DNA from: Nonomuraea sp. SYSU D8015
Lineage (GTDB): Bacteria > Actinomycetota > Actinomycetes > Streptosporangiales > Streptosporangiaceae
Length of the DNA stretch: 64,000 nt
Direction of reading: 5' to 3'
Assembly (NCBI RefSeq): GCF_008065375.1
Contig: NZ_VJYI01000014.1
Span: 1 to 64,000, forward strand
Under the pieces are notes generated by a model. The model did no database searches. It saw nothing but the letters and a program-made list of their open reading frames with translations, and was not told the DNA's origin. The position numbers and the translations under genes were made by a program. Positions 1-64,000 of the stretch are shown here, piece by piece. The number at the start of each line of letters is the position of its first letter. Within the stretch, counting starts at the first letter, position 1.

Positions 1-59
1 CTGGGGCGGCGGGCGTCACCCGCGCAAGCGGAGAAGCCGGTCGTGAGACCGCACCTCGC
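1..59 (+). ncRNA. possible 3' end of an omega-RNA (IscB guide-RNA scaffold)
   Basis: This short stretch directly precedes the IscB-like gene. It holds a perfect hairpin at 38-51 (CGGTC, GTGA loop, GACCG); GUGA is a GNRA-type tetraloop. In characterised IscB loci the omega-RNA lies just upstream of the nuclease gene and its structured 3' end abuts the start codon. The call is inference: the 5' part lies outside the window and one hairpin is weak evidence. Confidence 0.3.
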
Positions 60-1222
60 GTGTTCGTCCTCGCCTCGGACGGCACACCGCTGGACCCGTG
101 CCACCCTGTCCGAGCCCGCGAACTCCTGAAGTCGGGGCGGGCGGTGGTGGCCCGGCACACCCCTTTCGTCATCCGGCTGAAGGACCGCACCGCCGAGCAG
201 TCGGAGGTCCAGGGAGTGGAGGTCGCTCTGGATCCCGGCAGCCGGCACACCGGCATCAGCGTGTTCCGCACCCACGGCAGCACCCGGCATGGGCTGTACG
301 GCATCCAGCTCGACCATCGCGGCGGCAAGATCCGCGACAAGCTCAGGGCCCCGGCGGCCTACCGGCGCGGCAGGCGGTCGCGAAACCTGCGTTACCGTGC
401 CCCCAGGTCGCCAACCGCGCCCGTCCGGGCGGCTGGCTGCCGCCGAGCCTGCGGCACCGGGTGGACACCGTGATGAGCTGGGTGCTGCGGCTGCGCCGCC
501 TGGCCCCCGTGCGGGCGATCCACGTGGAGACCGCGCGCTTCGACGTCCACGCCCTGGGTGAGGGCAGGCCGCTGGAGGGTGTGGAGTACCAGCACGGCAC
601 CTTGCACGGCTTTGAGGTGCGGGAATACCTGCTGGAAAAATGGGGCCGGGCGTGCGCCTACTGCCCGGCGAGCGGCGTCCCCTTGAACATCGACCACATC
701 CAGCCCCGCTCCCGCGGCGGCTCCGACCGCATCAGCAACCTGACTGTGGCGTGCGTACCCTGCAATCAGGCCAAGAACAACTCACCGGTCACCGAGTTCC
801 TGGCCGACCGCCCGGCGGTGCTGGCACGGGTGCTGGCCCAGGCCAAGGCGCCCCTACGGGACGCCGCAGCCGTCAATTCCACCCGCTGGGCCCTCTACGG
901 GGCATTGATGGCGACCGGCATGCCCGTACGCTGCTGCAGCGGCGGCCGCACCAAATGGAATCGGCACCGCCCCGGCGCACCCAAATCCCACACCCTGGAC
1001 GCCCTCCATGTGGGCGAACTCGACCATGTGGCCTCATGGCCGAGCCACGTACTAGTTGCTGCCGCGACCGGACGCGGTGCCTATTGCCGCACCCGGACCG
1101 ACAGGTACGCCTATACGACCAGAGGGAAGAATACCCGTGCATACCCTGACGGAGGTCCGCTCGGCGACGAACCGTCATTCCCTGGCACACCACGCGGGAG
1201 TCCGTTTCGTCCCCGGGCCTGA
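60..1222 (+). pseudogene. IscB-like RRXRR/HNH nuclease, frameshifted
   Basis: The N-terminal part is read from the GTG at 60. It shows a PLxP-type start (GTPLDPCHP), a RuvC-I motif (VALDPGSRHTGIS) and the arginine-rich bridge helix (YRRGRRSRNLRYRAPR). Near 408-412 the homologous reading jumps to another frame, which gives RPGGWLPPSLRHRVDTV, RuvC-II (IHVETARFD), an HNH domain (CAYC, IDHIQPRSRGGSD, CVPCNQAK) and RuvC-III (SHTLDALHVG). One missing T after CCCCAGG would restore FANRARPGGW and a single protein of about 387 residues. All catalytic motifs are intact on both sides of the break, so the lesion is recent or a base-call error. These proteins are RNA-guided nucleases spread with IS200/IS605-type elements; no transposase is visible here. 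Confidence 0.85.
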
Positions 1223-1447
1223 ACTCAAGGCCGGGGTAGGCGGCGCCGGTGCCCGACCCGGTACGGCAGCGCGAGCGGCGCAGGATCGTGCTGGGCGGTG
1301 ACGTGCCGAGCCCGGTCGATCCGCCTCCGGGTGCCGGTTCCATACGCGGTGCCCGCTGGCGTACGACGCCTGCCGCACCGACGAGCCGACGCTGACCACC
1401 AGCGACCATCCGGCAGCATGTCATCTTGTAAGCCGATAAAGGGAGAG

Positions 1448-3280
1448 ATGTTGTTCACCACCAGGCCCGAGCTGACGGGCGACTTCGGCATGGTCGCCAG
1501 CACCCACTGGCTCGCCTCTGCCACCGGCATGGGCGTGCTGGAGCGCGGCGGGAACGCCTTCGACGCGGCGGTGGCCGCCGGATTCGTGCTGCAGGTCGCC
1601 GAGCCGCACCTGAACGGCCCCGGAGGCGAGGTGCCGATCCTGCTCTGGAGCGAGGCCGAGCAGAAGGTGTCGGTGGTGTGCGGGCAGGGTGTGGCGCCCG
1701 CCGCGGCCACCATCGAGCGCTACACGGAGCTGGGGCTGGACCTCGTGCCGGGCACCGGGCTGCTGGCGGCCACCGTGCCGGGGGCGTTCGGCGGGTGGAT
1801 GCTCCTGCTGGAGCGGTGGGGCACCTGGCGGCTGGCCGACGTGCTCGCGCCCGCCATCCACTACGCCGAGCACGGCATCCCGGTGCTGGAGCGCATTTCC
1901 GCCACGATCGAGTCCGTCCGGGGGCTGTTCACCGAGGACTGGCCGACGTCGGCGGCGACCTGGCTGCCCGGCGGCGCCGTGCCTGCGCCCGGGTCGCGGC
2001 TGGCCAACCCGGTCCTGGCCGCCACGTACCGGAAGCTGATCGCCGAGGCCGGCTCCGGCAGCCGGGAGGAGCAGCTCGCAGCCGCGCGCAAGGCCTGGTA
2101 CGAGGGCTTCGTCGCGGAGGCGATCGCCGAGTTCAGCGCAAAGACGGCTTGGCGGGACAGCTCCGGCGAGGTGCACGGCGGGCTGCTCACCGGCGACGAC
2201 CTGGCGGGCTGGGCAGCGTCGGTCGAGGAGCCGGTCACCTTCGACTACCGGGGGCACACCGTGTGCAAGACCGGGCCCTGGGGGCAGGGCCCGGTGTTCC
2301 TGCAGCAGCTCGCCCTGCTCGACGGGTTCGACCTGGACGCGATGGGCCATCTCAGCGCCGACTACGTGCACACGGTGACGGAGGTCGCCAAGCTGGCCTT
2401 CGCCGACCGCGAGGCCTGGTACGGCGACGCCGGTGTGCCCATGTCCGACCTCTTGAGTGAGGCGTACACCGCCGAGCGGCGGCGGCTCGTCGGCCCCGAG
2501 GCCAGTCTGGAGCTGCGGCCGGGCGCTCCCGGCGGGCGCGTGCCCCGGCTGCCCGGCTTCCCCGCGCCCGGCACGGCGGCCAACGCGCCCGGCGTCTCCG
2601 GGGCGCGCTCCCCGCAGGGCGTCGGCGAGCCGACGGTCGCGGCGGGCGCCGGGGGCGTGGAGGCCGGCGACCAGGTGGTGTCCCCTGACGGGTCGGTCCG
2701 GGGCGACACCTGCCACGTCGACGTCGTGGACCGCTGGGGCAACATGGTCTCGGCCACCCCCAGCGGCGGCTGGCTGCAGAGCTCGCCGACCATCCCCGAT
2801 CTGGGCTTCTGCCTGGGGACGCGGGCGCAGATGTTCTGGCTGCAGGAGGGGCTGCCCGCCTCACTGCGGCCCGGGGCGCGGCCGCGTACCACGCTGTCGC
2901 CGTCGTTCGCGCTCAGGGACGGCCGGCCGTGGCTGGCGTTCGGCACCCCGGGCGGCGACCAGCAGGACCAGTGGAGCCTGAACTTCTTCCTTGCCGTCGT
3001 CCACGGGCAGCTGAACCTGCAGGAGGCCATCGACGCCCCCATGTTCCACTCCGAGCACTTCCCCAGCTCGTTCTACCCGCGCGGCTCCCGCCCCGGCGTC
3101 CTGCACGTCGAGGACCGCGTGGACCCGGGTGTGGTGGCGGAGCTGCGGCGGCGCGGGCACGAGGTCGAGGTCCAGGACCCGTGGACGCTGGGCAGGCTGA
3201 GCGCGGTGGCCAGGGACGGCGGCTTCCTCAAGGCCGCCGCCAACCCGCGCGGCGCCCAGGGCTACGCCGCCGGCCGCTGA
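1448..3280 (+). CDS. gamma-glutamyltransferase-like Ntn hydrolase
   Basis: About 610 residues of the gamma-glutamyltranspeptidase family, which hydrolyse or transfer gamma-glutamyl groups and cleave themselves at a threonine. The early family motif GGNAFDAAVAAGFVLQV and the glycine-rich HLNGPGGE are clear. The expected nucleophile is Thr421 in RGDTCHVDV, followed by the substrate loop PSGGWLQSSP and GTPGGDQQ. A long Gly/Pro/Ala linker precedes the cleavage site. No signal peptide is seen, so a cytoplasmic enzyme is likely, unlike secreted Ggt. The start is chosen because family homology begins at MLFTTRPEL; GGGAG lies at 1441-1445. The TTG at 1451 fits the spacing better and an in-frame ATG exists at 1418. 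True substrate unknown; it sits beside a sugar/cell-wall locus. Confidence 0.85.
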   Translation: MLFTTRPELTGDFGMVASTHWLASATGMGVLERGGNAFDAAVAAGFVLQVAEPHLNGPGGEVPILLWSEAEQKVSVVCGQGVAPAAATIERYTELGLDLVPGTGLLAATVPGAFGGWMLLLERWGTWRLADVLAPAIHYAEHGIPVLERISATIESVRGLFTEDWPTSAATWLPGGAVPAPGSRLANPVLAATYRKLIAEAGSGSREEQLAAARKAWYEGFVAEAIAEFSAKTAWRDSSGEVHGGLLTGDDLAGWAASVEEPVTFDYRGHTVCKTGPWGQGPVFLQQLALLDGFDLDAMGHLSADYVHTVTEVAKLAFADREAWYGDAGVPMSDLLSEAYTAERRRLVGPEASLELRPGAPGGRVPRLPGFPAPGTAANAPGVSGARSPQGVGEPTVAAGAGGVEAGDQVVSPDGSVRGDTCHVDVVDRWGNMVSATPSGGWLQSSPTIPDLGFCLGTRAQMFWLQEGLPASLRPGARPRTTLSPSFALRDGRPWLAFGTPGGDQQDQWSLNFFLAVVHGQLNLQEAIDAPMFHSEHFPSSFYPRGSRPGVLHVEDRVDPGVVAELRRRGHEVEVQDPWTLGRLSAVARDGGFLKAAANPRGAQGYAAGR

Positions 3281-3385
3281 CGCGGACGTTCACCAGAACT
3301 CCTCAGGATCACCTGCGCCGTCACGTGCGGATGGGAGCGCTAAACTTCCAACAACCTTTTCCTTTATTCAACGGTGGGATTCAGC

Positions 3386-4567
3386 GTGGAGCGACGCCCT
3401 GGTGTGCCCAGACTGCTCAGGGAGATCAATGACCGGGCCGCACTGGAGCTGCTGCTGGCCACCGGCCCCATGACGCGTGGCCAGATCGGCGACCTGACCG
3501 GCCTGTCCAAGGTCACGGCCTCGCAGACGCTGGCCAGGCTGGAGGAGCGCGGCCTGGTGGAGGTGGTCGGCACGCAGGCCGGCGGGCGCGGGCCGAACGC
3601 CGCCCTCTACTCCGTGATCGCCTCCAGCGCGTACGTCGCCGGCCTCGAGGTCGGACCGGAGCTGATCTCGTCCGCGGTCGCCGACATCCACGGCCACACC
3701 ATCGCCGAGGTCACCGTCGACCCCCACGGCCACGAGGACCCGGTCTCCGCCGTGCACGAGGCGATCGTCAAGGCGTGCCGCAGCGCCAAGGTCGGGCTCG
3801 GCAAGCTGCGCGGCGTCGTGATCGGCACGCCGGGCGTGGTCGACCCGCGCAGCGGCGACGTGCGCTTCTCCTTCGACCTGCCCGGCTGGCACGAGGGCAT
3901 CCACGAGGCCCTGGCCGGCGACCTGCGGCGCGAGGTCACGATCGAGAACGACGTCAACCTCGCCGCCATCGCCGAGCGCGCCGACGGCGCCGCCAAGGGG
4001 CTCGACGACTTCGTGCTGCTGTGGTCGAGCCGCGGCCTCGGCCTGGCGGTCATGCTCGGCGGGAAGCTGCACCGCGGGCGTTCGGGCAGCGCGGGAGAGA
4101 TCGGCTATCTGCCGGTGCCCGGCGTTCCGCTGCCGGAGGACATCCGCACCGCGCCGGGGCGGCTGCCGTCGCTGGCCGGCGGCCTGCAGTCGCTGGTGAG
4201 CGCCGAGGCGGTGTCGGAGCTGGCCCAGGGGTACGGGTTCGCGGCCGGCAGCGCGGGCGAGTGCGTGCAGGTCGCGGTGGCCGCGGGCGCCGAGGGCGAG
4301 GCGCTGCTCGACGAGGTCGCCAACCGGCTCGCCCTGGGCGTGGCCGCGGTCTGCGTGATCCTCGACCCCGGCCTGGTGGTGCTGGCCGGGGAGGTTGGCC
4401 AGGCCGGCGGGGCCGCGCTCGCGTCCCGGGTGGAGGAGGCCGTGGCCCGGATCTGCCCGGTGCGTCCCCAGGTCGTCACCACCACGGTGACCGACCGCAA
4501 CCCGGTGCTGCGCGGCGCCCTGCTCGCCGCCCTCGACCAGGCCCGCGAGGAGCTCCTCGCCCCCTGA
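3386..4567 (+). CDS. ROK-family transcriptional regulator (copy 1)
   Basis: About 393 residues: an N-terminal winged helix (LTGLSKVTASQTLARLEERG) and a ROK sugar-kinase-like domain with the family motif IENDVNLAAIAER. The cysteine zinc motif CxCGxxGCxE of ROK proteins is absent; GSAGEIGYLPVPG stands in its place. The GTG at 3386 is preferred over the GTG at 3374 because GGTGGG lies 7 bases upstream and because the paralogue at 9563 starts at the same alignment column (xRxPGxPRLL). The two paralogues are very similar and enclose the GH3/ABC operon, so both probably sense its sugar. Upstream, CTAAACTTCCAACAACCTTT loosely resembles the operator region before copy 2. Confidence 0.88.
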   Translation: MERRPGVPRLLREINDRAALELLLATGPMTRGQIGDLTGLSKVTASQTLARLEERGLVEVVGTQAGGRGPNAALYSVIASSAYVAGLEVGPELISSAVADIHGHTIAEVTVDPHGHEDPVSAVHEAIVKACRSAKVGLGKLRGVVIGTPGVVDPRSGDVRFSFDLPGWHEGIHEALAGDLRREVTIENDVNLAAIAERADGAAKGLDDFVLLWSSRGLGLAVMLGGKLHRGRSGSAGEIGYLPVPGVPLPEDIRTAPGRLPSLAGGLQSLVSAEAVSELAQGYGFAAGSAGECVQVAVAAGAEGEALLDEVANRLALGVAAVCVILDPGLVVLAGEVGQAGGAALASRVEEAVARICPVRPQVVTTTVTDRNPVLRGALLAALDQAREELLAP

Positions 4568-4734
4568 CGGATCCGCCGCGAGTGCCACACCCGTCCCCGG
4601 CCCCACGCCGACACCGTCACCGCCCGGCACCACCTCTCGCCGCACCCACCGGCCGGCGCCCACCGCCCAATGTGCCGCCGGCGCACGCGGCGGTGATGTC
4701 CGGCCGGGCGGGTGGTGAGGGCGGTGGTGGGCGC

Positions 4735-6174
4735 TCAGGCGGTCAGAAGTTCCACCGCGGCCTGGGCGTTGGCGCGGGCGGCGCCGTACGTGGCGATGTA
4801 GGCGGCGCTGGCGGGCCGCCACACGGGAAGCCCCATCTCGATCACCGTCGCGTCCGGCCGGGCCGCCACCAGCGCCGACACCAACTCCTGGCTCGCCCGG
4901 TGCCGGTGGGCGTCCTTGACCACGACGATCAGGGACCGGTTCGCGGCCTTGGCCAGCAACCCGGGCGCGTCGGCGGCCGCGGGCTCGACGCGGACGATCT
5001 CCGCGTCCGGCAGCCACGGCCCCACGCCCCACGGCACGTCCCCCACGGCGATCGTCGGCGGCGTGTCCACCTCGATCACCAGCGGCTCGACCAGCGGCTC
5101 CGTCGCTCCCGTCAGCCGCACGGCGCGCCGCGCGGCATGCAGCCCGACCATGTCCGGCTCGCCGGGCACCTCGCGCGCCCCGCCGAACCACTCCCGCAGC
5201 GCAGCGGCCCGCGCCGCCGCCTCCTCCAGCCGCTCGGCCGGCAGCCGGCCCTCGCGCACCGCGGAGACGATCTCCGCGATGATGGCCTGGACGTCGTCGT
5301 ACGCGGGCAGCGGCCCCAGGCACAGCAGGTCGGACCCGGCCGCGATGCTGAGCACGGCGCCCCCCGCCAGCCCCACGCTCTTGGTGATCGCGTGCATGTC
5401 CAGGGCGTCGGTGACGACCACGCCGTCGAAACCGAGCTCGCCCCTCAGGAGCCCGGTCAGCGCGGCGCCGGACAGGGTGGCCGGGGTGTCGCCGGTCAGC
5501 ACCGGCACCGCCACGTGCGCGGTCATCACCGACTTCGCCCCCGCCTCGATCGCCGCGCGGAACGGCGCGAGCTCCCGCTCGCGCAGCAGGTCCAGGTCGA
5601 CGTCCACGATCGGGATCGCGAGGTGGGAGTCCACGCGGGTGGCGCCGTGCCCCGGGAAGTGCTTGACGCAGGCGGCCACCCGTACCGACTGCAGGCCCTG
5701 GACGGCCGCCACCGTGTGCCGGGCTACCAGCTCCGCGTCCGGGCCGAACGACCGGGTGCCGATCACCGGGTTGTCGGCCTCGGTGTTGACGTCCGCGCTG
5801 GGCGCCATGTCCAGGTTGATGCCGCAGGCGGCCAGCTCGGCGGCGATCGCGCGATAGACGCGGCGGGTCAGCTCGACGTCGTCCACCGCGCCCAGGGCCG
5901 CGTTGCCCGGGTACGGGCTGCCGACGTGGTACGCCAGCCGCGTCACGTCGCCGCCCTCCTCGTCGAGCGAGATGACGGGCTCACCGGCTCCCCGCAGCGC
6001 CATGGTCAGCTCGCTCACCTGGCCGGGGTCGGCCACGTTGAACCCGAAGAGCGTGACACCGCCCAGGCCGTGCTCCAGCTCGCGCAGCACCCAGTCGGGC
6101 GCCGTTGTGCCCTCGAAGGCGACGAGCAGCGTGCCGGCCGCCAGGCGGCGCAGCCCCCGATCACTCTGAGTCAT
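4735..6174 (-). CDS. beta-N-acetylhexosaminidase, GH3 (NagZ type)
   Basis: A 479-residue glycoside hydrolase family 3 enzyme. The NagZ-subfamily loop KHFPGHG (171-177) continues to the Asp182-x-His184 dyad that serves as acid/base, and the nucleophile is Asp256 in VVTDALDM. NagZ enzymes remove N-acetylglucosamine from chitobiose or from GlcNAc-anhydroMurNAc fragments. The N-terminus is not a signal peptide, so it acts in the cytoplasm on imported substrate. It is the last gene of an operon behind two sugar permeases (70-bp gap). A second Ala-rich domain of about 120 residues follows the barrel. AGGAG precedes the ATG. Exact substrate (chito-oligosaccharide or muropeptide) is not decided by sequence. 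Confidence 0.88.
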   Translation of the reverse strand: MTQSDRGLRRLAAGTLLVAFEGTTAPDWVLRELEHGLGGVTLFGFNVADPGQVSELTMALRGAGEPVISLDEEGGDVTRLAYHVGSPYPGNAALGAVDDVELTRRVYRAIAAELAACGINLDMAPSADVNTEADNPVIGTRSFGPDAELVARHTVAAVQGLQSVRVAACVKHFPGHGATRVDSHLAIPIVDVDLDLLRERELAPFRAAIEAGAKSVMTAHVAVPVLTGDTPATLSGAALTGLLRGELGFDGVVVTDALDMHAITKSVGLAGGAVLSIAAGSDLLCLGPLPAYDDVQAIIAEIVSAVREGRLPAERLEEAAARAAALREWFGGAREVPGEPDMVGLHAARRAVRLTGATEPLVEPLVIEVDTPPTIAVGDVPWGVGPWLPDAEIVRVEPAAADAPGLLAKAANRSLIVVVKDAHRHRASQELVSALVAARPDATVIEMGLPVWRPASAAYIATYGAARANAQAAVELLTA

Positions 6175-6244
6175 GGCTCCTCATCCGTTTTCCGGCAGGA
6201 TCGAGTACGGCGCCGACGGCGCCGTACGGAAATTTCGTGGTTTG

Positions 6245-7096
6245 TCAGCCCTTCACGGCCCCCGCCACCAGGCCGGAGACCATGCGGCGTTGCACGAGAA
6301 GGAAGAAGACGACGACCGGGATCGTCATCAGGGTCGAACCGGCCATGATCGCGCCCCAGTCGACGCCCTTCTGGCCGAAGAAGTACTGCAGGGCCACCGG
6401 CATCGTGTATCCCTCCGACCCCGACATCAGGTAGAGGGCGAAGACCAGGTCGTTCCACGCGGTGATGAAGGAGAAGATGCTCGTGGCCACCAGGCCGGGC
6501 GCGACCAGCGGGAAGAGCACCTTCCAGAAGGTCGTCATGCGCCCCGCGCCGTCGATCCAGGCCGCCTCCTCCAGCGACTTGGGCACCGCGGCGACGAACG
6601 TCCGCAGCATCCACACGCCGAACGGCAGCGTCAGCGCCACCTGTGTGACGATCAGCCCGATGAGCTGGTCGCCGAGCCCGACCCGCTTGACCATCATGTA
6701 CAGCGGGATGAGCAGGCCCTCCGACGGCAGCATCTGCACGATCAGCAGCACCACGAGGAACGCGCCGCGGCCCTTGAACCGGAACCGGGCGATGGCGGTG
6801 GCCGACAGCAGGGCGAACGCCGAGCCGATGAGCACGGTGCCGAGCGCCACGATCGCGCTGTTGCGCATGTAGAGCCAGATGGAGTTGTTCGCGACGCCCT
6901 CGGTCAGCACCCGCTCGAAGTGGTCGAAGGTGAAGTGCGTCGGGAACGGGATGAACTCCGTGGTGAAGATCTGGTCGTTCTCCTTGAAGCCGGTGGAGAC
7001 CATCCAGTAGACGGGGAACACGGCCCAGAGGAAGACCAGGACGCCGGCCGTGTTCAGGAGGATCTTGCCGAGCCTCTTGCGGGCGAGCGGGGTCAC
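6245..7096 (-). CDS. sugar ABC transporter permease (MalG type)
   Basis: A 283-residue inner-membrane permease with about six membrane segments and the EAA loop near LEEAAWIDGAGRMTTFWKVL, which docks on a shared ATPase (MsiK/MalK type) encoded elsewhere. The GTG start overlaps the stop of the preceding permease (GTGA) and follows AGGAGGA, so the two are translationally coupled. With the upstream permease and binding protein it forms a CUT1 oligosaccharide importer feeding the GH3 enzyme downstream. Confidence 0.9.
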   Translation of the reverse strand: MTPLARKRLGKILLNTAGVLVFLWAVFPVYWMVSTGFKENDQIFTTEFIPFPTHFTFDHFERVLTEGVANNSIWLYMRNSAIVALGTVLIGSAFALLSATAIARFRFKGRGAFLVVLLIVQMLPSEGLLIPLYMMVKRVGLGDQLIGLIVTQVALTLPFGVWMLRTFVAAVPKSLEEAAWIDGAGRMTTFWKVLFPLVAPGLVATSIFSFITAWNDLVFALYLMSGSEGYTMPVALQYFFGQKGVDWGAIMAGSTLMTIPVVVFFLLVQRRMVSGLVAGAVKG

Positions 7097-8106
7097 ATCT
7101 CCTCCTGTTTCACGATCTGCCTGACGTACACGATGGTGATGAGGAGCAGGATGATCGTCAGGACGATCGAGATCGCCGCGCCGGTGCCGAGCTTCTGCGG
7201 AGGCTTGAACGCCTCCGCGACGGCGTACATCGACAGGTTGAAGCCGTCGCGGTTCGTGGGACCGTTCATGAGCACGTAGAGCTGGCTGAACACCTTGAAG
7301 TCCCAGATGATCGACAGGATCGTCAGGACCGCGAACACGGGCTTGAGCATCGGCAGGGTGATCTTCGTGAACGTGCGCCACGGCCCGGAGCCGTCCACCC
7401 TGGCCGCCTCGTACAGCTCGGCGGGGATGCCCTTGAGCCCGGCCAGCACCGAGACCGCGATGAACGGGAAGCCGGCCCACACCACGCACACCGTCAGCGC
7501 CACGTAGAGGGTGAAGGTGTCGTTGAGCCAGGGCGTGCCCGTCCAGCTCGACTGGCCCGTCGGCGGGGCGGCCAGCCAGTCGGGCAGCAGGTTCAGCGCC
7601 CAGTTGACGATGCCGGCCTCGGCGTCGAAGAGTGAGCGCCAGATGACGCCCTGCGCCACGGGCGGCACGGCCCAGGCGAACATGCACCCGATGACCACGA
7701 ACAGCGACATCTTCTTGCCGAGCCGGTGCAGGAGCACGCCGACCGCCGTGCCCATGATCAGCGTGAGGGCGACGGCGACGAAGGCGAACACCACGGTGTT
7801 GCGCAGGGCCGACCAGAAGATGTCGTTGCCGAGGATCCGCTCGAAGTTGTCCAGGCCCACCCACTCGGCCGGCCTGCTCCCCCTGATCTGGGCCAGCCCG
7901 ACCTTCTGGAAGGCCATGACGGCCAGCTGGAACATCGGATAGAGCAGCAGCCCCGCGATGACCAGCAGCCCGGGGACGAGCAGGACGTACGGGATGGCCC
8001 AGACCGGCATCCCGCTGGCCCGCACGCGCCCGGCGCTCTTCTTCCGCCGGTGCCCCGGGGCGGGAGACGAATCCCGGCCCCGGGCGACCGTTGTGGTGTC
8101 CGCCAT
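7093..8106 (-). CDS. sugar ABC transporter permease (MalF type)
   Basis: A 337-residue permease: basic cytoplasmic N-terminus (HRRKKSAGR), six predicted membrane helices and the EAA loop around LYEAARVDGSGPWRTFTKI. The ATG at 8106 lies two bases after the binding-protein stop. It is the first of the two importer permeases; no ATP-binding subunit is in the operon, as is usual for actinobacterial CUT1 systems that share MsiK. Confidence in the family is high; the sugar is inferred only from the neighbouring GH3 and ROK genes. Confidence 0.9.
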   Translation of the reverse strand: MADTTTVARGRDSSPAPGHRRKKSAGRVRASGMPVWAIPYVLLVPGLLVIAGLLLYPMFQLAVMAFQKVGLAQIRGSRPAEWVGLDNFERILGNDIFWSALRNTVVFAFVAVALTLIMGTAVGVLLHRLGKKMSLFVVIGCMFAWAVPPVAQGVIWRSLFDAEAGIVNWALNLLPDWLAAPPTGQSSWTGTPWLNDTFTLYVALTVCVVWAGFPFIAVSVLAGLKGIPAELYEAARVDGSGPWRTFTKITLPMLKPVFAVLTILSIIWDFKVFSQLYVLMNGPTNRDGFNLSMYAVAEAFKPPQKLGTGAAISIVLTIILLLITIVYVRQIVKQEEM

Positions 8107-8108
8107 CG

Positions 8109-9425
8109 TCACTGGTTCAGGATCTCTTCGAGTTCCTTGTTGGCGTCGGCGAGGGCCGTGGTGGTGTCCTTCTTGCCCTCGATGACGGCCCGCGCGGCGT
8201 TCTGCAGCACGGCCTTGGTCGCGTCGGCCTCGGCCCAGTTGGCGTCCGCGGGGAAGGCCTTGGCCTTGGCGAACGCCTGGGCGAAGGCGCCCTGTGCCGG
8301 GTCCTCGTTCAGCGCGGCCAGGGTGTCCGGGTAGACGGGGAGCAGCCCGCCTTCCTTGGCGTAGCGGTCGGCCCAGGTCTTGCTGGTGGCGAGCTTGATG
8401 TACTCCTTGCCGAGGTCGGGCTCCTTGGTGCCGCCCCACAGCGCGATGTCGTTGCCGCCGAAGAAGGACGGGGCCACGCCGCCGGTCTTGGCGGGCAGCG
8501 GGAAGAAGCCGAGCTTGTCGCCCTTCAGCTTGCCCTTGGAGTCCTCTTCGATGCCGGGCAGGTCCCAGGCCGCGGTGAGGTACATCGCGACCTTGTCGTT
8601 GGCGAAGCGCTTGCGGATGTCCACGGTGTTGAGCGTCAGGTTCGCCTTGCTGGACAGGCCGCCGCTGACCAGACCGGTGTAGGTCTCGAAGCCCTTGGCG
8701 AAGCCGGGCTCGGTGAGCTTGCCGACCCACTTGTCGCCTTCCTTGACGGCGTACTCGCCGCCCTCGGCCCAGGCGAACGCGGCCAGCAGGTGGTTGGCGT
8801 CGGAGCCGCCGTTGAAGGCGAAGCCGTCCACGCCCTCGCCCTTCTCCTTCTGGATCTTCTTGGCCGCGGCGACGAGCTCGTCCCAGGTCTTCGGGACCTC
8901 TATCTTGAGGTCCTCGAACCAGTCCTTGCGGTAGAGCACCGCGCGGGCGCCGGCGCCCCACGGCACGGCGTAGATCTCGCCGTCCACGGTTTCGTAGCCG
9001 TAGAGGTTCTGGGGGATCTGCGCCCGGTCGCCCTCGCGGGCGATGTCGGTGATCGGCGTCAGCGCGTCCTGGCTCTGCCACATCGGCACCTGGTCGTTGC
9101 CGATCTCGGTGACGTCCGGGCCCGTGCCGGTGGCGGCGGCGGCGAACTTGTCGGCCACCTGCGGCCACGGGATCCACTCGAGCTTGACGTCAGCGCCGGT
9201 CTGCTTCTTGAACTCGGCGTTGAGCTCGTCCATGTACTTGGCCGCGGCCGGGTTGCTGTCGCCCAGGCGCCACACACTGAGGGTCTTGCCGGCGTACTTG
9301 GGGCCGCTGGCGGGGGCGGCGGCGCTGGGTGAGGACGAGGGCTCTTGGCTGGAGCCACAGGCGGCCAGGCCCAGGGCCAGGGCGGCCGTGGTGACCGTAG
9401 TGGCTGTGATCTTCGCGATCCTCAC
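8109..9425 (-). CDS. sugar-binding lipoprotein of the ABC importer
   Basis: About 438 residues. A signal peptide with basic start (VRIAKI) and hydrophobic core ends in the lipobox LAAC, so the protein is anchored outside the membrane. The mature part is a family-1 solute-binding protein (YAGKTLSVWRLGDSN; ...LEWIPWPQVADKFAAA). The GTG at 9425 is chosen because AAGGGAGA lies just upstream and the signal peptide starts there; the in-frame ATG 54 bases earlier would spoil it. First gene of the operon, divergent from ROK copy 2, with an operator-like palindrome cluster between them. Confidence 0.9.
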   Translation of the reverse strand: MRIAKITATTVTTAALALGLAACGSSQEPSSSPSAAAPASGPKYAGKTLSVWRLGDSNPAAAKYMDELNAEFKKQTGADVKLEWIPWPQVADKFAAAATGTGPDVTEIGNDQVPMWQSQDALTPITDIAREGDRAQIPQNLYGYETVDGEIYAVPWGAGARAVLYRKDWFEDLKIEVPKTWDELVAAAKKIQKEKGEGVDGFAFNGGSDANHLLAAFAWAEGGEYAVKEGDKWVGKLTEPGFAKGFETYTGLVSGGLSSKANLTLNTVDIRKRFANDKVAMYLTAAWDLPGIEEDSKGKLKGDKLGFFPLPAKTGGVAPSFFGGNDIALWGGTKEPDLGKEYIKLATSKTWADRYAKEGGLLPVYPDTLAALNEDPAQGAFAQAFAKAKAFPADANWAEADATKAVLQNAARAVIEGKKDTTTALADANKELEEILNQ

Positions 9426-9505
9426 AGGGTTCTCCCTTCCCGGGTGCTGGCCTACGGTCCGCACCAGGCTGATCGTCAAATGCCGAACGACGCTGCTAAA
9501 CTAAC

Positions 9506-9526
9506 AAGAAACTTTCTTAAAAGAAA
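9506..9526. promoter_or_regulatory. overlapping palindromes, likely ROK operator
   Basis: AAGAAA-C-TTTCTT (9506-9518) and TTTCTT-AA-AAGAAA (9513-9526) are two perfect inverted repeats sharing the central TTTCTT arm. They lie in the gap between the binding-protein gene (reading left) and ROK copy 2 (reading right), in an otherwise GC-rich region. AT-rich palindromes of this kind are typical ROK/NagC-type targets. Binding is inferred. Confidence 0.6.
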
Positions 9527-9562
9527 CGCCCGTTAGGGATTCGTGACGAGAGGGGTGCGGTA

Positions 9563-10711
9563 ATGAGTCGAAGCCCGGGGATCCCGCGGCTGCTGCGGCG
9601 GCTGAACGATCGCGCGGCACTCGAGCTCCTTCTCGTGGACGGGCCGCTGACCCGGGCCGAGCTGGGGGAACGGACCGGGCTCTCCAAGGTAACCGCAGGT
9701 CAGCTCCTTGCCCGCCTGGAGGAGAGAGGGCTGGTGGAGGTCGCCGGCGAGCGGGCCGGGGGCCGGGGGCCGCACGCCGCCTTGTACGCCGTGGTTCCCT
9801 CCAGCGCGTACGTCGCGGGCCTGGAGGTGCTGCCCGACAGCCTCCGGGTCGGTGTGGCGGACATCACAGGCAGGATCGTCGTCGAGATCACCCTCAACCC
9901 CACCGACGGCGGCGACCCGGTCCGAGCCGTCCACGCGGCGGTGCGGCGGGCCTGCGAGGCGGCCGACATCAGCCTGTCGCGCCTGCGCTCGTTCGTCATC
10001 GGCACGAGGGGCGTGGTGGACCCGGACAGCGGCGACGTGCGTTTCTCGTACGACCTGCCGGCCTGGCACGTCGGCGTGCTGGCCAGCCTCCGGGAGACCC
10101 TCGGCGCCTCCGTCACCATCGAGAACGACGTCAACCTGGTCGCGCTCGCCGAGCACCAGTACGGCGCCGCCGTCGGCCACGACGACTTCGTGGTCATCTG
10201 GGCGGGCCTCGGCCAGGGCCTCGGCGTCATGCTGAACGGCAAGCTGCACCGCGGCATCTCCGGAGGCGCCGGCGAGATCGGCTGGCTGCCGGTGCCCGGC
10301 GAGCCACTGCCCACCGACGTCACCGAGCCGCAGTCGGGCTCCTTCCAGCGCCTGGTGGGCCACGTCGCGCTGCGCGGCCTGGCCCGCGAGCACGGCGTCC
10401 AGGGCATCACGGTGCCCGACCTGGTCCGCAACGGCGGCGAGGGCTATCTGGACGCCGTGGCGGGGCGGCTGGCCGTGGGCGCGGCGGCCGTGACCGTCGT
10501 GCTGGACCCCGGGCTGATCGTGCTCAGTGGCGACGTCGGCCGGGCCGGCGGCGAGCGACTGGCCGCGAAGGTGCAGGAGGCCGTGGCCCGCGTGTGCCCG
10601 AGCCGGCCGGCGGTGGTCACGACCAGGGTCGCGGGCAACCCGGTGCTGCGCGGCGCGCTGGTGGCGGCCCTGGAGCAGGCCCGGGAACAGGTTTTCTCCG
10701 ACACTGTGTGA
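9563..10711 (+). CDS. ROK-family transcriptional regulator (copy 2)
   Basis: A 382-residue paralogue of the regulator at 3386: winged helix (RTGLSKVTAGQLLARLEERG), ROK domain with IENDVNLVALAEH and GGAGEIGWLPVPGE, again without the CxCGxxGC zinc motif. GAGAGGGG precedes the ATG. It is divergent from the sugar importer operon and probably represses it until the imported sugar binds. The dipeptidase gene follows after 12 bases, so the two are likely co-transcribed. Why two near-duplicates bracket one operon is not clear from sequence. Confidence 0.9.
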   Translation: MSRSPGIPRLLRRLNDRAALELLLVDGPLTRAELGERTGLSKVTAGQLLARLEERGLVEVAGERAGGRGPHAALYAVVPSSAYVAGLEVLPDSLRVGVADITGRIVVEITLNPTDGGDPVRAVHAAVRRACEAADISLSRLRSFVIGTRGVVDPDSGDVRFSYDLPAWHVGVLASLRETLGASVTIENDVNLVALAEHQYGAAVGHDDFVVIWAGLGQGLGVMLNGKLHRGISGGAGEIGWLPVPGEPLPTDVTEPQSGSFQRLVGHVALRGLAREHGVQGITVPDLVRNGGEGYLDAVAGRLAVGAAAVTVVLDPGLIVLSGDVGRAGGERLAAKVQEAVARVCPSRPAVVTTRVAGNPVLRGALVAALEQAREQVFSDTV

Positions 10712-10723
10712 GAATTTCTGCCC

Positions 10724-11386
10724 ATGTGGCAGTCCCCGAACGATGTCGTGCTCATCTCGGACCCCCGCGTGGCCGCCATCCCGGTGCGGGAGTGCGGGGA
10801 GCCGCTGGCCGAGGTCCGCGGGCGCCTGCGGGTGGACCACCGGCTGGCCGATCCCGCGGGCGCCTACGCCCACCTGCGCTCCGGACTGCTCGACCGGCTG
10901 GAGCGGGCCGAGGGCCTGCTGCCCGACGGATACCACCTGCTGATCGTGGAGGGCTACCGCCCCATCGCCACGCAGTCCCTCTATTTCACCCAGTATCGGG
11001 ATGAGCTACTGGCGGCGAATCCCGATATGTCGTTCGACGAGGCCCATGTCGCGGCGAGTCGCTACGTGTCACCGGTCAACGTGGCCCCGCACACCGCCGG
11101 CGCCGCCGTCGACCTGACGCTGTGCGACCCCGACGGCATCGAGTACGACATGGGCACCGAGGTCAACGACAACCCGGAGGTGAGCGACGGCGCCTGCTAC
11201 ATGGCCGCGCCCGACATCTCCGCCGACGCCCGCGCCCACCGCAAGCTCCTCGCCACCGCCCTGGAGGCGACCGGCCTGGTCAACTACCCCACCGAGTGGT
11301 GGCACTGGTCGTACGGCGACCGCTACTGGGCCCTGTCCACCGGCGCCGACCACGCTCTGTACGGCCCCGTAGGGTTTCCTGCTTGA
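10724..11386 (+). CDS. vanX: D-alanyl-D-alanine dipeptidase (VanX/DdpX family, M15D)
   Basis: A 220-residue zinc peptidase. Zinc ligands and catalytic residues of the family are present: His123 and Asp130 in PHTAGAAVD, Glu191 and His194 in EWWHWSYGDRYW, and the conserved EGYRP with Arg79. The enzyme cleaves D-Ala-D-Ala. There is no vanH/vanA beside it, so a role in recycling peptidoglycan peptides (DdpX-like) is more likely than glycopeptide resistance. It follows ROK copy 2 by 12 bases and ends at a tandem hairpin terminator. Confidence 0.92.
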   Translation: MWQSPNDVVLISDPRVAAIPVRECGEPLAEVRGRLRVDHRLADPAGAYAHLRSGLLDRLERAEGLLPDGYHLLIVEGYRPIATQSLYFTQYRDELLAANPDMSFDEAHVAASRYVSPVNVAPHTAGAAVDLTLCDPDGIEYDMGTEVNDNPEVSDGACYMAAPDISADARAHRKLLATALEATGLVNYPTEWWHWSYGDRYWALSTGADHALYGPVGFPA

Positions 11387-11390
11387 CACC

Positions 11391-11422
11391 CCTTTGTTGC
11401 AAAGGTTTTCCACAAGCTGTGG
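11391..11422 (+). terminator. tandem-hairpin terminator after vanX
   Basis: CCTTTG-ttg-CAAAGG (11391-11405) is followed by TTTTC, then a second hairpin CCACA-agc-TGTGG (11410-11422). It starts five bases after the dipeptidase stop codon, the expected place for transcription termination. Confidence 0.7.
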
Positions 11423-11476
11423 CACGGGCACAAACTTCATCCGGAGACTTGTGGACTCCCCCAGCGAGGTGCAGGC

Positions 11477-12562
11477 ATGGTTCCGCTGATCGGGATCGAA
11501 GAGGAATACCTCGTCGTCGATCCCCGCACCCGCCACGTGGCTCCCCGAGCGGCCGACATCCTGGCCGCCGCGAATGGCGTGGCCGACGTGGTGCACGAAA
11601 TCACCAGATTCCAGGTGGAGGCCCGCACGCCGCCCTCCGCCGATCTGAGCGAGCTGGGCTCGCAGCTGCGTGCCGTACGCAAGGAGGTGGCGAACGCGGC
11701 GCGCTCGTGCGGGCTGGCGGTCGTCGCGAGCGGCATCCCCCCGCTGGGGGACGTCGCCTCTCCCCCGCTCACCGACGTGCCCCGCTACCTGCAGGGCCGG
11801 GTGCTCTACCGCGCGCTCCAGGACGAGATCACCATCTGCGCGCTCCACGTGCACGTGGACGTGCCCGACCGGGAGCACGCCGTCTACGTCGGCAACCACC
11901 TGCGGCTCTGGCTGCCGACGCTGATCGCGCTGTCCGCCAACTCGCCGTTCTTCGCCGGGCGCGACACCGGGTACGCGTCCTGGCGGGTGATCTCCTGGGG
12001 GCGGTGGCCGGTCGCGGGCGCGCCACCGTACTTCCCGTCGTACGACGACTACGAGCTTGCCCTGCGCGCTCTCGGGGAATCGGGCGCGCTGCTCGACCCC
12101 AAGACGGTCTACTGGGACACCCGCCCCTCCCCCAGCCTGCCGACCGTCGAGATCAGGGCCGCCGACGTGCCGCTCGACGTGAGCGACAGCCTCACGCTGA
12201 TCGGCCTGGTCCGCGCCCTGGTGGTGACCGCACTGGCCGCCGTGCGGCGGGGCGATCGCGGGCTGCCCGTGTCCACCGAGGTGCTCCGCGCCGCGTACTG
12301 GCGCGCGGCCCGGGACGGGCTGCTGGGCGACGGCCTGGACGTGCGGCACGGCACGCTCGTGCCGGCGCCGGTGCTCGCCGGCCGGCTCCTCGAGTACGTG
12401 CGTCCCGCGCTGGCCGAGGCCGGTGACCTGGCCTTCGTCCAGGAGGGCCTGGACCGGCTGCTGCGCAAGGGCTCGGGCGCGATGCGCCAGCGCCGGGTCC
12501 ACGCCCGGGGCAACGACCTGGCCGAGGTGGTCGACGACCTGATCGAAGCCACGATCGCCTGA
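11477..12562 (+). CDS. carboxylate-amine ligase, GCS2/YbdK family
   Basis: A 361-residue ATP-dependent ligase related to glutamate-cysteine ligase type 2. Family hallmarks: the N-terminal GIEEEY glutamates and the metal/nucleotide motif CALHVHVDVPD, then WDTRPSPSLPTVEIR. Members join a carboxylate to an amine, often glutamate plus cysteine with weak activity; substrate cannot be read from sequence. GAGGTG lies six bases before the ATG. It follows the terminator and may be its own transcript, or run on into the Rrf2 gene 71 bases downstream. Confidence 0.85.
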   Translation: MVPLIGIEEEYLVVDPRTRHVAPRAADILAAANGVADVVHEITRFQVEARTPPSADLSELGSQLRAVRKEVANAARSCGLAVVASGIPPLGDVASPPLTDVPRYLQGRVLYRALQDEITICALHVHVDVPDREHAVYVGNHLRLWLPTLIALSANSPFFAGRDTGYASWRVISWGRWPVAGAPPYFPSYDDYELALRALGESGALLDPKTVYWDTRPSPSLPTVEIRAADVPLDVSDSLTLIGLVRALVVTALAAVRRGDRGLPVSTEVLRAAYWRAARDGLLGDGLDVRHGTLVPAPVLAGRLLEYVRPALAEAGDLAFVQEGLDRLLRKGSGAMRQRRVHARGNDLAEVVDDLIEATIA

Positions 12563-12633
12563 AACGCTCAAACCCTCCTTAACCGGGCGGACCGGCGCAC
12601 ATACCATGTTCACCTGGAGGGATAATCGAGAAC

Positions 12634-13083
12634 ATGCGCCTTTCCGCTCGTGTCGACTACGCCCTCCGTGCCGCCGCTGAACTCGCCGCCGCGGGGGCGG
12701 GCCCGACCACCGTGGGCGAGCTTGCCAAAGAACAGGACATGCCGCCCAAATATCTGGAGAACATCCTGCTCCAGATGCGCCGCGCCGGTCTGGTTCGCGG
12801 CCAGCGGGGGCCGGAGGGGGGCTACGTGCTGGCCAGGCCCGCCGCCGACATCTCACTGGCGGACGTGATCAGGGCCGTGGACGGCCCGCTGGCCAACGTA
12901 CGCGGCGAGCGGCCCGAGCACGTCGGCTACCGGGGGCCCGCGGAGTCGTTGCAGCAGGTGTGGATCGCGTTGCGGGCGACCGAGCGCTCCATCCTGGAGG
13001 AGGTCACGCTGGAGCAGGTCGCCTCCGGGGCGCTGCCCGAGCGCGTCCGCCAGCTTGCCGCCGACCCCGCCGCCTGGGACTGA
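12634..13083 (+). CDS. Rrf2-family transcriptional regulator, no Fe-S cysteines
   Basis: A 149-residue winged-helix protein (RVDYALRAAAELA, PPKYLENILLQMRRAGLVRGQRG) typical of Rrf2. It has no cysteine, so it cannot carry the [2Fe-2S] cluster of IscR or NsrR and must sense something else, like CymR-type members. A GGAGGG and a GATAAT sequence lie 10-20 bases before the ATG. The 3' end faces the MFS gene. Confidence 0.88.
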   Translation: MRLSARVDYALRAAAELAAAGAGPTTVGELAKEQDMPPKYLENILLQMRRAGLVRGQRGPEGGYVLARPAADISLADVIRAVDGPLANVRGERPEHVGYRGPAESLQQVWIALRATERSILEEVTLEQVASGALPERVRQLAADPAAWD

Positions 13084-13159
13084 CCACCCTCGTCGATCAC
13101 CGCCCGCCTGCCGCGCGGCCCGGCCGCCCACCGCAGCGCTCCGCACCACCGCCCGGCCA

Positions 13160-14341
13160 TCAGGCGCGGCGCCGGCCTGCCAGCCAGAAGAGCGTGAGCG
13201 CGACCAGTTCGACGACGGCCGCCGCGGCGGGGAGCCAGCGGCTGCCGTGGCTCTCCAGGACGAGCCCGCCGAGCGCTCCCCCGCCCGACACGCCGACATA
13301 GACGGCACTGCTGTTGAGTGCGAGCGCCTGCGGCCCCGCCGGGCCGGCCAGGGCCAGCAGCCGGGTCTGGGCGGGCGGCGGGATCCACCACGACACGCCC
13401 GCCCACACCAGCAGCAACGGCAGGACCGCGAGCAACGCCAGCGGCCGCAGGAACCAGCAGGCCGTGAAGACCGCCATCACCGCCGCGAACCCGGCGATCC
13501 CCGCGACCAGCGCCCGATCGGCGCCCCACCGGTCGGCGGCCCGCCCGCCGAGTTGCCCGCCCGCCAGCCCGGACACCCCCGCCAGCGCGAACACCCAGCC
13601 CAGCTCGGCGGGCCCGGCCCCGGCCAGGTCCCGCAGGAACGGCGCCAGGTACGTCAGCAGCATCATGCTCCCCAACACGATCGCCACGACGCCGAGCAGC
13701 CCGAGCAGCACCTGGGGCCGGGCCAGGGGCGCCAGCCGCTCCCTGATCGGCATGGCGGCGGCCGGCGGCGTCTCGGGCAGCGTGCCCCTGACCGCCACGA
13801 GCGCGACCAACCCCAGCAGCCCACCGAGCCCGAACGTGGCCGGCCAGCCGAAGGCCCCGCCCACCCACGTGCCAATGGGCACGCCGAGCATGAGCGACCC
13901 GGTCAGCCCGCCCATCACCAGCGCCAGGTAACGCCCCTGCCGCCCGTCGGGGGCCAGGGAGGTGGCGATGGCGTACGCGGCCGGCACGACGACCGCCGCC
14001 GCCAGCGCCGCCAGCACCCGCAACCCCATGAGGACGGCGTACGAGCCGGTGAACGGGGCGGCCCAGTTGGCCGCCACGAACAGCGCCAGCGCCCACGTGA
14101 GCAGCCGGCGCCGCGACCACGTGGCGGTCACCACGGACGCCACGGGCGCCCCCAGCGCGAAGGCCAGCGAGAACGCGGTGACGAGCTGCCCGCCCGCCGC
14201 CTCGCTGACCCCGAGGTCCGCCGAGATGGCGGGCAACACGCCCGCGATCACGTAGTCGTCGGTCGCGAACGCGAACGTCGTGAACACCAGCGCGAGCAAC
14301 CAGGCGGGCAGCCGGGCACGCTGCCGCACGTCTACGGACAT
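13160..14341 (-). CDS. MFS drug/metabolite exporter (DHA1 type)
   Basis: A 393-residue major-facilitator protein with about 12 membrane helices. The first helix contains TTFAFATDDYVIAG, the usual acidic D-box of DHA1 exporters, and a loop with VTATWSRRRL matches motif A. AAGGGGAT precedes the ATG. It is divergent from a TetR gene, with repeated operator-like sequences between, the classic layout for a repressor-controlled efflux pump. Substrate unknown. Confidence 0.88.
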   Translation of the reverse strand: MSVDVRQRARLPAWLLALVFTTFAFATDDYVIAGVLPAISADLGVSEAAGGQLVTAFSLAFALGAPVASVVTATWSRRRLLTWALALFVAANWAAPFTGSYAVLMGLRVLAALAAAVVVPAAYAIATSLAPDGRQGRYLALVMGGLTGSLMLGVPIGTWVGGAFGWPATFGLGGLLGLVALVAVRGTLPETPPAAAMPIRERLAPLARPQVLLGLLGVVAIVLGSMMLLTYLAPFLRDLAGAGPAELGWVFALAGVSGLAGGQLGGRAADRWGADRALVAGIAGFAAVMAVFTACWFLRPLALLAVLPLLLVWAGVSWWIPPPAQTRLLALAGPAGPQALALNSSAVYVGVSGGGALGGLVLESHGSRWLPAAAAVVELVALTLFWLAGRRRA

Positions 14342-14359
14342 GGGTATCCCCTTGATTAA

Positions 14360-14400
14360 GGTAACAGTCGTTTCCCAATTAGGGTAACAGTCGTCACCCG
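14360..14400. promoter_or_regulatory. repeated TetR operator in the MFS/tetR divergent gap
   Basis: GGTAACAGTCGT occurs twice (14360-14371 and 14383-14394), 23 bases apart. Each copy sits in an imperfect palindrome; the second is GGGTnACnnnnGTnACCC. The position between divergent exporter and regulator genes suggests two operators bound by the TetR protein. Confidence 0.6.
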
Positions 14401-14422
14401 AATGACGTCAAAGGGATTGCCG

Positions 14423-15001
14423 ATGGCCAGGACCGCCGACCCGCACCGCCGCTCGGAGTTGCTCGACCAGATCGTCGACTACCTCGCCGAGCACGGCCTG
14501 TCGACGCTGTCGATGCGCCCGCTGGCCGAGCACCTGGGCAAGTCCACGCGCGTGCTCACCCACCACTTCGCCGACAAGGAGGCCCTGCTCTCGGCCACCA
14601 TGGAGCGCCTGGACGAGCGGCACCGGGCCTGGTTGCGGGCACTGCCGGGCTGGTCGGGCTCGGACAGCGTGGGCACGATCGTCCGCCGCACGTGGGACTG
14701 GCAGACGCAAGAGGAGAATCTGCCGGTCTGCCGCCTGGTCCACGAGATCGAGGGCCTGGCGGCGAGCGGCCGGCTCCTGGGCCACGTTCCCCGGCTGCTG
14801 GCGGACCGATCGGAGTTCGTGGCGGGCCTGCTCCGCGAACGCGGCGTCCCCGAAGCGGACGCACTACGCATCTCCACCCTGGTCAACTCGGCCTACACCG
14901 GGCTGCAGATCGACTTCCTGACCACCGGCGACCGCGAGCGCGTCGAGGCGGCCCTGGACCAGCTCTGCGCCCTGGTGGACGAGTGGGTCAGCGCCGCGTG
15001 A
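14423..15001 (+). CDS. TetR-family transcriptional regulator
   Basis: A 192-residue TetR protein. The N-terminal helix-turn-helix (LSTLSMRPLAEHLGKSTRVL, then HHFADKEALL) is clear, and the C-terminal half is the usual variable ligand domain. The ATG at 14423 is preferred over the one at 14402 because AAAGGG lies just before it. It probably represses the divergent MFS gene. Its last 14 bases overlap the convergent kinase gene. Confidence 0.88.
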   Translation: MARTADPHRRSELLDQIVDYLAEHGLSTLSMRPLAEHLGKSTRVLTHHFADKEALLSATMERLDERHRAWLRALPGWSGSDSVGTIVRRTWDWQTQEENLPVCRLVHEIEGLAASGRLLGHVPRLLADRSEFVAGLLRERGVPEADALRISTLVNSAYTGLQIDFLTTGDRERVEAALDQLCALVDEWVSAA

Positions 15002-17129
15002 ACCAGAGCACGACGCCGTCCATCTCGGTGGCGGGGCCCTCGGCGAGCACACGGACGGAGCGCCCGCCGGTGTCCATCATGACCACCTTGATGTCCTTGC
15101 CGTCAGGCACCGTGGCCATGAAGTGTTTCTCGTCGAACCAGCCGCGGAAACGGGCTCCCTCGGGTAGCCGCACGTCGCCCTTCGCGCCGCCTGTCGCTTC
15201 ATCCCAGAAGCACACATATTCCGATTTCTTGGGACAGGTCGTGGTGATCACTGTCCCGAGCGACGTCCGTGCCGCGCCACCAGGCAGCAACTCCCCGAGG
15301 CCGGGGAAGGTCCGCACCCGCCCGCCCCGCAGATCGAGTACCCGGACCACGCCGTCCGCCGCCGAGTGCAGCACGGTGTCGCCCGTGCCCCACTCGTACG
15401 TGCCGTTCCCGCCGTCCTCGACCTTGCTGACCGTGAAGGACCTGGCGGCGGGGTCCAGGACCATGAAGCCCACGGCCGGGACCGGCTTCCTGCTCGTGTC
15501 GAAGACGCTCACCAGCAGCCGCCGGCCGTCCTTCGCCCAGGTGGGGGAGAAGAGCGTGGCCGGTTTGTCGACCGTCCTGATCTCCCCGTCGCGCCCGGTG
15601 ACGCGATCATGGAGCACGATGGTCTCGAAGTCCGTACGGGCGATCCTGGCGACCGGCAACGAGACCACGTAGCCGCCGCCCGGCGAGACGATCGGCTCCT
15701 GCATGTTGGCGAAGAACGCGAACGCTCCCGTGGCGGGGTCGCGGACATACGACAACCGTTGGCCGTCGAGGCGCGTGTCGTAGTAGGAGGAGACCCAGAC
15801 GGGATCGGCCGGGTTCTCGTACAGAGTGATCTTCGTGTCGGGAATCTTCAGCTCCGACGTCGAGGTGAGCGCCATCGGCCCAGGACGGGGCGCCGGCGGG
15901 GTCGGCGTCGGCACCGAGCGGGGCGCCGGGGCGGGAGCGGGGCGGGCGATCAGGACCACCACGGTGACGATGGCGGCGACGACCAGCGCCCCGGCCCCGA
16001 GCAGCCAGCGACGCGGCAGCCGGGCCACACCCAACCCCGGGCCCGCCGCCTCGGACGCGGACGGCCCCGGGTCCGGCACCCCGGACACGGACGGCCCGGA
16101 GTCCGGCACCCCGGACACGGACGGCCCGGAGTCCGGCACCCCGGACGCGGACGGCCCCGGGTGCGACGCACCGGGCGCGGAGAGCCCGTTGCCCGAGACC
16201 CCCGACGCAGGCGGTCCGGAACGCGAGGCCCCGGCCGCCGCTCGCGAGGGCCCTGTCGCCGGCGACCGGCGGCCGGTGTCGGGAGGCACCGCGGACTGTT
16301 GGCCCTCTGCCAGCAGCCGCTGTTCCGGCACCGGATGCCCGAGCAGGGTGAGCAACGCCTCCGTGGCGGCGGGCCGGGCGGCCGGCTCCTTGGCCAGGCA
16401 CCGGACCACCAGCTCCCGCAGCTCGCCGTCGAGATCGCCGATGCGGGGTTCGCCGTGCATGATCCGGTTGATCAGGGCAGGCAGGTCGCCGGTCCCGAAC
16501 GGCGGGCTGCCCGTCGCCGCGCACACCATGGTCGAGGCCCACGCGAACAGGTCGGCCGCCGGCCCGGCCTGCTGCCCGGCGAACTGCTCGGGCGCCATGT
16601 ACGGCGGCGTACCGACGAGGAACTCCCCGGCCAGCTCGGACTGCTCCAGCGCCCGCGAGATCCCGAAGTCGATCACTCGCGGCCCGTCCCTGCTGAGCAG
16701 CACGTTGCCGGGCTTGAAGTCCCGGTGCACCACACCCGCCCGGTGGATGGCCGCCAGCGCGGTCAGCGTCCCGATCGCGAGCCTGCGCAGCTCCGCCCCG
16801 CGTAGCCCGCCCCGCTCCCGGATCACCTGCGCCAGCGAGGGCCCGTCGACGAACTCGCTCACCACGTACGGGGTCCCGCCGATCTCCCCGGTGGCCAGCA
16901 CCTGTGCCGTGCAGAACGCCTTGACCCGGCGCGCGAACTCGATCTCCTGCCGGAACCGCACCCGTGCCTCGGGATCGTCCAGCCCCGCGCCGAGCACCTT
17001 GATCGCGACGCGCCGCCCGCCGGGCGCCTCGCCGAGATAGACCACGCCCTGGCCGCCCTCGCCGAGCCGTCCCAGGACGCGGTGCCCGTTCACCTGGGGC
17101 GGGTCGCCCGCCAGCAGCGGCTTCATCAT
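14988..17129 (-). CDS. membrane Ser/Thr protein kinase (active-site residues intact)
   Basis: A 713-residue Hanks-type kinase. Complete catalytic set: glycine loop GEGGQGVVYLG, Lys44 in VAIK, Glu in RQEIEF, HRD at 135-137 with KPGN, DFG at 154-156, and GTPPYMAPEQF. A Pro/Ser-rich linker with 10-residue repeats (SGVPDSGPSV) follows, then one membrane helix near 372-395 and a C-terminal extracytoplasmic domain with beta-propeller-like repeats. Its ATG overlaps the stop of the upstream pseudokinase gene (ATGA), so the two are coupled. Signal and targets unknown. Confidence 0.92.
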   Translation of the reverse strand: MMKPLLAGDPPQVNGHRVLGRLGEGGQGVVYLGEAPGGRRVAIKVLGAGLDDPEARVRFRQEIEFARRVKAFCTAQVLATGEIGGTPYVVSEFVDGPSLAQVIRERGGLRGAELRRLAIGTLTALAAIHRAGVVHRDFKPGNVLLSRDGPRVIDFGISRALEQSELAGEFLVGTPPYMAPEQFAGQQAGPAADLFAWASTMVCAATGSPPFGTGDLPALINRIMHGEPRIGDLDGELRELVVRCLAKEPAARPAATEALLTLLGHPVPEQRLLAEGQQSAVPPDTGRRSPATGPSRAAAGASRSGPPASGVSGNGLSAPGASHPGPSASGVPDSGPSVSGVPDSGPSVSGVPDPGPSASEAAGPGLGVARLPRRWLLGAGALVVAAIVTVVVLIARPAPAPAPRSVPTPTPPAPRPGPMALTSTSELKIPDTKITLYENPADPVWVSSYYDTRLDGQRLSYVRDPATGAFAFFANMQEPIVSPGGGYVVSLPVARIARTDFETIVLHDRVTGRDGEIRTVDKPATLFSPTWAKDGRRLLVSVFDTSRKPVPAVGFMVLDPAARSFTVSKVEDGGNGTYEWGTGDTVLHSAADGVVRVLDLRGGRVRTFPGLGELLPGGAARTSLGTVITTTCPKKSEYVCFWDEATGGAKGDVRLPEGARFRGWFDEKHFMATVPDGKDIKVVMMDTGGRSVRVLAEGPATEMDGVVLWFTRR
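16051..16170 (-). repeat. four 30-bp tandem repeats in the kinase linker
   Basis: Two identical 30-bp units (16081-16110, 16111-16140) are flanked by one diverged copy each side. They encode ten residues each (SGVPDSGPSV-like) in the linker before the membrane helix. The unit is a multiple of three, so copy number can vary without breaking the frame. Confidence 0.85.
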
Positions 17130-19027
17130 CGCGGCGCCGCGGCGAACTGCAGCTGTCCCTTGAGCGGGCTCACGTCGGCGAGCACGCGCTCGGTCGCGCC
17201 GACGAAGTCGATGATGTTGATGTGCTCGATGCCCTTCTTCTTCCCCGGCTCACGCACCAGGAGATGGTTCTCGTTGAACCAGCCGAGCAGGTCGCCCTCG
17301 TCCGTCTTGCGCGGCACCGTCGCCCGTCTGGCTCCCGTCCGGGCGTCCCAGACGCAGAGTTCTTTCGCGCTCTTCGGGCATACCGTGACGAACTGCTTCC
17401 CCGACGGCGAGAACCAGTCCCTGCCGCGAGGCATCCCCACCCAGTGCAAGCTCTTGATCACCTGACCGGAGGTGTTGTAATAGTCGATCCCTGTACGCTC
17501 ACCACCGAAGAACCCCCTGGCGATCGTGCCGTCGGGCGTGAAGGTGAAGATGAGGCTGGCGTCGTCCTGATACTCGGTGCTCACGTGCGAGGCTTTCCTG
17601 GTCTGCAGGTCGATGAGCACGAAATCCCTGGTCGTATAGGGCTTCTTGGTCAGGTCGACGGCGGTGAGCAGCAGTTTCGTGCCGTCTCTCGACCAGACCG
17701 GATTCATGGTCTGCAGCGGCTTCTTGACCGTGGTGACGGTGAAGCTCTCGCCGGTGGAGAGCCTGGTGAGCTTGACGAAGTCCGTGTCGGAGTTCTGGTA
17801 CTTGACCCACGGGTTGAGCGCCACCCAGTCGCCATCGGGCGAGACCACGGGCTCCTCCGTCGTGCTCACGGCCTTGAAGGTGCCCGCGCGGTCGCGTACG
17901 TGGCCGGTGTACTTGCCGGTGGCCTCCAGGTACGCCGTCAGCCGCACGTGGTCGTCCGGATGCTCGTAGAAGGTGGCGCTGATCGCCGGCAGCGGGAGCG
18001 TGCTCGCCGCCTTCGGCGCCACCTTCTCCTTCGGGGCGACGGTCGTCGAAGGGGTGATCGTGAGCGGAGCGGTGGCGGACGGAGTGGTGGCGGCCGCTGC
18101 GGTCCTGGGCGGCGTGCGGGCATCGACCACGGCATAGACTCCCGCGCCCGAGAGGAGCGCTCCCGCGGCGAACGCGGCCGCCAGCGGCACCAGGCCCGGC
18201 CTCCGGGGCGAGGGGGCGGTCTGCGGCGGCGCCTGGGGCCGCACCTGCCCGGTCAGGAACGACGTCTGCCCGACCAGCCGCAGCAGCACCTCGCTCGCGG
18301 CCGGCCGGGCAGCCGGATCCTTGGCCAGGCACGCGGCCAGCAGCTCGTGTAACTCGCCCAGGTCGGGCAGGCTCGGCTCGCCCTTGACGATGCGGTCCAC
18401 GGTCGCGCCCATCGAGCCGCCCTCGAACGGGGATGCCCCGCTCACGGCGAACACCATGGTCGCCGCCCAGGAGAACACGTCCGCCGGAGCCTCCGCCGTG
18501 GCGCCGCGCAGCCGTTCGGGGGCGCTGAAGGCCGGGACGGCCACCTTGCGGGTGGAGATCGCGGCACCCGCCGTGGCCTGCTCCAGGCCGGGGTTGATCA
18601 ACCGCGGCCCGTCGGGGCCGAGCACGACATTGCCGGGCCGGATGTCTCCGTGCACGAGCCCCGCCTGGTGGATCGTGACCAGCGCGGTGATCGTGCCGAC
18701 CGCCAGCCGGTAGAGGCCCACGCCGTCCACCGTCCCGCCGACGTCTTTCAGCGCGGGGCCCTCGACGTATTCGGTGACGACGTACGCCTGGCCTTCCAGC
18801 GCTCCCGTCGCCAGGATCTGCGCGGTGCCGACCGCGGAGACGTCGCGGAACGGCTCCATCGCCTGCAGGAACGGCTCCGGCTCCACCTCCGCCGGCAGCA
18901 CCCTGACCACCGCCGGCTCCCCCGTCCTCGACTGTCCGAGGTAAACGCCGCTGCCCAGCCGCCCCATCAGCCGGTAGTCAGCGACCTCGCCCGGATCGCC
19001 CGCCCGTAAGTCCGTGATCTCCGGCAT
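17126..19027 (-). CDS. membrane pseudokinase (Hanks fold, decayed active site)
   Basis: A 633-residue kinase-fold protein whose key residues are altered: the glycine loop is shortened to GRLGSGVYLG, the VAIK lysine is Arg42 (AVVRV), HRD-KPGN reads HGDIRPGN (126-133), and DFG is NPG (145-147). Phosphate transfer by the usual route is unlikely. The fold otherwise continues with a substitute APE (SAPERL) and lobe helices. A membrane helix (about 285-305), a Thr/Pro/Ala linker and an extracytoplasmic propeller-like domain follow, mirroring the active kinase downstream. GGAGGG precedes the ATG. Transcribed first, it probably acts as sensor or allosteric partner of the kinase coupled to it. Confidence 0.88.
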   Translation of the reverse strand: MPEITDLRAGDPGEVADYRLMGRLGSGVYLGQSRTGEPAVVRVLPAEVEPEPFLQAMEPFRDVSAVGTAQILATGALEGQAYVVTEYVEGPALKDVGGTVDGVGLYRLAVGTITALVTIHQAGLVHGDIRPGNVVLGPDGPRLINPGLEQATAGAAISTRKVAVPAFSAPERLRGATAEAPADVFSWAATMVFAVSGASPFEGGSMGATVDRIVKGEPSLPDLGELHELLAACLAKDPAARPAASEVLLRLVGQTSFLTGQVRPQAPPQTAPSPRRPGLVPLAAAFAAGALLSGAGVYAVVDARTPPRTAAAATTPSATAPLTITPSTTVAPKEKVAPKAASTLPLPAISATFYEHPDDHVRLTAYLEATGKYTGHVRDRAGTFKAVSTTEEPVVSPDGDWVALNPWVKYQNSDTDFVKLTRLSTGESFTVTTVKKPLQTMNPVWSRDGTKLLLTAVDLTKKPYTTRDFVLIDLQTRKASHVSTEYQDDASLIFTFTPDGTIARGFFGGERTGIDYYNTSGQVIKSLHWVGMPRGRDWFSPSGKQFVTVCPKSAKELCVWDARTGARRATVPRKTDEGDLLGWFNENHLLVREPGKKKGIEHINIIDFVGATERVLADVSPLKGQLQFAAAPR

Positions 19028-19174
19028 GCCCCGTCAGCCCTCCGCGAGTCCACTCCTGGCCAACATTATGGTCATCTCCGCCGTCAGAACCACCGTCGTC
19101 ACCCGGCCCACCCACCGGACCGCCAGAGTCCTCGCCCCGAACGCCGAGAAGGGCTGTGGACGGTGGGGCGTTTC

Positions 19175-19180
19175 TAGACT
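19175..19180 (+). promoter_or_regulatory. -10 element TAGACT, leaderless start of nei2
   Basis: TAGACT fits TANNNT and ends six bases before the ATG at 19187, as in leaderless actinobacterial transcripts. CGGTG lies 9 bases upstream of it, loosely like the damage-inducible PafBC (RecA-NDp) consensus TTGTCRGTG-N8-TANNNT, but the match is incomplete. Confidence 0.45.
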
Positions 19181-19186
19181 GGAAGG

Positions 19187-19966
19187 ATGCCAGAAGGGGA
19201 CGCCGTCTATCGCACGGCCACGCGACTGCGGCACGCACTCGACGGCCGCGTGCTGACGAGGTCGGACTTCCGCGTCCCCAGATACGCCACCGCCGACCTC
19301 ACCGGCCGTGCCGTCCTCACCACGCTCTCCCGGGGCAAACACCTGCTCACCCGGGTCGAGGGCGACCTGACCGTCCACACCCACCTGCGCATGGACGGCA
19401 GCTGGCGGATCCTGGCGCCGGCCGCCCGCACTCCGCCCGGTGACCAGGTCAGGCTGGTCCTGGCCAATCAGGAGTGGACGGCGATGGGGATCAGGCTCGG
19501 GATGGTGGATCTCGTCCGGACGGGCGACGAGGCACGGCTGGTCGGCCATCTGGGGCCGGATCTGCTGGGCCCGGACTGGGACCCGGACGAGGCCGTGCGA
19601 AGGCTGCGAGGGGCGCCCGACAGGACCATCGGGGAAGCGCTGCTCGATCAGCGCAACCTGGCGGGGATCGGCACGATCTATCGTGCCGAGACCCTGTTCC
19701 TGCGGGGGATCTGGCCGTGGAAGAAGGTCGGGGAGATCGAGGATCTCAACGGGCTCGTGTCATTGGCACAGCGGCTGCTGGCCGCCAACAAGGAACATGC
19801 GGGCACGGTGACCACAGGTGATCGCCGCCCGGCGAACCAGACATGGGTCTACGGCAGGGCGGGGAGGCCCTGTCGCCGATGCGGCACCCGCATCAGCCGT
19901 GGGGAGATGGGTGCGCAGCCACAGGAACGGCTGATCCTGTGGTGTGCCGGCTGCCAGCCTCGCTAG
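19187..19966 (+). CDS. nei: Fpg/Nei-family DNA glycosylase (Nei2 type)
   Basis: A 259-residue base-excision-repair enzyme. It starts MPEGD, whose Pro2 becomes the catalytic amine after methionine removal, with Glu3; the essential lysine lies in GKHLL, and a C-terminal zinc finger (CRRCGT ... WCAGC) binds DNA. The MPEGD start with [10 protein letters not shown] is typical of actinobacterial Nei2, which prefers oxidised pyrimidines. Divergent from the pseudokinase gene and convergent with clgR, with a four-base overlap at the stops. Confidence 0.9.
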
Positions 19967-20319
19967 GCAGCCACCATGTCCTTGACTTCAGGGAACACGG
20001 AGTCGGAGATCGACCCGGGAACCGTCTCGGTAAGGGGAAGGCGCTCGTGCTCCGGGACGTCGGCAAGCACAGGAGCAGCCTGGAGCTCCGCCAGCGCGAA
20101 CTGGTCGGAAACCTCACGCAACACCTGCGAAAGCGGCACCCCGAGCGCGCCGCAAATCGACGCGAGCAGCTCGGACGAGGCCTCCTTCTGGCCGCGCTCC
20201 ACCTCGGACAAGTAGCCGAGCGAGACACGGGCAAGCGTGGACACCTCACGAAGTGTGCGTCCCTGCCGCACCCGCAACCGCCTCAGCACATCCCCGAGCA
20301 GCTGACGCAGCAGAATCAT
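19963..20319 (-). CDS. clgR: Clp/protease gene regulator ClgR (XRE family)
   Basis: A 118-residue helix-turn-helix protein starting [16 protein letters not shown], with the recognition region [18 protein letters not shown] matching ClgR. In Streptomyces, mycobacteria and corynebacteria ClgR activates clp, lon and stress genes, and Streptomyces ClgR is itself removed by ClpP through C-terminal alanines; this copy ends VAA. The ATG at 20319 follows GGGAGGG; the open frame extends 70 codons further but that part is not ClgR-like. Location next to pgsA and cinA matches the mycobacterial order. A GTTCGC sequence at 20581, like the ClgR box, is upstream (weak). Confidence 0.9.
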
Positions 20320-20605
20320 CTGTCGCTCCCTCCCAGGCGCGGAAGTCTTCACCACGCCCCGCGCGATCGGATCGTGCCGCACATTGGTCTTCTTAGCTTC
20401 GTACATACTCCTCGCCGTCGTCACCGGGCGTCGCCGCCCCTGGACCGCCGCTCGTGCCTCGTTGCGCGACTCATCAGGCCCGCCTGCCGGGCGCTCGGTG
20501 CTTGCAGTTGGCTCACGGACCTCACTCACAGCTCCACCGTACCCGTATCCACCGACACCGCGTCAGACCGTGTCAGGCATGTTCGCTCGGGACGTAACAC
20601 GGTAA

Positions 20606-21097
20606 TCACCCGGAATGTTCCCCTATGTTCGCCTTCAGCACACCTGACAGGAGATCAACGGCCTCGTCCACCGTCTCTACCCTGATACGTTCGCGCGACC
20701 CATCTAGTCTCAATTCCCGGCCCCAAATCTTCCCGCCCGGCCCGGACACCGCCACGTGGACCGTCCCGACGGGCTTGCCGTCCTGCGGCTCCGGCCCGGC
20801 CACCCCGGTCACGGCCAGCCCGTACGTGGCCCCGCACAGCCGCGCGACCCCCGTCGCCATGGCCGCGGCCACCTCCGGGTGCACGGCCCCCTCACGCCGC
20901 AGCAGCTCTCCCGGCACGCCGAGCAGCTCCCGCTTGAGATCGGTGGCGTACGAGATCACCCCGCCGCGGAACGCCTTGGAGGACCCGGAGACGGACGTGA
21001 TGGCCGCACCGATGAGTCCACCGGTCAGCGACTCGGCCACCGCCACCGTCGCGCCCCGGCTCACCAGCATCGACAGAACCCCGGCCACATCCCCCAT
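20606..21097 (-). CDS. cinA: CinA C-terminal domain protein (nicotinamide-nucleotide amidase)
   Basis: A 163-residue stand-alone CinA C-terminal domain (PncC type) with the hallmark AESLTGG and VTGVAGP. Such proteins deamidate nicotinamide mononucleotide to nicotinic-acid mononucleotide and salvage NAD. The N-terminal CinA domain is absent, as usual in this block. It begins three bases after pgsA and is surely in the same operon. Confidence 0.9.
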   Translation of the reverse strand: MGDVAGVLSMLVSRGATVAVAESLTGGLIGAAITSVSGSSKAFRGGVISYATDLKRELLGVPGELLRREGAVHPEVAAAMATGVARLCGATYGLAVTGVAGPEPQDGKPVGTVHVAVSGPGGKIWGRELRLDGSRERIRVETVDEAVDLLSGVLKANIGEHSG

Positions 21098-21100
21098 CGA

Positions 21101-21673
21101 TCACTCCCCGCGCGCCTGCCTGGCCACCTTACGCAGTCTGATGGCCCGGATCACATAGTCGACGCCGGTGCCCACAGTGACGATCATCGCCGCCCCCATC
21201 ACCACCCACCGGGCCACGTCGGGAACCCAGGGCAGGAGGTAGAGGACGATCGCGGCGATCTGCAGCACGGTCTTGACCTTGCCGCCGTAGCTGGCCGGGA
21301 TGACCGCGTGCCGCAGCAGCACGAACCGCAGCGCCGTGATGCCCAGCTCCCTGCCGAGGATCAGGATGGTGACCCACCACGGCAGCTCGCCCAGGATCGA
21401 CAGGCACACCAGCGCCGCGCCGGTGAGCGCCTTGTCCGCGATCGGGTCGGCGATCTTGCCGAAGTCGGTGATCAGGCCGTATCGCCGGGCCAGCTCACCG
21501 TCGAGGTGATCGGTGATCGAGGCCACCGCGAACACCACCAGTGCGGCCACCCGCCACCCTGTGCCCGGCAGCAGGAGGCAGACGACGAAGAAGGGGACGA
21601 GCGCCAACCGGAGGACCGTGAGGATGTTGGCGACGTTCCACGGGCTCACCACCCGGCGCTCGTCCTTCTTCAT
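21101..21673 (-). CDS. pgsA: CDP-diacylglycerol-glycerol-3-phosphate 3-phosphatidyltransferase
   Basis: A 190-residue membrane enzyme of the CDP-alcohol phosphotransferase family with about five helices. The signature DxxDG-xx-AR-x8-G-x3-D-x3-D is complete: DHLDGELAR, then [11 protein letters not shown]. It makes phosphatidylglycerophosphate, the first committed step to phosphatidylglycerol. Start codon overlaps the rimO stop (ATGA). Same gene order as pgsA3-clgR in mycobacteria. Confidence 0.93.
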
Positions 21674-23079
21674 GGACCGGCCTTGATGCGCGCGATCAGA
21701 TCGACGCCCTCGGCGTCGACCACGACCGCGCGTACGAGCTGCCCCGTGACCAGGCCGATGCCCTGCACCGTGACCGAGCCGTCGACCTCGGGCCCCTGGT
21801 GGGCGGCCCGGCCCTCGTAGCCGCCGTCGCCCAGGTCGTCTTCGATCAGCACGTCGACCTCGGTGCCGATGCGCTCTTCCGCCCGCTGGGCGGTCAGCTC
21901 CTCGGCCAGCTCGGTGAGGATGCGCACCCGCTCGTCGATGACGTCCTGGTCGAGCTTGCCCGGCAGGCCGGCCGCCTCGGTGCCGTCCTCGTCGGAGTAG
22001 CCGAACACGCCGATGACGTCGAGCCTGGCCTCCTCCAGGAAGCCCACCAGCTCGCCGAACTCCTCCTCGGTCTCACCGGGGAAACCCACGATGAAGTTGG
22101 AGCGCACGCCCGCCTCAGGGGCGCGCTCGCGCACGGTCTCCAGCAACCCCAGGAAGCGCTCGGGGTCGCCGAAGCGCCGCATCCGGCGCAGCACGGTGTT
22201 GCTGGCGTGCTGGAAGGACAGGTCGAAGTAGGGCGCCACGCCGTCGGTGCCGGTGATCACGTCGATCAGGCCAGGACGCAACTCGGCGGGCTGCAGGTAG
22301 CTGACCCGCACCCGCTCGACGCCCTCGACGGCGGCCAGCTGCGGCAGCAGCTTCTCCAGCGCGCGCAGGTCGCCGAGGTCCTTGCCGTACGACGTGGAGT
22401 TCTCGCTGACGAGGACGAGCTCGCGCACGCCCCGGTGGGCCAGCCAGTCGGCCTCGGCCAGCAGCTCGTCCGGCGTGCGCGAGACGTAGGAGCCGCGGAA
22501 GGCCGGGATGGCGCAGAAGGAGCAGCGCCGGTCGCAGCCCGAGGCCAGCTTCAGCGAGGCCACCGGGCTCTCGTCGAGCCGTTTGCGCAGCACTCGCGGC
22601 CCGCTGGCGGGCGCCAGGCCCTCGGGCAGGTCGCCGTGACCCGGGATGTTCGCCTTGGGGGCGCCGGCACGATCCACCGGCGAGATGGGGAGCAAGGTGC
22701 GGCGGTCGCGTGGCGTGTGGGGCTTGAGCGGCCGGCCGGCGACCACGTCGTCGAGGCGGTCGCCGATCTCGGCGTAGTCGTCGAAGGAGATGACCGCGCT
22801 GGCCTCGGGCAGCGCCTCGGCCAGCTCATTGCCGTAGCGCTCGGCCATGCAGCCCGCGGCCACGACCTTCGCCCCGGAGTCGGCGGCGGCCAGCAGCGTG
22901 TCGATGGAGTCTTTCTTGGCCGAGTCAATGAAGCCACACGTGTTGACGACGACGACGTCGGGGTCGTCGTCGCCCAGCTGCCAACCGGCAGCCTCAAGCC
23001 GCGCGGCCAGCTCCTCGGAGTCGACCTCGTTGCGGGCGCAGCCCAGAGTGATCAGCGATGCGGTTCGGCGGGATGACAT
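21670..23079 (-). CDS. rimO: ribosomal protein uS12 methylthiotransferase RimO
   Basis: About 469 residues: N-terminal MTTase domain with its iron-sulfur cysteines ([28 protein letters not shown]), radical-SAM motif [11 protein letters not shown] near residue 180-190, and a C-terminal TRAM domain. RimO attaches a methylthio group to an aspartate of ribosomal protein S12. The ATG at 23079 starts the conserved [14 protein letters not shown]; no clear ribosome site precedes it. An upstream open extension of about 250 codons in the same frame overlaps the rodZ-like gene and is not coding. Confidence 0.93.
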
Positions 23080-23184
23080 GGTGAACACTACGGTATCGGG
23101 AGTTGGCCACCACCCGATGCACTGGGCCCGCGCTGGGAGGACGCGGGGAGCTCTCTCCCCGCGCAGGAAGCCTTTTCGCGGGCG

Positions 23185-23236
23185 GCTATCGCGCCCGCTG
23201 CCGGATCGGGCCGCTATCGCGCCCGCTGCCTGATCG
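23185..23236. repeat. 28-bp tandem duplication at the rodZ-like 3' end
   Basis: GCTATCGCGCCCGCTGCC followed by nGATCG occurs at 23185-23208 and 23213-23236, 28 bases apart. The right copy carries the stop codon and last codons (RQRAR) of the rodZ-like gene; the left copy lies just beyond the stop. Confidence 0.75.
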
Positions 23237-23984
23237 CCGGCTTCGGCGCCTCGAACGAGCGCCGCACCGTCTCCCCGCGGCCGCCGAGCCGCTTCACGGT
23301 CTTGCCGTTCACTTGCAACGACACCGCGCCGGCGTCGCTGAGCAGCAGGCTGACCTTCCCGGGGGCCCGCCACGTGGACGTCCTGCCCGCCTTCAGCGTC
23401 CCCGAGAACAGCCGGCGCCCCTCGGCGTCGTGCACGTGCACGACCGACGACCGCTTCGCCCTGATCCGCACCGTCACCATCCCGTCGGCGTTCCGGGAGG
23501 TCGCCGACTCGGGCCTCTCGGTGATGGGCGTGTTGGGCGGCACGGTCGGCCGCGCCGAGGCCTGCCGGACGCCGGGGCTCTGCACATGGTCGCCGGCGCC
23601 CCCGATCACCCGCATCGTGCCGAAGATGGCCACGATGGTGAGGGCCACCCCGAGCGCCATCGTCCAGTTGGTGCCCCGGTGCTCCGGCACGTTGATCTTC
23701 TTGTCGGCCTGGAACACGGCGGCGGCCCGAACCGGCCGCGGCGCCCCGCCGTGTTCCTGGTCGTAGAGGTGCACGGTCGCCTCTGGATCGAGCCCCACGG
23801 CCCTGGCCACGGCCTTGATGTGCCCCCTGGCGTAGAACTGGCCGCCGCACTGGTCGTAGTCGTCCTGCTCCATGCGATGAATGATCGTCTCACGGATCCT
23901 GGTGGCCGCGCTGACCTGCGCGACCGTCAGCCCGGCCGACTGCCTGGCTGCCGCCAGCATGGCCCCGATGCTCTGTTCCTGCAC
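23214..23984 (-). CDS. RodZ-like protein: helix-turn-helix, membrane helix, DUF4115
   Basis: A 256-residue protein with an N-terminal HTH_25 domain ([20 protein letters not shown]), one membrane helix near 105-125 ([18 protein letters not shown]) and an external DUF4115 domain ([17 protein letters not shown]...). This is the architecture of RodZ, the cytoskeleton-linked cell-shape protein. GGGGAGG lies before the GTG start. It follows ftsK, and its place between ftsK and rimO is shared with other actinobacteria. Confidence 0.85.
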
Positions 23985-24079
23985 GGCGAACGCCTCCCCG
24001 ATGGCGCCTGGTCTCTCACCACGACATTGCGTAGTGGTTCATATTCAACCAGTTACCGCCTGGGAGGCACGCATTGGGG

Positions 24080-26590
24080 TCATTCGCCACGCAGGTCGGC
24101 CAGCAAACCCGGGAGGTCGTCGGGCTTCACGAGCACCTCGCGCGCCTTCGAACCCTCGCTGGGGCCGACCACGTTGCGGCTCTCCAGCAGGTCCATCAGC
24201 CGGCCGGCCTTGGCGAAGCCGACCCGCAGCTTGCGCTGCAGCATCGAGGTGGAGCCGAACTGGGTGGTCACGATCAGCTCGGCGGCCTGGATCAGCAGAT
24301 CGAGGTCGTCGCCGATGTCCTCGTCGATCTCCCGCTTGACCGGCGCCGCCGCCACGTCCTCGCGGTATTCGGCCTGCATCTGCCCCTTGCAGTGCGTGAC
24401 GACCTCGGCGATCTCCTTCTCGGAGACGAACGCGTTCTGGATGCGGATGGGCTTGCTCGCGCCCATCGGCAGGAACAACGCGTCACCCTGGCCGACCAGC
24501 TTGTCGGCGCCGGGCTGGTCGAGGATGACCCGCGAGTCGGTGAGCGAGGAGACCGCGAAGGCCAGCCGGGACGGCACGTTCGCCTTGATCAGGCCGGTGA
24601 CCACGTCCACGGACGGCCGCTGGGTGGCGATCACCAGGTGGATGCCGGCCGCTCGGGCGAGCTGCGTGATGCGCACGATCGAGTCCTCGACGTCGCGCGG
24701 CGCCACCATCATGAGGTCGGCCAGCTCGTCCACGATCACCAGCAGGTACGGGTACGGCTGGTAGACCCGCTCGCTGCCGGGCGGCGGCTGCAGCTTGCCC
24801 GCCCGGACGGCCTTGTTGAACTCGTCCACGTGCCGGAACCCCGACGCCGCCAGGTCGTCGTAGCGCCGGTCCATCTCCCCCACGACCCATTCCAGGGCCT
24901 CGGCGGCCTTCTTCGGGTTCGTGATGATCGGGGTGATGAGGTGGGGGATGCCCTCGTACACGCTGAGCTCGACCCGCTTGGGGTCCACCAGCACCATGCG
25001 CACCTCGTCCGGCGTGGCCCGCATGAGGATGCTGGTGATCAGCCCGTTGACGCAGACCGACTTGCCCGCGCCGGTGGCGCCCGCGATGAGCAGGTGGGGC
25101 ATCTTGGCGAGGTTGGCCACGATGGTGCGGCCCTCGACGTCCTTGCCCAGGCCGACGATCATCGGGTGGTGGTCGGCCTGCGCCACCTGGGAGCGCAGCA
25201 CGTCGCCCAGCGCCACCAGGTCCTTGTCGGCGTTCGGGATCTCGACCCCGATCGCCGACTTACCCGGGATAGGCGACAAAATGCGGACATCGGCGGACTT
25301 GACGGCGTACGCGATGTTCTTGGTGAGCGCCGTGACCTTCTCGACCTTCACCGCCGGGCCGAGCTCGATCTCGTAGCGCGTCACCGTCGGCCCACGGGTG
25401 AACCCGATCACCTGCGCGTCGATGGCGAACTGCTCAAGCACGCTGGTCAGCGCGTTGACCACGGTCGTGTTGGCCTTGGTCTGCGGCTTGGGCGCGGTGC
25501 CCGGCTTGAGGAACTGCAGGTCCGGCAGCGCGTACGGCCCCGCCTGCGGCGACAGCACGAGCTGCTCGACCTTGCGGGGGGCGGGCGTCGGCTGCGGCGG
25601 CTCCAGCTTGCGCTCCGCCTCGGCCGGCGACGGCTCCTCCTCGTCGGTCAGCCCCGGCACGATCTCCGGAGAGTGGTCGGCCCGCTTGTCGTCCTTCTCC
25701 GCCAATACCGGCGTGTCGTAGGGCTTGACCGTTTCGCCGGCCTCGCCCGACTCGGACTTCTTGGTCCTGACCCGCTTCTTGCCCGGCTCGCGCGGCTGCG
25801 GCTCGGCGTGCCGCTCGAACAGCATGTGCTTGAGCTCGGCCAGCCGTTCGGGGATCCGGTGCACAGGGGTGGCCGTGATCACCAGCACACCGAACCCGGA
25901 CAGCAGCAACAGCAGCGGGATCGTGATCCACGGTGGCAGGATGCTCATCGGCGGCGCCGACACGATGAATCCGATCATGCCCCCGGCCGCCGACACCCTG
26001 TCCATGCCCTGGCCCTCGCCCGCCGGGTACGGCGTGCCGTTGGCCACGTGGATCACCCCGAGCACGCCGATCACCAGCGCCGCCCAGCCGATCACCATGC
26101 GGCCGGTGTCGGCGTTCTGGTCGGGGTGGCGCAAGTAGCGCCAGGCCAGCAGGCCGAGCATGAGCGGCAGCGCCCACGCCAGCGAGCCGAACACGCCGCG
26201 CACGGTCGCGTTCACCACGCCGGAGACCGCTCCGTCGGCGTTGCGCCACGTCATGGCCGCCAGCACGATGGCGCCAGCCAGCACCGTCAGGCCGATGCCG
26301 TCGCGCCGGTGCTGCGGATCCAGCTCGCGGGCGTTCTTGCCCAGCGCGCGGGCCATGCTGCCGATGCCGTTCGCGAGCAGCATCCACAGCCCGACGATCA
26401 ACTTGCCGATCATCGTGAAGACCCAGCTGATCGGATCCTGGTGGGTCATCGAGGGCTTGCGTCCGGAGGCGGTGCCCCTCGCCCTGGAGCGCCCCGCCGG
26501 CGTTCCTGTCCGCTTCGCGGGGGTCGAGCGAGACGAGGTCGACCGCTTCGCCGGCCCCTTCGGTGCGCTTTTCGGCGTACGGGTGGCCAT
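24080..26590 (-). CDS. ftsK: DNA translocase FtsK/SpoIIIE
   Basis: An 836-residue DNA pump for chromosome segregation at the septum. Order: basic N-terminus, four membrane segments (about 60-260), linker, RecA-like motor with Walker A GATGAGKS near residue 505 and Walker B LLVIVDELADLM, then a C-terminal gamma winged helix (LRVGFAKAGRLMDLLE) that reads KOPS/SRS sequences. TACCTT ends seven bases before the ATG and there is no ribosome site, so a leaderless mRNA is likely. In related genomes osaB lies next door; here two extra transcription units intervene. Confidence 0.95.
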   Translation of the reverse strand: MATRTPKSAPKGPAKRSTSSRSTPAKRTGTPAGRSRARGTASGRKPSMTHQDPISWVFTMIGKLIVGLWMLLANGIGSMARALGKNARELDPQHRRDGIGLTVLAGAIVLAAMTWRNADGAVSGVVNATVRGVFGSLAWALPLMLGLLAWRYLRHPDQNADTGRMVIGWAALVIGVLGVIHVANGTPYPAGEGQGMDRVSAAGGMIGFIVSAPPMSILPPWITIPLLLLLSGFGVLVITATPVHRIPERLAELKHMLFERHAEPQPREPGKKRVRTKKSESGEAGETVKPYDTPVLAEKDDKRADHSPEIVPGLTDEEEPSPAEAERKLEPPQPTPAPRKVEQLVLSPQAGPYALPDLQFLKPGTAPKPQTKANTTVVNALTSVLEQFAIDAQVIGFTRGPTVTRYEIELGPAVKVEKVTALTKNIAYAVKSADVRILSPIPGKSAIGVEIPNADKDLVALGDVLRSQVAQADHHPMIVGLGKDVEGRTIVANLAKMPHLLIAGATGAGKSVCVNGLITSILMRATPDEVRMVLVDPKRVELSVYEGIPHLITPIITNPKKAAEALEWVVGEMDRRYDDLAASGFRHVDEFNKAVRAGKLQPPPGSERVYQPYPYLLVIVDELADLMMVAPRDVEDSIVRITQLARAAGIHLVIATQRPSVDVVTGLIKANVPSRLAFAVSSLTDSRVILDQPGADKLVGQGDALFLPMGASKPIRIQNAFVSEKEIAEVVTHCKGQMQAEYREDVAAAPVKREIDEDIGDDLDLLIQAAELIVTTQFGSTSMLQRKLRVGFAKAGRLMDLLESRNVVGPSEGSKAREVLVKPDDLPGLLADLRGE

Positions 26591-26714
26591 GATGCCAAAG
26601 GTACGACGGAGACACCGCGGTGCGCGCGTAGGCTCGCCGAACGCCCCTCACTTGGCGCGAGGTTCACCCCATGTCCATGCGAACGCCGCACGGCCGCAGC
26701 CAAGATCTACCTCA

Positions 26715-27389
26715 ATGGGATACATGCCTCTGCTCAACTTCCGGGACGTGGCCGCGGAGACCGGCCTGCGCCCGGGCGTTCTCTACCGCTCCGCCCAGCC
26801 CCACACGCTCAGTCCCGAGGACGCCGAGCTGGTGGCGGGCCTGCGGCTCATCGCCGACCTGCGCGGCGACGACGAGCGGCTCCCCGGCGACTGGGCGACC
26901 GTCCTGGGCGGCGCCGTCAGGCACGCCCCGCTCGGCGCCGGCACGGTCTCCGCTCCGGCCCAGCTGGCCGCCCTGCCCCAGGGCCTGGACCTCGGCGACA
27001 TGTACGTCGGCCTCCTGGAGCACCGCAGGACGTGGTTCGCCGGCGTCATCGCGGAGATCGCCGACGGGCTGCCCGCGCTCGTCCACTGCGCCGCGGGCAA
27101 GGACCGCACGGGAATCGTCGTGGCGCTGATCCTCGACCTGCTCGGCGTGGACCACGAGGCCATCGTCAGGGACTACGCGCTCACCGCCAAGGCGCTGCCC
27201 GACCTGCTGCTCATGCTCGACATCACACTGCCTCCCGGAACGCCCCCTGCACTGCTGGAGGCGCCTGAGAGCGCGATGCGCACGTTCCTTGCCGCGCTGC
27301 GCGCGCAGGGCGGCGCCGGACGGGTCCTCCTGTCCAGCGGCCTGACGCCCGCGCACGCCGACCGCCTGCGGGCGGCGCTCATCCCCTGA
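26715..27389 (+). CDS. protein-tyrosine phosphatase, Y_phosphatase3 family
   Basis: A 224-residue phosphatase of the PTPLP/Y_phosphatase3 family. The P-loop HCAAGKDRTG contains the catalytic cysteine, and LNFRDVAAETGLRPGVLYRSAQPHTL-type N-terminal motifs are family hallmarks (shown here in part: NFRD, LYRSAQP). Members act on phosphotyrosine, phosphoserine or phosphoinositides. ATGs at 26715 and 26724 are both possible; neither has a strong ribosome site. Divergent from ftsK with a gap of about 125 bases. Confidence 0.88.
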   Translation: MGYMPLLNFRDVAAETGLRPGVLYRSAQPHTLSPEDAELVAGLRLIADLRGDDERLPGDWATVLGGAVRHAPLGAGTVSAPAQLAALPQGLDLGDMYVGLLEHRRTWFAGVIAEIADGLPALVHCAAGKDRTGIVVALILDLLGVDHEAIVRDYALTAKALPDLLLMLDITLPPGTPPALLEAPESAMRTFLAALRAQGGAGRVLLSSGLTPAHADRLRAALIP

Positions 27390-27706
27390 CCTCCCAGGCG
27401 GCGTCCCACGCGGCCTCGTCCTCCGGCCTGTCCAGCCCCTGTCCAGCCCCTGCCCAGCTCCAGCATGAAGCCGTTCAGCCGGTCCGGGTCGGAGCCGTAA
27501 CGCTCGTACGGACGCCGCCCGCGATGGCCACGCACCACTCGCCGGCCTGGAAGACGCCCACGTGGCCGCCCCACCACCTCCGCCGGGTCGAGCCCGCGGA
27601 AGAAGGCCACGCTGAAGAGCACGCCGAGTCGGCCGCCGCCCTCGCTCTCGGGCACGTCGAGCCACCGGAACGGGGCCAGGGCGTCCGTCGTCGTCACGCG
27701 GGCCAT
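27379..27706 (-). pseudogene. degraded DUF6461-like gene fragment
   Basis: From the ATG at 27706 the protein starts plausibly (MARVTTTDALAPFRWL, then RLGVLFSVAFFRGLDPAEVV), which resembles the N-terminus of DUF6461 proteins. After that the sensible sequence hops between frames: VGVFQAGEWCVAIAGG in one, ERYGSDPDRLNGFMLELG in the first, and LDRPEDEAAWDAAWEVRG before a stop in another. An 11-base tandem duplication (GGGGCTGGACA twice near 27432-27455) is one visible lesion. Rest of 27390-27799: nothing else recognised. The family assignment is tentative. Confidence 0.45.
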
Positions 27707-27799
27707 GGTGACAGGCCGTACCGACGATCGGCCGTCAGCGACGGATGAGAAGTAGCTCATCGGCGACTCACAGCTGCCTCATGAGGGCTCCCTAGCGTC

Positions 27800-28942
27800 A
27801 TGGGCATGACGATCACTGCGAACGCGAAGAACTGGACGGACTCGACCATGGCGACCCCCTTGGCGCTCGAGTCGGCCCTGACGGGCGCCCGCACCACGAT
27901 CATCGACCCGCGCCGCTGGCAGAAGGCGAAGGTTTCGTACACCACCCGGCATGTGGCCTGCGAGCTGGCCGACCGTCCGCGTGAGCTCTTCCTCGTCACG
28001 GGCGACGGCGTGGTGCCGCGGCCCGGCGACGTCGCCCTGGCGCGGGTGGCCGAGATCGGGCAACACACCCGGCTGGAAAGCCCGGCAAGCCGCCGGCAAC
28101 TCCTGTTTCCCGGCGACGAGATCGTCGTCGCCTACGGCCACCGCTATGCACCCGACCAGTACGAGGCGTACGTGCCGGGCGACCTGGGGCTGACCAACCT
28201 GATCGCCGCAGGCGGCGTGATCGGCACCGTGACCGCCCAGCACACCACGATGGCGCCCGCGACCACGGTGCAGCCGCTCGGCCTCCTGGCCGACGGCCAG
28301 GGTCTGCTCACCCTGGGCCGCTGCGCGCCGCTGGCCGTGCGCGAGGAGGCGCCGCCGGCCGGGAACGCCCCGGTCCTCGCGGTCCTCGGCACATCCATGA
28401 ACGCCGGAAAGTCCTTGGCTGTCGCCTGCCTGGTGCGAGGGCTCACGGCGGCGGGCCTGACGGTTGCCGCAGGCAAGGCCACAGGGACCGGCGCGGGCGG
28501 CGACCCCCGGCTGTTCACCGACGCCGGCGCCACCCGGGTGCTGGACTTCACCGACTTCGGCCTGCCGTCGACCTACCGGCTGAACCATTCCACGGCCCGT
28601 CGGCTGCTGGGCTCGCTCGTGGCGGAGTTGTCCGGGCCGGGCGTCGACGTCACCGTCGTCGAAGTGGCGGACGGCGTCTATCAGGACGAGACGGCGCGCC
28701 TGCTCGCCGACCCGCTGTTCGGGACTCTCATCGACGGTGTGGTGTTCGCCGCCGCAGACGCTCTGGGCGCCGTCGCCGGCGTCTCGGTGCTGCGGGAGGC
28801 GGGCGTGGACGTGCGCGCGGTCAGCGGCCTGCTGACCGCCGCCCCGCTCGGCGCCCGGGAGGCCGCCGCCCAGCTCGACGTGCCTGTCATCGACACCTAC
28901 GACCTGTGCGACCCTGACGTGGCGCGGTCGCTGCCGCGATGA
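27800..28942 (+). CDS. DUF1611-like P-loop NTPase, function unknown
   Basis: A 380-residue protein. Residues 190-380 form a MobB/DUF1611-type P-loop domain: GTSMNAGKS (197-205) binds nucleotide, followed by GKATGTGAGGDPRLFTDAGA, VLDFTDFGLPSTY and VVEVADGVYQDET (Glu288, Asp291). Residues 30-185 look like a separate beta-rich domain (PRPGDVALARVAEIGQH; GDEIVVAYGHRYAPDQYEAY) that I do not recognise. The P-loop family includes D-amino-acid N-acyltransferases (DgcN) and nucleotide-dependent enzymes. Its stop overlaps the start of a pseudo-ABC exporter gene (ATGA), so the pair is coupled. An internal ATG at 27848 could be the true start. Confidence 0.8.
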   Translation: MGMTITANAKNWTDSTMATPLALESALTGARTTIIDPRRWQKAKVSYTTRHVACELADRPRELFLVTGDGVVPRPGDVALARVAEIGQHTRLESPASRRQLLFPGDEIVVAYGHRYAPDQYEAYVPGDLGLTNLIAAGGVIGTVTAQHTTMAPATTVQPLGLLADGQGLLTLGRCAPLAVREEAPPAGNAPVLAVLGTSMNAGKSLAVACLVRGLTAAGLTVAAGKATGTGAGGDPRLFTDAGATRVLDFTDFGLPSTYRLNHSTARRLLGSLVAELSGPGVDVTVVEVADGVYQDETARLLADPLFGTLIDGVVFAAADALGAVAGVSVLREAGVDVRAVSGLLTAAPLGAREAAAQLDVPVIDTYDLCDPDVARSLPR

Positions 28943-30543
28943 GGGGCGGGTCGCGAGCAGGGATGCCGCGGCTGCTCGTCCGGGCGCGGCTACGGCCGTT
29001 GGCCGCTCTCGTCGGCACAGGCGTCGGACATGCCGGTCTCGCGGCCCTGACCGCCGCCGCGATGCCGGTCCTGCTGACACCCGGGCCGGTCCCGATCCGG
29101 GTGTCGGCAGCGCTCGGGCTGTTGTGCGGCGCGCTGGCACTGGGCTGGCTGAGGCAGGTCGAGCGGGTGCAGGCAGAGAGGATCGGCCAGGACTACGTCC
29201 AGGAGATCCGCAGCCGACTCGTCGGAGGCGCGCTGTCGGGTCGCGGGCCGTCGCTCGGCGTGACGATCACGCGGGCCAGCAACGACCTCAACTCCGTCCG
29301 CAACTGGATCGCTCTGGGCATCGCGCCGCTCGCGGTCGCCGTGCCCGTCGTCCTCGGCACGATGGCATCGCTGTGGGCGCTCGCGCCGGTCCTCGTGGTC
29401 CCGGTCCTCATCGCGCTGGGCGCGCTCGTCGTGGCGTTGCTGCGCCTGGCGCCGGCCACCTACGCCCGCTCTCGGGAGCTGCGTCGCCGCCGGGGCAGGC
29501 TCGCGGGCCATCTCGCCGACACCCTGGCGGCGACGGATGCCATCCGGGCGGCAGGCGGGGTCGACCGCGAGACCCGCAACGTCACCGATCTCGGCGAGCG
29601 GGTGCGGACCGCGGCCGTCGACCGGGCCGGGGCGGCCGGGTGGGTGCGCGGCGCCGCCGTCGCCTGCTCCAGCGCCGCGCTGGTCGGCGTGGCCGTGGCC
29701 GGCGTGCTCGCCGGCAGCGACGCGACGACCGTGGCGACCGCCCTGACCATCGTGGGAATCCTCGGCGGCTCGATCTCCGACCTCGGCCGGGTGGTCGAGT
29801 ACCGGCAGTCCTACCGGGCGGCGCGGCGCGTGCTGGGACCCGCGCTGGCCGGCGCCACGGCCTCCGGCGGTGCGATGAGCGCCGAGGGGCGGGAGCCGAC
29901 GCACCCTCGCGGGGAGGAGGGTCTGAGCGTCATCGGTCTCCGCGTGGACGGCGTGCCCGTGCCGGACCTCGCTGTGCCCGCCGTCAGCCGGGTGCACGTA
30001 GTGGGGTCGGCCGACCGGGTCCGCGCCGTGCTGCGCGTGCTCGGGGGGCTGGAGCGGCCAGCACAGGGCACGGTGCGGCTGGCAGGACGCGACCTGGTCA
30101 GGATCCCTCCCGAGGAGCGCAGACGGCTCGTCGGGCTCGCCTCGCCCGAGTTGGCGCTGGAGCGGGGCACCGTCGCCCGGGCCGTGCGCTATCGCGATCC
30201 CGGCCGGAGCGACCCCGTGGAGCCCGCATTGGCCGCCGTCGGTCTCGCCGAGCGGATCACTGCGCTGCCCGAGGGACCCCGGACTCGGCTGCGAGCCGGC
30301 GGTGAGCCGCTGGACCCGGCGGACCGGGCCCTGCTGCATCTGGCCCGGGCCACGTGGGGTAGCCCCTCGCTTGTGCTCGTCGACCAGGTCGATCGCCATG
30401 TCGACGCGGCGCGGCGCCGGTACGTCCGCGAACGGCTCGCGGCATGCGAGGCAGTGGTCGTCGCCGCCGCTGACGACCCCTGGACGCTCGGCGCGGCACC
30501 GGTGCGGTGGGACGTCGGACATTCCGGAGAGGCGTTCGAGTAG
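28939..30543 (+). CDS. ABC exporter-like protein with decayed ATPase domain
   Basis: A 534-residue fusion of an ABC-exporter membrane domain (helices near 20-75, 125-170, 235-275) and a nucleotide-binding fold. All catalytic motifs of the latter are lost: Walker A reads VVGSADRVRAVL (about 354-365), the signature is LRAGGEPLDPADRALLHLAR (451-470), Walker B is LVLVDQVD with Gln483 instead of Glu, and the H-loop is VAAADDP. Overall alignment to an NBD stays good, so the loss looks selected, not random. It is coupled to the P-loop NTPase gene upstream, which could supply or replace the missing ATP site. A hairpin terminator follows. Confidence 0.85.
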   Translation: MRGGSRAGMPRLLVRARLRPLAALVGTGVGHAGLAALTAAAMPVLLTPGPVPIRVSAALGLLCGALALGWLRQVERVQAERIGQDYVQEIRSRLVGGALSGRGPSLGVTITRASNDLNSVRNWIALGIAPLAVAVPVVLGTMASLWALAPVLVVPVLIALGALVVALLRLAPATYARSRELRRRRGRLAGHLADTLAATDAIRAAGGVDRETRNVTDLGERVRTAAVDRAGAAGWVRGAAVACSSAALVGVAVAGVLAGSDATTVATALTIVGILGGSISDLGRVVEYRQSYRAARRVLGPALAGATASGGAMSAEGREPTHPRGEEGLSVIGLRVDGVPVPDLAVPAVSRVHVVGSADRVRAVLRVLGGLERPAQGTVRLAGRDLVRIPPEERRRLVGLASPELALERGTVARAVRYRDPGRSDPVEPALAAVGLAERITALPEGPRTRLRAGGEPLDPADRALLHLARATWGSPSLVLVDQVDRHVDAARRRYVRERLAACEAVVVAAADDPWTLGAAPVRWDVGHSGEAFE

Positions 30544-30597
30544 GGCGTCCGTGGCCACCCCGCACCACATCGACGCCGCCACCGGGTTGGAGCCGTC

Positions 30598-30614
30598 CGT
30601 CCCCGGCGGGGACG
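30598..30614. terminator. bidirectional hairpin between pseudo-ABC and osaB
   Basis: CGTCCCC-GGC-GGGGACG is a perfect 7-bp stem in the gap between two converging genes. No T-run follows on either side, so efficiency is uncertain. Confidence 0.55.
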
Positions 30615-30640
30615 TACCCCGGTGTCGTGACGAACGGCTT

Positions 30641-31270
30641 CTAGCCGTCGACAGCCCTGACCTCGCCGGCCGGGGACGAGACCGCGTCGAAGGCGGCCTG
30701 CATGGCCGCCACCTGGTCGGCCAGCTCCTTGACGGTCTCCCGCAGCCCCTCGTCGCCGGAGACGGCCCCGGCCAGGCCCTCGAGCCGGGACTCGACCCCG
30801 CCGAGCCGCCGCGCGAAGTCCCCCAGCGCCTCGTGGTCGCGGACGAGCTGGGCGAGCAGCGTGGTCTGCTCGACCAGCACCGCGGTCTTGCGGAACAGCT
30901 CGATGAAGACCGCGACCTTGGACCTGAGCACCCACGGGTCGAAGGGCTTGGTGAGGTAGTCGACCGCGCCGACCGCGTAGCCGCGGAAGGCGGCCCCGTA
31001 GCTCGGCTCCGTGCCGGTCAGGAAGATGATGGGCACGTCGCGGGTCTGGTCGAGCCGCTTGATGTGGGTGGCGGTCTCGAAGCCGTCCATACCGGGCATG
31101 AGCACGTCGAGCAGCACGACCGCGAACTCGTACCGCAGCATCAGCTTCATCGCCTCCTGCCCCGACCTGGCCTTGAACAGCCGCTGCTGCAGCGGCCGCA
31201 GGATGGCCTCCAGCGCGACGAGACTGTCCTCGTTGTCGTCCACCAGCAGGATCTTGACCTGGCGGTTCAT
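30641..31270 (-). CDS. osaB: response regulator with coiled-coil output (OsaB-like)
   Basis: A 209-residue protein: receiver domain with Asp11/Asp12, phosphoacceptor Asp55 (VLLDVLMPGMDG), Thr85 and Lys108, then a helical, probably coiled-coil C-terminus instead of a DNA-binding domain. Its start overlaps the stop of the hybrid kinase gene (ATGA). In Streptomyces coelicolor the osmoadaptation regulator OsaB has this architecture and lies between the hybrid kinase OsaA and ftsK; that match of context and domains supports the name. Confidence 0.8.
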   Translation of the reverse strand: MNRQVKILLVDDNEDSLVALEAILRPLQQRLFKARSGQEAMKLMLRYEFAVVLLDVLMPGMDGFETATHIKRLDQTRDVPIIFLTGTEPSYGAAFRGYAVGAVDYLTKPFDPWVLRSKVAVFIELFRKTAVLVEQTTLLAQLVRDHEALGDFARRLGGVESRLEGLAGAVSGDEGLRETVKELADQVAAMQAAFDAVSSPAGEVRAVDG

Positions 31271-34200
31271 CTCTCAATCCATCTCCGCATCATCTCCAGC
31301 AGATGGTCCAGGTCCACTGGCTTGGGGACGTAGTCGGAGGCGCCGCAGGAGATCGTCTTCTCCCGGTCGCCGGGCATCGCCTTCGCGGTGAGCGCGATGA
31401 TCGGCAGGTCGGCGAACCGCGGCATCCTGCGGACTGCGGCGAGCGTCTCGTAGCCGTCCATCTCGGGCATCATCACGTCCATGAGCACGAGGTCGATGGC
31501 CTCGTCGCGCTCCAGCGCCTCGATGCCCTCCCGGCCGTTCTCGGCGTAGACGATCTCCATGCCGAGGCGGCCGAGCACGTGGGTCAGGGCGTAGACGTTG
31601 CGGATGTCGTCGTCCACGATCAGCACCCGCCGCCCCGAGAACACCTCGCCGAGCGGGCCGTCCTTGAGCCGGCCGAGCTTCGTGGCCGACCGCCACAGGT
31701 CGTCGTTGTCCAGGGCCGGCCAATCGTCCTGCGGCTGGGCGGCGGGCCGGGTCTCCACACCCTTGGGCGGGGACTGCTGCTGCCGCTCGGGCTCGCCGGA
31801 CGCGCTCTGGACCGGGCACCGGGCCGGCACGTACAGCGTGAACGTGCTGCCCGCGCCGACGACGCTGCTGGCGTGGATCTCGCCGCCGAGCAGCTGGGCG
31901 ATCTCGCTGCTGATCGACAGGCCAAGCCCCGTGCCTCCGTATTTCCGGCTCGTCGTGCCGTCGGCCTGCTGGAACGCCCCGAAGATGGCCGGGAGCTTCT
32001 CGGCGTCGATGCCGATGCCGGTGTCGCTGACGGCGAACGCCAGCACCTCGCCCTCCGGCGTGCGCCGGGTGGGATCGACCGACACCTCCAGGCGCACCTC
32101 GCCGGAGGCGGTGAACTTGACGGCGTTCGACAGCAGGTTGCGCAGGATCTGCTGGAGCCTGCGCTCGTCGTTGTAGAGCTCGCGCGGCGTGCCCGGCCGC
32201 ACCTCGATCTCGAACGTGAGCCCGCGGTCGACGGTGAGCGGCCGGAACGTGGCGTCCACGTAGTCGAGCAGCTTGCTCAGCGGCAGCTTCTCCGGCCGCA
32301 CGTCCATGCGCCCCGCCTCGATCTTGGACAGGTCGAGGATGTCGTTGATGAGCTGGAGCAGGTCGCTGCCGGCGTTGTGGATCGTGGTGGCGAACTCCAC
32401 CTCCTGCGCCGACAGGTTGCCCTCGGGGTTGTCGGCCAGCAGCCTGGCCAGGATGAGCAGGCTGTTGAGCGGCGTGCGCAGCTCGTGGGACATGTTGGCC
32501 AGGAACTCCGACTTGTAACGGGAGGAGGTGGCCAGCAGGTGGGCCTTCTCCTCCAGCGCCGCGTTCGACTTGCGCAGCTCGGCCTGCTGGCGCTGCAGCT
32601 CGTCGGAGCGGCCCTGCAGCTGCTGGGCCAGCCGCTGCGACTCCGACAGCAGCGCCTCGGTGCGGGCGTTGGCGATGATCGTGTTGATCGCGACGCCGAT
32701 GGTGACCACGAACTTGTCGAAGAAGGCCAGGTGCACGTCGCTGAACCGGCTGAACGAGGCCAGCTCGATCACGCCGAGCACGTTTTCCTCGAACACGATC
32801 GGCAGCACCACGACGCTGGCCGGCGCGGCCTCGCCGAGCCCCGTGTGGACCTTGAGGTAGCCGGGCGGCACGTCCTCCAGCAGGATGCGCTTGCGTTCGA
32901 GCGCCGCCTGCCTGATCAGCCCCGAGCCGGGGCTGCCCGGGTCGGGGAGCACGTCGTGGGCGGCGCCGTAGCCGGCGATGTAGGCCAGCGCGCCGTCCGG
33001 GGAGTCGGCGTCGGCCAGGAAGAACGCGCCGTACTGGGCGCTGACCAGCGGCGTCAGCTCGCGCAGGATGAGGTCGGCCACCTCGACCAGGTCGCGGTGG
33101 CCCTGCATGAGGCCGGCGATGCGGGCCAGGTTGCTCTCCAGCCAGTCCTTCGCGCGGGTGGTCTCGCGCAGGTTGGCGACCATGAGGTTGACGTTGTTCT
33201 TCAGCTCGGCGACCTCGCCCTTGGCCTCGACGCTGATCGAGCGGCTGAGGTCGCCCTGGGCGACGGCGCTGGCGACCTCGGCGATGGCGCGGACCTGGGT
33301 GGTGAGGTTGCCGGCCAGCTCGTTGACGTTCTTGGTGAGCCGCTCCCAGGTGCCGTAGACGCCCTCCACCTCGGCCTGCCCGCCGAGCCGGCCCTCGGAG
33401 CCGACCTCGCGGGCCACCCGGGTCACCTCGGAGGAGAACGACGACAACGTGTCGACCATGGTGTTGATCGTGGTCTTGAGCTCCAGGATCTCGCCGCGCG
33501 CGTCCACGTCGATCTTCTTCGACAGGTCGCCGTTGGCCACCGCGGTGGCGACCTGGGCGATGTTCCTGACCTGGCTGGTCAGGTTGGAGGCCATGAAGTT
33601 CACGTTGTCCGTCAGGTCCCTCCAGACCCCGCTCACCCCCCGCACCTGCGCCTGGCCCCCGAGCCGCCCCTCCGTACCGACCTCACGCGCCACCCGCGTC
33701 ACCTCGTCGGCGAACGCGGACAGCTTGTCCACCGTGGTGTTGATCGTGTCCTTCAGCTGGAGGATCTCGCCGCGCGCGTCCACGGTGATCTTCTTGGACA
33801 GGTCGCCGTTGGCGATGGCGGTGGTGACCATGGCGATGCTGCGGACCTGGCTGGTCAGGTTGGAGGCCATGAAGTTCACGTTGTCCGTCAGGTCCTTCCA
33901 GACCCCGCTCACCCCCCGCACCTGCGCCTGGCCCCCGAGCCGCCCCTCCGTACCGACCTCACGCGCCACCCGCGTCACCTCGTCGGCGAACGCCGACAAC
34001 TGCCCCACCATCGTGTTGACGGTGTCCTTCAGCTGGAGCATCTCTCCCTTCACGTCCACGCTGATCTTGCGGCTGAGGTCGCCCTGGGCGACGGCGGTGG
34101 CGACCTGGGCGATGTCGCGGACCTGCTCGGTGAGGTTGGAGGCCATGAAGTTCACGTTGTCGGTCAGGTCCTTCCAGACCCCGCTCACCCCCCGCACCTG

Positions 34201-35310
34201 CGCCTGACCCCCGAGCCGCCCCTCCGTACCGACCTCACGCGCCACCCGCGTCACCTCGTCGGCGAACGCCGACAACTGCCCCACCATCGTGTTGATGGTG
34301 TCCTTGAGCTGGAGGATCTCGCCCCGCGCGTCCACGGTGATCTTCTTCGACAGGTCGCCGTTGGCCACCGCGGTCGTCACCTGGGCGATCGAGCGCACCT
34401 GGGTGGTGAGGTTGGAGGCCATGAAGTTGACGTTGTCGGTGAGGTCCTTCCAGGTGCCGCTCACACCCTTGACCTCGGCCCGTCCGCCGAGCTGTCCCTC
34501 CGTGCCCACCTCGCGGGCCACCCTGGTCACCTCGCTGGCGAACGCCGACAGCTGGTTGACCATGGTGTTGACGGTCAGCTTGAGCTCCAGCAGCTCGCCG
34601 GTGGCCTCGACCGTCACCTGCCTGGTCAGGTCGCCCCTCGCCACGGCTGTGGTCACCACCGCGATGTCGCGCACCTGGGCGGTCAGGCGCGCGGCCATGG
34701 CATTGACGGCCTCCGTGACGTCGCGCCAGCTGCCCGACATGCCCTGCACCTTGGCGCGGCCGCCCAGCCTGCCCTCCGTGCCGACCTCCCGCGCGACCCT
34801 GGTGACCTCGCCGGAGAACAACGCGAGCTGGTCGACCATGCGGTTGACCGCCTTGCCCATGAGCCGCAGCCCACCGCGCAGCGGCCGGTTGTCCTCCTGC
34901 AGGTCGACCCGCTGCGACAGGTCGCCGTCGGCGACCGCGTTGAGCACCCGCGTGGCCTTGGCCGCGGGGATGACCAGAGCGTCGATCAGCGAGTTGACCG
35001 CGTTGACGTTGACCGCCCAGCTCCCGGTGCCCGGGCTGGGGCTCAGCCGCTCGTCCAGCCGCCCTCGCCTGGCCACTTCGCCGCGCACCCTGGCCAGCTG
35101 GACGGCCAGGTGCTCGTTGCGGTCCACGACCTGGTTGAACGCGGTCGCGAGCTCGGCGAGGAACGGATCGTCCGACACGTCGAGACGCTGCCTGAAGTTG
35201 CCGTCACGCAGGCCCTGCAGGGCCACGAGCAACGGCCGGAGATCCGCCTGGTGGAGCGGTCCAGCCGTGCAAGAAGGTTCGAGCTGCACAGCTAATGCGG
35301 CGTTCTTCAC
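31267..35310 (-). CDS. osaA: multi-HAMP hybrid histidine kinase (OsaA-like)
   Basis: About 1,347 residues, no membrane helix. N-terminal array of HAMP-type units, six of them nearly identical 92-residue modules beginning [13 protein letters not shown]; then a GAF domain, a coiled coil, HisKA ([12 protein letters not shown], His near 940), HATPase ([33 protein letters not shown]) and a receiver ([13 protein letters not shown]). The architecture is like the fungal Nik1 osmosensor class and Streptomyces OsaA. It is transcribed first and coupled to osaB. The GTG at 35310 is a guess from where conserved sequence begins; longer in-frame starts exist. Confidence 0.82.
33570..34500 (-). repeat. 276-bp tandem HAMP-coding repeats in osaA
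   Basis: GGTTGGAGGCCATGAAGTT recurs at 33582, 33858, 34134 and 34410, exactly 276 bases (92 codons) apart. Stretches of about 100-130 bases around each are almost identical at DNA level, including silent positions, pointing to recent duplication or gene conversion. Confidence 0.85.
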
Positions 35311-35627
35311 TGCGTCACCGCCGTGGAGACCCAGGCCGTCAGGCCCGGGGGAAGACGGCGGCCCTCCGCTCCCACCGATTCCAGGGTCGGGGGCTGAGGA
35401 AGCACCCCGAAGTAGGTCCACCGTCTTGCGTCAAAGGTAGCCATCTGGACACACCTCCCAAAGTGGCGGCTCGGGCTGCTCGACACGGGCCTGCCGGCGA
35501 CACCGCACCTCAGGCCCACTCCTCCTCGAGAAAAGAGCCGTTGACACGATGTGGCAGTTTGATCACTCTCAGTATGCCAAACTGGGGGTCGTCAATACCT
35601 GCATTTGGCGATGTTCTAGGACGCAGA
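35311..35627. promoter_or_regulatory. osaA/osaC divergent intergenic region
   Basis: This gap must hold the promoters of osaA (left) and osaC (right). TTGACA is at 35541-35546. An inverted repeat CAGTTTG (35555-35561) / CAAACTG, about 15 bases apart, follows. I see no well-spaced -10 box and no gene. Roles of both elements are inferred. Confidence 0.4.
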
Positions 35628-38075
35628 GTGGACACGACCCGGGTGTCGAGCACGGCCTTCGAGGGCACGCCGCATGCCCCGGCGCACGCACGCAGGTTCG
35701 TCCGCCAGGTGCTCGGCGAATGGCGGCTGAGCCATGTGGCGGAGGACGCCGTGCTGCTGACCAGCGAGCTCGTCACCAACGCCGTGGTCCACGCGGGCAC
35801 CGGCATCGAGCTGACCTGCCGCCTGGACGTCGAGGCCACTCCGGCGAAGCTGGAGATCGAGGTGGACGACCACCACCCCACGAGGACCATCGCGACCGAC
35901 GAGACGCCGCCGGCCGACACGATGCGCACCTCGGGGCGCGGCCTGGCGCTCGCCGGCCTGCTGGCCGACGCGTGGGGCGTCACGTACACGAGGAACGCCA
36001 AGCGCGTCTGGGTGCGCATGGAGCTCGGCGACGGCTGCGACCACCAGGAGGCCGCGGGCGCCCTGCTGCCCGCCCCCGTCCCGGTGGCGCCCGTCGAGTC
36101 GCTGCACGTCGGCGTGATCGTCTGCGACCGCGACGGGATCGTGCAGTCGTGGAACTCCGAGGCGGAGAAGCTGCTCGGCTGGCGCGCCGAGCAGGTCGTC
36201 GGGATGAAGCTGGAGGAACTGGTCGCCTGGCGCGGCCACGGCCCCTACGCGCTGACCCTCACCGACACGCTCGGCCTGGGCCGCTGGCGGGGTGAGGCGC
36301 GCATGCGGCACCACGACGGCAGGCTGGTGGCCGTCTACGTCTCCCACCTGCGGGCCAGGGGGCAGCGGTCGGCGATCTGGATGGTGGTGTCCTGCGACCA
36401 CCGCTACGTCCTGACACCTCCGCCCGCGCCGATGCGCAGGGAGGCGGGCCGGCGCATCAAGGAGCTGCTCGACCGCGACATGCCGTTCGCCGAGCTGCTC
36501 GACACGATCGCGCAGATCGTCCAGGTGTCGAGCGGCGGCGACGCGGCGTACGTGCTGCTCGCGACCGAGGGCGGCACCAGGTTCGGAGTGGCGGCGGGCG
36601 CCGGCGCGACGGCGGGGCTGGTCGGGGTGCTCGCCACCGGTGTGTTCGCGGCCGACCGCAAGGCGCCCATGATGCTCGACGACCTGCTGGCGGAGGACGT
36701 CGAGCTGGCCGAGCAGCTGCGGGCGCGCTCGCTGGCGTGCGCGCCGCTGCTGGTGGCGGGCGAGGTGACCGGCTACATCGTGGTGACGGCCGCGCAACCG
36801 GGGCGCTTCGACCAGGAGCTGACGGTCAGCCTGCAGCACATCGCCGGCCAGGTGGCCGTGCCCGTGCAGCGCGAGCGGCTGGCGGAGCATGACCGGGCGC
36901 ACCGGGGGCGGCTGTCGTTCCTGGCGGAGGCGGGCGAGCTGCTGGCGGGCGTGCACGACGAGGAGCTGATCGCGGCACTCACCGCGCAGCTCGTCGTCCC
37001 AAAGATCGCGACCTGGGCGGCGGTCTACCTGACCGATCTGGCGGGCATGACCAGGCTCGCCCACGTCTGGCACAGCGAGGAGCGCCACAACGCCGACCTG
37101 CGCAAGTCGCTGCCGGCCATCCCGCGCACCTCGCTCGACGAGGTGTCCTGGCCGGTCGGCCCGGAGACCGTGCTGTCGTTCCCGCTGCTCACGCAGGGCC
37201 GCTCGCACGGCGCGCTGGTGATCGGCCGGGCCGAGCCGACCCTGCCGCTGGAGCTCGCCGACCTGCTGGCGGACCTGTGCCGGCTGGTGGCGCTCAACCT
37301 GCACACGGCCATGCTGTACGCCCGCCAGGCCACCACGTCGCGGGTGCTGCAGCGCAGCCTGCTGCCGATGCGCGTGGCCCCCATGCCCGGCCTGGAGTCG
37401 GCGGTCGTCTACGAGCCGGCCGAGGAGGGCGCGGACGTGGGCGGAGACTTCTACGACCTGTTCACCGTGGCCGACCACTGGTGCTTCGCGCTGGGCGACG
37501 TGTGCGGCAGCGGCCCCGAGGCGGCGGCGGTCACCGGGCTGGCCCGGCACGCCGTGCGCCTGCTCGCCAAGGAGCACTACACCGTGGCCGACATCTTCGA
37601 CCGGCTCAACCAGGCGCTGCTGGAGGAGGGGGAAGACGGCAGGTTCCTCAGCCTGCTGTGCGGCGAGCTGACCCCGCTCCCCCAGGGCGGCGCGCTGTGC
37701 ACGATCGCCTCGGCCGGCCACCCGCCGCCCCTGCTGCTGCGGCCTGACGGCACGGTGGAGACCGTGGCGACGCCGCAGCTGCTGCTGGGCATCGAGGCCG
37801 ACGCCAGGTTCTACGTCGAGACGTTCGAGCTGGCGCCGGAGGAGGTGCTGCTGTGCGTCACCGACGGCGTGACCGAGCGGCGCGACGGCGACCGCCTGCT
37901 CGACGACGGCGACGGGCTGGCCCGGCTGCTGTCGGGCTGCACGGGGCTGAGCGCCCACGCGGTGGCCGAACGCATGCGGCACGCGGTCGAGACGTTCGCG
38001 GCCGAGCCGTCGCAGGACGACGTGGCCCTGCTGGTGATCAAGGCCGCCGGCGTCCCGCGCCAGGTCAGGACGTGA
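35628..38075 (+). CDS. osaC: multidomain anti-sigma kinase/PP2C phosphatase regulator (OsaC-like)
   Basis: About 815 residues. Order: RsbW-like HATPase (SELVTNAVVHAG, SGRGLALAGLL; about 10-130), PAS (VGVIVCDRDGIVQSWNSEAE; about 155-270), two GAF-like domains (about 285-575) and a C-terminal SpoIIE/RsbU PP2C phosphatase (GGDFYDLF, GDVCGSGPEAA, ASAGHPPPLLL, VTDGVTE, DDVALLVI). This is the arrangement of Streptomyces OsaC, which helps switch off sigma-B after osmotic shock. AGGACG lies before the GTG at 35628; an in-frame ATG lies about 55 bases upstream. Divergent from osaA; its 3' end overlaps galM by 11 bases. Confidence 0.82.
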   Translation: MDTTRVSSTAFEGTPHAPAHARRFVRQVLGEWRLSHVAEDAVLLTSELVTNAVVHAGTGIELTCRLDVEATPAKLEIEVDDHHPTRTIATDETPPADTMRTSGRGLALAGLLADAWGVTYTRNAKRVWVRMELGDGCDHQEAAGALLPAPVPVAPVESLHVGVIVCDRDGIVQSWNSEAEKLLGWRAEQVVGMKLEELVAWRGHGPYALTLTDTLGLGRWRGEARMRHHDGRLVAVYVSHLRARGQRSAIWMVVSCDHRYVLTPPPAPMRREAGRRIKELLDRDMPFAELLDTIAQIVQVSSGGDAAYVLLATEGGTRFGVAAGAGATAGLVGVLATGVFAADRKAPMMLDDLLAEDVELAEQLRARSLACAPLLVAGEVTGYIVVTAAQPGRFDQELTVSLQHIAGQVAVPVQRERLAEHDRAHRGRLSFLAEAGELLAGVHDEELIAALTAQLVVPKIATWAAVYLTDLAGMTRLAHVWHSEERHNADLRKSLPAIPRTSLDEVSWPVGPETVLSFPLLTQGRSHGALVIGRAEPTLPLELADLLADLCRLVALNLHTAMLYARQATTSRVLQRSLLPMRVAPMPGLESAVVYEPAEEGADVGGDFYDLFTVADHWCFALGDVCGSGPEAAAVTGLARHAVRLLAKEHYTVADIFDRLNQALLEEGEDGRFLSLLCGELTPLPQGGALCTIASAGHPPPLLLRPDGTVETVATPQLLLGIEADARFYVETFELAPEEVLLCVTDGVTERRDGDRLLDDGDGLARLLSGCTGLSAHAVAERMRHAVETFAAEPSQDDVALLVIKAAGVPRQVRT

Positions 38076-39000
38076 ACGCGTACGTGGTCGTGGAGGTGCG
38101 GCGCTCGCCGGGGCGGAGCACCGTGGAGGGGAACTGCGGCTGGTTGGGCGAGTCGGGGAAGTGCTGTGTCTCCAGGCACAGCCCGGCGAAGGGCCCGTAC
38201 GGCGTCTCGTTCGTGTTCAGCATGCTGCCCGAGTAGAACTGCACGCCCGGCTCGGTGGTCGTGACCTCCATGGTGAGGCCGCCGGCCATCACCCGCATGC
38301 CGCCGTTCAGCACGAAGCAGTGGTCGTACGCGCCGTCAATGCGCTCGCCCACGGCGTGCGGCTCGGTGAAGTCGAACGGCGTGCCCTTGACCGCCGCCAG
38401 CTCGCCCGTCGGGATCTTGTCCGCGTCCACCGGCAGGTAGTGGTCGGCCTCGATCCGCACCATGTGGTCGAGCACGTCGCCGCCGCCGGCGAGGTTGAAG
38501 TAGGAGTGGTTGGTGAGGTTGACCACGGTCGGGGCGTCGGTCTCGGCGGCGTAGTCGATGCGCAGGGCGTCGTCCTGGAGGGTGTACGTGACCACGGCGG
38601 TCAGCGTGCCCGGGTAGCCCTGGTCACCGTCCGGGCTGGTCAGCGTGAGCGTGACCGAGTCGCCGGTGCGCTCTCGGATGGTCCACACCTTGCGGTCGAA
38701 GCCCTCGGTGCCGCCGTGGAGGCTGTTGGGGCCGTTGTTGACCGGCAGGCGGTATTCGACGCCGTCGAGGGTGAAGCGGCCGTTCGCGATGCGGTTGCCG
38801 TACCTGCCGACGACCGCGCCGAAGTAGCGGCTGCGGGTCAGGTAGTCCTCGACCGTGTCCAGCCCGAGCACCACGTTGCGGCCCGACACCTCCAGCGAGC
38901 GCACGATGGCGCCGAGGGTGAGCACCTCGGCGCGCAGCCGTCCCGAAGACAGCTCCACCTGCTCGACCTGCTCCCCCGACGGCATCGTTCCGAAGATCAT
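38065..39000 (-). CDS. galM: aldose 1-epimerase
   Basis: A 311-residue mutarotase interconverting alpha and beta anomers of aldoses. Family residues are present: GRYGNRIANGRF, LHGG, the catalytic histidine in NLTNHSYFNL, and the catalytic base in GLCLETQHFPDSPNQP. Cytoplasmic, no signal peptide. The ATG overlaps the stop of the LacI-type regulator (ATGA), so it is expressed with it. Confidence 0.92.
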   Translation of the reverse strand: MIFGTMPSGEQVEQVELSSGRLRAEVLTLGAIVRSLEVSGRNVVLGLDTVEDYLTRSRYFGAVVGRYGNRIANGRFTLDGVEYRLPVNNGPNSLHGGTEGFDRKVWTIRERTGDSVTLTLTSPDGDQGYPGTLTAVVTYTLQDDALRIDYAAETDAPTVVNLTNHSYFNLAGGGDVLDHMVRIEADHYLPVDADKIPTGELAAVKGTPFDFTEPHAVGERIDGAYDHCFVLNGGMRVMAGGLTMEVTTTEPGVQFYSGSMLNTNETPYGPFAGLCLETQHFPDSPNQPQFPSTVLRPGERRTSTTTYAFTS

Positions 39001-39959
39001 TTTTGGGCCCTTCCCGTGGACTCGCGGACAATGAGTGCGGTGTCGAGGGTCACGGTCGCGCCCTCGCCCCCCGACTGCAGCAGCAGGTCGACGGCCATCC
39101 TGCCGGCGGCCACGGCGGGCATCGCCACCGTGGTCAGCTTGGGCCGGTTGAGCCGGCCCGGCAGGATGTCGTCGAACCCGACGACACTTATCTGGTCTGG
39201 TACCCCGATCTCCATCGCCGCCAGCCCCTCGATGAGGCCGAGCGCGACGAGATCGTTGTAGGCCAGCACGGCGGTCGCCCCGCACGCCGCGACGTCGGCG
39301 GCCACGCCAAGGCCGCCCGCCTCGGTGGGCTGGTTGGGGCCGAAGAAGACGAGGTCGAGCCCCGGCGTCTCGGCGGCGACGCCCTGCATCTCGTTGCTGG
39401 TCCACGAGCCGATCGGGCCGGACACGAGGGCGATCCTGCGGTGGCCGAGCCCCGACAGGTGCTCCAGGGCGAGCTTGGCGCCCTGGGCGACGTTCATCAG
39501 CACGGCGGGCATGCCCTTGATGCGGCGGTTGACCACCACGAACGGCACGTCCTCGGCCAGGCGCTCGATCATCCGGTTCGACAGGCGGGGGCTGCACAGC
39601 AGGACGCCGTCCACCTGCTTGGTGAACGTCCTGATCAGCTCCTCCTCGACCCGCGGGTCCTCATCGGTGTCGGCCACGAACACGTGGTAGTCACGGCCCC
39701 TCGCCTGCGCCTGGGCGGCCTTGATGAGCGGCGGGAAGAACGGATTGGCGATGTCCGCCACGATCAGGCCCAGGTTGAACGTGCGCCCCGTCGTGAGCGC
39801 CCTGGCCGCGCGGTTGGGGCGGTAGCCGAGGTCGTCCGCGGCGGCCAGCACGCGGCTCCTGGTGGCAGGATTGACCAGGTGCGGCGCGGAGAAGGTGCGG
39901 GAGACTGTGGACACGTGGACGCCGCAGGCGCGCGCCACGTCCTTGATCGTCGCCGCCAT
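38997..39959 (-). CDS. LacI-family transcriptional regulator
   Basis: About 320 residues: N-terminal LacI helix-turn-helix (IKDVARACGVHVSTVSRTFS, hinge YRPNRAARALTTGRT) and a periplasmic-binding-protein-like sugar domain. GGGAGG precedes the ATG at 39959; an in-frame start six codons earlier lacks one. Two LacI-type operators lie just upstream. It controls itself and galM; whether it also acts on the uronate genes is unknown. Confidence 0.92.
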   Translation of the reverse strand: MAATIKDVARACGVHVSTVSRTFSAPHLVNPATRSRVLAAADDLGYRPNRAARALTTGRTFNLGLIVADIANPFFPPLIKAAQAQARGRDYHVFVADTDEDPRVEEELIRTFTKQVDGVLLCSPRLSNRMIERLAEDVPFVVVNRRIKGMPAVLMNVAQGAKLALEHLSGLGHRRIALVSGPIGSWTSNEMQGVAAETPGLDLVFFGPNQPTEAGGLGVAADVAACGATAVLAYNDLVALGLIEGLAAMEIGVPDQISVVGFDDILPGRLNRPKLTTVAMPAVAAGRMAVDLLLQSGGEGATVTLDTALIVRESTGRAQK

Positions 39960-39973
39960 CGCCGTCCTCCCTT

Positions 39974-40041
39974 GCAAACGGTTGCCAGACTAAACCTTGA
40001 CCTTCACCGGTCCGGCCGTCAAGGTTCTTGCAACCGGTTGC
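39974..40041. promoter_or_regulatory. two LacI-type operators upstream of lacI/galM
   Basis: GCAAACGGTTGC (39974-39985) is a near-palindrome and GCAACCGGTTGC (40030-40041) a perfect one, both with the central CG of LacI-family sites. Centres are 56 bases apart. The proximal site lies just before the ribosome site of the regulator gene, so autorepression is likely. Confidence 0.75.
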
Positions 40042-40860
40042 CATCACCCGGGGGCCGCTCCGCATCCTCCCACGTCACCCCTGCCTGACTCACCGCCGCC
40101 CTGGGCGAACGCTGTCGCACCATCGGGCCCAGCGTGCCCTTGTGGGTCACGCCGGCCTCGGGAGGGGCGCCGACGCCGCCACAGGGTGCCTGGCCGGCTC
40201 GGGGTAGGGCCGCTTTTCGGGAGAATTGCGCACCCCATGCGCTATGCGCCATGCGGGTGCGGCAGGCGGCGGGCGCCATGCGGGTGCGCCATGCGGCGGG
40301 CGCCATGCGGGTGCGGCAGGCGGCGGGCGCCATGCGGGTGCGGCAGGCGGCGTGCTCCGCCGCGGGAGCCGCATCCGTTCACCGCCTCGATGCCCCGCCA
40401 CACCGCCGCGCCGGCCTGCCGCCTTCGGGGAATCCCATACGCCGCGCTCCGCCGCCCGCGGCGCGCCACCGGCGGCGGCGATCTTGCCGCGTCCCGTCGC
40501 AACGCGCCGACGCCTTCGCGCGTGGCCCTGACGACGCGCGAGGGCCCTCGCAGGCCCGGCCATCGCGCCTCAGGCCGCCCGCACCGCATGCGGCCCACCG
40601 CGTCGGCCAGGTGCCTGCACGTGCCATCGCCCCACCGCCCACCTGCACGTCACCGCACCACCGCGCGTCTGCACGTGCCCACCGCGGCCGCCGCGTGCCC
40701 GTTCGCGTCCCCCTGCGCTCGCAGCGTGCCCTACCCCACTCCGCGCAACGTCCCGCCCGTCTCTTCGGCCCTGCCGCTCCGGAAGGACGGCGTCCGTGTG
40801 CGGGAGGCGCCGGACCGGGGCCGAATCCCGAGGCGCGGCCCCGGCCGGGGACCGGTGGAG
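40042..40860. other. intergenic region without a convincing gene
   Basis: Very GC-rich. It contains the 27-bp repeat array at 40248-40355 and three copies of CTGCACGT between 40610 and 40680. Open frames run through on both strands but encode repetitive Ala/Arg/Pro-rich sequence without ribosome sites. I see no RNA gene. Confidence 0.6.
40248..40355. repeat. four 27-bp tandem repeats
   Basis: Units start GCCATGCGGGTGCG and are exactly 27 bases: 40248-40274, 40275-40301, 40302-40328 and 40329-40355. Units 1 and 3 are identical, unit 2 has two changes in its middle and unit 4 one near its end. A partial unit precedes the array. Confidence 0.9.
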
Positions 40861-41655
40861 TTACCAGGAGCCGCCGAGTTCCTTGAGGGTGAAGATGCCG
40901 CCGGCGCGGTGGTGGACCGGATCGGTCAGGTCGGGCTCACCGTGCTCGGCGATCAGCGCCGCCGCCTGGGACTCCGAGTTGTCGCGGGAGACGTACCCGA
41001 TGGACTTCGCCTCCTCCAGCGACCACCACCGCCGCGCGTTGTCCGACACCCCCCACACGACGTGGTACCCCGGCGCCACCAGCGCCGCCTCGACCAGCCT
41101 GGCGAGGTCGTCGGGCGAGATCCAGGTGGCCAGCCCGCGCGTGTCGAGCGACCCTTCGTTGCACGTGCCGAGCCTCACCACGGTGATGTTCATGCCGAAC
41201 CGGTCGTGATAAAGACTCCCCAACGCCTCCATGACGACCTTGCTCACGCCGTAGAAGGTGTCCGGCCGCGGGAAGGCGTAGTCCGGCAGCTCCCCGCCGT
41301 CCGCCGGCCTGGCGTGGAAGCCGGCCGCGTGATGGCTTCCCATGAGGACGAGGTGCTGGACGCCTTCGTTGCGGGCGGCCTCCAGCAGGACCTGCGTCCC
41401 GTTGATGTTGGCGTGCACGATGTCGGCCCACGGATGCTCCCGGCTCTGGCCGCCCAGGTGGAGCACCGCGTCCACGCCCTTCATCGCCTCGGCCATCGCG
41501 GCCGGATCGGCCAGGTCAGCCGTCACCCACTCCTCCCCCGGGCCGGTCTCGACCGCGTGGAGGTCGGACAGCCGCAGGGTGCGGCCCTCACGGGCGAGCC
41601 GGGGGCGGAGCAGCGTGCCGACTTTCCCGGCGGCACCGGTCATGAGAATGCGCAT
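40861..41655 (-). CDS. udh: NAD-dependent uronate dehydrogenase
   Basis: A 264-residue short-chain dehydrogenase: GAAGKVG nucleotide motif, Tyr135-x3-Lys139 (YGVSK) and a C-terminal VVWGVSDNARRWW that matches characterised uronate dehydrogenases. These oxidise D-glucuronate and D-galacturonate to aldarolactones, step one of the oxidative uronate pathway whose later enzymes follow downstream. Divergent from the sugar-binding protein gene. A pair of IclR-type palindromes lies at 41667-41701, 12 bases before the start. Confidence 0.88.
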   Translation of the reverse strand: MRILMTGAAGKVGTLLRPRLAREGRTLRLSDLHAVETGPGEEWVTADLADPAAMAEAMKGVDAVLHLGGQSREHPWADIVHANINGTQVLLEAARNEGVQHLVLMGSHHAAGFHARPADGGELPDYAFPRPDTFYGVSKVVMEALGSLYHDRFGMNITVVRLGTCNEGSLDTRGLATWISPDDLARLVEAALVAPGYHVVWGVSDNARRWWSLEEAKSIGYVSRDNSESQAAALIAEHGEPDLTDPVHHRAGGIFTLKELGGSW

Positions 41656-41666
41656 GGATCCATGAT

Positions 41667-41701
41667 GTACACGACTGTGGCCGAAATTCACATCCTTGAA
41701 T
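41667..41701. promoter_or_regulatory. paired IclR-type operator before udh
   Basis: GTACACGACTGTGGCC (41667-41682) and ATTCACATCCTTGAAT (41686-41701), centres 19 bases apart, fit the pattern RTYCA-N6-TGRAY loosely and well respectively. The same spacing recurs at three other sites in this pathway. Confidence 0.6.
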
Positions 41702-41741
41702 ATTGACCGGAAAGCTTCCTGCTCGTTACGTTCACATTCAC

Positions 41742-41776
41742 ATCCAAGCCTGCGACTCATGTCCACGTATGTGAAC
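41742..41776. promoter_or_regulatory. paired IclR-type operator before the uronate importer
   Basis: GTCCACGTATGTGAAC (41761-41776) is a strong palindromic site that abuts the ribosome site GGGAGG of the binding-protein gene. Exactly 19 bases upstream lies ATCCAAGCCTGCGACT, with a good left half-site (ATCCA) and a weak right half. Location implies repression by blocking the start region. Confidence 0.65.
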
Positions 41777-41789
41777 GGGAGGCGGTCCG

Positions 41790-43100
41790 ATGTCACGTCG
41801 TCTGCTCGGGGCCGCGATCATCGCGTCTCTGGCCGTAACGCTGACCGGCTGCGGTTCCGGGGGATCAACTTCAGAAGACAACGCTCTGGAGATCTGGATC
41901 AGGCAGGCGCCCGATTCCGACTCCGCGAAGACGGCGCAGAAGCTCGCCGACGCATTCACCAAGGCCAGTGGGATCAAGACGAAGGTGGTCGCGCTCTTCG
42001 ACGACTTCGAGACCAAGCTGAACCAACAGGCCGCGCAGAAGCAGCTTCCCGACATCGTCATCAACGACACCGCCCAGCTCGGCAACATGCAGTCGCAGGG
42101 CTGGCTCCGCGAGGTCGACAAGGCCTCCCTGTCCGGCGGCGACAAGCTCTCGGAGCGGGCCTGGAAGGCCGCCACCGGCAGCGACGGCAAGTTCTACGCC
42201 GCCCCGTTCTCCGCCCAGGCGTTCGCGCTGATCGTCCGCAAGGACTGGCGCGAGAAGGTCGGCATGGAGCCGCCGCAGACCTGGGAGGACCTCACCAAGC
42301 TCGCCAGCGCTTTCACCGAGAAGGACCCTGACGGCAACGGCCAGAAGGACACCAGCGGGTTCGTCATCCCGGCCGGCACCAAGCGCGGCTACGCCTCCTG
42401 GTACGCCTCCTCGATGATCTACGCCAACGGCGGCGACTTCCTCAAGGCCAACGGCCCGGGCAAGTACACGGCCACCGCCAACGACCCCAAGTTCGTCGAG
42501 GCCGTGCAATACCTGCAGGACCAGTTCTGCAAGACCAAGACCGTCAACCCCGGCGCGGTCAGCAACGACACGACCGTCACCCACGAGGTCTTCGAGAAGG
42601 GCCAGGGCGGCATCTACCTGGTCGGCCCGTACGTGCTGGCCCGGTTCGTCAAGAGCGTCGGCACGGACAAGATCGAGGTCCTGCCGGTGCCCAAGGGCCC
42701 ATCGGGCGGCCCCGGCACGCTCGGCGAGGGCGAGAACGTCTACATGATGGTCGGCTCCGAGATGGAGGACGCGCAGAAGAAGTTCGCCGAGTTCGCGATC
42801 TCCCCCGAAGGCCAGAAGATCGGCATGAACAAGGACGCCAACGGCGCCATCGTCCGCCTGCCGGTCAACACCACCGTCGACATGAGCGCCGAGCGCCAGG
42901 ATCCGCGCTGGAAGGTGTTCCAGGAGTCGTACGACTTCGCCGTCTACGCACCGCCGGTGCCCAACTGGGCGCCGATCCGGCAGACCTCCGCCGACGCCAT
43001 CAACACGGTCTGGGCCGACTGCTCGGCGGACGTCAAGACCGCCATGGACGGGCTCAACACCAAGCTCACCCAGGAACTGCAGAGCCAGAAAGCGTCATGA
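41790..43100 (+). CDS. sugar-binding lipoprotein (probable uronate or uronide)
   Basis: A 436-residue extracytoplasmic solute-binding protein with signal peptide and lipobox (LAVTLTGC). The mature part is a family-1 binding protein (LEIWIRQAPDSDS...; YAAPFSAQAFALIVRKDW). GGGAGG lies seven bases before the ATG. First gene of the operon with two permeases, iclR and kdgD; the next start overlaps its stop (ATGA). Substrate inferred from the pathway: uronic acids or their oligomers. Confidence 0.9.
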   Translation: MSRRLLGAAIIASLAVTLTGCGSGGSTSEDNALEIWIRQAPDSDSAKTAQKLADAFTKASGIKTKVVALFDDFETKLNQQAAQKQLPDIVINDTAQLGNMQSQGWLREVDKASLSGGDKLSERAWKAATGSDGKFYAAPFSAQAFALIVRKDWREKVGMEPPQTWEDLTKLASAFTEKDPDGNGQKDTSGFVIPAGTKRGYASWYASSMIYANGGDFLKANGPGKYTATANDPKFVEAVQYLQDQFCKTKTVNPGAVSNDTTVTHEVFEKGQGGIYLVGPYVLARFVKSVGTDKIEVLPVPKGPSGGPGTLGEGENVYMMVGSEMEDAQKKFAEFAISPEGQKIGMNKDANGAIVRLPVNTTVDMSAERQDPRWKVFQESYDFAVYAPPVPNWAPIRQTSADAINTVWADCSADVKTAMDGLNTKLTQELQSQKAS

Positions 43101-44023
43101 CCTCCACCCTCACCCGGGCGAAGACCGGGACGGCGCCACCCCACCGCCGCACCAAGCCGGTGCGGTGGCGGGGCCCGCTGATCGCCTGGCTGTTCCTGGC
43201 GCCCGCGCTGCTGCTGTTCCTGTACTTCAAGTTCATCCCGATGGCGATGGGCCTGTGGATGAGCTTCCACGAGGTCAAATACATCACCAGCACGTGGGTC
43301 GGCCTGGAGAACTACCAGACGATCATCTCTGACGACGCGTTCGCCGCGGCGATCCGGCACAGTGTCGTGCTGGCGCTCGGCACCACGATCGGCTCGATCG
43401 TGCTGGGGCTCGGCCTGGCACTGCTCATCGAGGGCCCCGCCCGCTATCTGTGGTTCGTCCGTACGGCGGCCTTCCTGCCGGTGGTCACCACGATGGCGGC
43501 GGTGGCCGAGGTGTGGCGGATCATGTTCCACCCGGCCGACAACGGCATGCTCAACACGATCATCGGCTGGGTGGGCATCGACCCGCAGCCGTGGCTGGGC
43601 AGCGAGAACTCCTCGCTGTGGTCGATCATGCTGATGAGCATCTGGCGCGGCACCCCGTACGACATGATGATCTTCCTGGCCGGGCTGGTCGGCGTGGACC
43701 GCACGCTCTACGAGGCGGCGGCCGTGGACGGGGCCTCCACGTGGCACCGGCTGCGGCACATCACGCTGCCGGCGCTGCGGCCGGTGTTCTGGATCCTGTT
43801 CACGCTGGCCGCCATCCGCGGGCTGCGCGTGTTCGTCGAGGTCTACGTGCTCACGAACGGCGGGCCCAACGGCTCGTCCGAGGTGCTCATGACCTTGATC
43901 TACAAGCTCGGGTTCCAGTCGAACGAGCTGGGCGTCGCCGCGGCGGGCGGGATCGTGCTCTTCCTGGCCACGCTCGCGCTCACCGTGGTCGTGCAGATGA
44001 TGCGCAGGAGGCAGGCGGCATGA
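43097..44023 (+). CDS. uronate ABC transporter permease 1
   Basis: A 308-residue MalF-type permease with six membrane helices and the EAA loop at LYEAAAVDGASTWHRLRHI. Starts inside the stop of the binding-protein gene and its own stop overlaps the next permease start (ATGA both times). Partner ATPase not in the window. Confidence 0.9.
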   Translation: MTSTLTRAKTGTAPPHRRTKPVRWRGPLIAWLFLAPALLLFLYFKFIPMAMGLWMSFHEVKYITSTWVGLENYQTIISDDAFAAAIRHSVVLALGTTIGSIVLGLGLALLIEGPARYLWFVRTAAFLPVVTTMAAVAEVWRIMFHPADNGMLNTIIGWVGIDPQPWLGSENSSLWSIMLMSIWRGTPYDMMIFLAGLVGVDRTLYEAAAVDGASTWHRLRHITLPALRPVFWILFTLAAIRGLRVFVEVYVLTNGGPNGSSEVLMTLIYKLGFQSNELGVAAAGGIVLFLATLALTVVVQMMRRRQAA

Positions 44024-44880
44024 GGTTCGACAGCGCTCTGGGGCTGGAGTCGCGGAAGGGACCTCTGGCCATTACCGCAAAAGTCCTGATTTACGGCCTC
44101 ATGGTGGTCGTTTTCACCGGGCCTCTGGTCGGGTTGCTGGTCAGCGCGTTCAGCAAGACCCTCGACCCGACCTCGTTCACGTTGTGGCCCGACGAGTTCA
44201 CGCTGGAGAACTTCGTCCAGGCCAAGGACAAGAACGTCTACCTCTATCTGCTCAACTCGTTCGTCGTCGTGGGCTTCGGACTGCTGCTGCAGATGCTCGT
44301 GAGCGTGTTCGCGGCGTACTCGCTGGCCCGCAAGAAGTTCCGCGGCATGACGTTCGTGCTGCTGCTCATGCTCGCCACGATGATGCTCCCCGAGGAGATC
44401 ATCGCGATCCCCCTGTCGCTCGTCCTGGCCGATCTGCCGGGGCTGAACGTCAACCTCATCGGCACGTACGCCGGGATGATCCTGCCGGTCGGCGCCTGGG
44501 GCTTCTCGATCCTGGTCATGACCGAGTTCATGAAGGAGGTGCCGGTCGAGCTGGAGGAGGCCGCACGCATCGACGGCGCGGGCGAGCTGCGGATCTTCGC
44601 CACGATCATCGTGCCGCTGTGCCGTCCCGCGCTCGGCGTGATCGGCGTCTTCGGGTTCACCATGATCTGGGACCAGTACCTGCTGCCGCTGATCGTCGCG
44701 CCCACGTCGGACATGTGGACGCTGCCCATCGCGCTGCGCTCGCTCCGCTCCGACGAGGAGGTCGGCATCGGCGTGCTGCTCGCGGCCTCGCTGCTGGCGC
44801 TGCTGCCGTCGATCATCGCGTTCCTCGCCTTCCAGCGCCAGTTCATGCGCGGCCTCACAAGCGGCGCAGTCAAGGGTTAG
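44020..44880 (+). CDS. uronate ABC transporter permease 2
   Basis: A 286-residue MalG-type permease: six membrane helices, EAA loop at LEEAARIDGAGELRIFATI, C-terminal RGLTSGAVKG typical of this subunit. Coupled to permease 1 by an ATGA overlap. Its stop is two bases before the first operator of the iclR gene. Confidence 0.9.
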   Translation: MRFDSALGLESRKGPLAITAKVLIYGLMVVVFTGPLVGLLVSAFSKTLDPTSFTLWPDEFTLENFVQAKDKNVYLYLLNSFVVVGFGLLLQMLVSVFAAYSLARKKFRGMTFVLLLMLATMMLPEEIIAIPLSLVLADLPGLNVNLIGTYAGMILPVGAWGFSILVMTEFMKEVPVELEEAARIDGAGELRIFATIIVPLCRPALGVIGVFGFTMIWDQYLLPLIVAPTSDMWTLPIALRSLRSDEEVGIGVLLAASLLALLPSIIAFLAFQRQFMRGLTSGAVKG

Positions 44881-44882
44881 AT

Positions 44883-44917
44883 GTCCATGTATCTGGACGC
44901 GATCCAATATTCTGGAT
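44883..44917. promoter_or_regulatory. paired IclR-type operator before iclR
   Basis: GTCCATGTATCTGGAC (44883-44898) and ATCCAATATTCTGGAT (44902-44917), centres 19 bases apart. Both have clean inverted half-sites (TCCA ... TGGA). They sit between permease 2 and the regulator gene, so the regulator likely controls its own level. Confidence 0.75.
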
Positions 44918-44947
44918 GTGATAAGGAGCCGCAGGAGACGAGATGGG

Positions 44948-45715
44948 ATGAGCATGGAGCCCCAGCTGGTCAAGTCCGCCGAGCGGACGGTACGCATCCT
45001 CGAGGTCCTGGCCGAGTCGCACGACCACCTGACGCTGTCGGAGCTCCAGCAGCGCACCGGATTCCCGCGCAGCAGCCTGCATGCTCTCATGCGGACGCTG
45101 GTCGAGCTCAACTGGGTCGAGACCGACTCGGCGAGGTCGGCGTTCGGCATCGGGCCCCACGCGCTCCTGACCGGCACCGCGTACCTGGACAAGGACCCGG
45201 CGCTGCCGTTCGCGCAGGAGACGCTGGAGGACCTGCGGGACGAGATCGGGCAGACCGTGCACTTCGCTCGCCGGGACGGGGCGCACGTGCTCTACCTGGC
45301 GACCAGGGAGTCACGGGAGGCCGCGCACGTGATCCCGAGGGTGGGCCGACGGCTGCCCGCGCACGTGACCGCGCTCGGCCAGGCCCTGCTCGCCCAGCTC
45401 ACCGACGACGAGGTCTTGGCCCTGCTCCCCGATCCGCTGGCGGGGCTCACCGAGCACTCCATCACCGACCTGACCAAGCTGACCGGCGAGCTCGACCAGG
45501 TTCGCACGCGGGGCTGGGCGTACGAGCGAGAGCAGGGCACACCCGGTGTGGCCTGCGTGGCCGTCGCGGTCGACTACCGCATCCCGGCCACGGACGCGAT
45601 CAGCTGCTCCATGCCCGCGGGTCTCACGCCCGCCACCGTCGAGACGATCACCGAAGCGGTGATCAAACACACCCGCAAGCTGGCTGCCACTCTGCGCAGG
45701 GAGGGCATCCGCTAG
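44948..45715 (+). CDS. IclR-family regulator of the uronate pathway
   Basis: About 255 residues: N-terminal winged helix (SAERTVRILEVLAESHDHL, GFPRSSLHALMRTL) and an IclR effector domain (RVGRRLPAHVTALGQALLAQL; GVACVAVAVDYR). The ATG at 44948 is chosen with AGGAG 11 bases upstream; 44954 is also possible. It lies inside the importer operon and matching operator pairs occur before udh, the importer, itself and gudD/KGSADH. IclR proteins often repress sugar-acid genes until a pathway intermediate binds; here the effector is unknown. Confidence 0.88.
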   Translation: MSMEPQLVKSAERTVRILEVLAESHDHLTLSELQQRTGFPRSSLHALMRTLVELNWVETDSARSAFGIGPHALLTGTAYLDKDPALPFAQETLEDLRDEIGQTVHFARRDGAHVLYLATRESREAAHVIPRVGRRLPAHVTALGQALLAQLTDDEVLALLPDPLAGLTEHSITDLTKLTGELDQVRTRGWAYEREQGTPGVACVAVAVDYRIPATDAISCSMPAGLTPATVETITEAVIKHTRKLAATLRREGIR

Positions 45716-45727
45716 AAAGGACTGTTG

Positions 45728-46633
45728 ATGCGGCTAGATGGTGTTCTCTTCTTTCCGGTGACCCCCTTCGGGGCCGACGGCGAGCTCGCGGAGCAGGTGC
45801 TCGCCCGGCACGTCGCCGACGGGGTCGCGGCCGGGGCGGGAGGAGTGTTCACCGCGTGCGGCACCGGTGAGTTCAACGCCCTCGATCTCGACGAATACAC
45901 CCGGACCGTGGCCACCTCGGTCGCCGCCACTCAAGGGCGCGTGCCCGTCTTCGCCGGTGCCGGCGGCGCGCTGCCCGCCGCCAAGGCGATCGCCCGCGCC
46001 GCCGCCGCGCAGCGCGCCGACGGCCTGCTGCTGATGCCTCCCTACCTGGTCACCGGCCCTTCCTCAGGTCTGGTGCGGTACGTGCGCGAAGTCGCGGAGG
46101 CCGTCGCGCTGCCGATCATCATCTATCACCGGGGCACGGCCCGTTTCACTCCCGCCGCCGTCGCCGAGCTGGCCGCGTTGCCGAACGTGGTGGGCTTCAA
46201 GGACGGGCTGGGCGACTTCGACCTGCTGCAGCGGATCATCCTGACCGTGCGGCGGTCGACCGACAAGGAGTTCACGTTCTTCAACGGGCTGCCGACCGCC
46301 GAGTTCACCGTGCCCGCCTACCGAGGGCTCGGGGTGAGCCTGTATTCGAGCGCGGTGTTCGCCTTCGCGCCCGAGATCGCGCTGGCCTTCCACAAGGCGG
46401 TGACGGGCGGGGACGAGGTGCTGGTGCAGCGGCTGCTGACCGGGTTCTACCTGCCGCTGGTCGAGCTGCGCGACCTCGTGCCCGGCTATGCGGTCTCCCT
46501 GGTCAAGGCGGGGGTACGGCTGCGTGGGCTGGATGTGGGAGGCGTGCGGGCGCCTCTCGTCGATCCGGCGCCCGAGCATGTGGCGGAGCTGGAGCAGATC
46601 ATCGCCACCGGGCTGGAGATCGCCGGGGCGTGA
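45728..46633 (+). CDS. kdgD: 5-dehydro-4-deoxyglucarate dehydratase
   Basis: A 301-residue DapA-superfamily TIM barrel. Schiff-base Lys158 lies in VVGFKDGLGD and Tyr133 in IIIYHRG; ACGTGEF replaces the GTTGE of true DapA, as in KDG dehydratases. The enzyme dehydrates and decarboxylates 5-keto-4-deoxyglucarate to 2,5-dioxopentanoate, step three of the pathway. AAAGGA precedes the ATG. It follows iclR by 12 bases, last gene of the importer operon. Confidence 0.88.
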   Translation: MRLDGVLFFPVTPFGADGELAEQVLARHVADGVAAGAGGVFTACGTGEFNALDLDEYTRTVATSVAATQGRVPVFAGAGGALPAAKAIARAAAAQRADGLLLMPPYLVTGPSSGLVRYVREVAEAVALPIIIYHRGTARFTPAAVAELAALPNVVGFKDGLGDFDLLQRIILTVRRSTDKEFTFFNGLPTAEFTVPAYRGLGVSLYSSAVFAFAPEIALAFHKAVTGGDEVLVQRLLTGFYLPLVELRDLVPGYAVSLVKAGVRLRGLDVGGVRAPLVDPAPEHVAELEQIIATGLEIAGA

Positions 46634-47110
46634 CCGGCGATGGTCCGGAGGCGGCACCACGCCACGTTCCGAGCACCGGCGGCGCGCTGCCTGCCACCGG
46701 AGACGTGCGCCAGCCGGCGAATCCTGTCGCCTCCGGACCGCTGGTGGCGGATCCTGTCATCTCCGGACAACTGTCGGCGGACCCTGCCACCTCCGGACCA
46801 GACGCCTCGCCGCCCCACCTCCGGAGACGTCCTGTCGTTTCCGGCGCAGACGGCGCACCGCCCACCCCCCGAACCGACCCGCCACCTCCGGACCAGACCG
46901 CGCACCGCCCACCGCCCGGAAGGGGCCCCAACCTCCGGGACCCAGACCGCGCGCCACCCACCGCCCAGAACCGTCCCAACGCTCGGACCTGGCCGCACCC
47001 CACCCACCACCGGAACAGACCCGGCCCCCAGGACCGGGACCGCGCCGCTCACCGCCGGAGACGGTCCCGACCCCCCGGACCATCACCGGCGGCGGCGCAA
47101 CACCTTCGGC
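46634..47110. other. low-complexity spacer between converging kdgD and KGSADH
   Basis: C-rich sequence with many imperfect repeats of TCCGGAC/CACCTCCGGAC and CCGCCCAC. All six frames are partly open but encode Pro/Arg/Gly-rich sequence with no start signals. No terminator hairpin stands out. No gene seen. Confidence 0.55.
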
Positions 47111-48580
47111 TCACTTCACGTAGGTTCCGTCGACCCGGCGCGGAATGGAGAGCGGGTTGTCGTCCTTGAGCTCGTCCGGCAGCAGGGCCTCCGGCCAGTC
47201 CTGGTACGCGGTCGGCGCCAGCCACCGGTCGATGGCCGTGGCCCCGACCGAGGTGGCCGTCGTGGTGGCCGCGGGCCAGGGCCCGCCGTGCTGCATGGCC
47301 CAGCACACGGCCACGCCGGTCGGCCAGCCGTTCCAGATGAGCCGCCCGGCCTTCTTGCCGAGCACCTCGACGATGTCACCGGCCTCGTCGGTGTCGGCGC
47401 CGTGGACGGTGGCCGTGAGTGAGCCGTCGAGCCGCTCGAGCACGGGACGCAGATCGGAAATTTCGCGATATGTCACCACGATCGACGCGGGCCCGAAGCA
47501 CTCCTCGCCGATGTGCGGCAGCTTCTCCGCGAACGTCTCCAGATCCGTGGTGAACACCTTCGGCGTGACCGCCCAGGCGCCCTCGCCCGGCTTGCCCTCC
47601 GCGAGCAGCTGCAGCTCGCTGAGCCGCCCGACGCCGCCGAGGTATCCGTCCCTGATCCGCTCGGCCAGCATGGGCCCGCCGCTGGTCCCCTCGACGGCCG
47701 CCACGATGGCCTTGCGCAGCTCGTCACCCTCGGGCACGAACACGAGGCCGGGATTCGTACAGAACTGCCCGACCCCGAGCGTCAGCGACGCGGCGAACCC
47801 GGTGGCCACGCTGTCCGCCTGCGCGGAGGGCAGCACGACCACGGGGTTGACGCTGCCCAGCTCGCCGAAGAACGGGATCGGCACCTCCCGCTCGTCGATC
47901 AGCTTCTGGATCGCCTTGCCCCCGGCCACGGACCCGGTGAACCCGGCCGCGACCACCGTGGGGTGCTTCACCAGGTCGATGCCCGCCTGCATGCCCTGGA
48001 CCAGACCCAGCAGGTCAGGGTACGGCAGAGCTTCCCGCACGATCTTGGCCACCCGCTCGGAGGTGTTCGGATGACCGGGATGCGCCTTGACGACCACCGG
48101 GCAGCCTGCGGCCAGGGCGGAGGCGGTGTCGCCCCCGGCCACCGAGAACGCGAACGGGAAGTTGCTCGCCGCGAACACGGCGACCACGCCCTGCAACGGA
48201 TGCTTCATGCGCCGCACGTCGGGCCGCGGCGGGGTGAGGGAGGGGTCGGCGTGATCGATGATGGCCTCCAGGTAGCCACCGTCCCTGATCACCTGGGCGA
48301 AGAGCCTGAACTGCCCGGCCGTGCGGGCCACCTCGCCGCGCAGACGCACCTCGCCGAGCGCGGTCTCCTGGTCGGCGATCTGCCACAGCTCGTCCACGTG
48401 TGCGGCGAGGGCGTCGGCCACCGCCTCGAGGGCCAGCGCCCGCTCGGCCGCCGGAGTGGACCGCCAGGCCGTGCCGGCCGCAGCGGCGGCGGAAACGATC
48501 AAGTCGACCCCGGCGCTGTCGGTCTCTGGCAGGGCGGCGCCCACGGTCTCGCCGGTCCTGGGGTCGTGTCCGTAGATCAT
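47111..48580 (-). CDS. 2,5-dioxopentanoate (alpha-ketoglutarate semialdehyde) dehydrogenase
   Basis: A 489-residue aldehyde dehydrogenase of the KGSADH group. Catalytic residues: Asn140 (AASNFPFAFSVAGGD), Glu240 (FFGELGSVNPVV) and Cys274 (GQFCTNPG). It oxidises 2,5-dioxopentanoate to 2-oxoglutarate, the last step that feeds the sugar acid into the TCA cycle. Divergent from gudD, sharing the 48641-48675 operator pair. Confidence 0.9.
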   Translation of the reverse strand: MIYGHDPRTGETVGAALPETDSAGVDLIVSAAAAAGTAWRSTPAAERALALEAVADALAAHVDELWQIADQETALGEVRLRGEVARTAGQFRLFAQVIRDGGYLEAIIDHADPSLTPPRPDVRRMKHPLQGVVAVFAASNFPFAFSVAGGDTASALAAGCPVVVKAHPGHPNTSERVAKIVREALPYPDLLGLVQGMQAGIDLVKHPTVVAAGFTGSVAGGKAIQKLIDEREVPIPFFGELGSVNPVVVLPSAQADSVATGFAASLTLGVGQFCTNPGLVFVPEGDELRKAIVAAVEGTSGGPMLAERIRDGYLGGVGRLSELQLLAEGKPGEGAWAVTPKVFTTDLETFAEKLPHIGEECFGPASIVVTYREISDLRPVLERLDGSLTATVHGADTDEAGDIVEVLGKKAGRLIWNGWPTGVAVCWAMQHGGPWPAATTTATSVGATAIDRWLAPTAYQDWPEALLPDELKDDNPLSIPRRVDGTYVK

Positions 48581-48640
48581 CGAATGGCCCTTCGGAGTCT
48601 TGACACTTCTTCAGCCTGATTCTTACAGTTTTGGCAACTT

Positions 48641-48675
48641 GTCCACAAATCTGGCTATTGTTCACATATATGGAC
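48641..48675. promoter_or_regulatory. paired IclR-type operator between KGSADH and gudD
   Basis: GTCCACAAATCTGGCT (48641-48656) and GTTCACATATATGGAC (48660-48675), centres 19 bases apart. The right-hand site resembles the reverse complement of the importer site (GTTCACATACGTGGAC) in 14 of 16 positions and ends eight bases before the gudD start. One pair could control both divergent genes. Confidence 0.7.
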
Positions 48676-48683
48676 GGGGTAAC

Positions 48684-49940
48684 ATGATCATCAGGGAGAT
48701 TCGCATAACGCCCGTCGCCTTCCAGGATCCACCCCTCCTGAACGCCGCCGGAGTTCACGAGCCATGGGCCCTCCGGACCATTGTCGAGGTCGTCACGGAC
48801 GAGGGCCTGTCCGGGTTGGGCGAGACGTACGGCGACCTCGGTCACCTCGGCAAGGTGCGCGAGTGCGCGCAGGCCCTGATCGGGCTCGACGTGCACGCCA
48901 TGAACACGATGTACGCCCGGATCAACGCGATCGTCGGCGACGCCGTGAGCGACCTGCACGGCCTGACCGGCGTCGCCACCAAGGAGAAGAGCGTCGACCG
49001 GGTCTTCGCCGCCTTCGAGGTGGCCTGCCTGGACATCCGCGGCAAGGCGGCCGGCGTGCCGGTCGTCGACCTCCTCGGCGGCCGGGCCAGGGACGCCGTC
49101 GACTACAGCGCGTACCTCTTCTACAAGTGGGCCGGCCACCCCGGTGAGGAGCCGGACCGGTTCGGCGCGGCGCTGGACGAGGCGGGCATCGTCGAGCAGG
49201 CCGCGCTCCTGATCAAGGAGTACGGCTTCAAGTCGATCAAGCTCAAGGGCGGCGTGTTCCCGCCCGACCAGGAGATCGCCGCCATCAAGGCGCTGCACGA
49301 GGCGTTCCCCGGGGTGCCGCTGCGCCTTGACCCGAACGCCGCCTGGAGCGTCGAGACCTCGATCCGCGTGGGACGTGAACTGGAGGGCACGCTCCAGTAC
49401 TTGGAGGACCCCACTCCGGAAATTTCCGGAATGTCGGAGGTGGCGGCCGCCGTCCCCATGCCGCTCGCCACCAACATGTGCGTGGTCACCCCCGAGCACC
49501 TCCCGCCCGCCATCGCCTCCCGCGCGATCGGCGTGCTCCTCCTGGACCACCACTACTGGGGCGGTCTCGTCCGCTCCGCGCACATCGCCACCCTCTGCAC
49601 CACGTTCGGGCTGTCGCTGTCCATGCACTCCAACTCCCACCTCGGCATCAGCCTGGCCGCGATGACCCACCTGGCCGCCGCCACCCCGAACCTCACCTTC
49701 GCCTGCGACACCCACACGCCCTGGCAGGACGGCCAGGACGTGGTCGTGCCCGGCAGCCTCCGCTTCGTCGACGGCGCCGTGCCGGTGCCCTCCGGCCCGG
49801 GCCTCGGCGTCGAGCTCGACCGGGACGCGCTGGCCCGGATGCACGAGCAGTACGAGAGGTGCGGGATCGTGGCGCGGGACGACACGACGTACATGCAGCG
49901 CTTCCAGCCGGGCTTCACGGCGGCGAGGCCGCGCTGGTGA
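48684..49940 (+). CDS. gudD: glucarate dehydratase (enolase superfamily)
   Basis: A 418-residue enolase-superfamily enzyme. Lys186-x-Lys188 (IKLKGG), metal ligands Asp216 (RLDPNA), Glu241 (YLEDP) and Asn264 (LATNM), and catalytic His315 (SMHSNSHLGIS) with an Asp in LLDHHYWGG match glucarate dehydratase. It dehydrates D-glucarate (and possibly L-idarate or galactarate) to 5-keto-4-deoxyglucarate, step two. The ATG at 48684 begins the conserved MIIREIRITPVAF and follows the operator; a longer in-frame start at 48600 would run through it. Confidence 0.92.
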   Translation: MIIREIRITPVAFQDPPLLNAAGVHEPWALRTIVEVVTDEGLSGLGETYGDLGHLGKVRECAQALIGLDVHAMNTMYARINAIVGDAVSDLHGLTGVATKEKSVDRVFAAFEVACLDIRGKAAGVPVVDLLGGRARDAVDYSAYLFYKWAGHPGEEPDRFGAALDEAGIVEQAALLIKEYGFKSIKLKGGVFPPDQEIAAIKALHEAFPGVPLRLDPNAAWSVETSIRVGRELEGTLQYLEDPTPEISGMSEVAAAVPMPLATNMCVVTPEHLPPAIASRAIGVLLLDHHYWGGLVRSAHIATLCTTFGLSLSMHSNSHLGISLAAMTHLAAATPNLTFACDTHTPWQDGQDVVVPGSLRFVDGAVPVPSGPGLGVELDRDALARMHEQYERCGIVARDDTTYMQRFQPGFTAARPRW

Positions 49941-50024
49941 CCGCACCCCCGGTCCCGAGATCGTTCCGATGACCATCACCCCCGCCCATTCCGCCCTCTC
50001 CACCACCACCAGGAGCCCGCTGCC

Positions 50025-51188
50025 ATGAATGTCGCCTACGTCTACCCCTGGGACGTGGTCGGTGACCCTTCCGCCCCCGAGCGCCTGGCCGGTCTCGGCG
50101 TGGACGCGGTCGCGCTGGCGGCGAGCTACCACTCCACGCGCGCCGCCACCCCGTACCATCCGTCGCATCGCGTCCTCGACGTCCCCTTTCCGGCCTTCTA
50201 CCTGCCCATACGCCCGGCCGCCTGGGGCCGCCTGGTGCCCGCCTCACCGACCTGGACCCCCGCCGACGCCTACCTCCAGGCCAGAGACGCGTTGAAGGCC
50301 GTCGGCCTGCCGGTCCACGCCTGGACCGTCCTGACCCACAACTCCCACCTGGGCGCCGCACACCCTGACCTCGCCGTACGTAACGCGTTCGGCGACCCGT
50401 ACCCGTACGCGCTGTGCCCGGCCCAGGAGGACGTCATCGAATACTGCGAGCGCATGGTCCAGGAGATCCTCACCGTCGGGCAGCCCGACGGCCTGATCCT
50501 GGAGGCCTGTGGCCCGATGGGCTTCGGCCACCAGAGCGTCCACGAGAAGACCTCCGGCGCGGACTGGACCACCGCCGACACCGACCTCCTGTCCCTGTGT
50601 TTCTGCACCCGCTGCGCCCCCCGCTACCCCGAACCCGCCAGGGCCCGGGTCCGCGCCACCATAGACCGCTCGCTGCCCGCACACCGGCCCGGCACAGCCG
50701 GTGCCGACCCCACGAACACGACACCTGCCACTGTCGAGGACGCCCTCGGCCCCTTTGCCGACGAGGTGCGCGTGATCCGCGTCGGCCTGTCCACCGCCCT
50801 ACGCGAACACCTGATCGCCGTCGCCCGGCAAACCGCTCCCGACGTCCCCATCACCCTGCACGCCAATCCCGACCCATGGGCAGCCGGCGCCTTCGCCGCC
50901 CTCCCCTCGGGCGAACCGGGCGCGGACGTGCTGGTGGCCAGTTGCTGGGGCGACCCTTCCACGGACGCCGCCCGCCTGGCCCGCCTGGCGGAGCTGTCGA
51001 CCCAGAGCCAGCGCGTAGGCGCCTACGTCCTGGCCCTTCCGCCCCGCCCGGCCGACGCCACCGTCCTGGCCGATCACCTCAGGACGTACGCCAAGGCAGG
51101 AGCGGCCGAGTTCCACCTCTACCACGCGGGTCTCGCCTCCCCTGAACGCCTGACCGCCCTCACGGAGGCCCTTCGCCAAGTCTCATGA
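50025..51188 (+). CDS. conserved protein of unknown function in the uronate cluster
   Basis: A 387-residue cytoplasmic protein, probably a TIM barrel of glycoside-hydrolase type: N-terminal VAYVYPWDVVGDP, a middle region LILEACGPMGFGHQSVHEK, then LLSLCFCTRCAPRYPEP with a cluster of cysteines, and repeated strand-like blocks at the end (GADVLVASCWGD, GAAEFHLYHAGLAS). I do not recognise a characterised family. It follows gudD by 84 bases on the same strand, so it is probably co-regulated and may release or modify uronic acids. An acid pair in a Glu/Asp-rich barrel could be catalytic, but this is inference. Confidence 0.75.
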   Translation: MNVAYVYPWDVVGDPSAPERLAGLGVDAVALAASYHSTRAATPYHPSHRVLDVPFPAFYLPIRPAAWGRLVPASPTWTPADAYLQARDALKAVGLPVHAWTVLTHNSHLGAAHPDLAVRNAFGDPYPYALCPAQEDVIEYCERMVQEILTVGQPDGLILEACGPMGFGHQSVHEKTSGADWTTADTDLLSLCFCTRCAPRYPEPARARVRATIDRSLPAHRPGTAGADPTNTTPATVEDALGPFADEVRVIRVGLSTALREHLIAVARQTAPDVPITLHANPDPWAAGAFAALPSGEPGADVLVASCWGDPSTDAARLARLAELSTQSQRVGAYVLALPPRPADATVLADHLRTYAKAGAAEFHLYHAGLASPERLTALTEALRQVS

Positions 51189-51347
51189 GACCCGCCGCGG
51201 GCCCCATCCCTACCCGACACCATCGACCCCCTAGCCCCGGTCCCAACAGCAAGCGCTTCCGACCTCACCCAACAGGAAGCGATCTCCTCGCTCCCGCCCA
51301 TGAGGAAGCCGCCCAGCGCCTGGCCATCGGCGATCCCCCACAAGCCC

Positions 51348-51845
51348 TCAGATCACCATGGCCAGCCACTCCAGATGCGCACCTCCGAATGGCCCTTTCC
51401 GCTCTCCCACCGCGTCCACCAGCCACCGCGCCGCGCTTTCCGCCTGCGCGACCACCTCAGCCGGATATCCCAGCACCACCTGATGCTCGGTGAACTCGTC
51501 CTCGTCATCGACGAAGATCCGCCCATCCGGCATCCGAACGACGTCAAGATCGAGATCCACCATCGTCACCTCACCGTCCCTCCACTCCGGAACGGTGGTG
51601 ACATCCACGTAGATCTCGCTCCAGTGGGGCTGTGAATGGAAAGAGGCAGTCCACCACGCATCGCGGGGAAACAACATGATCGTGCTCGCTTCCCAAGGGA
51701 CCGGCGGCCCATTTCCTTTGCGCGCCACCGTCCCGCGCGGCACCCCCGCCCAGACCCCGTGCTCGTCTTCCCCAAGAACTCGACCGGGATGATTCCAGTG
51801 CAACGCCCCGCCGTACTTTCGATAAACGATCCGCACGTCACTCAC
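51348..51845 (-). CDS. DUF402-family protein (FomD/Ntdp-like)
   Basis: About 165 residues of the DUF402 beta-barrel family: WSEIYVDVTTVPEW, then VDLDLDVVRMPDG and VDDEDEFTEH, which carry the metal-binding acids. Characterised relatives hydrolyse nucleoside di- or triphosphates or CMP-phosphonates. GGAGAGG lies before the GTG at 51845; the open frame extends 11 codons further. Same strand as the two-component genes but separated by about 36 bases. Confidence 0.82.
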   Translation of the reverse strand: MSDVRIVYRKYGGALHWNHPGRVLGEDEHGVWAGVPRGTVARKGNGPPVPWEASTIMLFPRDAWWTASFHSQPHWSEIYVDVTTVPEWRDGEVTMVDLDLDVVRMPDGRIFVDDEDEFTEHQVVLGYPAEVVAQAESAARWLVDAVGERKGPFGGAHLEWLAMVI

Positions 51846-51881
51846 GAAGGCAACCTCTCCACGCCAAGCGCTCCCCAAGCC

Positions 51882-52523
51882 TCAACCCGCGGCAGAAACG
51901 AGCCCGCTCTCGTAGGCGGCAATGACAAGCTGCGCCCGATCCCGGGCCTCCAACTTGGCCAGCAACCGGGTGATGTGCGTCTTCACCGTCGCCAAGGTCA
52001 CCTGGAGATGATCGGCGATCTCCCGGTTGGACAACCCGCGCGCGATCAACATCAGTACCTCCCGCTCCCGCTCGGTCACCCCGTCCAGCCCCTTGACCTG
52101 TGGCACGGCCGGAGTCCGCGTGAACTGCTCGATCAGCCTCCGCGTCACCGTAGGCGCCAGCAACGCCTCCCCGGCCGCGACCACCCGGATGGCGGCCAGC
52201 AAATCGGCAGGCGGCGTGTCCTTGAGCAAAAACCCACTCGCCCCGGCCCGCAACGCGTCGTACACATACGCATCAAGATCGAACATCGTCACAACGAGCA
52301 CCCGGGTAACGTCTTTGATCCTCCGAGTAGCTTCGATCCCATCCATCTCCGGCATGCGCACATCCATGAGCACCACATCAGGCCGGTGCTCCATCGCGAC
52401 GGAAACAGCCTCCACCCCCGTGGCGGCCTCACCCACCACACTCAAATCGGGCTCGGAGTCCACCAGCACCCGGAAGCTCCCCCTGAGCAAGGCCTGATCA
52501 TCGGCGACGACCACCCGGATCAC
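51882..52523 (-). CDS. NarL/LuxR-type response regulator
   Basis: A 213-residue regulator: receiver (VVVADDQALLR, phosphoacceptor in VVLMDVRMPEMDG, KD in FLLKDTPP) and a LuxR helix-turn-helix (LTEREREV-like VTEREREVLMLIARGLSNRE). Its GTG overlaps the stop of the sensor kinase (GTGA). It likely controls the divergent ABC-2 exporter. Confidence 0.93.
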   Translation of the reverse strand: MIRVVVADDQALLRGSFRVLVDSEPDLSVVGEAATGVEAVSVAMEHRPDVVLMDVRMPEMDGIEATRRIKDVTRVLVVTMFDLDAYVYDALRAGASGFLLKDTPPADLLAAIRVVAAGEALLAPTVTRRLIEQFTRTPAVPQVKGLDGVTEREREVLMLIARGLSNREIADHLQVTLATVKTHITRLLAKLEARDRAQLVIAAYESGLVSAAG

Positions 52524-53731
52524 GAACCCTCCCCGTACGGCAACCGCGCGAAGACCCGAAACCCCCGCCCAGGAAGCCTCCCGGCCTCGAACGTCCCCCC
52601 GTACATCATCACCCGCTCCCGCATCCCGATCAGTCCATGTCCGGCCCCTTCCACAGGTGGCAGCGCACGTCTGCCAGGCCCGTCGTCGACCACCTCGATC
52701 CGCACGGCCCTCCCATCTTCATCGGCGACGACGGACACGCTGCAACGAGCGGGGGCGGCATGCTTGACGACATTGGTCAGCGCCTCCTGCACAATCCGAT
52801 AAACCGCCAACTCCACCCCCTCAGGCAACCGCACGCCATCCCCGCCAAGGCGCCCGATCCGGAAATCGCAGTGCACCTCCACCCCCGCCGACCGGGCCTG
52901 CCGCACCAAGCCCTCCAGTCCCGCCAGCCCGGGTGCCGGACCACGTTCGGGTGGCTCGGCGGACCTCAGCACACCGAGCAGATGCCGCATTTCAACCAGC
53001 GCGCCCCGGCTGGCGGTCTCGATCACGCGGAGAGCATCCTGCGCCTCCTCTGGCTTGGTGGCCATCACGTGATTCGCCACCCCTGCCTTGACCGCGATCA
53101 GCCCGACGCTATGCGTGACGACGTCATGCAGTTCCCGGGCAATGCGTAACCGCTCCTCCATCACCGCCTGCGCCGCCATCCGCTCGGCATCACGCGCCGC
53201 ATACCGCCTCCGCTCAGACACCGCCCGCCCGATCGTCCAGGCACTGCCCAGCGCGGCGATCCCCATGAGCGGCTCATCGAGGTGCAGGATCCAGCCAGGA
53301 GCGTTTTGCCGCGGCGTGCCCGCCACAGCCAGCCCGGCAATGGTGACCACGCTCAGCAGCCCGATCGCCGAAACCGGCAGGAGGCTGCCCGCCCTCCCCG
53401 TCATGGCCACCACATAGAGCGCATAGGCAGGCGCGAACCACGGAAACCCGACGGCCCCGATCACCACAGCGAAGATCGCCAACACCAGCGTGAACAAGAA
53501 GACGGGCACCGGCCACAGTCGCCGCAGCGCCAGCGGCAGCCCCAACCCGCACGGCAGCGTGATCTTCACCCAAGGCGGAAGCGCCGTCGCACCGGCCGCC
53601 GATGTGAAGAACACGAATGCAAGGACGAACCCCGCCGCCAGATCGAGCAGGATCAGCTGCCCGCGGCTCAGCCGCCTTGCGAAGAGGGGATTCGTCTCGT
53701 CCACGCGTTGAACCGTAGCCGCTACCGCCAC
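52520..53731 (-). CDS. two-component sensor histidine kinase (HisKA_3)
   Basis: A 403-residue sensor: several membrane helices in residues 25-170, the HisKA_3 phosphoacceptor in RIARELHDVVTHSVGL and an ATPase domain (EALTNVVKHA, DDGPG, GHGLIGMRERV). Actinobacterial kinases of this type sit next to ABC-2 transporters and sense membrane stress or peptides. The start is uncertain: GTG at 53731 or a later in-frame GTG near 53704; neither has a clear ribosome site. Confidence 0.9.
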   Translation of the reverse strand: MAVAATVQRVDETNPLFARRLSRGQLILLDLAAGFVLAFVFFTSAAGATALPPWVKITLPCGLGLPLALRRLWPVPVFLFTLVLAIFAVVIGAVGFPWFAPAYALYVVAMTGRAGSLLPVSAIGLLSVVTIAGLAVAGTPRQNAPGWILHLDEPLMGIAALGSAWTIGRAVSERRRYAARDAERMAAQAVMEERLRIARELHDVVTHSVGLIAVKAGVANHVMATKPEEAQDALRVIETASRGALVEMRHLLGVLRSAEPPERGPAPGLAGLEGLVRQARSAGVEVHCDFRIGRLGGDGVRLPEGVELAVYRIVQEALTNVVKHAAPARCSVSVVADEDGRAVRIEVVDDGPGRRALPPVEGAGHGLIGMRERVMMYGGTFEAGRLPGRGFRVFARLPYGEGS

Positions 53732-53817
53732 CTCGCCACGTCAGCCCACGGTCTGACCTTGAATTTCGAACCTGGGTCCGACGCGTGACCGATCCTCCGC
53801 ACCGCATCCTGTACGCC

Positions 53818-54537
53818 GTGATCGAACTCCGACGGCTCACCAAACGTTACGGCGACACGCTGGCCCTGGACGGCCTCTCCTTCGCAGTCGAGCCTGGCCA
53901 CGTCACCGGCTTCCTCGGCCCCAACGGCGCGGGCAAATCCACCGCCATGCGCCTGATCCTCGGCCTCGACGCTCCCACGTCCGGTCAGGCCCTGGTCAAC
54001 GGCCGCCGCTACGCATTGCTCAGCAAGCCGATGCGCGAGGTCGGCGCACTGCTCGACGCCGGCGCCGTCCACCCCGGCCGCAGCGCCTACAACCAGCTGC
54101 TCGCCCTGGCCCGCAGCAACGACATCACCCCCACGCGCGTGGCCGAGGTGCTGGAGCAGGTCGGCCTGGCGGGCGTGGCACGCAAGCGCGTGGGCGGCTT
54201 CTCGCTGGGCATGAAGCAACGGCTGGGCATTGCGGCCGCGCTGCTCGGCGACCCCGGTGTGCTGATATTCGACGAGCCCGTCAACGGCTTGGATCCCGAC
54301 GGGGTGCGCTGGATCCGTGACCTGATGCGTTCCCTGGCCGCCGAAGGCAGGACGATCCTCCTCTCCAGCCACCTGATGAGCGAGATGGCCCTCACGGCCG
54401 ACCGCATCGTCATCATCGGCCGCGGCAAGCTGATCGCCGCAACCACCATTGCCGGGCTGACCGCGCGCTACCCCTCACTCGAGGACGCGTACATGTCCTT
54501 GACCGCCGGCAGCGTCACGAACGGAGCCGCTCGATGA
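53818..54537 (+). CDS. ABC-2 type transporter ATP-binding protein
   Basis: About 239 residues: Walker A GPNGAGKST, signature FSLGMKQRLG, Walker B VLIFDEPVNGLDPDG, H-loop LLSSHLMSEM. Exporter-type (drug or peptide resistance) ATPase working with the next gene, to which it is coupled by an ATGA overlap. The GTG at 53818 gives the usual VIELRRLTKRYG start; a GTG at 53785 is the alternative. Divergent from the sensor kinase. Confidence 0.92.
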   Translation: MIELRRLTKRYGDTLALDGLSFAVEPGHVTGFLGPNGAGKSTAMRLILGLDAPTSGQALVNGRRYALLSKPMREVGALLDAGAVHPGRSAYNQLLALARSNDITPTRVAEVLEQVGLAGVARKRVGGFSLGMKQRLGIAAALLGDPGVLIFDEPVNGLDPDGVRWIRDLMRSLAAEGRTILLSSHLMSEMALTADRIVIIGRGKLIAATTIAGLTARYPSLEDAYMSLTAGSVTNGAAR

Positions 54538-55313
54538 AGGCGATCCTCTCCTCCGAATGGCTGAAGCTCCGCTCTCTCCGCTCGACATACCTTCTCCTCG
54601 GCCTCAGCCTCGGCGCCGTCCTTATCGGTCTCGGTCTCGCCCTGATGGCCGCCGACATGTACGACAGCGCGCCTCCGGAGAGGAGACCGAGTGCCCGGAT
54701 CGCCGACCTGGAGGAGGTCCTGGTGATCCTGCCCCAGCTGTGCATGGGCATTCTGGGAGCCCTCACCATGACGTCCGAATACGCAACAGGCTTGATCAGA
54801 ACGAGCCTTACCGTCGTCCCCCGGCGCTGGCCCGTGCTCGCCGCCAAGGCCGCGGTGGTCGGCTTGCTGGGGCTCGTCGTCGGCCCGGCGACGGTGTTCG
54901 GGACGTACGCCGCCTCGCGGTGGGTGCTCGGCGACCGGTTCTCCGGCGCGTACGCCACTGCACTTCTGGAAAAACTCCCCATTCTGACCGCCATCAGCCT
55001 CACGGTTCCAGCGTTCGCGCTGCTCGGCCTGGGCTTGGGCGCCCTCTTCCGCTCCACGGCCGGCGCGATCGCTCTCCTTGCGGGGCTCGTCTACGTCATT
55101 CCCATGATTATCGGCAACGTTCCGGAGCCCTGGAGCGAGCGCCTTGGATCAATCATGATCGGTGCCCTTCCCCACCAGATCACCGGCGACGGCAACGCCA
55201 GCTCGGTGTACGGCTCACTCCTCCCACCAGCCGCGGCCGCCGCTGTCCTGGTGGCCTACGCCGCGCTTCCGCTGCTGGGCGCCACTTGGCTGCTTCGCCG
55301 GAGAGATGCCTGA
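54534..55313 (+). CDS. ABC-2 type transporter permease
   Basis: A 259-residue membrane protein with about six helices, beginning MKAILSSEWLKLRSLRSTY as usual for ABC-2 permeases; MTSEYATGLIRTSLTVVPRR is the family's cytoplasmic motif. It forms an exporter with the ATPase upstream, probably controlled by the divergent two-component system. Substrate unknown. Confidence 0.9.
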   Translation: MKAILSSEWLKLRSLRSTYLLLGLSLGAVLIGLGLALMAADMYDSAPPERRPSARIADLEEVLVILPQLCMGILGALTMTSEYATGLIRTSLTVVPRRWPVLAAKAAVVGLLGLVVGPATVFGTYAASRWVLGDRFSGAYATALLEKLPILTAISLTVPAFALLGLGLGALFRSTAGAIALLAGLVYVIPMIIGNVPEPWSERLGSIMIGALPHQITGDGNASSVYGSLLPPAAAAAVLVAYAALPLLGATWLLRRRDA

Positions 55314-55608
55314 CATGAGTTCTTTGCCCCGACAGCCGGACGTCTGCCCGCTGCCTTCCAGAGACACCCGCCCGCACCCGGCACAGCCGAACGTCTCCCC
55401 GCTGCCTTCCAGAGGCCGAGTCCACCCGGGCCCGGCGCAGCCGGACGTCCGCCACACGGCACAGGCGCCACACGGGCGGCGCCCGGCACAGCTGGACGTC
55501 CGCCACACGGGACACGCACCACACGGAACAGGCACCACACGGGCGGGCCCCCTCGGTACGGCAGACGAAAGCGCCTGCCGTACCACCATCACCAGGAAGC
55601 GAGGAGGG
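55314..55608. repeat. GC-rich repeated spacer between the ABC-2 permease and rnj
   Basis: CCCGCTGCCTTCCAGAG occurs twice about 54 bases apart (near 55351 and 55405), and GGACGTCCGCCACACGG twice (near 55442 and 55496). No coding sequence or clear terminator seen; it lies between two converging genes. Confidence 0.65.
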
Positions 55609-57294
55609 TCAGACCTCCAGCACCACAGGAATGATCATGGGCCGGCGGCGGTAGGTGTCGCTCACCCAACGCCCGACCGTACGCCGGACCACCCGGCGAA
55701 TCTCCTGCACGTCCAATACGCCGTCCGCGGCCTTGTCCTGGAGGGCCCGCTCGATCTGCGGGATGAACTGCTCGAACTGCGCGGGGTCGATGCCGGACCC
55801 CCGCGCATGGATCTCGGGGCCGGCCGTGAGCTTGCCCGTGTTGGAGTCGACCACGACCACGACCGAGATGAACCCCTCGTCACCGAGGATCCTGCGGTCT
55901 TTCAGCGAGGTGTCCGTGATCTCGCCGACAGACGTCCCGTCCACGTAAACGTACCCTGCGTGCACCGCGCCGACGATCTTCGCCCTACCGTCGACCAGGT
56001 CGACCACGACGCCGTCCTCGGCGATCACGATGTGGTCCTGGGGCACGCCGGTGAGAGCCGCGAGCTTGGCGTGGGCGCGCAGGTGCCGCCACTCGCCGTG
56101 CACGGGCATGAAGTTCGACGGACGGGTCAGGTTCAGGACGTAGAGGAGCTCGCCCGCGGCCGCGTGGCCGGAGACGTGCACCTTGGCGTTGCCCTTGTGC
56201 ACCACGCGGGCGCCCCACCTGGTCAGCCCGTTGATCACCTTGTTGACCGCGGACTCGTTGCCGGGCACCAGCGACGAGGCCAGCAGCACGGTGTCGCCCT
56301 GCGCGATGCGGATGGGATGGTCGCGGTTGGCCATCCTGGACAGCGCCGCCATAGGCTCGCCCTGGGAGCCGGTGCAGATCAGCACCACGTCCTGCGGCGG
56401 CCACTCCTCGATGGCGCGGGAGTCGACGATCAACTCCGGCGGCACCTTGAGATATCCCAGGTCGCGGGCCACGCCCATGTTGCGCACCATCGAGCGGCCG
56501 ACCAGCGCGACCTTGCGGCCGTGCTTGGCGGCGGCGTCCATCACCTGCTGGATGCGGTGCACGTGCGAGGCGAAGCTGGCGACGATGACCCGCTGTTCGG
56601 ACGTGCGGATCACCTCGTCGATGACCGGCCCGATCTCCCGCTCGCTGGTGACGAATCCCGGCACCTCGGCGTTGGTGGAGTCGGACATCAGCAGGTCGAC
56701 GCCCTCGGTGCCGAGCCTGGCGAAGCCGCCGAGGTCGGTGAGCCGGCCGTCGCTCGGCAGTTGGTCCATGCGGAAGTCACCGGTGTGCAGGACGATGCCC
56801 GCGGGCGTCCTGATCGCGACGGCGAGCGCGTCGGGGATCGAGTGGTTGACCGCGAGGAACTCGCAGTCGAAGGGCCCGAAGGCGTGTCGTTCGCCCTCGA
56901 CGACCTGGACTTTCGTCGGCTGGATACGATGCTCGGTCAGCTTGGCCTCGATGAAGGCCAGCGTGAGCTTGGACCCGATGAGCGGAATGTCGCGCCGCTC
57001 GCGCAGCAGATACGGCACCGCCCCGATGTGGTCTTCGTGGGCGTGCGTCAGCACCAGGGCCTCGACGTCGTCGAGGCGGTCCCTGATGTAGTCGAAGTCG
57101 GGCAGGATGAGGTCGACGCCCGGCTGGTCGGGCTCGGGGAACAACACCCCGCAGTCGACGATCAGCAGCCGGCCGTCGTATTCGAAGACGGCCATGTTCC
57201 GGCCGATCTCTCCCAGTCCGCCGAGCGCGACGATGCGCAGGCCGCCATCGGGCAGCGGCGGAGGAGGGCCAAGCTCAGGATGCGGATGGCTCAT
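55609..57294 (-). CDS. rnj: ribonuclease J
   Basis: A 561-residue metallo-beta-lactamase/beta-CASP nuclease. The metal motif HAHEDHIG (84-91) and later LHTGDFRMD, SDSTNAEVPG, CTGSQGEP and VSGHAAAGE are all intact, with the C-terminal RNase J domain. It combines 5'-3' exo- and endonuclease activity in RNA maturation and decay. Transcribed after dapA (54-base gap), the same order as in mycobacteria and Streptomyces. Confidence 0.95.
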   Translation of the reverse strand: MSHPHPELGPPPPLPDGGLRIVALGGLGEIGRNMAVFEYDGRLLIVDCGVLFPEPDQPGVDLILPDFDYIRDRLDDVEALVLTHAHEDHIGAVPYLLRERRDIPLIGSKLTLAFIEAKLTEHRIQPTKVQVVEGERHAFGPFDCEFLAVNHSIPDALAVAIRTPAGIVLHTGDFRMDQLPSDGRLTDLGGFARLGTEGVDLLMSDSTNAEVPGFVTSEREIGPVIDEVIRTSEQRVIVASFASHVHRIQQVMDAAAKHGRKVALVGRSMVRNMGVARDLGYLKVPPELIVDSRAIEEWPPQDVVLICTGSQGEPMAALSRMANRDHPIRIAQGDTVLLASSLVPGNESAVNKVINGLTRWGARVVHKGNAKVHVSGHAAAGELLYVLNLTRPSNFMPVHGEWRHLRAHAKLAALTGVPQDHIVIAEDGVVVDLVDGRAKIVGAVHAGYVYVDGTSVGEITDTSLKDRRILGDEGFISVVVVVDSNTGKLTAGPEIHARGSGIDPAQFEQFIPQIERALQDKAADGVLDVQEIRRVVRRTVGRWVSDTYRRRPMIIPVVLEV

Positions 57295-57348
57295 GCCTGG
57301 CCCCCACGGTCAAATCGTGTGCTCAAAACTCCCGGTTCCTCCCCGTTC

Positions 57349-58266
57349 CTATACGTCTGTCAACTTCACCCCGCCGGCTACCAGGCAAGCACGCAGCTCG
57401 GCGTTTTCCTGCTCCGTGGCGTCCACGAGCGGCAGCCGTACCGGACCCACCGGCACGCCGACCATGCTCAGCGCCGCCTTTGCCATGATCGCGCCACCGG
57501 CGCGCAGCATGATCCCGTCCACGACCGGGGCCACCTGGCCGTGGATGGCCAGGGCCTGGGCGATGTCGCCGCTCTTGTGCAGCCGGATCATGCGCGCCAG
57601 CTCGGCGCCCACCACGTGCCCGACGACGCTGACGAACCCGGCCGCGCCGAGCGACAGCCAGGCGAGGTTGAGCAGGTCGTCGCCGGAGTAGAAGGCGAGA
57701 TCCGTCGCCGCCATCACCTGGCTGCCGGCGAACAGGTCGCCCTTGGCGTCCTTCACGGCCACGATACGCTCATGCTGCGCGAGCCGGATAAGGGTCTCGG
57801 TCTTGATCGGAACGCCACTGCGCCCCGGAATGTCATAGAGCATCACGGGAAGGTCGGTCGCGTCGGCGACGGCGGTGAAGTGCCGATACAACCCCTCCTG
57901 CGGGGGCTTGTTGTAGTACGGCGTCACGACCAGCAGCCCGTGCGCTCCGGCACGCGCCGCCTGCTTCGCGAGCTCGACGCTGTGGCGGGTGTCGTTGGTG
58001 CCCGCCCCCGCCACCACGGTCGCGCGATCGCCGACCGCGTCGAGGACGGCGCTGACGATGCGCTGCTTCTCCTCGTCGGAGGTGGTGGGCGACTCACCGG
58101 TCGTCCCGTTGACGATCAGGCCGTCGTTCCGCTGCTCGTCGACCAGATAGGCGGCGAGCCGGCGCACAGCCACGTAGTCGACCTCACCGTCGGCGGTGAA
58201 CGGGGTGACCATCGCGGTCAGCATGCGGCCGAAGGGTGCATCCGTGGTTCCAGTTGGCGATGCCAT
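57349..58266 (-). CDS. dapA: 4-hydroxy-tetrahydrodipicolinate synthase
   Basis: A 305-residue TIM-barrel lyase of lysine/diaminopimelate synthesis. GTTGESPT, Tyr144 (YDIPGRSG) and Schiff-base Lys172 (AVKDAKGD) are the true DapA set, unlike the kdgD homologue at 45728. TAGCGT ends seven bases before the ATG and no ribosome site is seen, so a leaderless start is likely. First gene of the dapA-rnj unit. Confidence 0.94.
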   Translation of the reverse strand: MASPTGTTDAPFGRMLTAMVTPFTADGEVDYVAVRRLAAYLVDEQRNDGLIVNGTTGESPTTSDEEKQRIVSAVLDAVGDRATVVAGAGTNDTRHSVELAKQAARAGAHGLLVVTPYYNKPPQEGLYRHFTAVADATDLPVMLYDIPGRSGVPIKTETLIRLAQHERIVAVKDAKGDLFAGSQVMAATDLAFYSGDDLLNLAWLSLGAAGFVSVVGHVVGAELARMIRLHKSGDIAQALAIHGQVAPVVDGIMLRAGGAIMAKAALSMVGVPVGPVRLPLVDATEQENAELRACLVAGGVKLTDV

Positions 58267-58480
58267 AGTGCGAACGCTACCTGGATTCAGAAATCCATTG
58301 GACGCCGCCACCCCGCTTCGCCTGCCTGGAGGCACCCTTTGCCCCCGTTCGCCGGGCGTCCTGAGAGCCGCCGGCCCCTACCGACGCCGCTCAAACCGCG
58401 CCCCCTGAAAACGCTTCCACCTCCCCGAGACCTGGCACCAGACCCATCACCAGAATCCAACGCTGCCCAGGGATGCCCGA

Positions 58481-58924
58481 TCACGCCAGTTCGATCTGAT
58501 ACCTGATGAATCCCCGATTCTCGGCCACCGCGTCGTACAGGCGCCGGGCCGTGCTGTTCGACTCGTGCGTGTTCCAATACACGCGCGAGCAGCCGCGCTC
58601 CCGCGCCCACCCCGCCACGGCCTCGATCAACGCCCGCCCCACACCTTTCCCGCGCACGTCCGGCGCGGTGAACAGGTCCTGGAGGTAGCAGACCTCCGTG
58701 TCCGGCGCCGACGTGCTGCCGTGGGTGAGGAAATGCGTGATCCCCACCAGCCTCCCGTCCAGCCTCGCCCCGAAGGCATGCAGCCGGGTGCCCGCCTGGA
58801 ACTCCTCCCACGCCCGGTCGTACATCTCGTCCGGCTCGCTCCGCTCGTAGAAGTCGATGTACGCGCGGAACAGCCCTTCCCACGCCTCCCGATCCGGCGG
58901 AAGAAGCTTGCCGATACTGATCAC
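58481..58924 (-). CDS. GNAT-family N-acetyltransferase
   Basis: A 147-residue acetyltransferase with the acetyl-CoA motif [15 protein letters not shown] and a C-terminal [16 protein letters not shown]. Substrate unknown. The GTG at 58924 follows AGGAG; the frame is open 18 codons further. Single gene, divergent from the GntR regulator. Confidence 0.88.
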
Positions 58925-59275
58925 CAGGTCTCCTCGAAGCACGCAATGCGCAGGCCTCCTTGTGGGGCCGGACGCCACAACCTAGGAGAAGACGACCTTC
59001 CGAGGCACGGCCACTTCCCAGCGATACGGGATGACCACTTGCTCACCGCACGCTCGGCCGGACATTGGAAGAGGTCGCCGATATGTGCTCGGGGGTACAC
59101 ACATCGACGACCTCTACCGGAGAATCGGCACTCCTTACATCTGCGTTACAGGGTTTCCCCGATAATTTTCCGCCATCGCAAAGTTGGGGCTCCAGCATCC
59201 ATCGATGACAGTCGGTTACCTGTCGAATACGGCAACATGGGGCAACGCCTCACACGAACCCCGAGGGATGGACTA
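58925..59275. other. divergent intergenic region with a long hairpin
   Basis: 351 bases between the GNAT and GntR/UTRA genes. Apart from the inverted repeat at 59071-59114 I see AT-richer sequence near 59140-59240 that may hold the GntR promoter. An ATG at 59237 is an alternative GntR start. Confidence 0.5.
59071..59114. promoter_or_regulatory. 17-bp inverted repeat with 10-base loop
   Basis: The arms 59071-59087 and 59098-59114 (GAGGTCG...TGTG / CACA...CGACCTC) pair in 15 of 17 positions around the loop CTCGGGGGTA. It could be an operator for the GntR regulator or a structured RNA end. No T-run follows. Confidence 0.6.
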
Positions 59276-59989
59276 GTGGCCACCTCAGATCCGGTCTACC
59301 TGCGTGTCGTCGAAGACATCCGGCGACAGATCACCGACGGCAGCCTTCCCCCAGGCGCGCCTATTCCCTCTCGGGCGCAGCTGACCCGCAAGTATCAGGT
59401 CGGCGAGACCGCTGCCCGGCACGCCCTACGCGTGCTGGCCGCCGAAGGCCTCATCATCGGCCGCGTGGGCTCGGGCCATTACGTCAGGGAACGCCCCGAC
59501 CTGACCCCCCTCCACCGATGGCGATATCTCGACCACCCCGCCCCTTTCGCGGCCGACCTGCAGGCCCAGGGCCGGCGCGTGACCTGGGACTGGCACAGCG
59601 AGCCGACCGAGGCGGACCCCGACATCTCCAGACGCCTGCGCGTGAAGGAATCGACCCCGCTCACGAAGACCTTCTACGTCTACCGCGGCGACGGCAGACC
59701 GCTCCAGCTCGCCACCTCGTACGAGCCGATGGAGCTCGCCACGCACACAGAGGAGCGACGGAGCCTGGTGGCGAGGATGTACGCGCACGGCATAAAGATC
59801 ACCGAGATCGTCGAGAGCGTACACACCCGTGTCCCCCGCCCCGCCGAGAGCGACGCCCTCGACCTCGCGGCCGGCGTCCACGTTCTGCACGTCGAACGTA
59901 CGCACTGGGCCGGCGACCGCCCCGTGGAGACGAGCGACATCGTCATCCCGGGCGACCGCTTCCGCGTCACGTACAGCATGCCCGTCTGA
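59276..59989 (+). CDS. GntR/HutC-family regulator with UTRA domain
   Basis: About 237 residues: winged helix (VVEDIRRQITDGSLPPGAPI, LTRKYQVGETAARHALRVL) and a UTRA ligand domain (LTKTFYVYRGDGRPLQLATS, HVERTHWAGDRPVE). GAGGGATGG lies before the GTG at 59276; an ATG at 59237 is in frame. No neighbouring target is obvious, though the GNAT gene is divergent. Followed by a hairpin terminator. Confidence 0.88.
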   Translation: MATSDPVYLRVVEDIRRQITDGSLPPGAPIPSRAQLTRKYQVGETAARHALRVLAAEGLIIGRVGSGHYVRERPDLTPLHRWRYLDHPAPFAADLQAQGRRVTWDWHSEPTEADPDISRRLRVKESTPLTKTFYVYRGDGRPLQLATSYEPMELATHTEERRSLVARMYAHGIKITEIVESVHTRVPRPAESDALDLAAGVHVLHVERTHWAGDRPVETSDIVIPGDRFRVTYSMPV

Positions 59990-60026
59990 CAAGGCGAAGG
60001 CAGCATGCCCGTCTAAGAGGGGAAGG
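59974..60026 (+). repeat. tandem duplication of the gntR 3' end
   Basis: CAGCATGCCCGTCT starts both units (59974-60000, 27 bases; 60001-60026, 26 bases). The first includes the final codons and TGA stop; the second repeats them with a TAA beyond the gene. Confidence 0.8.
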
Positions 60027-60056
60027 CTCCGGGCGACCCGCCTCCCGCCCGGAGCC
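60025..60056 (+). terminator. hairpin terminator after gntR
   Basis: GGCTCCGGGCG (60025-60035) and CGCCCGGAGCC (60046-60056) form a perfect 11-bp stem with a 10-base loop, 35 bases after the stop codon. No T-run, as is common in high-GC actinobacteria. Confidence 0.7.
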
Positions 60057-60447
60057 ACTTGACGCACCGACCACCTCGCACGTCCGCAGCAGGACACCAC
60101 CCGCCGGCGCGCCCCCTACCGCCCTGCCCTCGCGGATGCCTCAGCCCTCAACGAGCTCGGCTCACCTGCCACCCCAGCGACACACCTCTGCGCGGCAGGC
60201 CCATGGCAGCCGGCCACATGTCCGCCTCGAAACCACGCCCTCGTCCACCCCGCGTAACGCCACGGCAGGCAAGCGCAAGACGTGACGACGCCCTCGGCAG
60301 ACGCGCATCGCCACCTGCACAACCGACCGCTTACGACCTGTCCGACAAGTCAAAGGCCGCACCTCCGAAAGCCACCACGCAATTCCGGCAAAAGCCCAGG
60401 TCAGAGATTGTCGGTGCCCGTTGATACAACGGTCGCGGAGGTTGCCG
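60057..60447. other. intergenic region without a recognised gene
   Basis: About 390 bases between the gntR terminator and radC. Open frames here lack start signals and recognisable sequence. The radC promoter must lie near the right end. Confidence 0.5.
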
Positions 60448-61104
60448 ATGGCACTGAAAGACCTGTCAAAGCACGACCGCCCCCGCGAACGCCTCATGTC
60501 CAGAGGCGCAAGCGCTCTCGCAGACCGTGAGCTGCTGGCCGTGCTGCTCGGCTCGGGATTCCGCGGTTCGAGCGCCCTGGACCTGGCCGCCCAGGTGATC
60601 GAGCACTGCGGAGATCTCGAAGGGCTCGGCCGTTCCGACCCTCATCGGCTGCTCACTGTGCGTGGCGTCGGCCCGGCCAAGGCCGCGAGGGTGGCTGCGG
60701 CCTTCCACCTCGCCCGCCGAGCAGAGGCATGGCCCGAACGCGAACGCATCACCAGCACGGCAGAGCTGGCCGATCATTGCGCTCCGCTGCTGCGCGGCCA
60801 TACCCAGGAGCGCCTCGTCATGGTCGTGTGCGACACCGGCGGCCGCGTGCTGAAACGCTCGGTCGTGACCGAGGGCGGCGCCGACCACACGGCAATGCCG
60901 GTCCGGGAGGTGATCACGCAGGTGCTCACCGCGGGCGGGGCGATGTTCGGCCTGGCCCACAACCACCCGAGCGGCTCCCTCGACCCGAGCGGCGCCGACC
61001 TGGAGGCCACGGCCCACCTCCTCGATGCCGCCGAAACGGTCGGATTGCGACTCCTCGACCACCTGATCATCACGGATACGGCGTGGCGGCGAATCCCCAC
61101 GTAA
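60448..61104 (+). CDS. radC: RadC-family JAMM-domain protein
   Basis: A 218-residue protein: helix-hairpin-helix region (LLTVRGVGPAKAARVAAAF) and a JAMM/MPN metal domain with HNHPSGSLDPSGAD, the conserved RadC signature. Historically called a DNA-repair protein; true role unclear. GGAGG precedes the ATG at 60448 by seven bases. Confidence 0.92.
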   Translation: MALKDLSKHDRPRERLMSRGASALADRELLAVLLGSGFRGSSALDLAAQVIEHCGDLEGLGRSDPHRLLTVRGVGPAKAARVAAAFHLARRAEAWPERERITSTAELADHCAPLLRGHTQERLVMVVCDTGGRVLKRSVVTEGGADHTAMPVREVITQVLTAGGAMFGLAHNHPSGSLDPSGADLEATAHLLDAAETVGLRLLDHLIITDTAWRRIPT

Positions 61105-61926
61105 ACCCATTCCACCCACCCACCGAACGTCAAACGGAATGATCCCATGTATAGCGCCGAACGCCGGTTTTCCAAGCGACGACCATGAGAATCTAATGGC
61201 GCGGGTAGGCCGATACGGACGTCAGCCGGCCTTTACTCGTCGTGGTGTGGTCCCGCGCCTCCTGATGGGCACGGGGCCACGTCCACGGTTCCGCGCCGAT
61301 CCCAGGCGGAGCGTTGTCGGTCGCGTCGACGGTCCCAATGACCGAGGCGCCCCGCCGGGGGTTGCGCGAAAGGCGCGCAAAACGCGTGAGGAACAGCGGC
61401 TTCACGTGTTTTGGCAGGGGTGCCCGTGCTCGACGCATCGCCAGTCATTGCCCGAGCCCGGGCGCTCCCCGCCGCACCTCACCTCAACTGAGTCCTCCTC
61501 GCCCGCGCAGCCGAGCACAGCGTCCGCCTCCAGGAAGCGCAGGAGCAGACCACGCCCTACGAAGGCGCCATATCTCTCTGAACCTGACGCTCGTCGACTT
61601 GTCCAGCCCTTGCACGAATTATGACGAATATCGGCATAAGCGACAATCCAGCGCCCAATGACGTCACTTATAAGGACTTCACGGCGAGCTCAGAGATACC
61701 CGACAAAAGACCAGGCCATCAATCACATTTTCCGCACCAACCCCGCCCACAGGTCATACCAGTCCTGGCGGCCATCGCCGATCATGCGACTCGAAGCGTT
61801 CCAAGCGATGGCCGTTCTCATTCTCAGTGAAGTGCCCTGTCGAACCCTCGGCGCGACCCGAGTCTCACCCTTCGCGCGCCTCGACTCGGAGCTCACCGCG
61901 ACCACCGAATTGGGCAATGGAGTCCT
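61105..61926. other. about 820 bases with no convincing gene
   Basis: Several short frames overlap on both strands (about 61139-61624 and 61193-61448) but none has a clear ribosome site or known domain. The part from about 61600 to 61780 is visibly lower in GC than its surroundings. It could be the remains of a transferred segment. Confidence 0.5.
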
Positions 61927-62250
61927 TCATGCCGGGGAGTGCTTGACCGGATCCATTCCCTCCAGAAGGCCCTCCCACAAAGGAATCACCAGGGCGCGCC
62001 TGATTCTCGCCGACTCGTGGATCAGAACCCGTCCGCCAGTTCGGCGGGTCCTGCGAATGAAGAACAGGCCGCCCGCCTGGCACAGCTCGTAGAACGTCGG
62101 CTGGCAGTCGCTCGTGTAGGCCACGACACGTATGCGTTCGCCCGACGATCGCACGGGGTCCCATCTCAGCAGCGTGTGGTTGGGCTGCGGGTCCGGCACG
62201 TGGACGCTCGAAGTGTCGCCATCGCCGGGCAGTCGGAGAGGTTCGGCCAT
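61927..62250 (-). CDS. small conserved protein of unknown function
   Basis: A 107-residue protein. The core RVVAYTSDCQPTFYELCQAG followed by GLFFIRRT and VLIHESARIRRA looks like a compact alpha/beta fold seen in many actinobacterial regulators' partner genes; I cannot name it. TATAGT ends six bases before the ATG and there is no ribosome site, so the mRNA is probably leaderless. Divergent from the dual-GntR gene pair with shared operator-like repeats between. Confidence 0.6.
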   Translation of the reverse strand: MAEPLRLPGDGDTSSVHVPDPQPNHTLLRWDPVRSSGERIRVVAYTSDCQPTFYELCQAGGLFFIRRTRRTGGRVLIHESARIRRALVIPLWEGLLEGMDPVKHSPA

Positions 62251-62256
62251 GGTGCG

Positions 62257-62354
62257 ACTATACGTCTGCTTGTCTCCTCTCGTCTATCTGGAAAGAAGCC
62301 TCTGTCTATATGGACAGAGGGATATGTTGCGTCTTGTACGTCTTGGCCTATGTT
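62257..62354. promoter_or_regulatory. divergent leaderless promoters with shared operator repeats
   Basis: TATAGT on the minus strand (62257-62262) ends six bases before the start of the small gene; TATGTT on the plus strand (62349-62354) ends six bases before the GTG of the first dual-GntR gene. Between them GTCTAT[C/A]TGGA occurs at 62282-62292 and 62304-62314, 22 bases apart; the second lies in the near-palindrome CTGTCTATATGGACAG. Confidence 0.6.
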
Positions 62355-62360
62355 GCCTAT

Positions 62361-62837
62361 GTGCTCGACTACGACGGGGACACCCACATCTACATCCAGA
62401 TCGCCGACATCCTCCGGCGCCGGGTCTCTGGACTCTCGTCCGGACACCCCGTGCCCAGCGAGGCGGACATCCAGCAGGAGTTCGGAGTCGCCCGGACGAC
62501 TGCCAGGCGGGCGATTCACGTGCTGCGCGAGGAAGGGCTGGTCTACACCGTTCAGGGCGAAGGGGCTTTTGTCGGCACACCCGAAGAAGCCCCGCGCAAG
62601 AAGCGAAAGGTGCCGCTTTACCAGCAAATCGCGACAGACATCGCCGAGCAGATCAAGGCTGGAGAGTTCCTTCCGCGACGGCCTATCCCGGGCGAGTCAG
62701 CGCTGGTGGAGCAGTACGGCGTCGCTCGCGAAACGGTGCGGCGGGCCATGGCGCTCCTCCGAGAGCAGGGCTGGATCTACACCGTTGCACAGCGCGGCAG
62801 TTACGTCTCACCCAAGGAGTCGTGGCCCCAGGCTTGA
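62361..62837 (+). CDS. double GntR winged-helix protein (copy 1), no ligand domain
   Basis: A 158-residue protein made of two GntR-type winged helices in a row: IYIQIADILRRRVSG with PSEADIQQEFGVARTTARRA and, after a basic linker (RKKRKVPLYQQIA), AEQIKAGEFLPRRPIPGE with VARETVRRAMALLREQG. There is no FCD, UTRA or aminotransferase domain. The GTG start matches the alignment start of copy 2 (xLDxxG) and the leaderless promoter. An ATG at 62310 would run through the operator. Confidence 0.8.
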   Translation: MLDYDGDTHIYIQIADILRRRVSGLSSGHPVPSEADIQQEFGVARTTARRAIHVLREEGLVYTVQGEGAFVGTPEEAPRKKRKVPLYQQIATDIAEQIKAGEFLPRRPIPGESALVEQYGVARETVRRAMALLREQGWIYTVAQRGSYVSPKESWPQA

Positions 62838-62866
62838 CTTCACTCAACTGCTTGTATCGAGACGCC

Positions 62867-62872
62867 TACAAT
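62867..62872 (+). promoter_or_regulatory. -10 element TACAAT of the second dual-GntR gene
   Basis: TACAAT fits TANNNT and ends six bases before the ATG at 62879, where transcription would begin; no ribosome site is present. The same geometry occurs at the first copy. Confidence 0.55.
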
Positions 62873-62878
62873 ATGAGC

Positions 62879-63358
62879 ATGCTCGACCGTGAAGGCCCCG
62901 TCCCGCTCTACGTGCAAGTCGCCGAGATCATCCAGGAGCAGATCGTCAGCGGCGAGTTGAGGCCAGGCGAGGCCGTGCCGAGCGAGGCGGTCATGGAGGC
63001 CGAGTTCGCCATCGCCCGCACCACCGCGCGCAACGTCGCACGGGAGCTCCGCAGGCGTGGGCTGGTCCACACCATCCAAGGAGAGGGCACGTTCGTCGGC
63101 CCGCTGGGTGTGCCGCTCGTGAAGGAGTCGAGGGCCATCTACCTGATCATCGCCAAGGACGTCATCGCCAGGATCAGGCGCGGGGAGCTCCGGCCCAACC
63201 GGGCGATTCCGAGCGAGAAGGCGCTGATGCGGCGCCACGGGGTCGCCAAGGTGACCGCGCGTAAGGCCGTTGAGCATCTACGCGAACGTGGGTGGGTGTT
63301 CACTGTGCCGTACCGCGGCACCTACGTGTCCGCGCCGGAGAAATGGCCGACTTCATGA
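62879..63358 (+). CDS. double GntR winged-helix protein (copy 2), no ligand domain
   Basis: A 159-residue paralogue of the preceding gene: first winged helix (PLYVQVAEIIQEQIVSGELR, AIARTTARNVARELRRRG) and second (KDVIARIRRGELRPNRAIPS, VAKVTARKAVEHLRERG). Again no ligand-binding domain. ATG at 62879 chosen over 62873 because of the -10 spacing. The gap from copy 1 is 41 bases with its own promoter, so the two can be expressed independently. Their tandem origin by duplication is evident. Confidence 0.8.
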   Translation: MLDREGPVPLYVQVAEIIQEQIVSGELRPGEAVPSEAVMEAEFAIARTTARNVARELRRRGLVHTIQGEGTFVGPLGVPLVKESRAIYLIIAKDVIARIRRGELRPNRAIPSEKALMRRHGVAKVTARKAVEHLRERGWVFTVPYRGTYVSAPEKWPTS

Positions 63359-63372
63359 GATTCCCCGGGGAT

Positions 63373-63684
63373 TCACCGATCCGTCCCGTCGGCCTGCCGG
63401 GGTAGGCGTCGCTCGATCCTGTCTCTCACCTGCCGACGTTGGGCCGTGTGGAGTCGGGGGTCCATCCCCTCGGCCCTGAACACGGCGTCCGTGAAGGCGT
63501 CCACACTCGTGGGAGGCGCCTCCCGCAGCCGCAGTCGCTCGCTAGGTGGCAGACAGAACCCGAGATCGGCACACAGGTCGTCCAAGAGCCGCTGAACGCT
63601 GTCATGCTCCTCCACGACCAGAGTGTGCCCCAAGGCGCCGGCCCTGCGAAGGTCCGTGGTCACAGCGCTAGGAAACCGCCTCAC
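63373..63684 (-). CDS. small conserved protein coupled to the ASCH gene
   Basis: About 103 residues, starting VRRFPSAVTTDLRRAG, then LVVEEHDSVQRLLDDLCADL and VDAFTDAVFRAEGMDP; mostly helical, no membrane segment, no domain I recognise. The GTG overlaps the ASCH stop (GTGA), implying coupled expression. The open frame extends upstream but that part is antisense to nothing conserved. Confidence 0.65.
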   Translation of the reverse strand: MRRFPSAVTTDLRRAGALGHTLVVEEHDSVQRLLDDLCADLGFCLPPSERLRLREAPPTSVDAFTDAVFRAEGMDPRLHTAQRRQVRDRIERRLPRQADGTDR

Positions 63685-64000
63685 GACGTCTCTTCTCCTG
63701 AGCCGGCGACGACGCGGAACCACAGACACACGACCGTTGAGGAGTCGTCGATCTCGTGGCCGTGGCCGGCCCAGTAGCGGCGGTGGGCCTCTCGCCAGTG
63801 CTCGATCGACTCGAAGCCCTCGCCCTCGGCCTGGGCGAACTCCCACGTGACCGCCGCGAACGGTGTCAGTTCGACCCTCGTGATCTCTACTTCCGTCGCC
63901 CGCGCGCCCGTGTCGTCCACGACCACCAGATGTTCGCCGACGTGTTCCACCTCCTCCCCCTCACCCTCGTAGTCGAGAGTGAGGAGGCCGGCGGTGGCGG
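63681..64000 (-). CDS. ASCH-domain protein, 5' end outside the window
   Basis: The visible part contains the ASCH beginning ATAGLLTLDYEGEGEE, the core VEITRVELTPFAAVTWEFAQ and FESIEHWREAHRRYWAGHGH, then STVVCLWFRVV. ASCH proteins bind RNA or modified nucleosides; some hydrolyse N4-acetylcytidine. The gene continues past base 64000. Followed by a coupled small gene. Confidence 0.88.
   Translation of the reverse strand, partial: ATAGLLTLDYEGEGEEVEHVGEHLVVVDDTGARATEVEITRVELTPFAAVTWEFAQAEGEGFESIEHWREAHRRYWAGHGHEIDDSSTVVCLWFRVVAGSGEETS

Follow-up and report, generated by a model that had tools for sequence, protein, structure and literature searches.

We identify a widespread, uncharacterised family of bacterial gene pairs in which a P-loop enzyme, here called NTP, is followed by an ABC exporter-fold protein, and we find that the exporter has lost its ATP motifs in several lineages and that the first example seen keeps its predicted fold. 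Our leading explanation, tentative and somewhat short of an even call, is that NTP is an enzyme with a dedicated exporter, and that this exporter became ATP-independent and probably still serves the NTP product without ATP. The pair was first seen in the window, the whole 64,000-nucleotide stretch analysed from the 12.4-Mb genome of the actinomycete Nonomuraea sp. SYSU D8015. Here NTP (380 amino acids; 27800-28942, plus strand; assigned from its open reading frame, Pfam, alignment, an AlphaFold model and structure matches) and an ATPase-dead ABC exporter-fold protein (534 amino acids; 28939-30543, plus strand; assigned from its open reading frame, an AlphaFold model and structure matches) share a 4-nucleotide overlap, ATGA, between the end of the first gene and the start of the second, exactly as a preliminary description of this DNA had it.

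The pair is a real conserved unit and not a chance neighbourhood, because it recurs across phyla and because about half of all NTP-ABC pairs share the same 4-nucleotide overlap at the start of the ABC gene. When genomes of 84,980 species were scanned, 228 relatives of NTP came up, and the best 80 were kept; these come from Actinobacteria, alpha-, beta- and gammaproteobacteria, cyanobacteria, Desulfobacterota, Chloroflexota and Bdellovibrionota. An ABC gene lies directly 3' of NTP in 60 of these 80 loci (one of them, L087, carries another kind of ABC protein), and several of the remaining 20 stop at a contig edge. NTP falls above the cut-off of no family in Pfam or NCBIfam, so the pair has no known name, and PADLOC gave no match among the window proteins. 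Side observations in the wider family include a distant NTP subfamily (about 30% identity; L029-L034) that adjoins an M20 peptidase gene instead of an ABC gene, with a flavin-reductase-like gene also beside NTP in L029, and an NTP relative of 42% identity in a phage record from human faeces (MT835675.1:34750-35811).

In sequence searches the window ABC protein aligns with ABC exporters over its full length, although in Pfam only ABC_membrane is recognised (5e-9), with ABC_tran below threshold (0.0098). Its AlphaFold model (pLDDT 90.4, 40 relatives) contains six long transmembrane (TM) helices followed by a complete nucleotide-binding domain (NBD) fold, the arrangement of type IV, exporter-type ABC transporters; the whole chain superposes on CydDC (516 residues, Z 25.2), and its NBD on that of LipB (211 residues, 2.4 Å, Z 24.3). 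What has gone from the type IV pattern is every ATP motif. Aligned with 49 intact partners, which keep at least three of the four motifs (Walker A, signature, Walker B Glu and H-loop), the window protein reads GSADRVRA in place of the Walker A GPNGAGKS (30004-30027), LDPADR in place of the signature LSxGQR (30310-30327), LVLVDQV with Gln for the catalytic Glu in Walker B (30370-30390), and Asp for the H-loop His at residue 512 (30472-30474; all plus strand). The partners that we class as dead keep none of the four. Both halves of the original claim, loss of all four motifs and retention of the exporter fold with its membrane helices, are thus borne out. Further changes lie within the membrane: position 130 in TM3 is Arg or Lys in 46 of 49 intact partners and Pro in all eight dead actinobacterial partners, including the window (29326-29328, plus strand), and position 241 in TM5 is Asp or Glu in 43 of 49 and uncharged (Val, Ala or Leu) in the same eight, with Val in the window (29659-29661, plus strand). 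Loss of these charges in the window's clade indicates that the old substrate path has changed and may be gone. The dead actinobacterial NBDs also have conserved stretches of their own (ERGT, TxLRxGGEP).

Even the otherwise intact partners depart from the usual pattern. The Q-loop glutamine is normally near-universal in ABC ATPases; this column holds Pro in 45 of the 49 (for example L042 and L024), and the sole Gln belongs to L087, whose ABC protein is not of this family.

In whole-chain fold the window protein resembles TmrAB, TM287/288, MsRv1273c/72c and CydDC (Z up to 25.2), and degenerate halves are common among heterodimeric exporters (PMC7756269). With an intact NBD fold, in a genome with many other exporters, it might therefore be a dead half whose partner is an intact ABC half from another locus, the two giving a transporter with one degenerate site, as in TmrAB or MsRv1273c/72c. 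We consider this improbable, since Walker A and nucleotide binding normally survive in a degenerate half, and in the heterodimers named above one site works and the other usually binds nucleotide, whereas every motif is lost here. No adjacent ABC gene supplies a linked partner half, and the TM-domain (TMD)-only relatives described below have no NBD with which to pair. We saw no second intact family member in the genomes with dead partners: the exporters checked were generic or fused two-half proteins, reaching about 200-320 bits per half with the family profile, where intact members reach 600-800.

Dead partners occur in both Actinobacteria and alphaproteobacteria. The actinobacterial ones are those of the window, of five genomes that belong to a single other family (L142, L173-L176), of Arthrobacter and of Corynebacterium; the alphaproteobacterial ones are L080 and L088 (Novosphingobium-type), L082, L098, L100, L104 and two Paracoccus plasmids (L240, L242). 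Intermediate and more extreme forms also exist: Streptomyces partners keep Walker A and Walker B and have lost the signature and His, and in three Novosphingobium the ABC gene ends after the TM domain (311-325 residues), the NBD being deleted. Because most partners are intact, including those of Nocardiopsis relatives from the host's own family, the comparison of sequences marks the dead state as derived. The preliminary description had treated the dead ATP site as the defining feature of the pair and had named intact Walker motifs in close relatives as one of the observations that would tell against it; such relatives exist within the host's family, and the dead site is a feature of some members of a mostly intact family.

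On the NTP tree, the distribution of dead and intact partners takes four changes, and the AU test rejects a common origin of the losses in Actinobacteria and Paracoccus (p = 3e-5), the dead Paracoccus copies being sister to an intact Sulfitobacter copy. In a first set without Paracoccus, a single origin of dead NBDs was not rejected (p = 0.096), and the TM-domain tree of that earlier set takes two changes; all of these trees come from quick searches. The data support at least two independent losses, and the NTP tree suggests four.

Among five related species with dead partners, Nei-Gojobori dN/dS values are 0.20-0.32 for NTP, 0.24-0.35 for the TMD and 0.21-0.35 for the dead NBD. Intact Nocardiopsis gives similar values; dS is moderately saturated in these pairs, so the figures are rough. 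Since constraint on the dead NBD matches that on the rest of the system (0.2-0.35 across five species), the substitution pattern indicates purifying selection and not decay. Stops and frameshifts, sought as signs of random decay, were seen in none of the dead ABC copies, and the three signs proposed beforehand for a genuine system (genes that stay together, the same motif losses across genera, and low dN/dS) were all found. In L080 and L088 the NBD is relaxed, with dN/dS 0.40 where the TMD has 0.19; sister species have lost the NBD and retain a TMD at 0.15-0.19, and two loci (L059, L092) have no ABC gene beside NTP; these cases could be taken for an exporter on its way to loss. Set against uninterrupted reading frames and a dead state common to five related species at low dN/dS, such decay is the least probable of the readings that we weighed.

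In the host, the pair sits in the genome as a discrete block: seven same-genus genomes have contiguous flanks where the window has 3264 additional base pairs (27392-30655, by flank comparison), and this insertion holds just NTP and the ABC gene. The empty site in these seven genomes, the absence of NTP from the other same-genus genomes searched, and the finding that the nearest relatives of NTP (57-61% identity) belong to a different family of the class together make horizontal arrival of the pair likely. The edges of the insertion share the 7-nucleotide string CCTGACC; apart from this and weak repeats, no tRNA or insertion sequence was seen there to mark a mobile element. The start of the insertion, upstream of NTP (27392-27799), overlaps a minus-strand open reading frame (27173-27760) that looks like a gene remnant. 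Beyond the other edge, at 31267-35421 on the minus strand, lies a 1384-residue histidine kinase with many repeated HAMP-like segments and a receiver domain, which has a match at the search cut-off in 54 of 55 same-genus genomes.

NTP itself carries the intact P-loop GTSMNAGKS that had been reported for it (residues 197-205; 28388-28414, plus strand). Across 67 homologues its invariant residues include G197, M200, G203 and K204 of the P-loop, K226 of a K-x-T-G motif (28475-28477, plus strand), T228, G229, D235, D249, E288, D291 and E297. The AlphaFold model (pLDDT 92.9, 67 relatives in the alignment) predicts a SIMIBI P-loop domain at residues 185-380, preceded by a beta-rich N-terminal half (residues ~30-175) in which Pfam recognises nothing at E-values up to 1. 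The closest structure to the P-loop domain is dethiobiotin synthetase (Z 17.2, 2.9 Å over 183 residues), and K226 aligns with the KPVQTG lysine of the Mycobacterium tuberculosis enzyme; by sequence, MobB and dethiobiotin synthetase are the nearest solved chains, with weak E-values (0.003-0.02). The description of NTP as DUF1611-like holds for the fold and P-loop sequence of this domain, which resembles the DUF1611 proteins 2g0t (Z 16.3) and 2obn (Z 15.8) and the N-acetyltransferase DgcN (7xrj, Z 14.5), but not for family membership, since the Pfam score for DUF1611 (PF07755) is 16 bits against a gathering cut-off of 25; NTP differs from these proteins also in its unmatched N-terminal half and its recurrent ABC partner. 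From the group of dethiobiotin synthetase, CobQ and MobB, which supplies its best structural match (dethiobiotin synthetase) and the aligned catalytic-type lysine, it is set apart by the additional N-terminal domain and by the conserved motifs GTSMNAGK and EVADGL. Searches of Pfam and NCBIfam down to E = 1 gave no BioD family for NTP, only cobyric acid synthase (15 bits against a cut-off of 273), and no biotin or cobamide gene context was seen at NTP loci. Judged by its predicted fold and conserved residues, NTP has more the look of an enzyme acting on small molecules than of a motor.

These properties bear on the suggestion that NTP acts in place of the dead ATP site, or powers or gates it. 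Translational coupling and co-inheritance of the two genes speak for such a link, but at positions conserved in at least 90% of the NTPs with intact partners we found no compensating change that two dead clades have in common. As NTP is the same with a live or a dead partner, the proposal is not supported, and the small-molecule-enzyme fold of NTP and its occurrence equally with live ABC proteins, with an MFS transporter or with no ABC protein at all make it very improbable.

The gene neighbourhoods point to a module of metabolism and transport. Proteobacterial operons add an alpha/beta hydrolase and a porin (Porin_O_P), sometimes with an Asp/Asn hydroxylase-like gene, and in two loci the C-terminus of the ABC protein is fused to an alpha/beta hydrolase domain (L070:7706-10471, L114:10211-12694). 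In two proteobacteria (L096, L101) an MFS transporter takes the place of the ABC protein, which indicates that the membrane step can run without ATP; some NTPs have no transporter nearby. The Corynebacterium locus L036 has two NTPs and then the ABC gene, and its relative L059 lacks both the second NTP and the ABC gene; a siderophore link drawn from a Corynebacterium neighbour gene was limited to that genus and was dropped.

We propose that the module comprises a small-molecule enzyme, NTP, and a dedicated ABC exporter, to which Proteobacteria add the cytosolic hydrolase and the outer-membrane porin. NTP would resemble dethiobiotin synthetase, CobQ or MobB in spending ATP, here on the activation or conjugation of a small molecule, and the ABC protein would move or otherwise handle that molecule. 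In the window's lineage the exporter would no longer use ATP, its catalytically dead NBD being kept as a structural or regulatory platform beneath the TM helices, and the membrane domain would probably still serve the NTP product as a gradient-driven or facilitative transporter, with NTP not the driver. By analogy, the TMD kept alone in Novosphingobium, the MFS replacement, the Q-loop Gln already missing from intact partners and the SbmA precedent all favour ATP-free transport; the loss of the conserved charges R/K130 and D/E241 in the window's clade argues against it.

That loss, together with that of the ATP motifs, instead suits a pseudo-transporter, in which the dead ABC protein is a non-transporting membrane anchor, allosteric partner or receptor for NTP. 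Sensing instead of transport is possible, and a dead NBD as constrained as the TMD, and as NTP, fits a scaffold or sensor too. A set of genes for an ECF sigma factor, an anti-sigma factor and an S8 protease, divergent or adjacent, adjoins 11 of 12 alphaproteobacterial loci with dead, TMD-only or absent ABC proteins (L050, L058, L067, L080, L082, L088, L092, L098, L100, L240, L242) and none of seven intact ones (two on short contigs), counts that come from related and not independent loci. This association is absent in Actinobacteria, however; Novosphingobium keeps the TMD while the NBD, where docking would naturally occur, erodes or has been deleted; and replacement by an MFS protein argues that transport is the role retained. 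We regard the pseudo-transporter as a credible but lesser possibility, with ATP-independent transport ranked slightly ahead.

The closest precedent for ATP-free working is SbmA/BacA (SLiPT), which has the ABC-exporter TM fold, uses the proton gradient instead of ATP, and is thought to derive from a YddA-like ABC transporter after loss of its NBD (PMC13316013). The window protein shares the TM fold but keeps the NBD fold, so that an absent NBD, characteristic of SbmA/BacA, is found only in the Novosphingobium relatives; it has no Pfam match to the SbmA/BacA family and does not belong there on that evidence. No SbmA entry appears among the 50 structure matches listed for the window protein, which carries no weight against the likeness. 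The present family differs further in that several stages of loss coexist in one operon family, paired with a P-loop enzyme.

Use of ATP is what defines an ABC exporter. We think it nearly an even call that, in this one operon family, an ABC exporter has been converted several times to an ATP-independent membrane protein, with all stages side by side: intact (the Q-loop Gln already gone in members that keep the other motifs), partly degenerate, dead with a selected NBD, NBD deleted, and replaced by MFS. If so, the family would provide a natural series for ABC exporters turning into secondary transporters or pseudo-transporters, and would bear on how primary transporters turn secondary, for which SbmA/BacA is the main described example and intermediates are largely missing. 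NTP in its own right represents an uncharacterised P-loop family that extends from Actinobacteria to cyanobacteria. Repeated loss of ATP use under selection, with the same enzyme alongside, allows one to ask what role an NBD plays besides ATP use.
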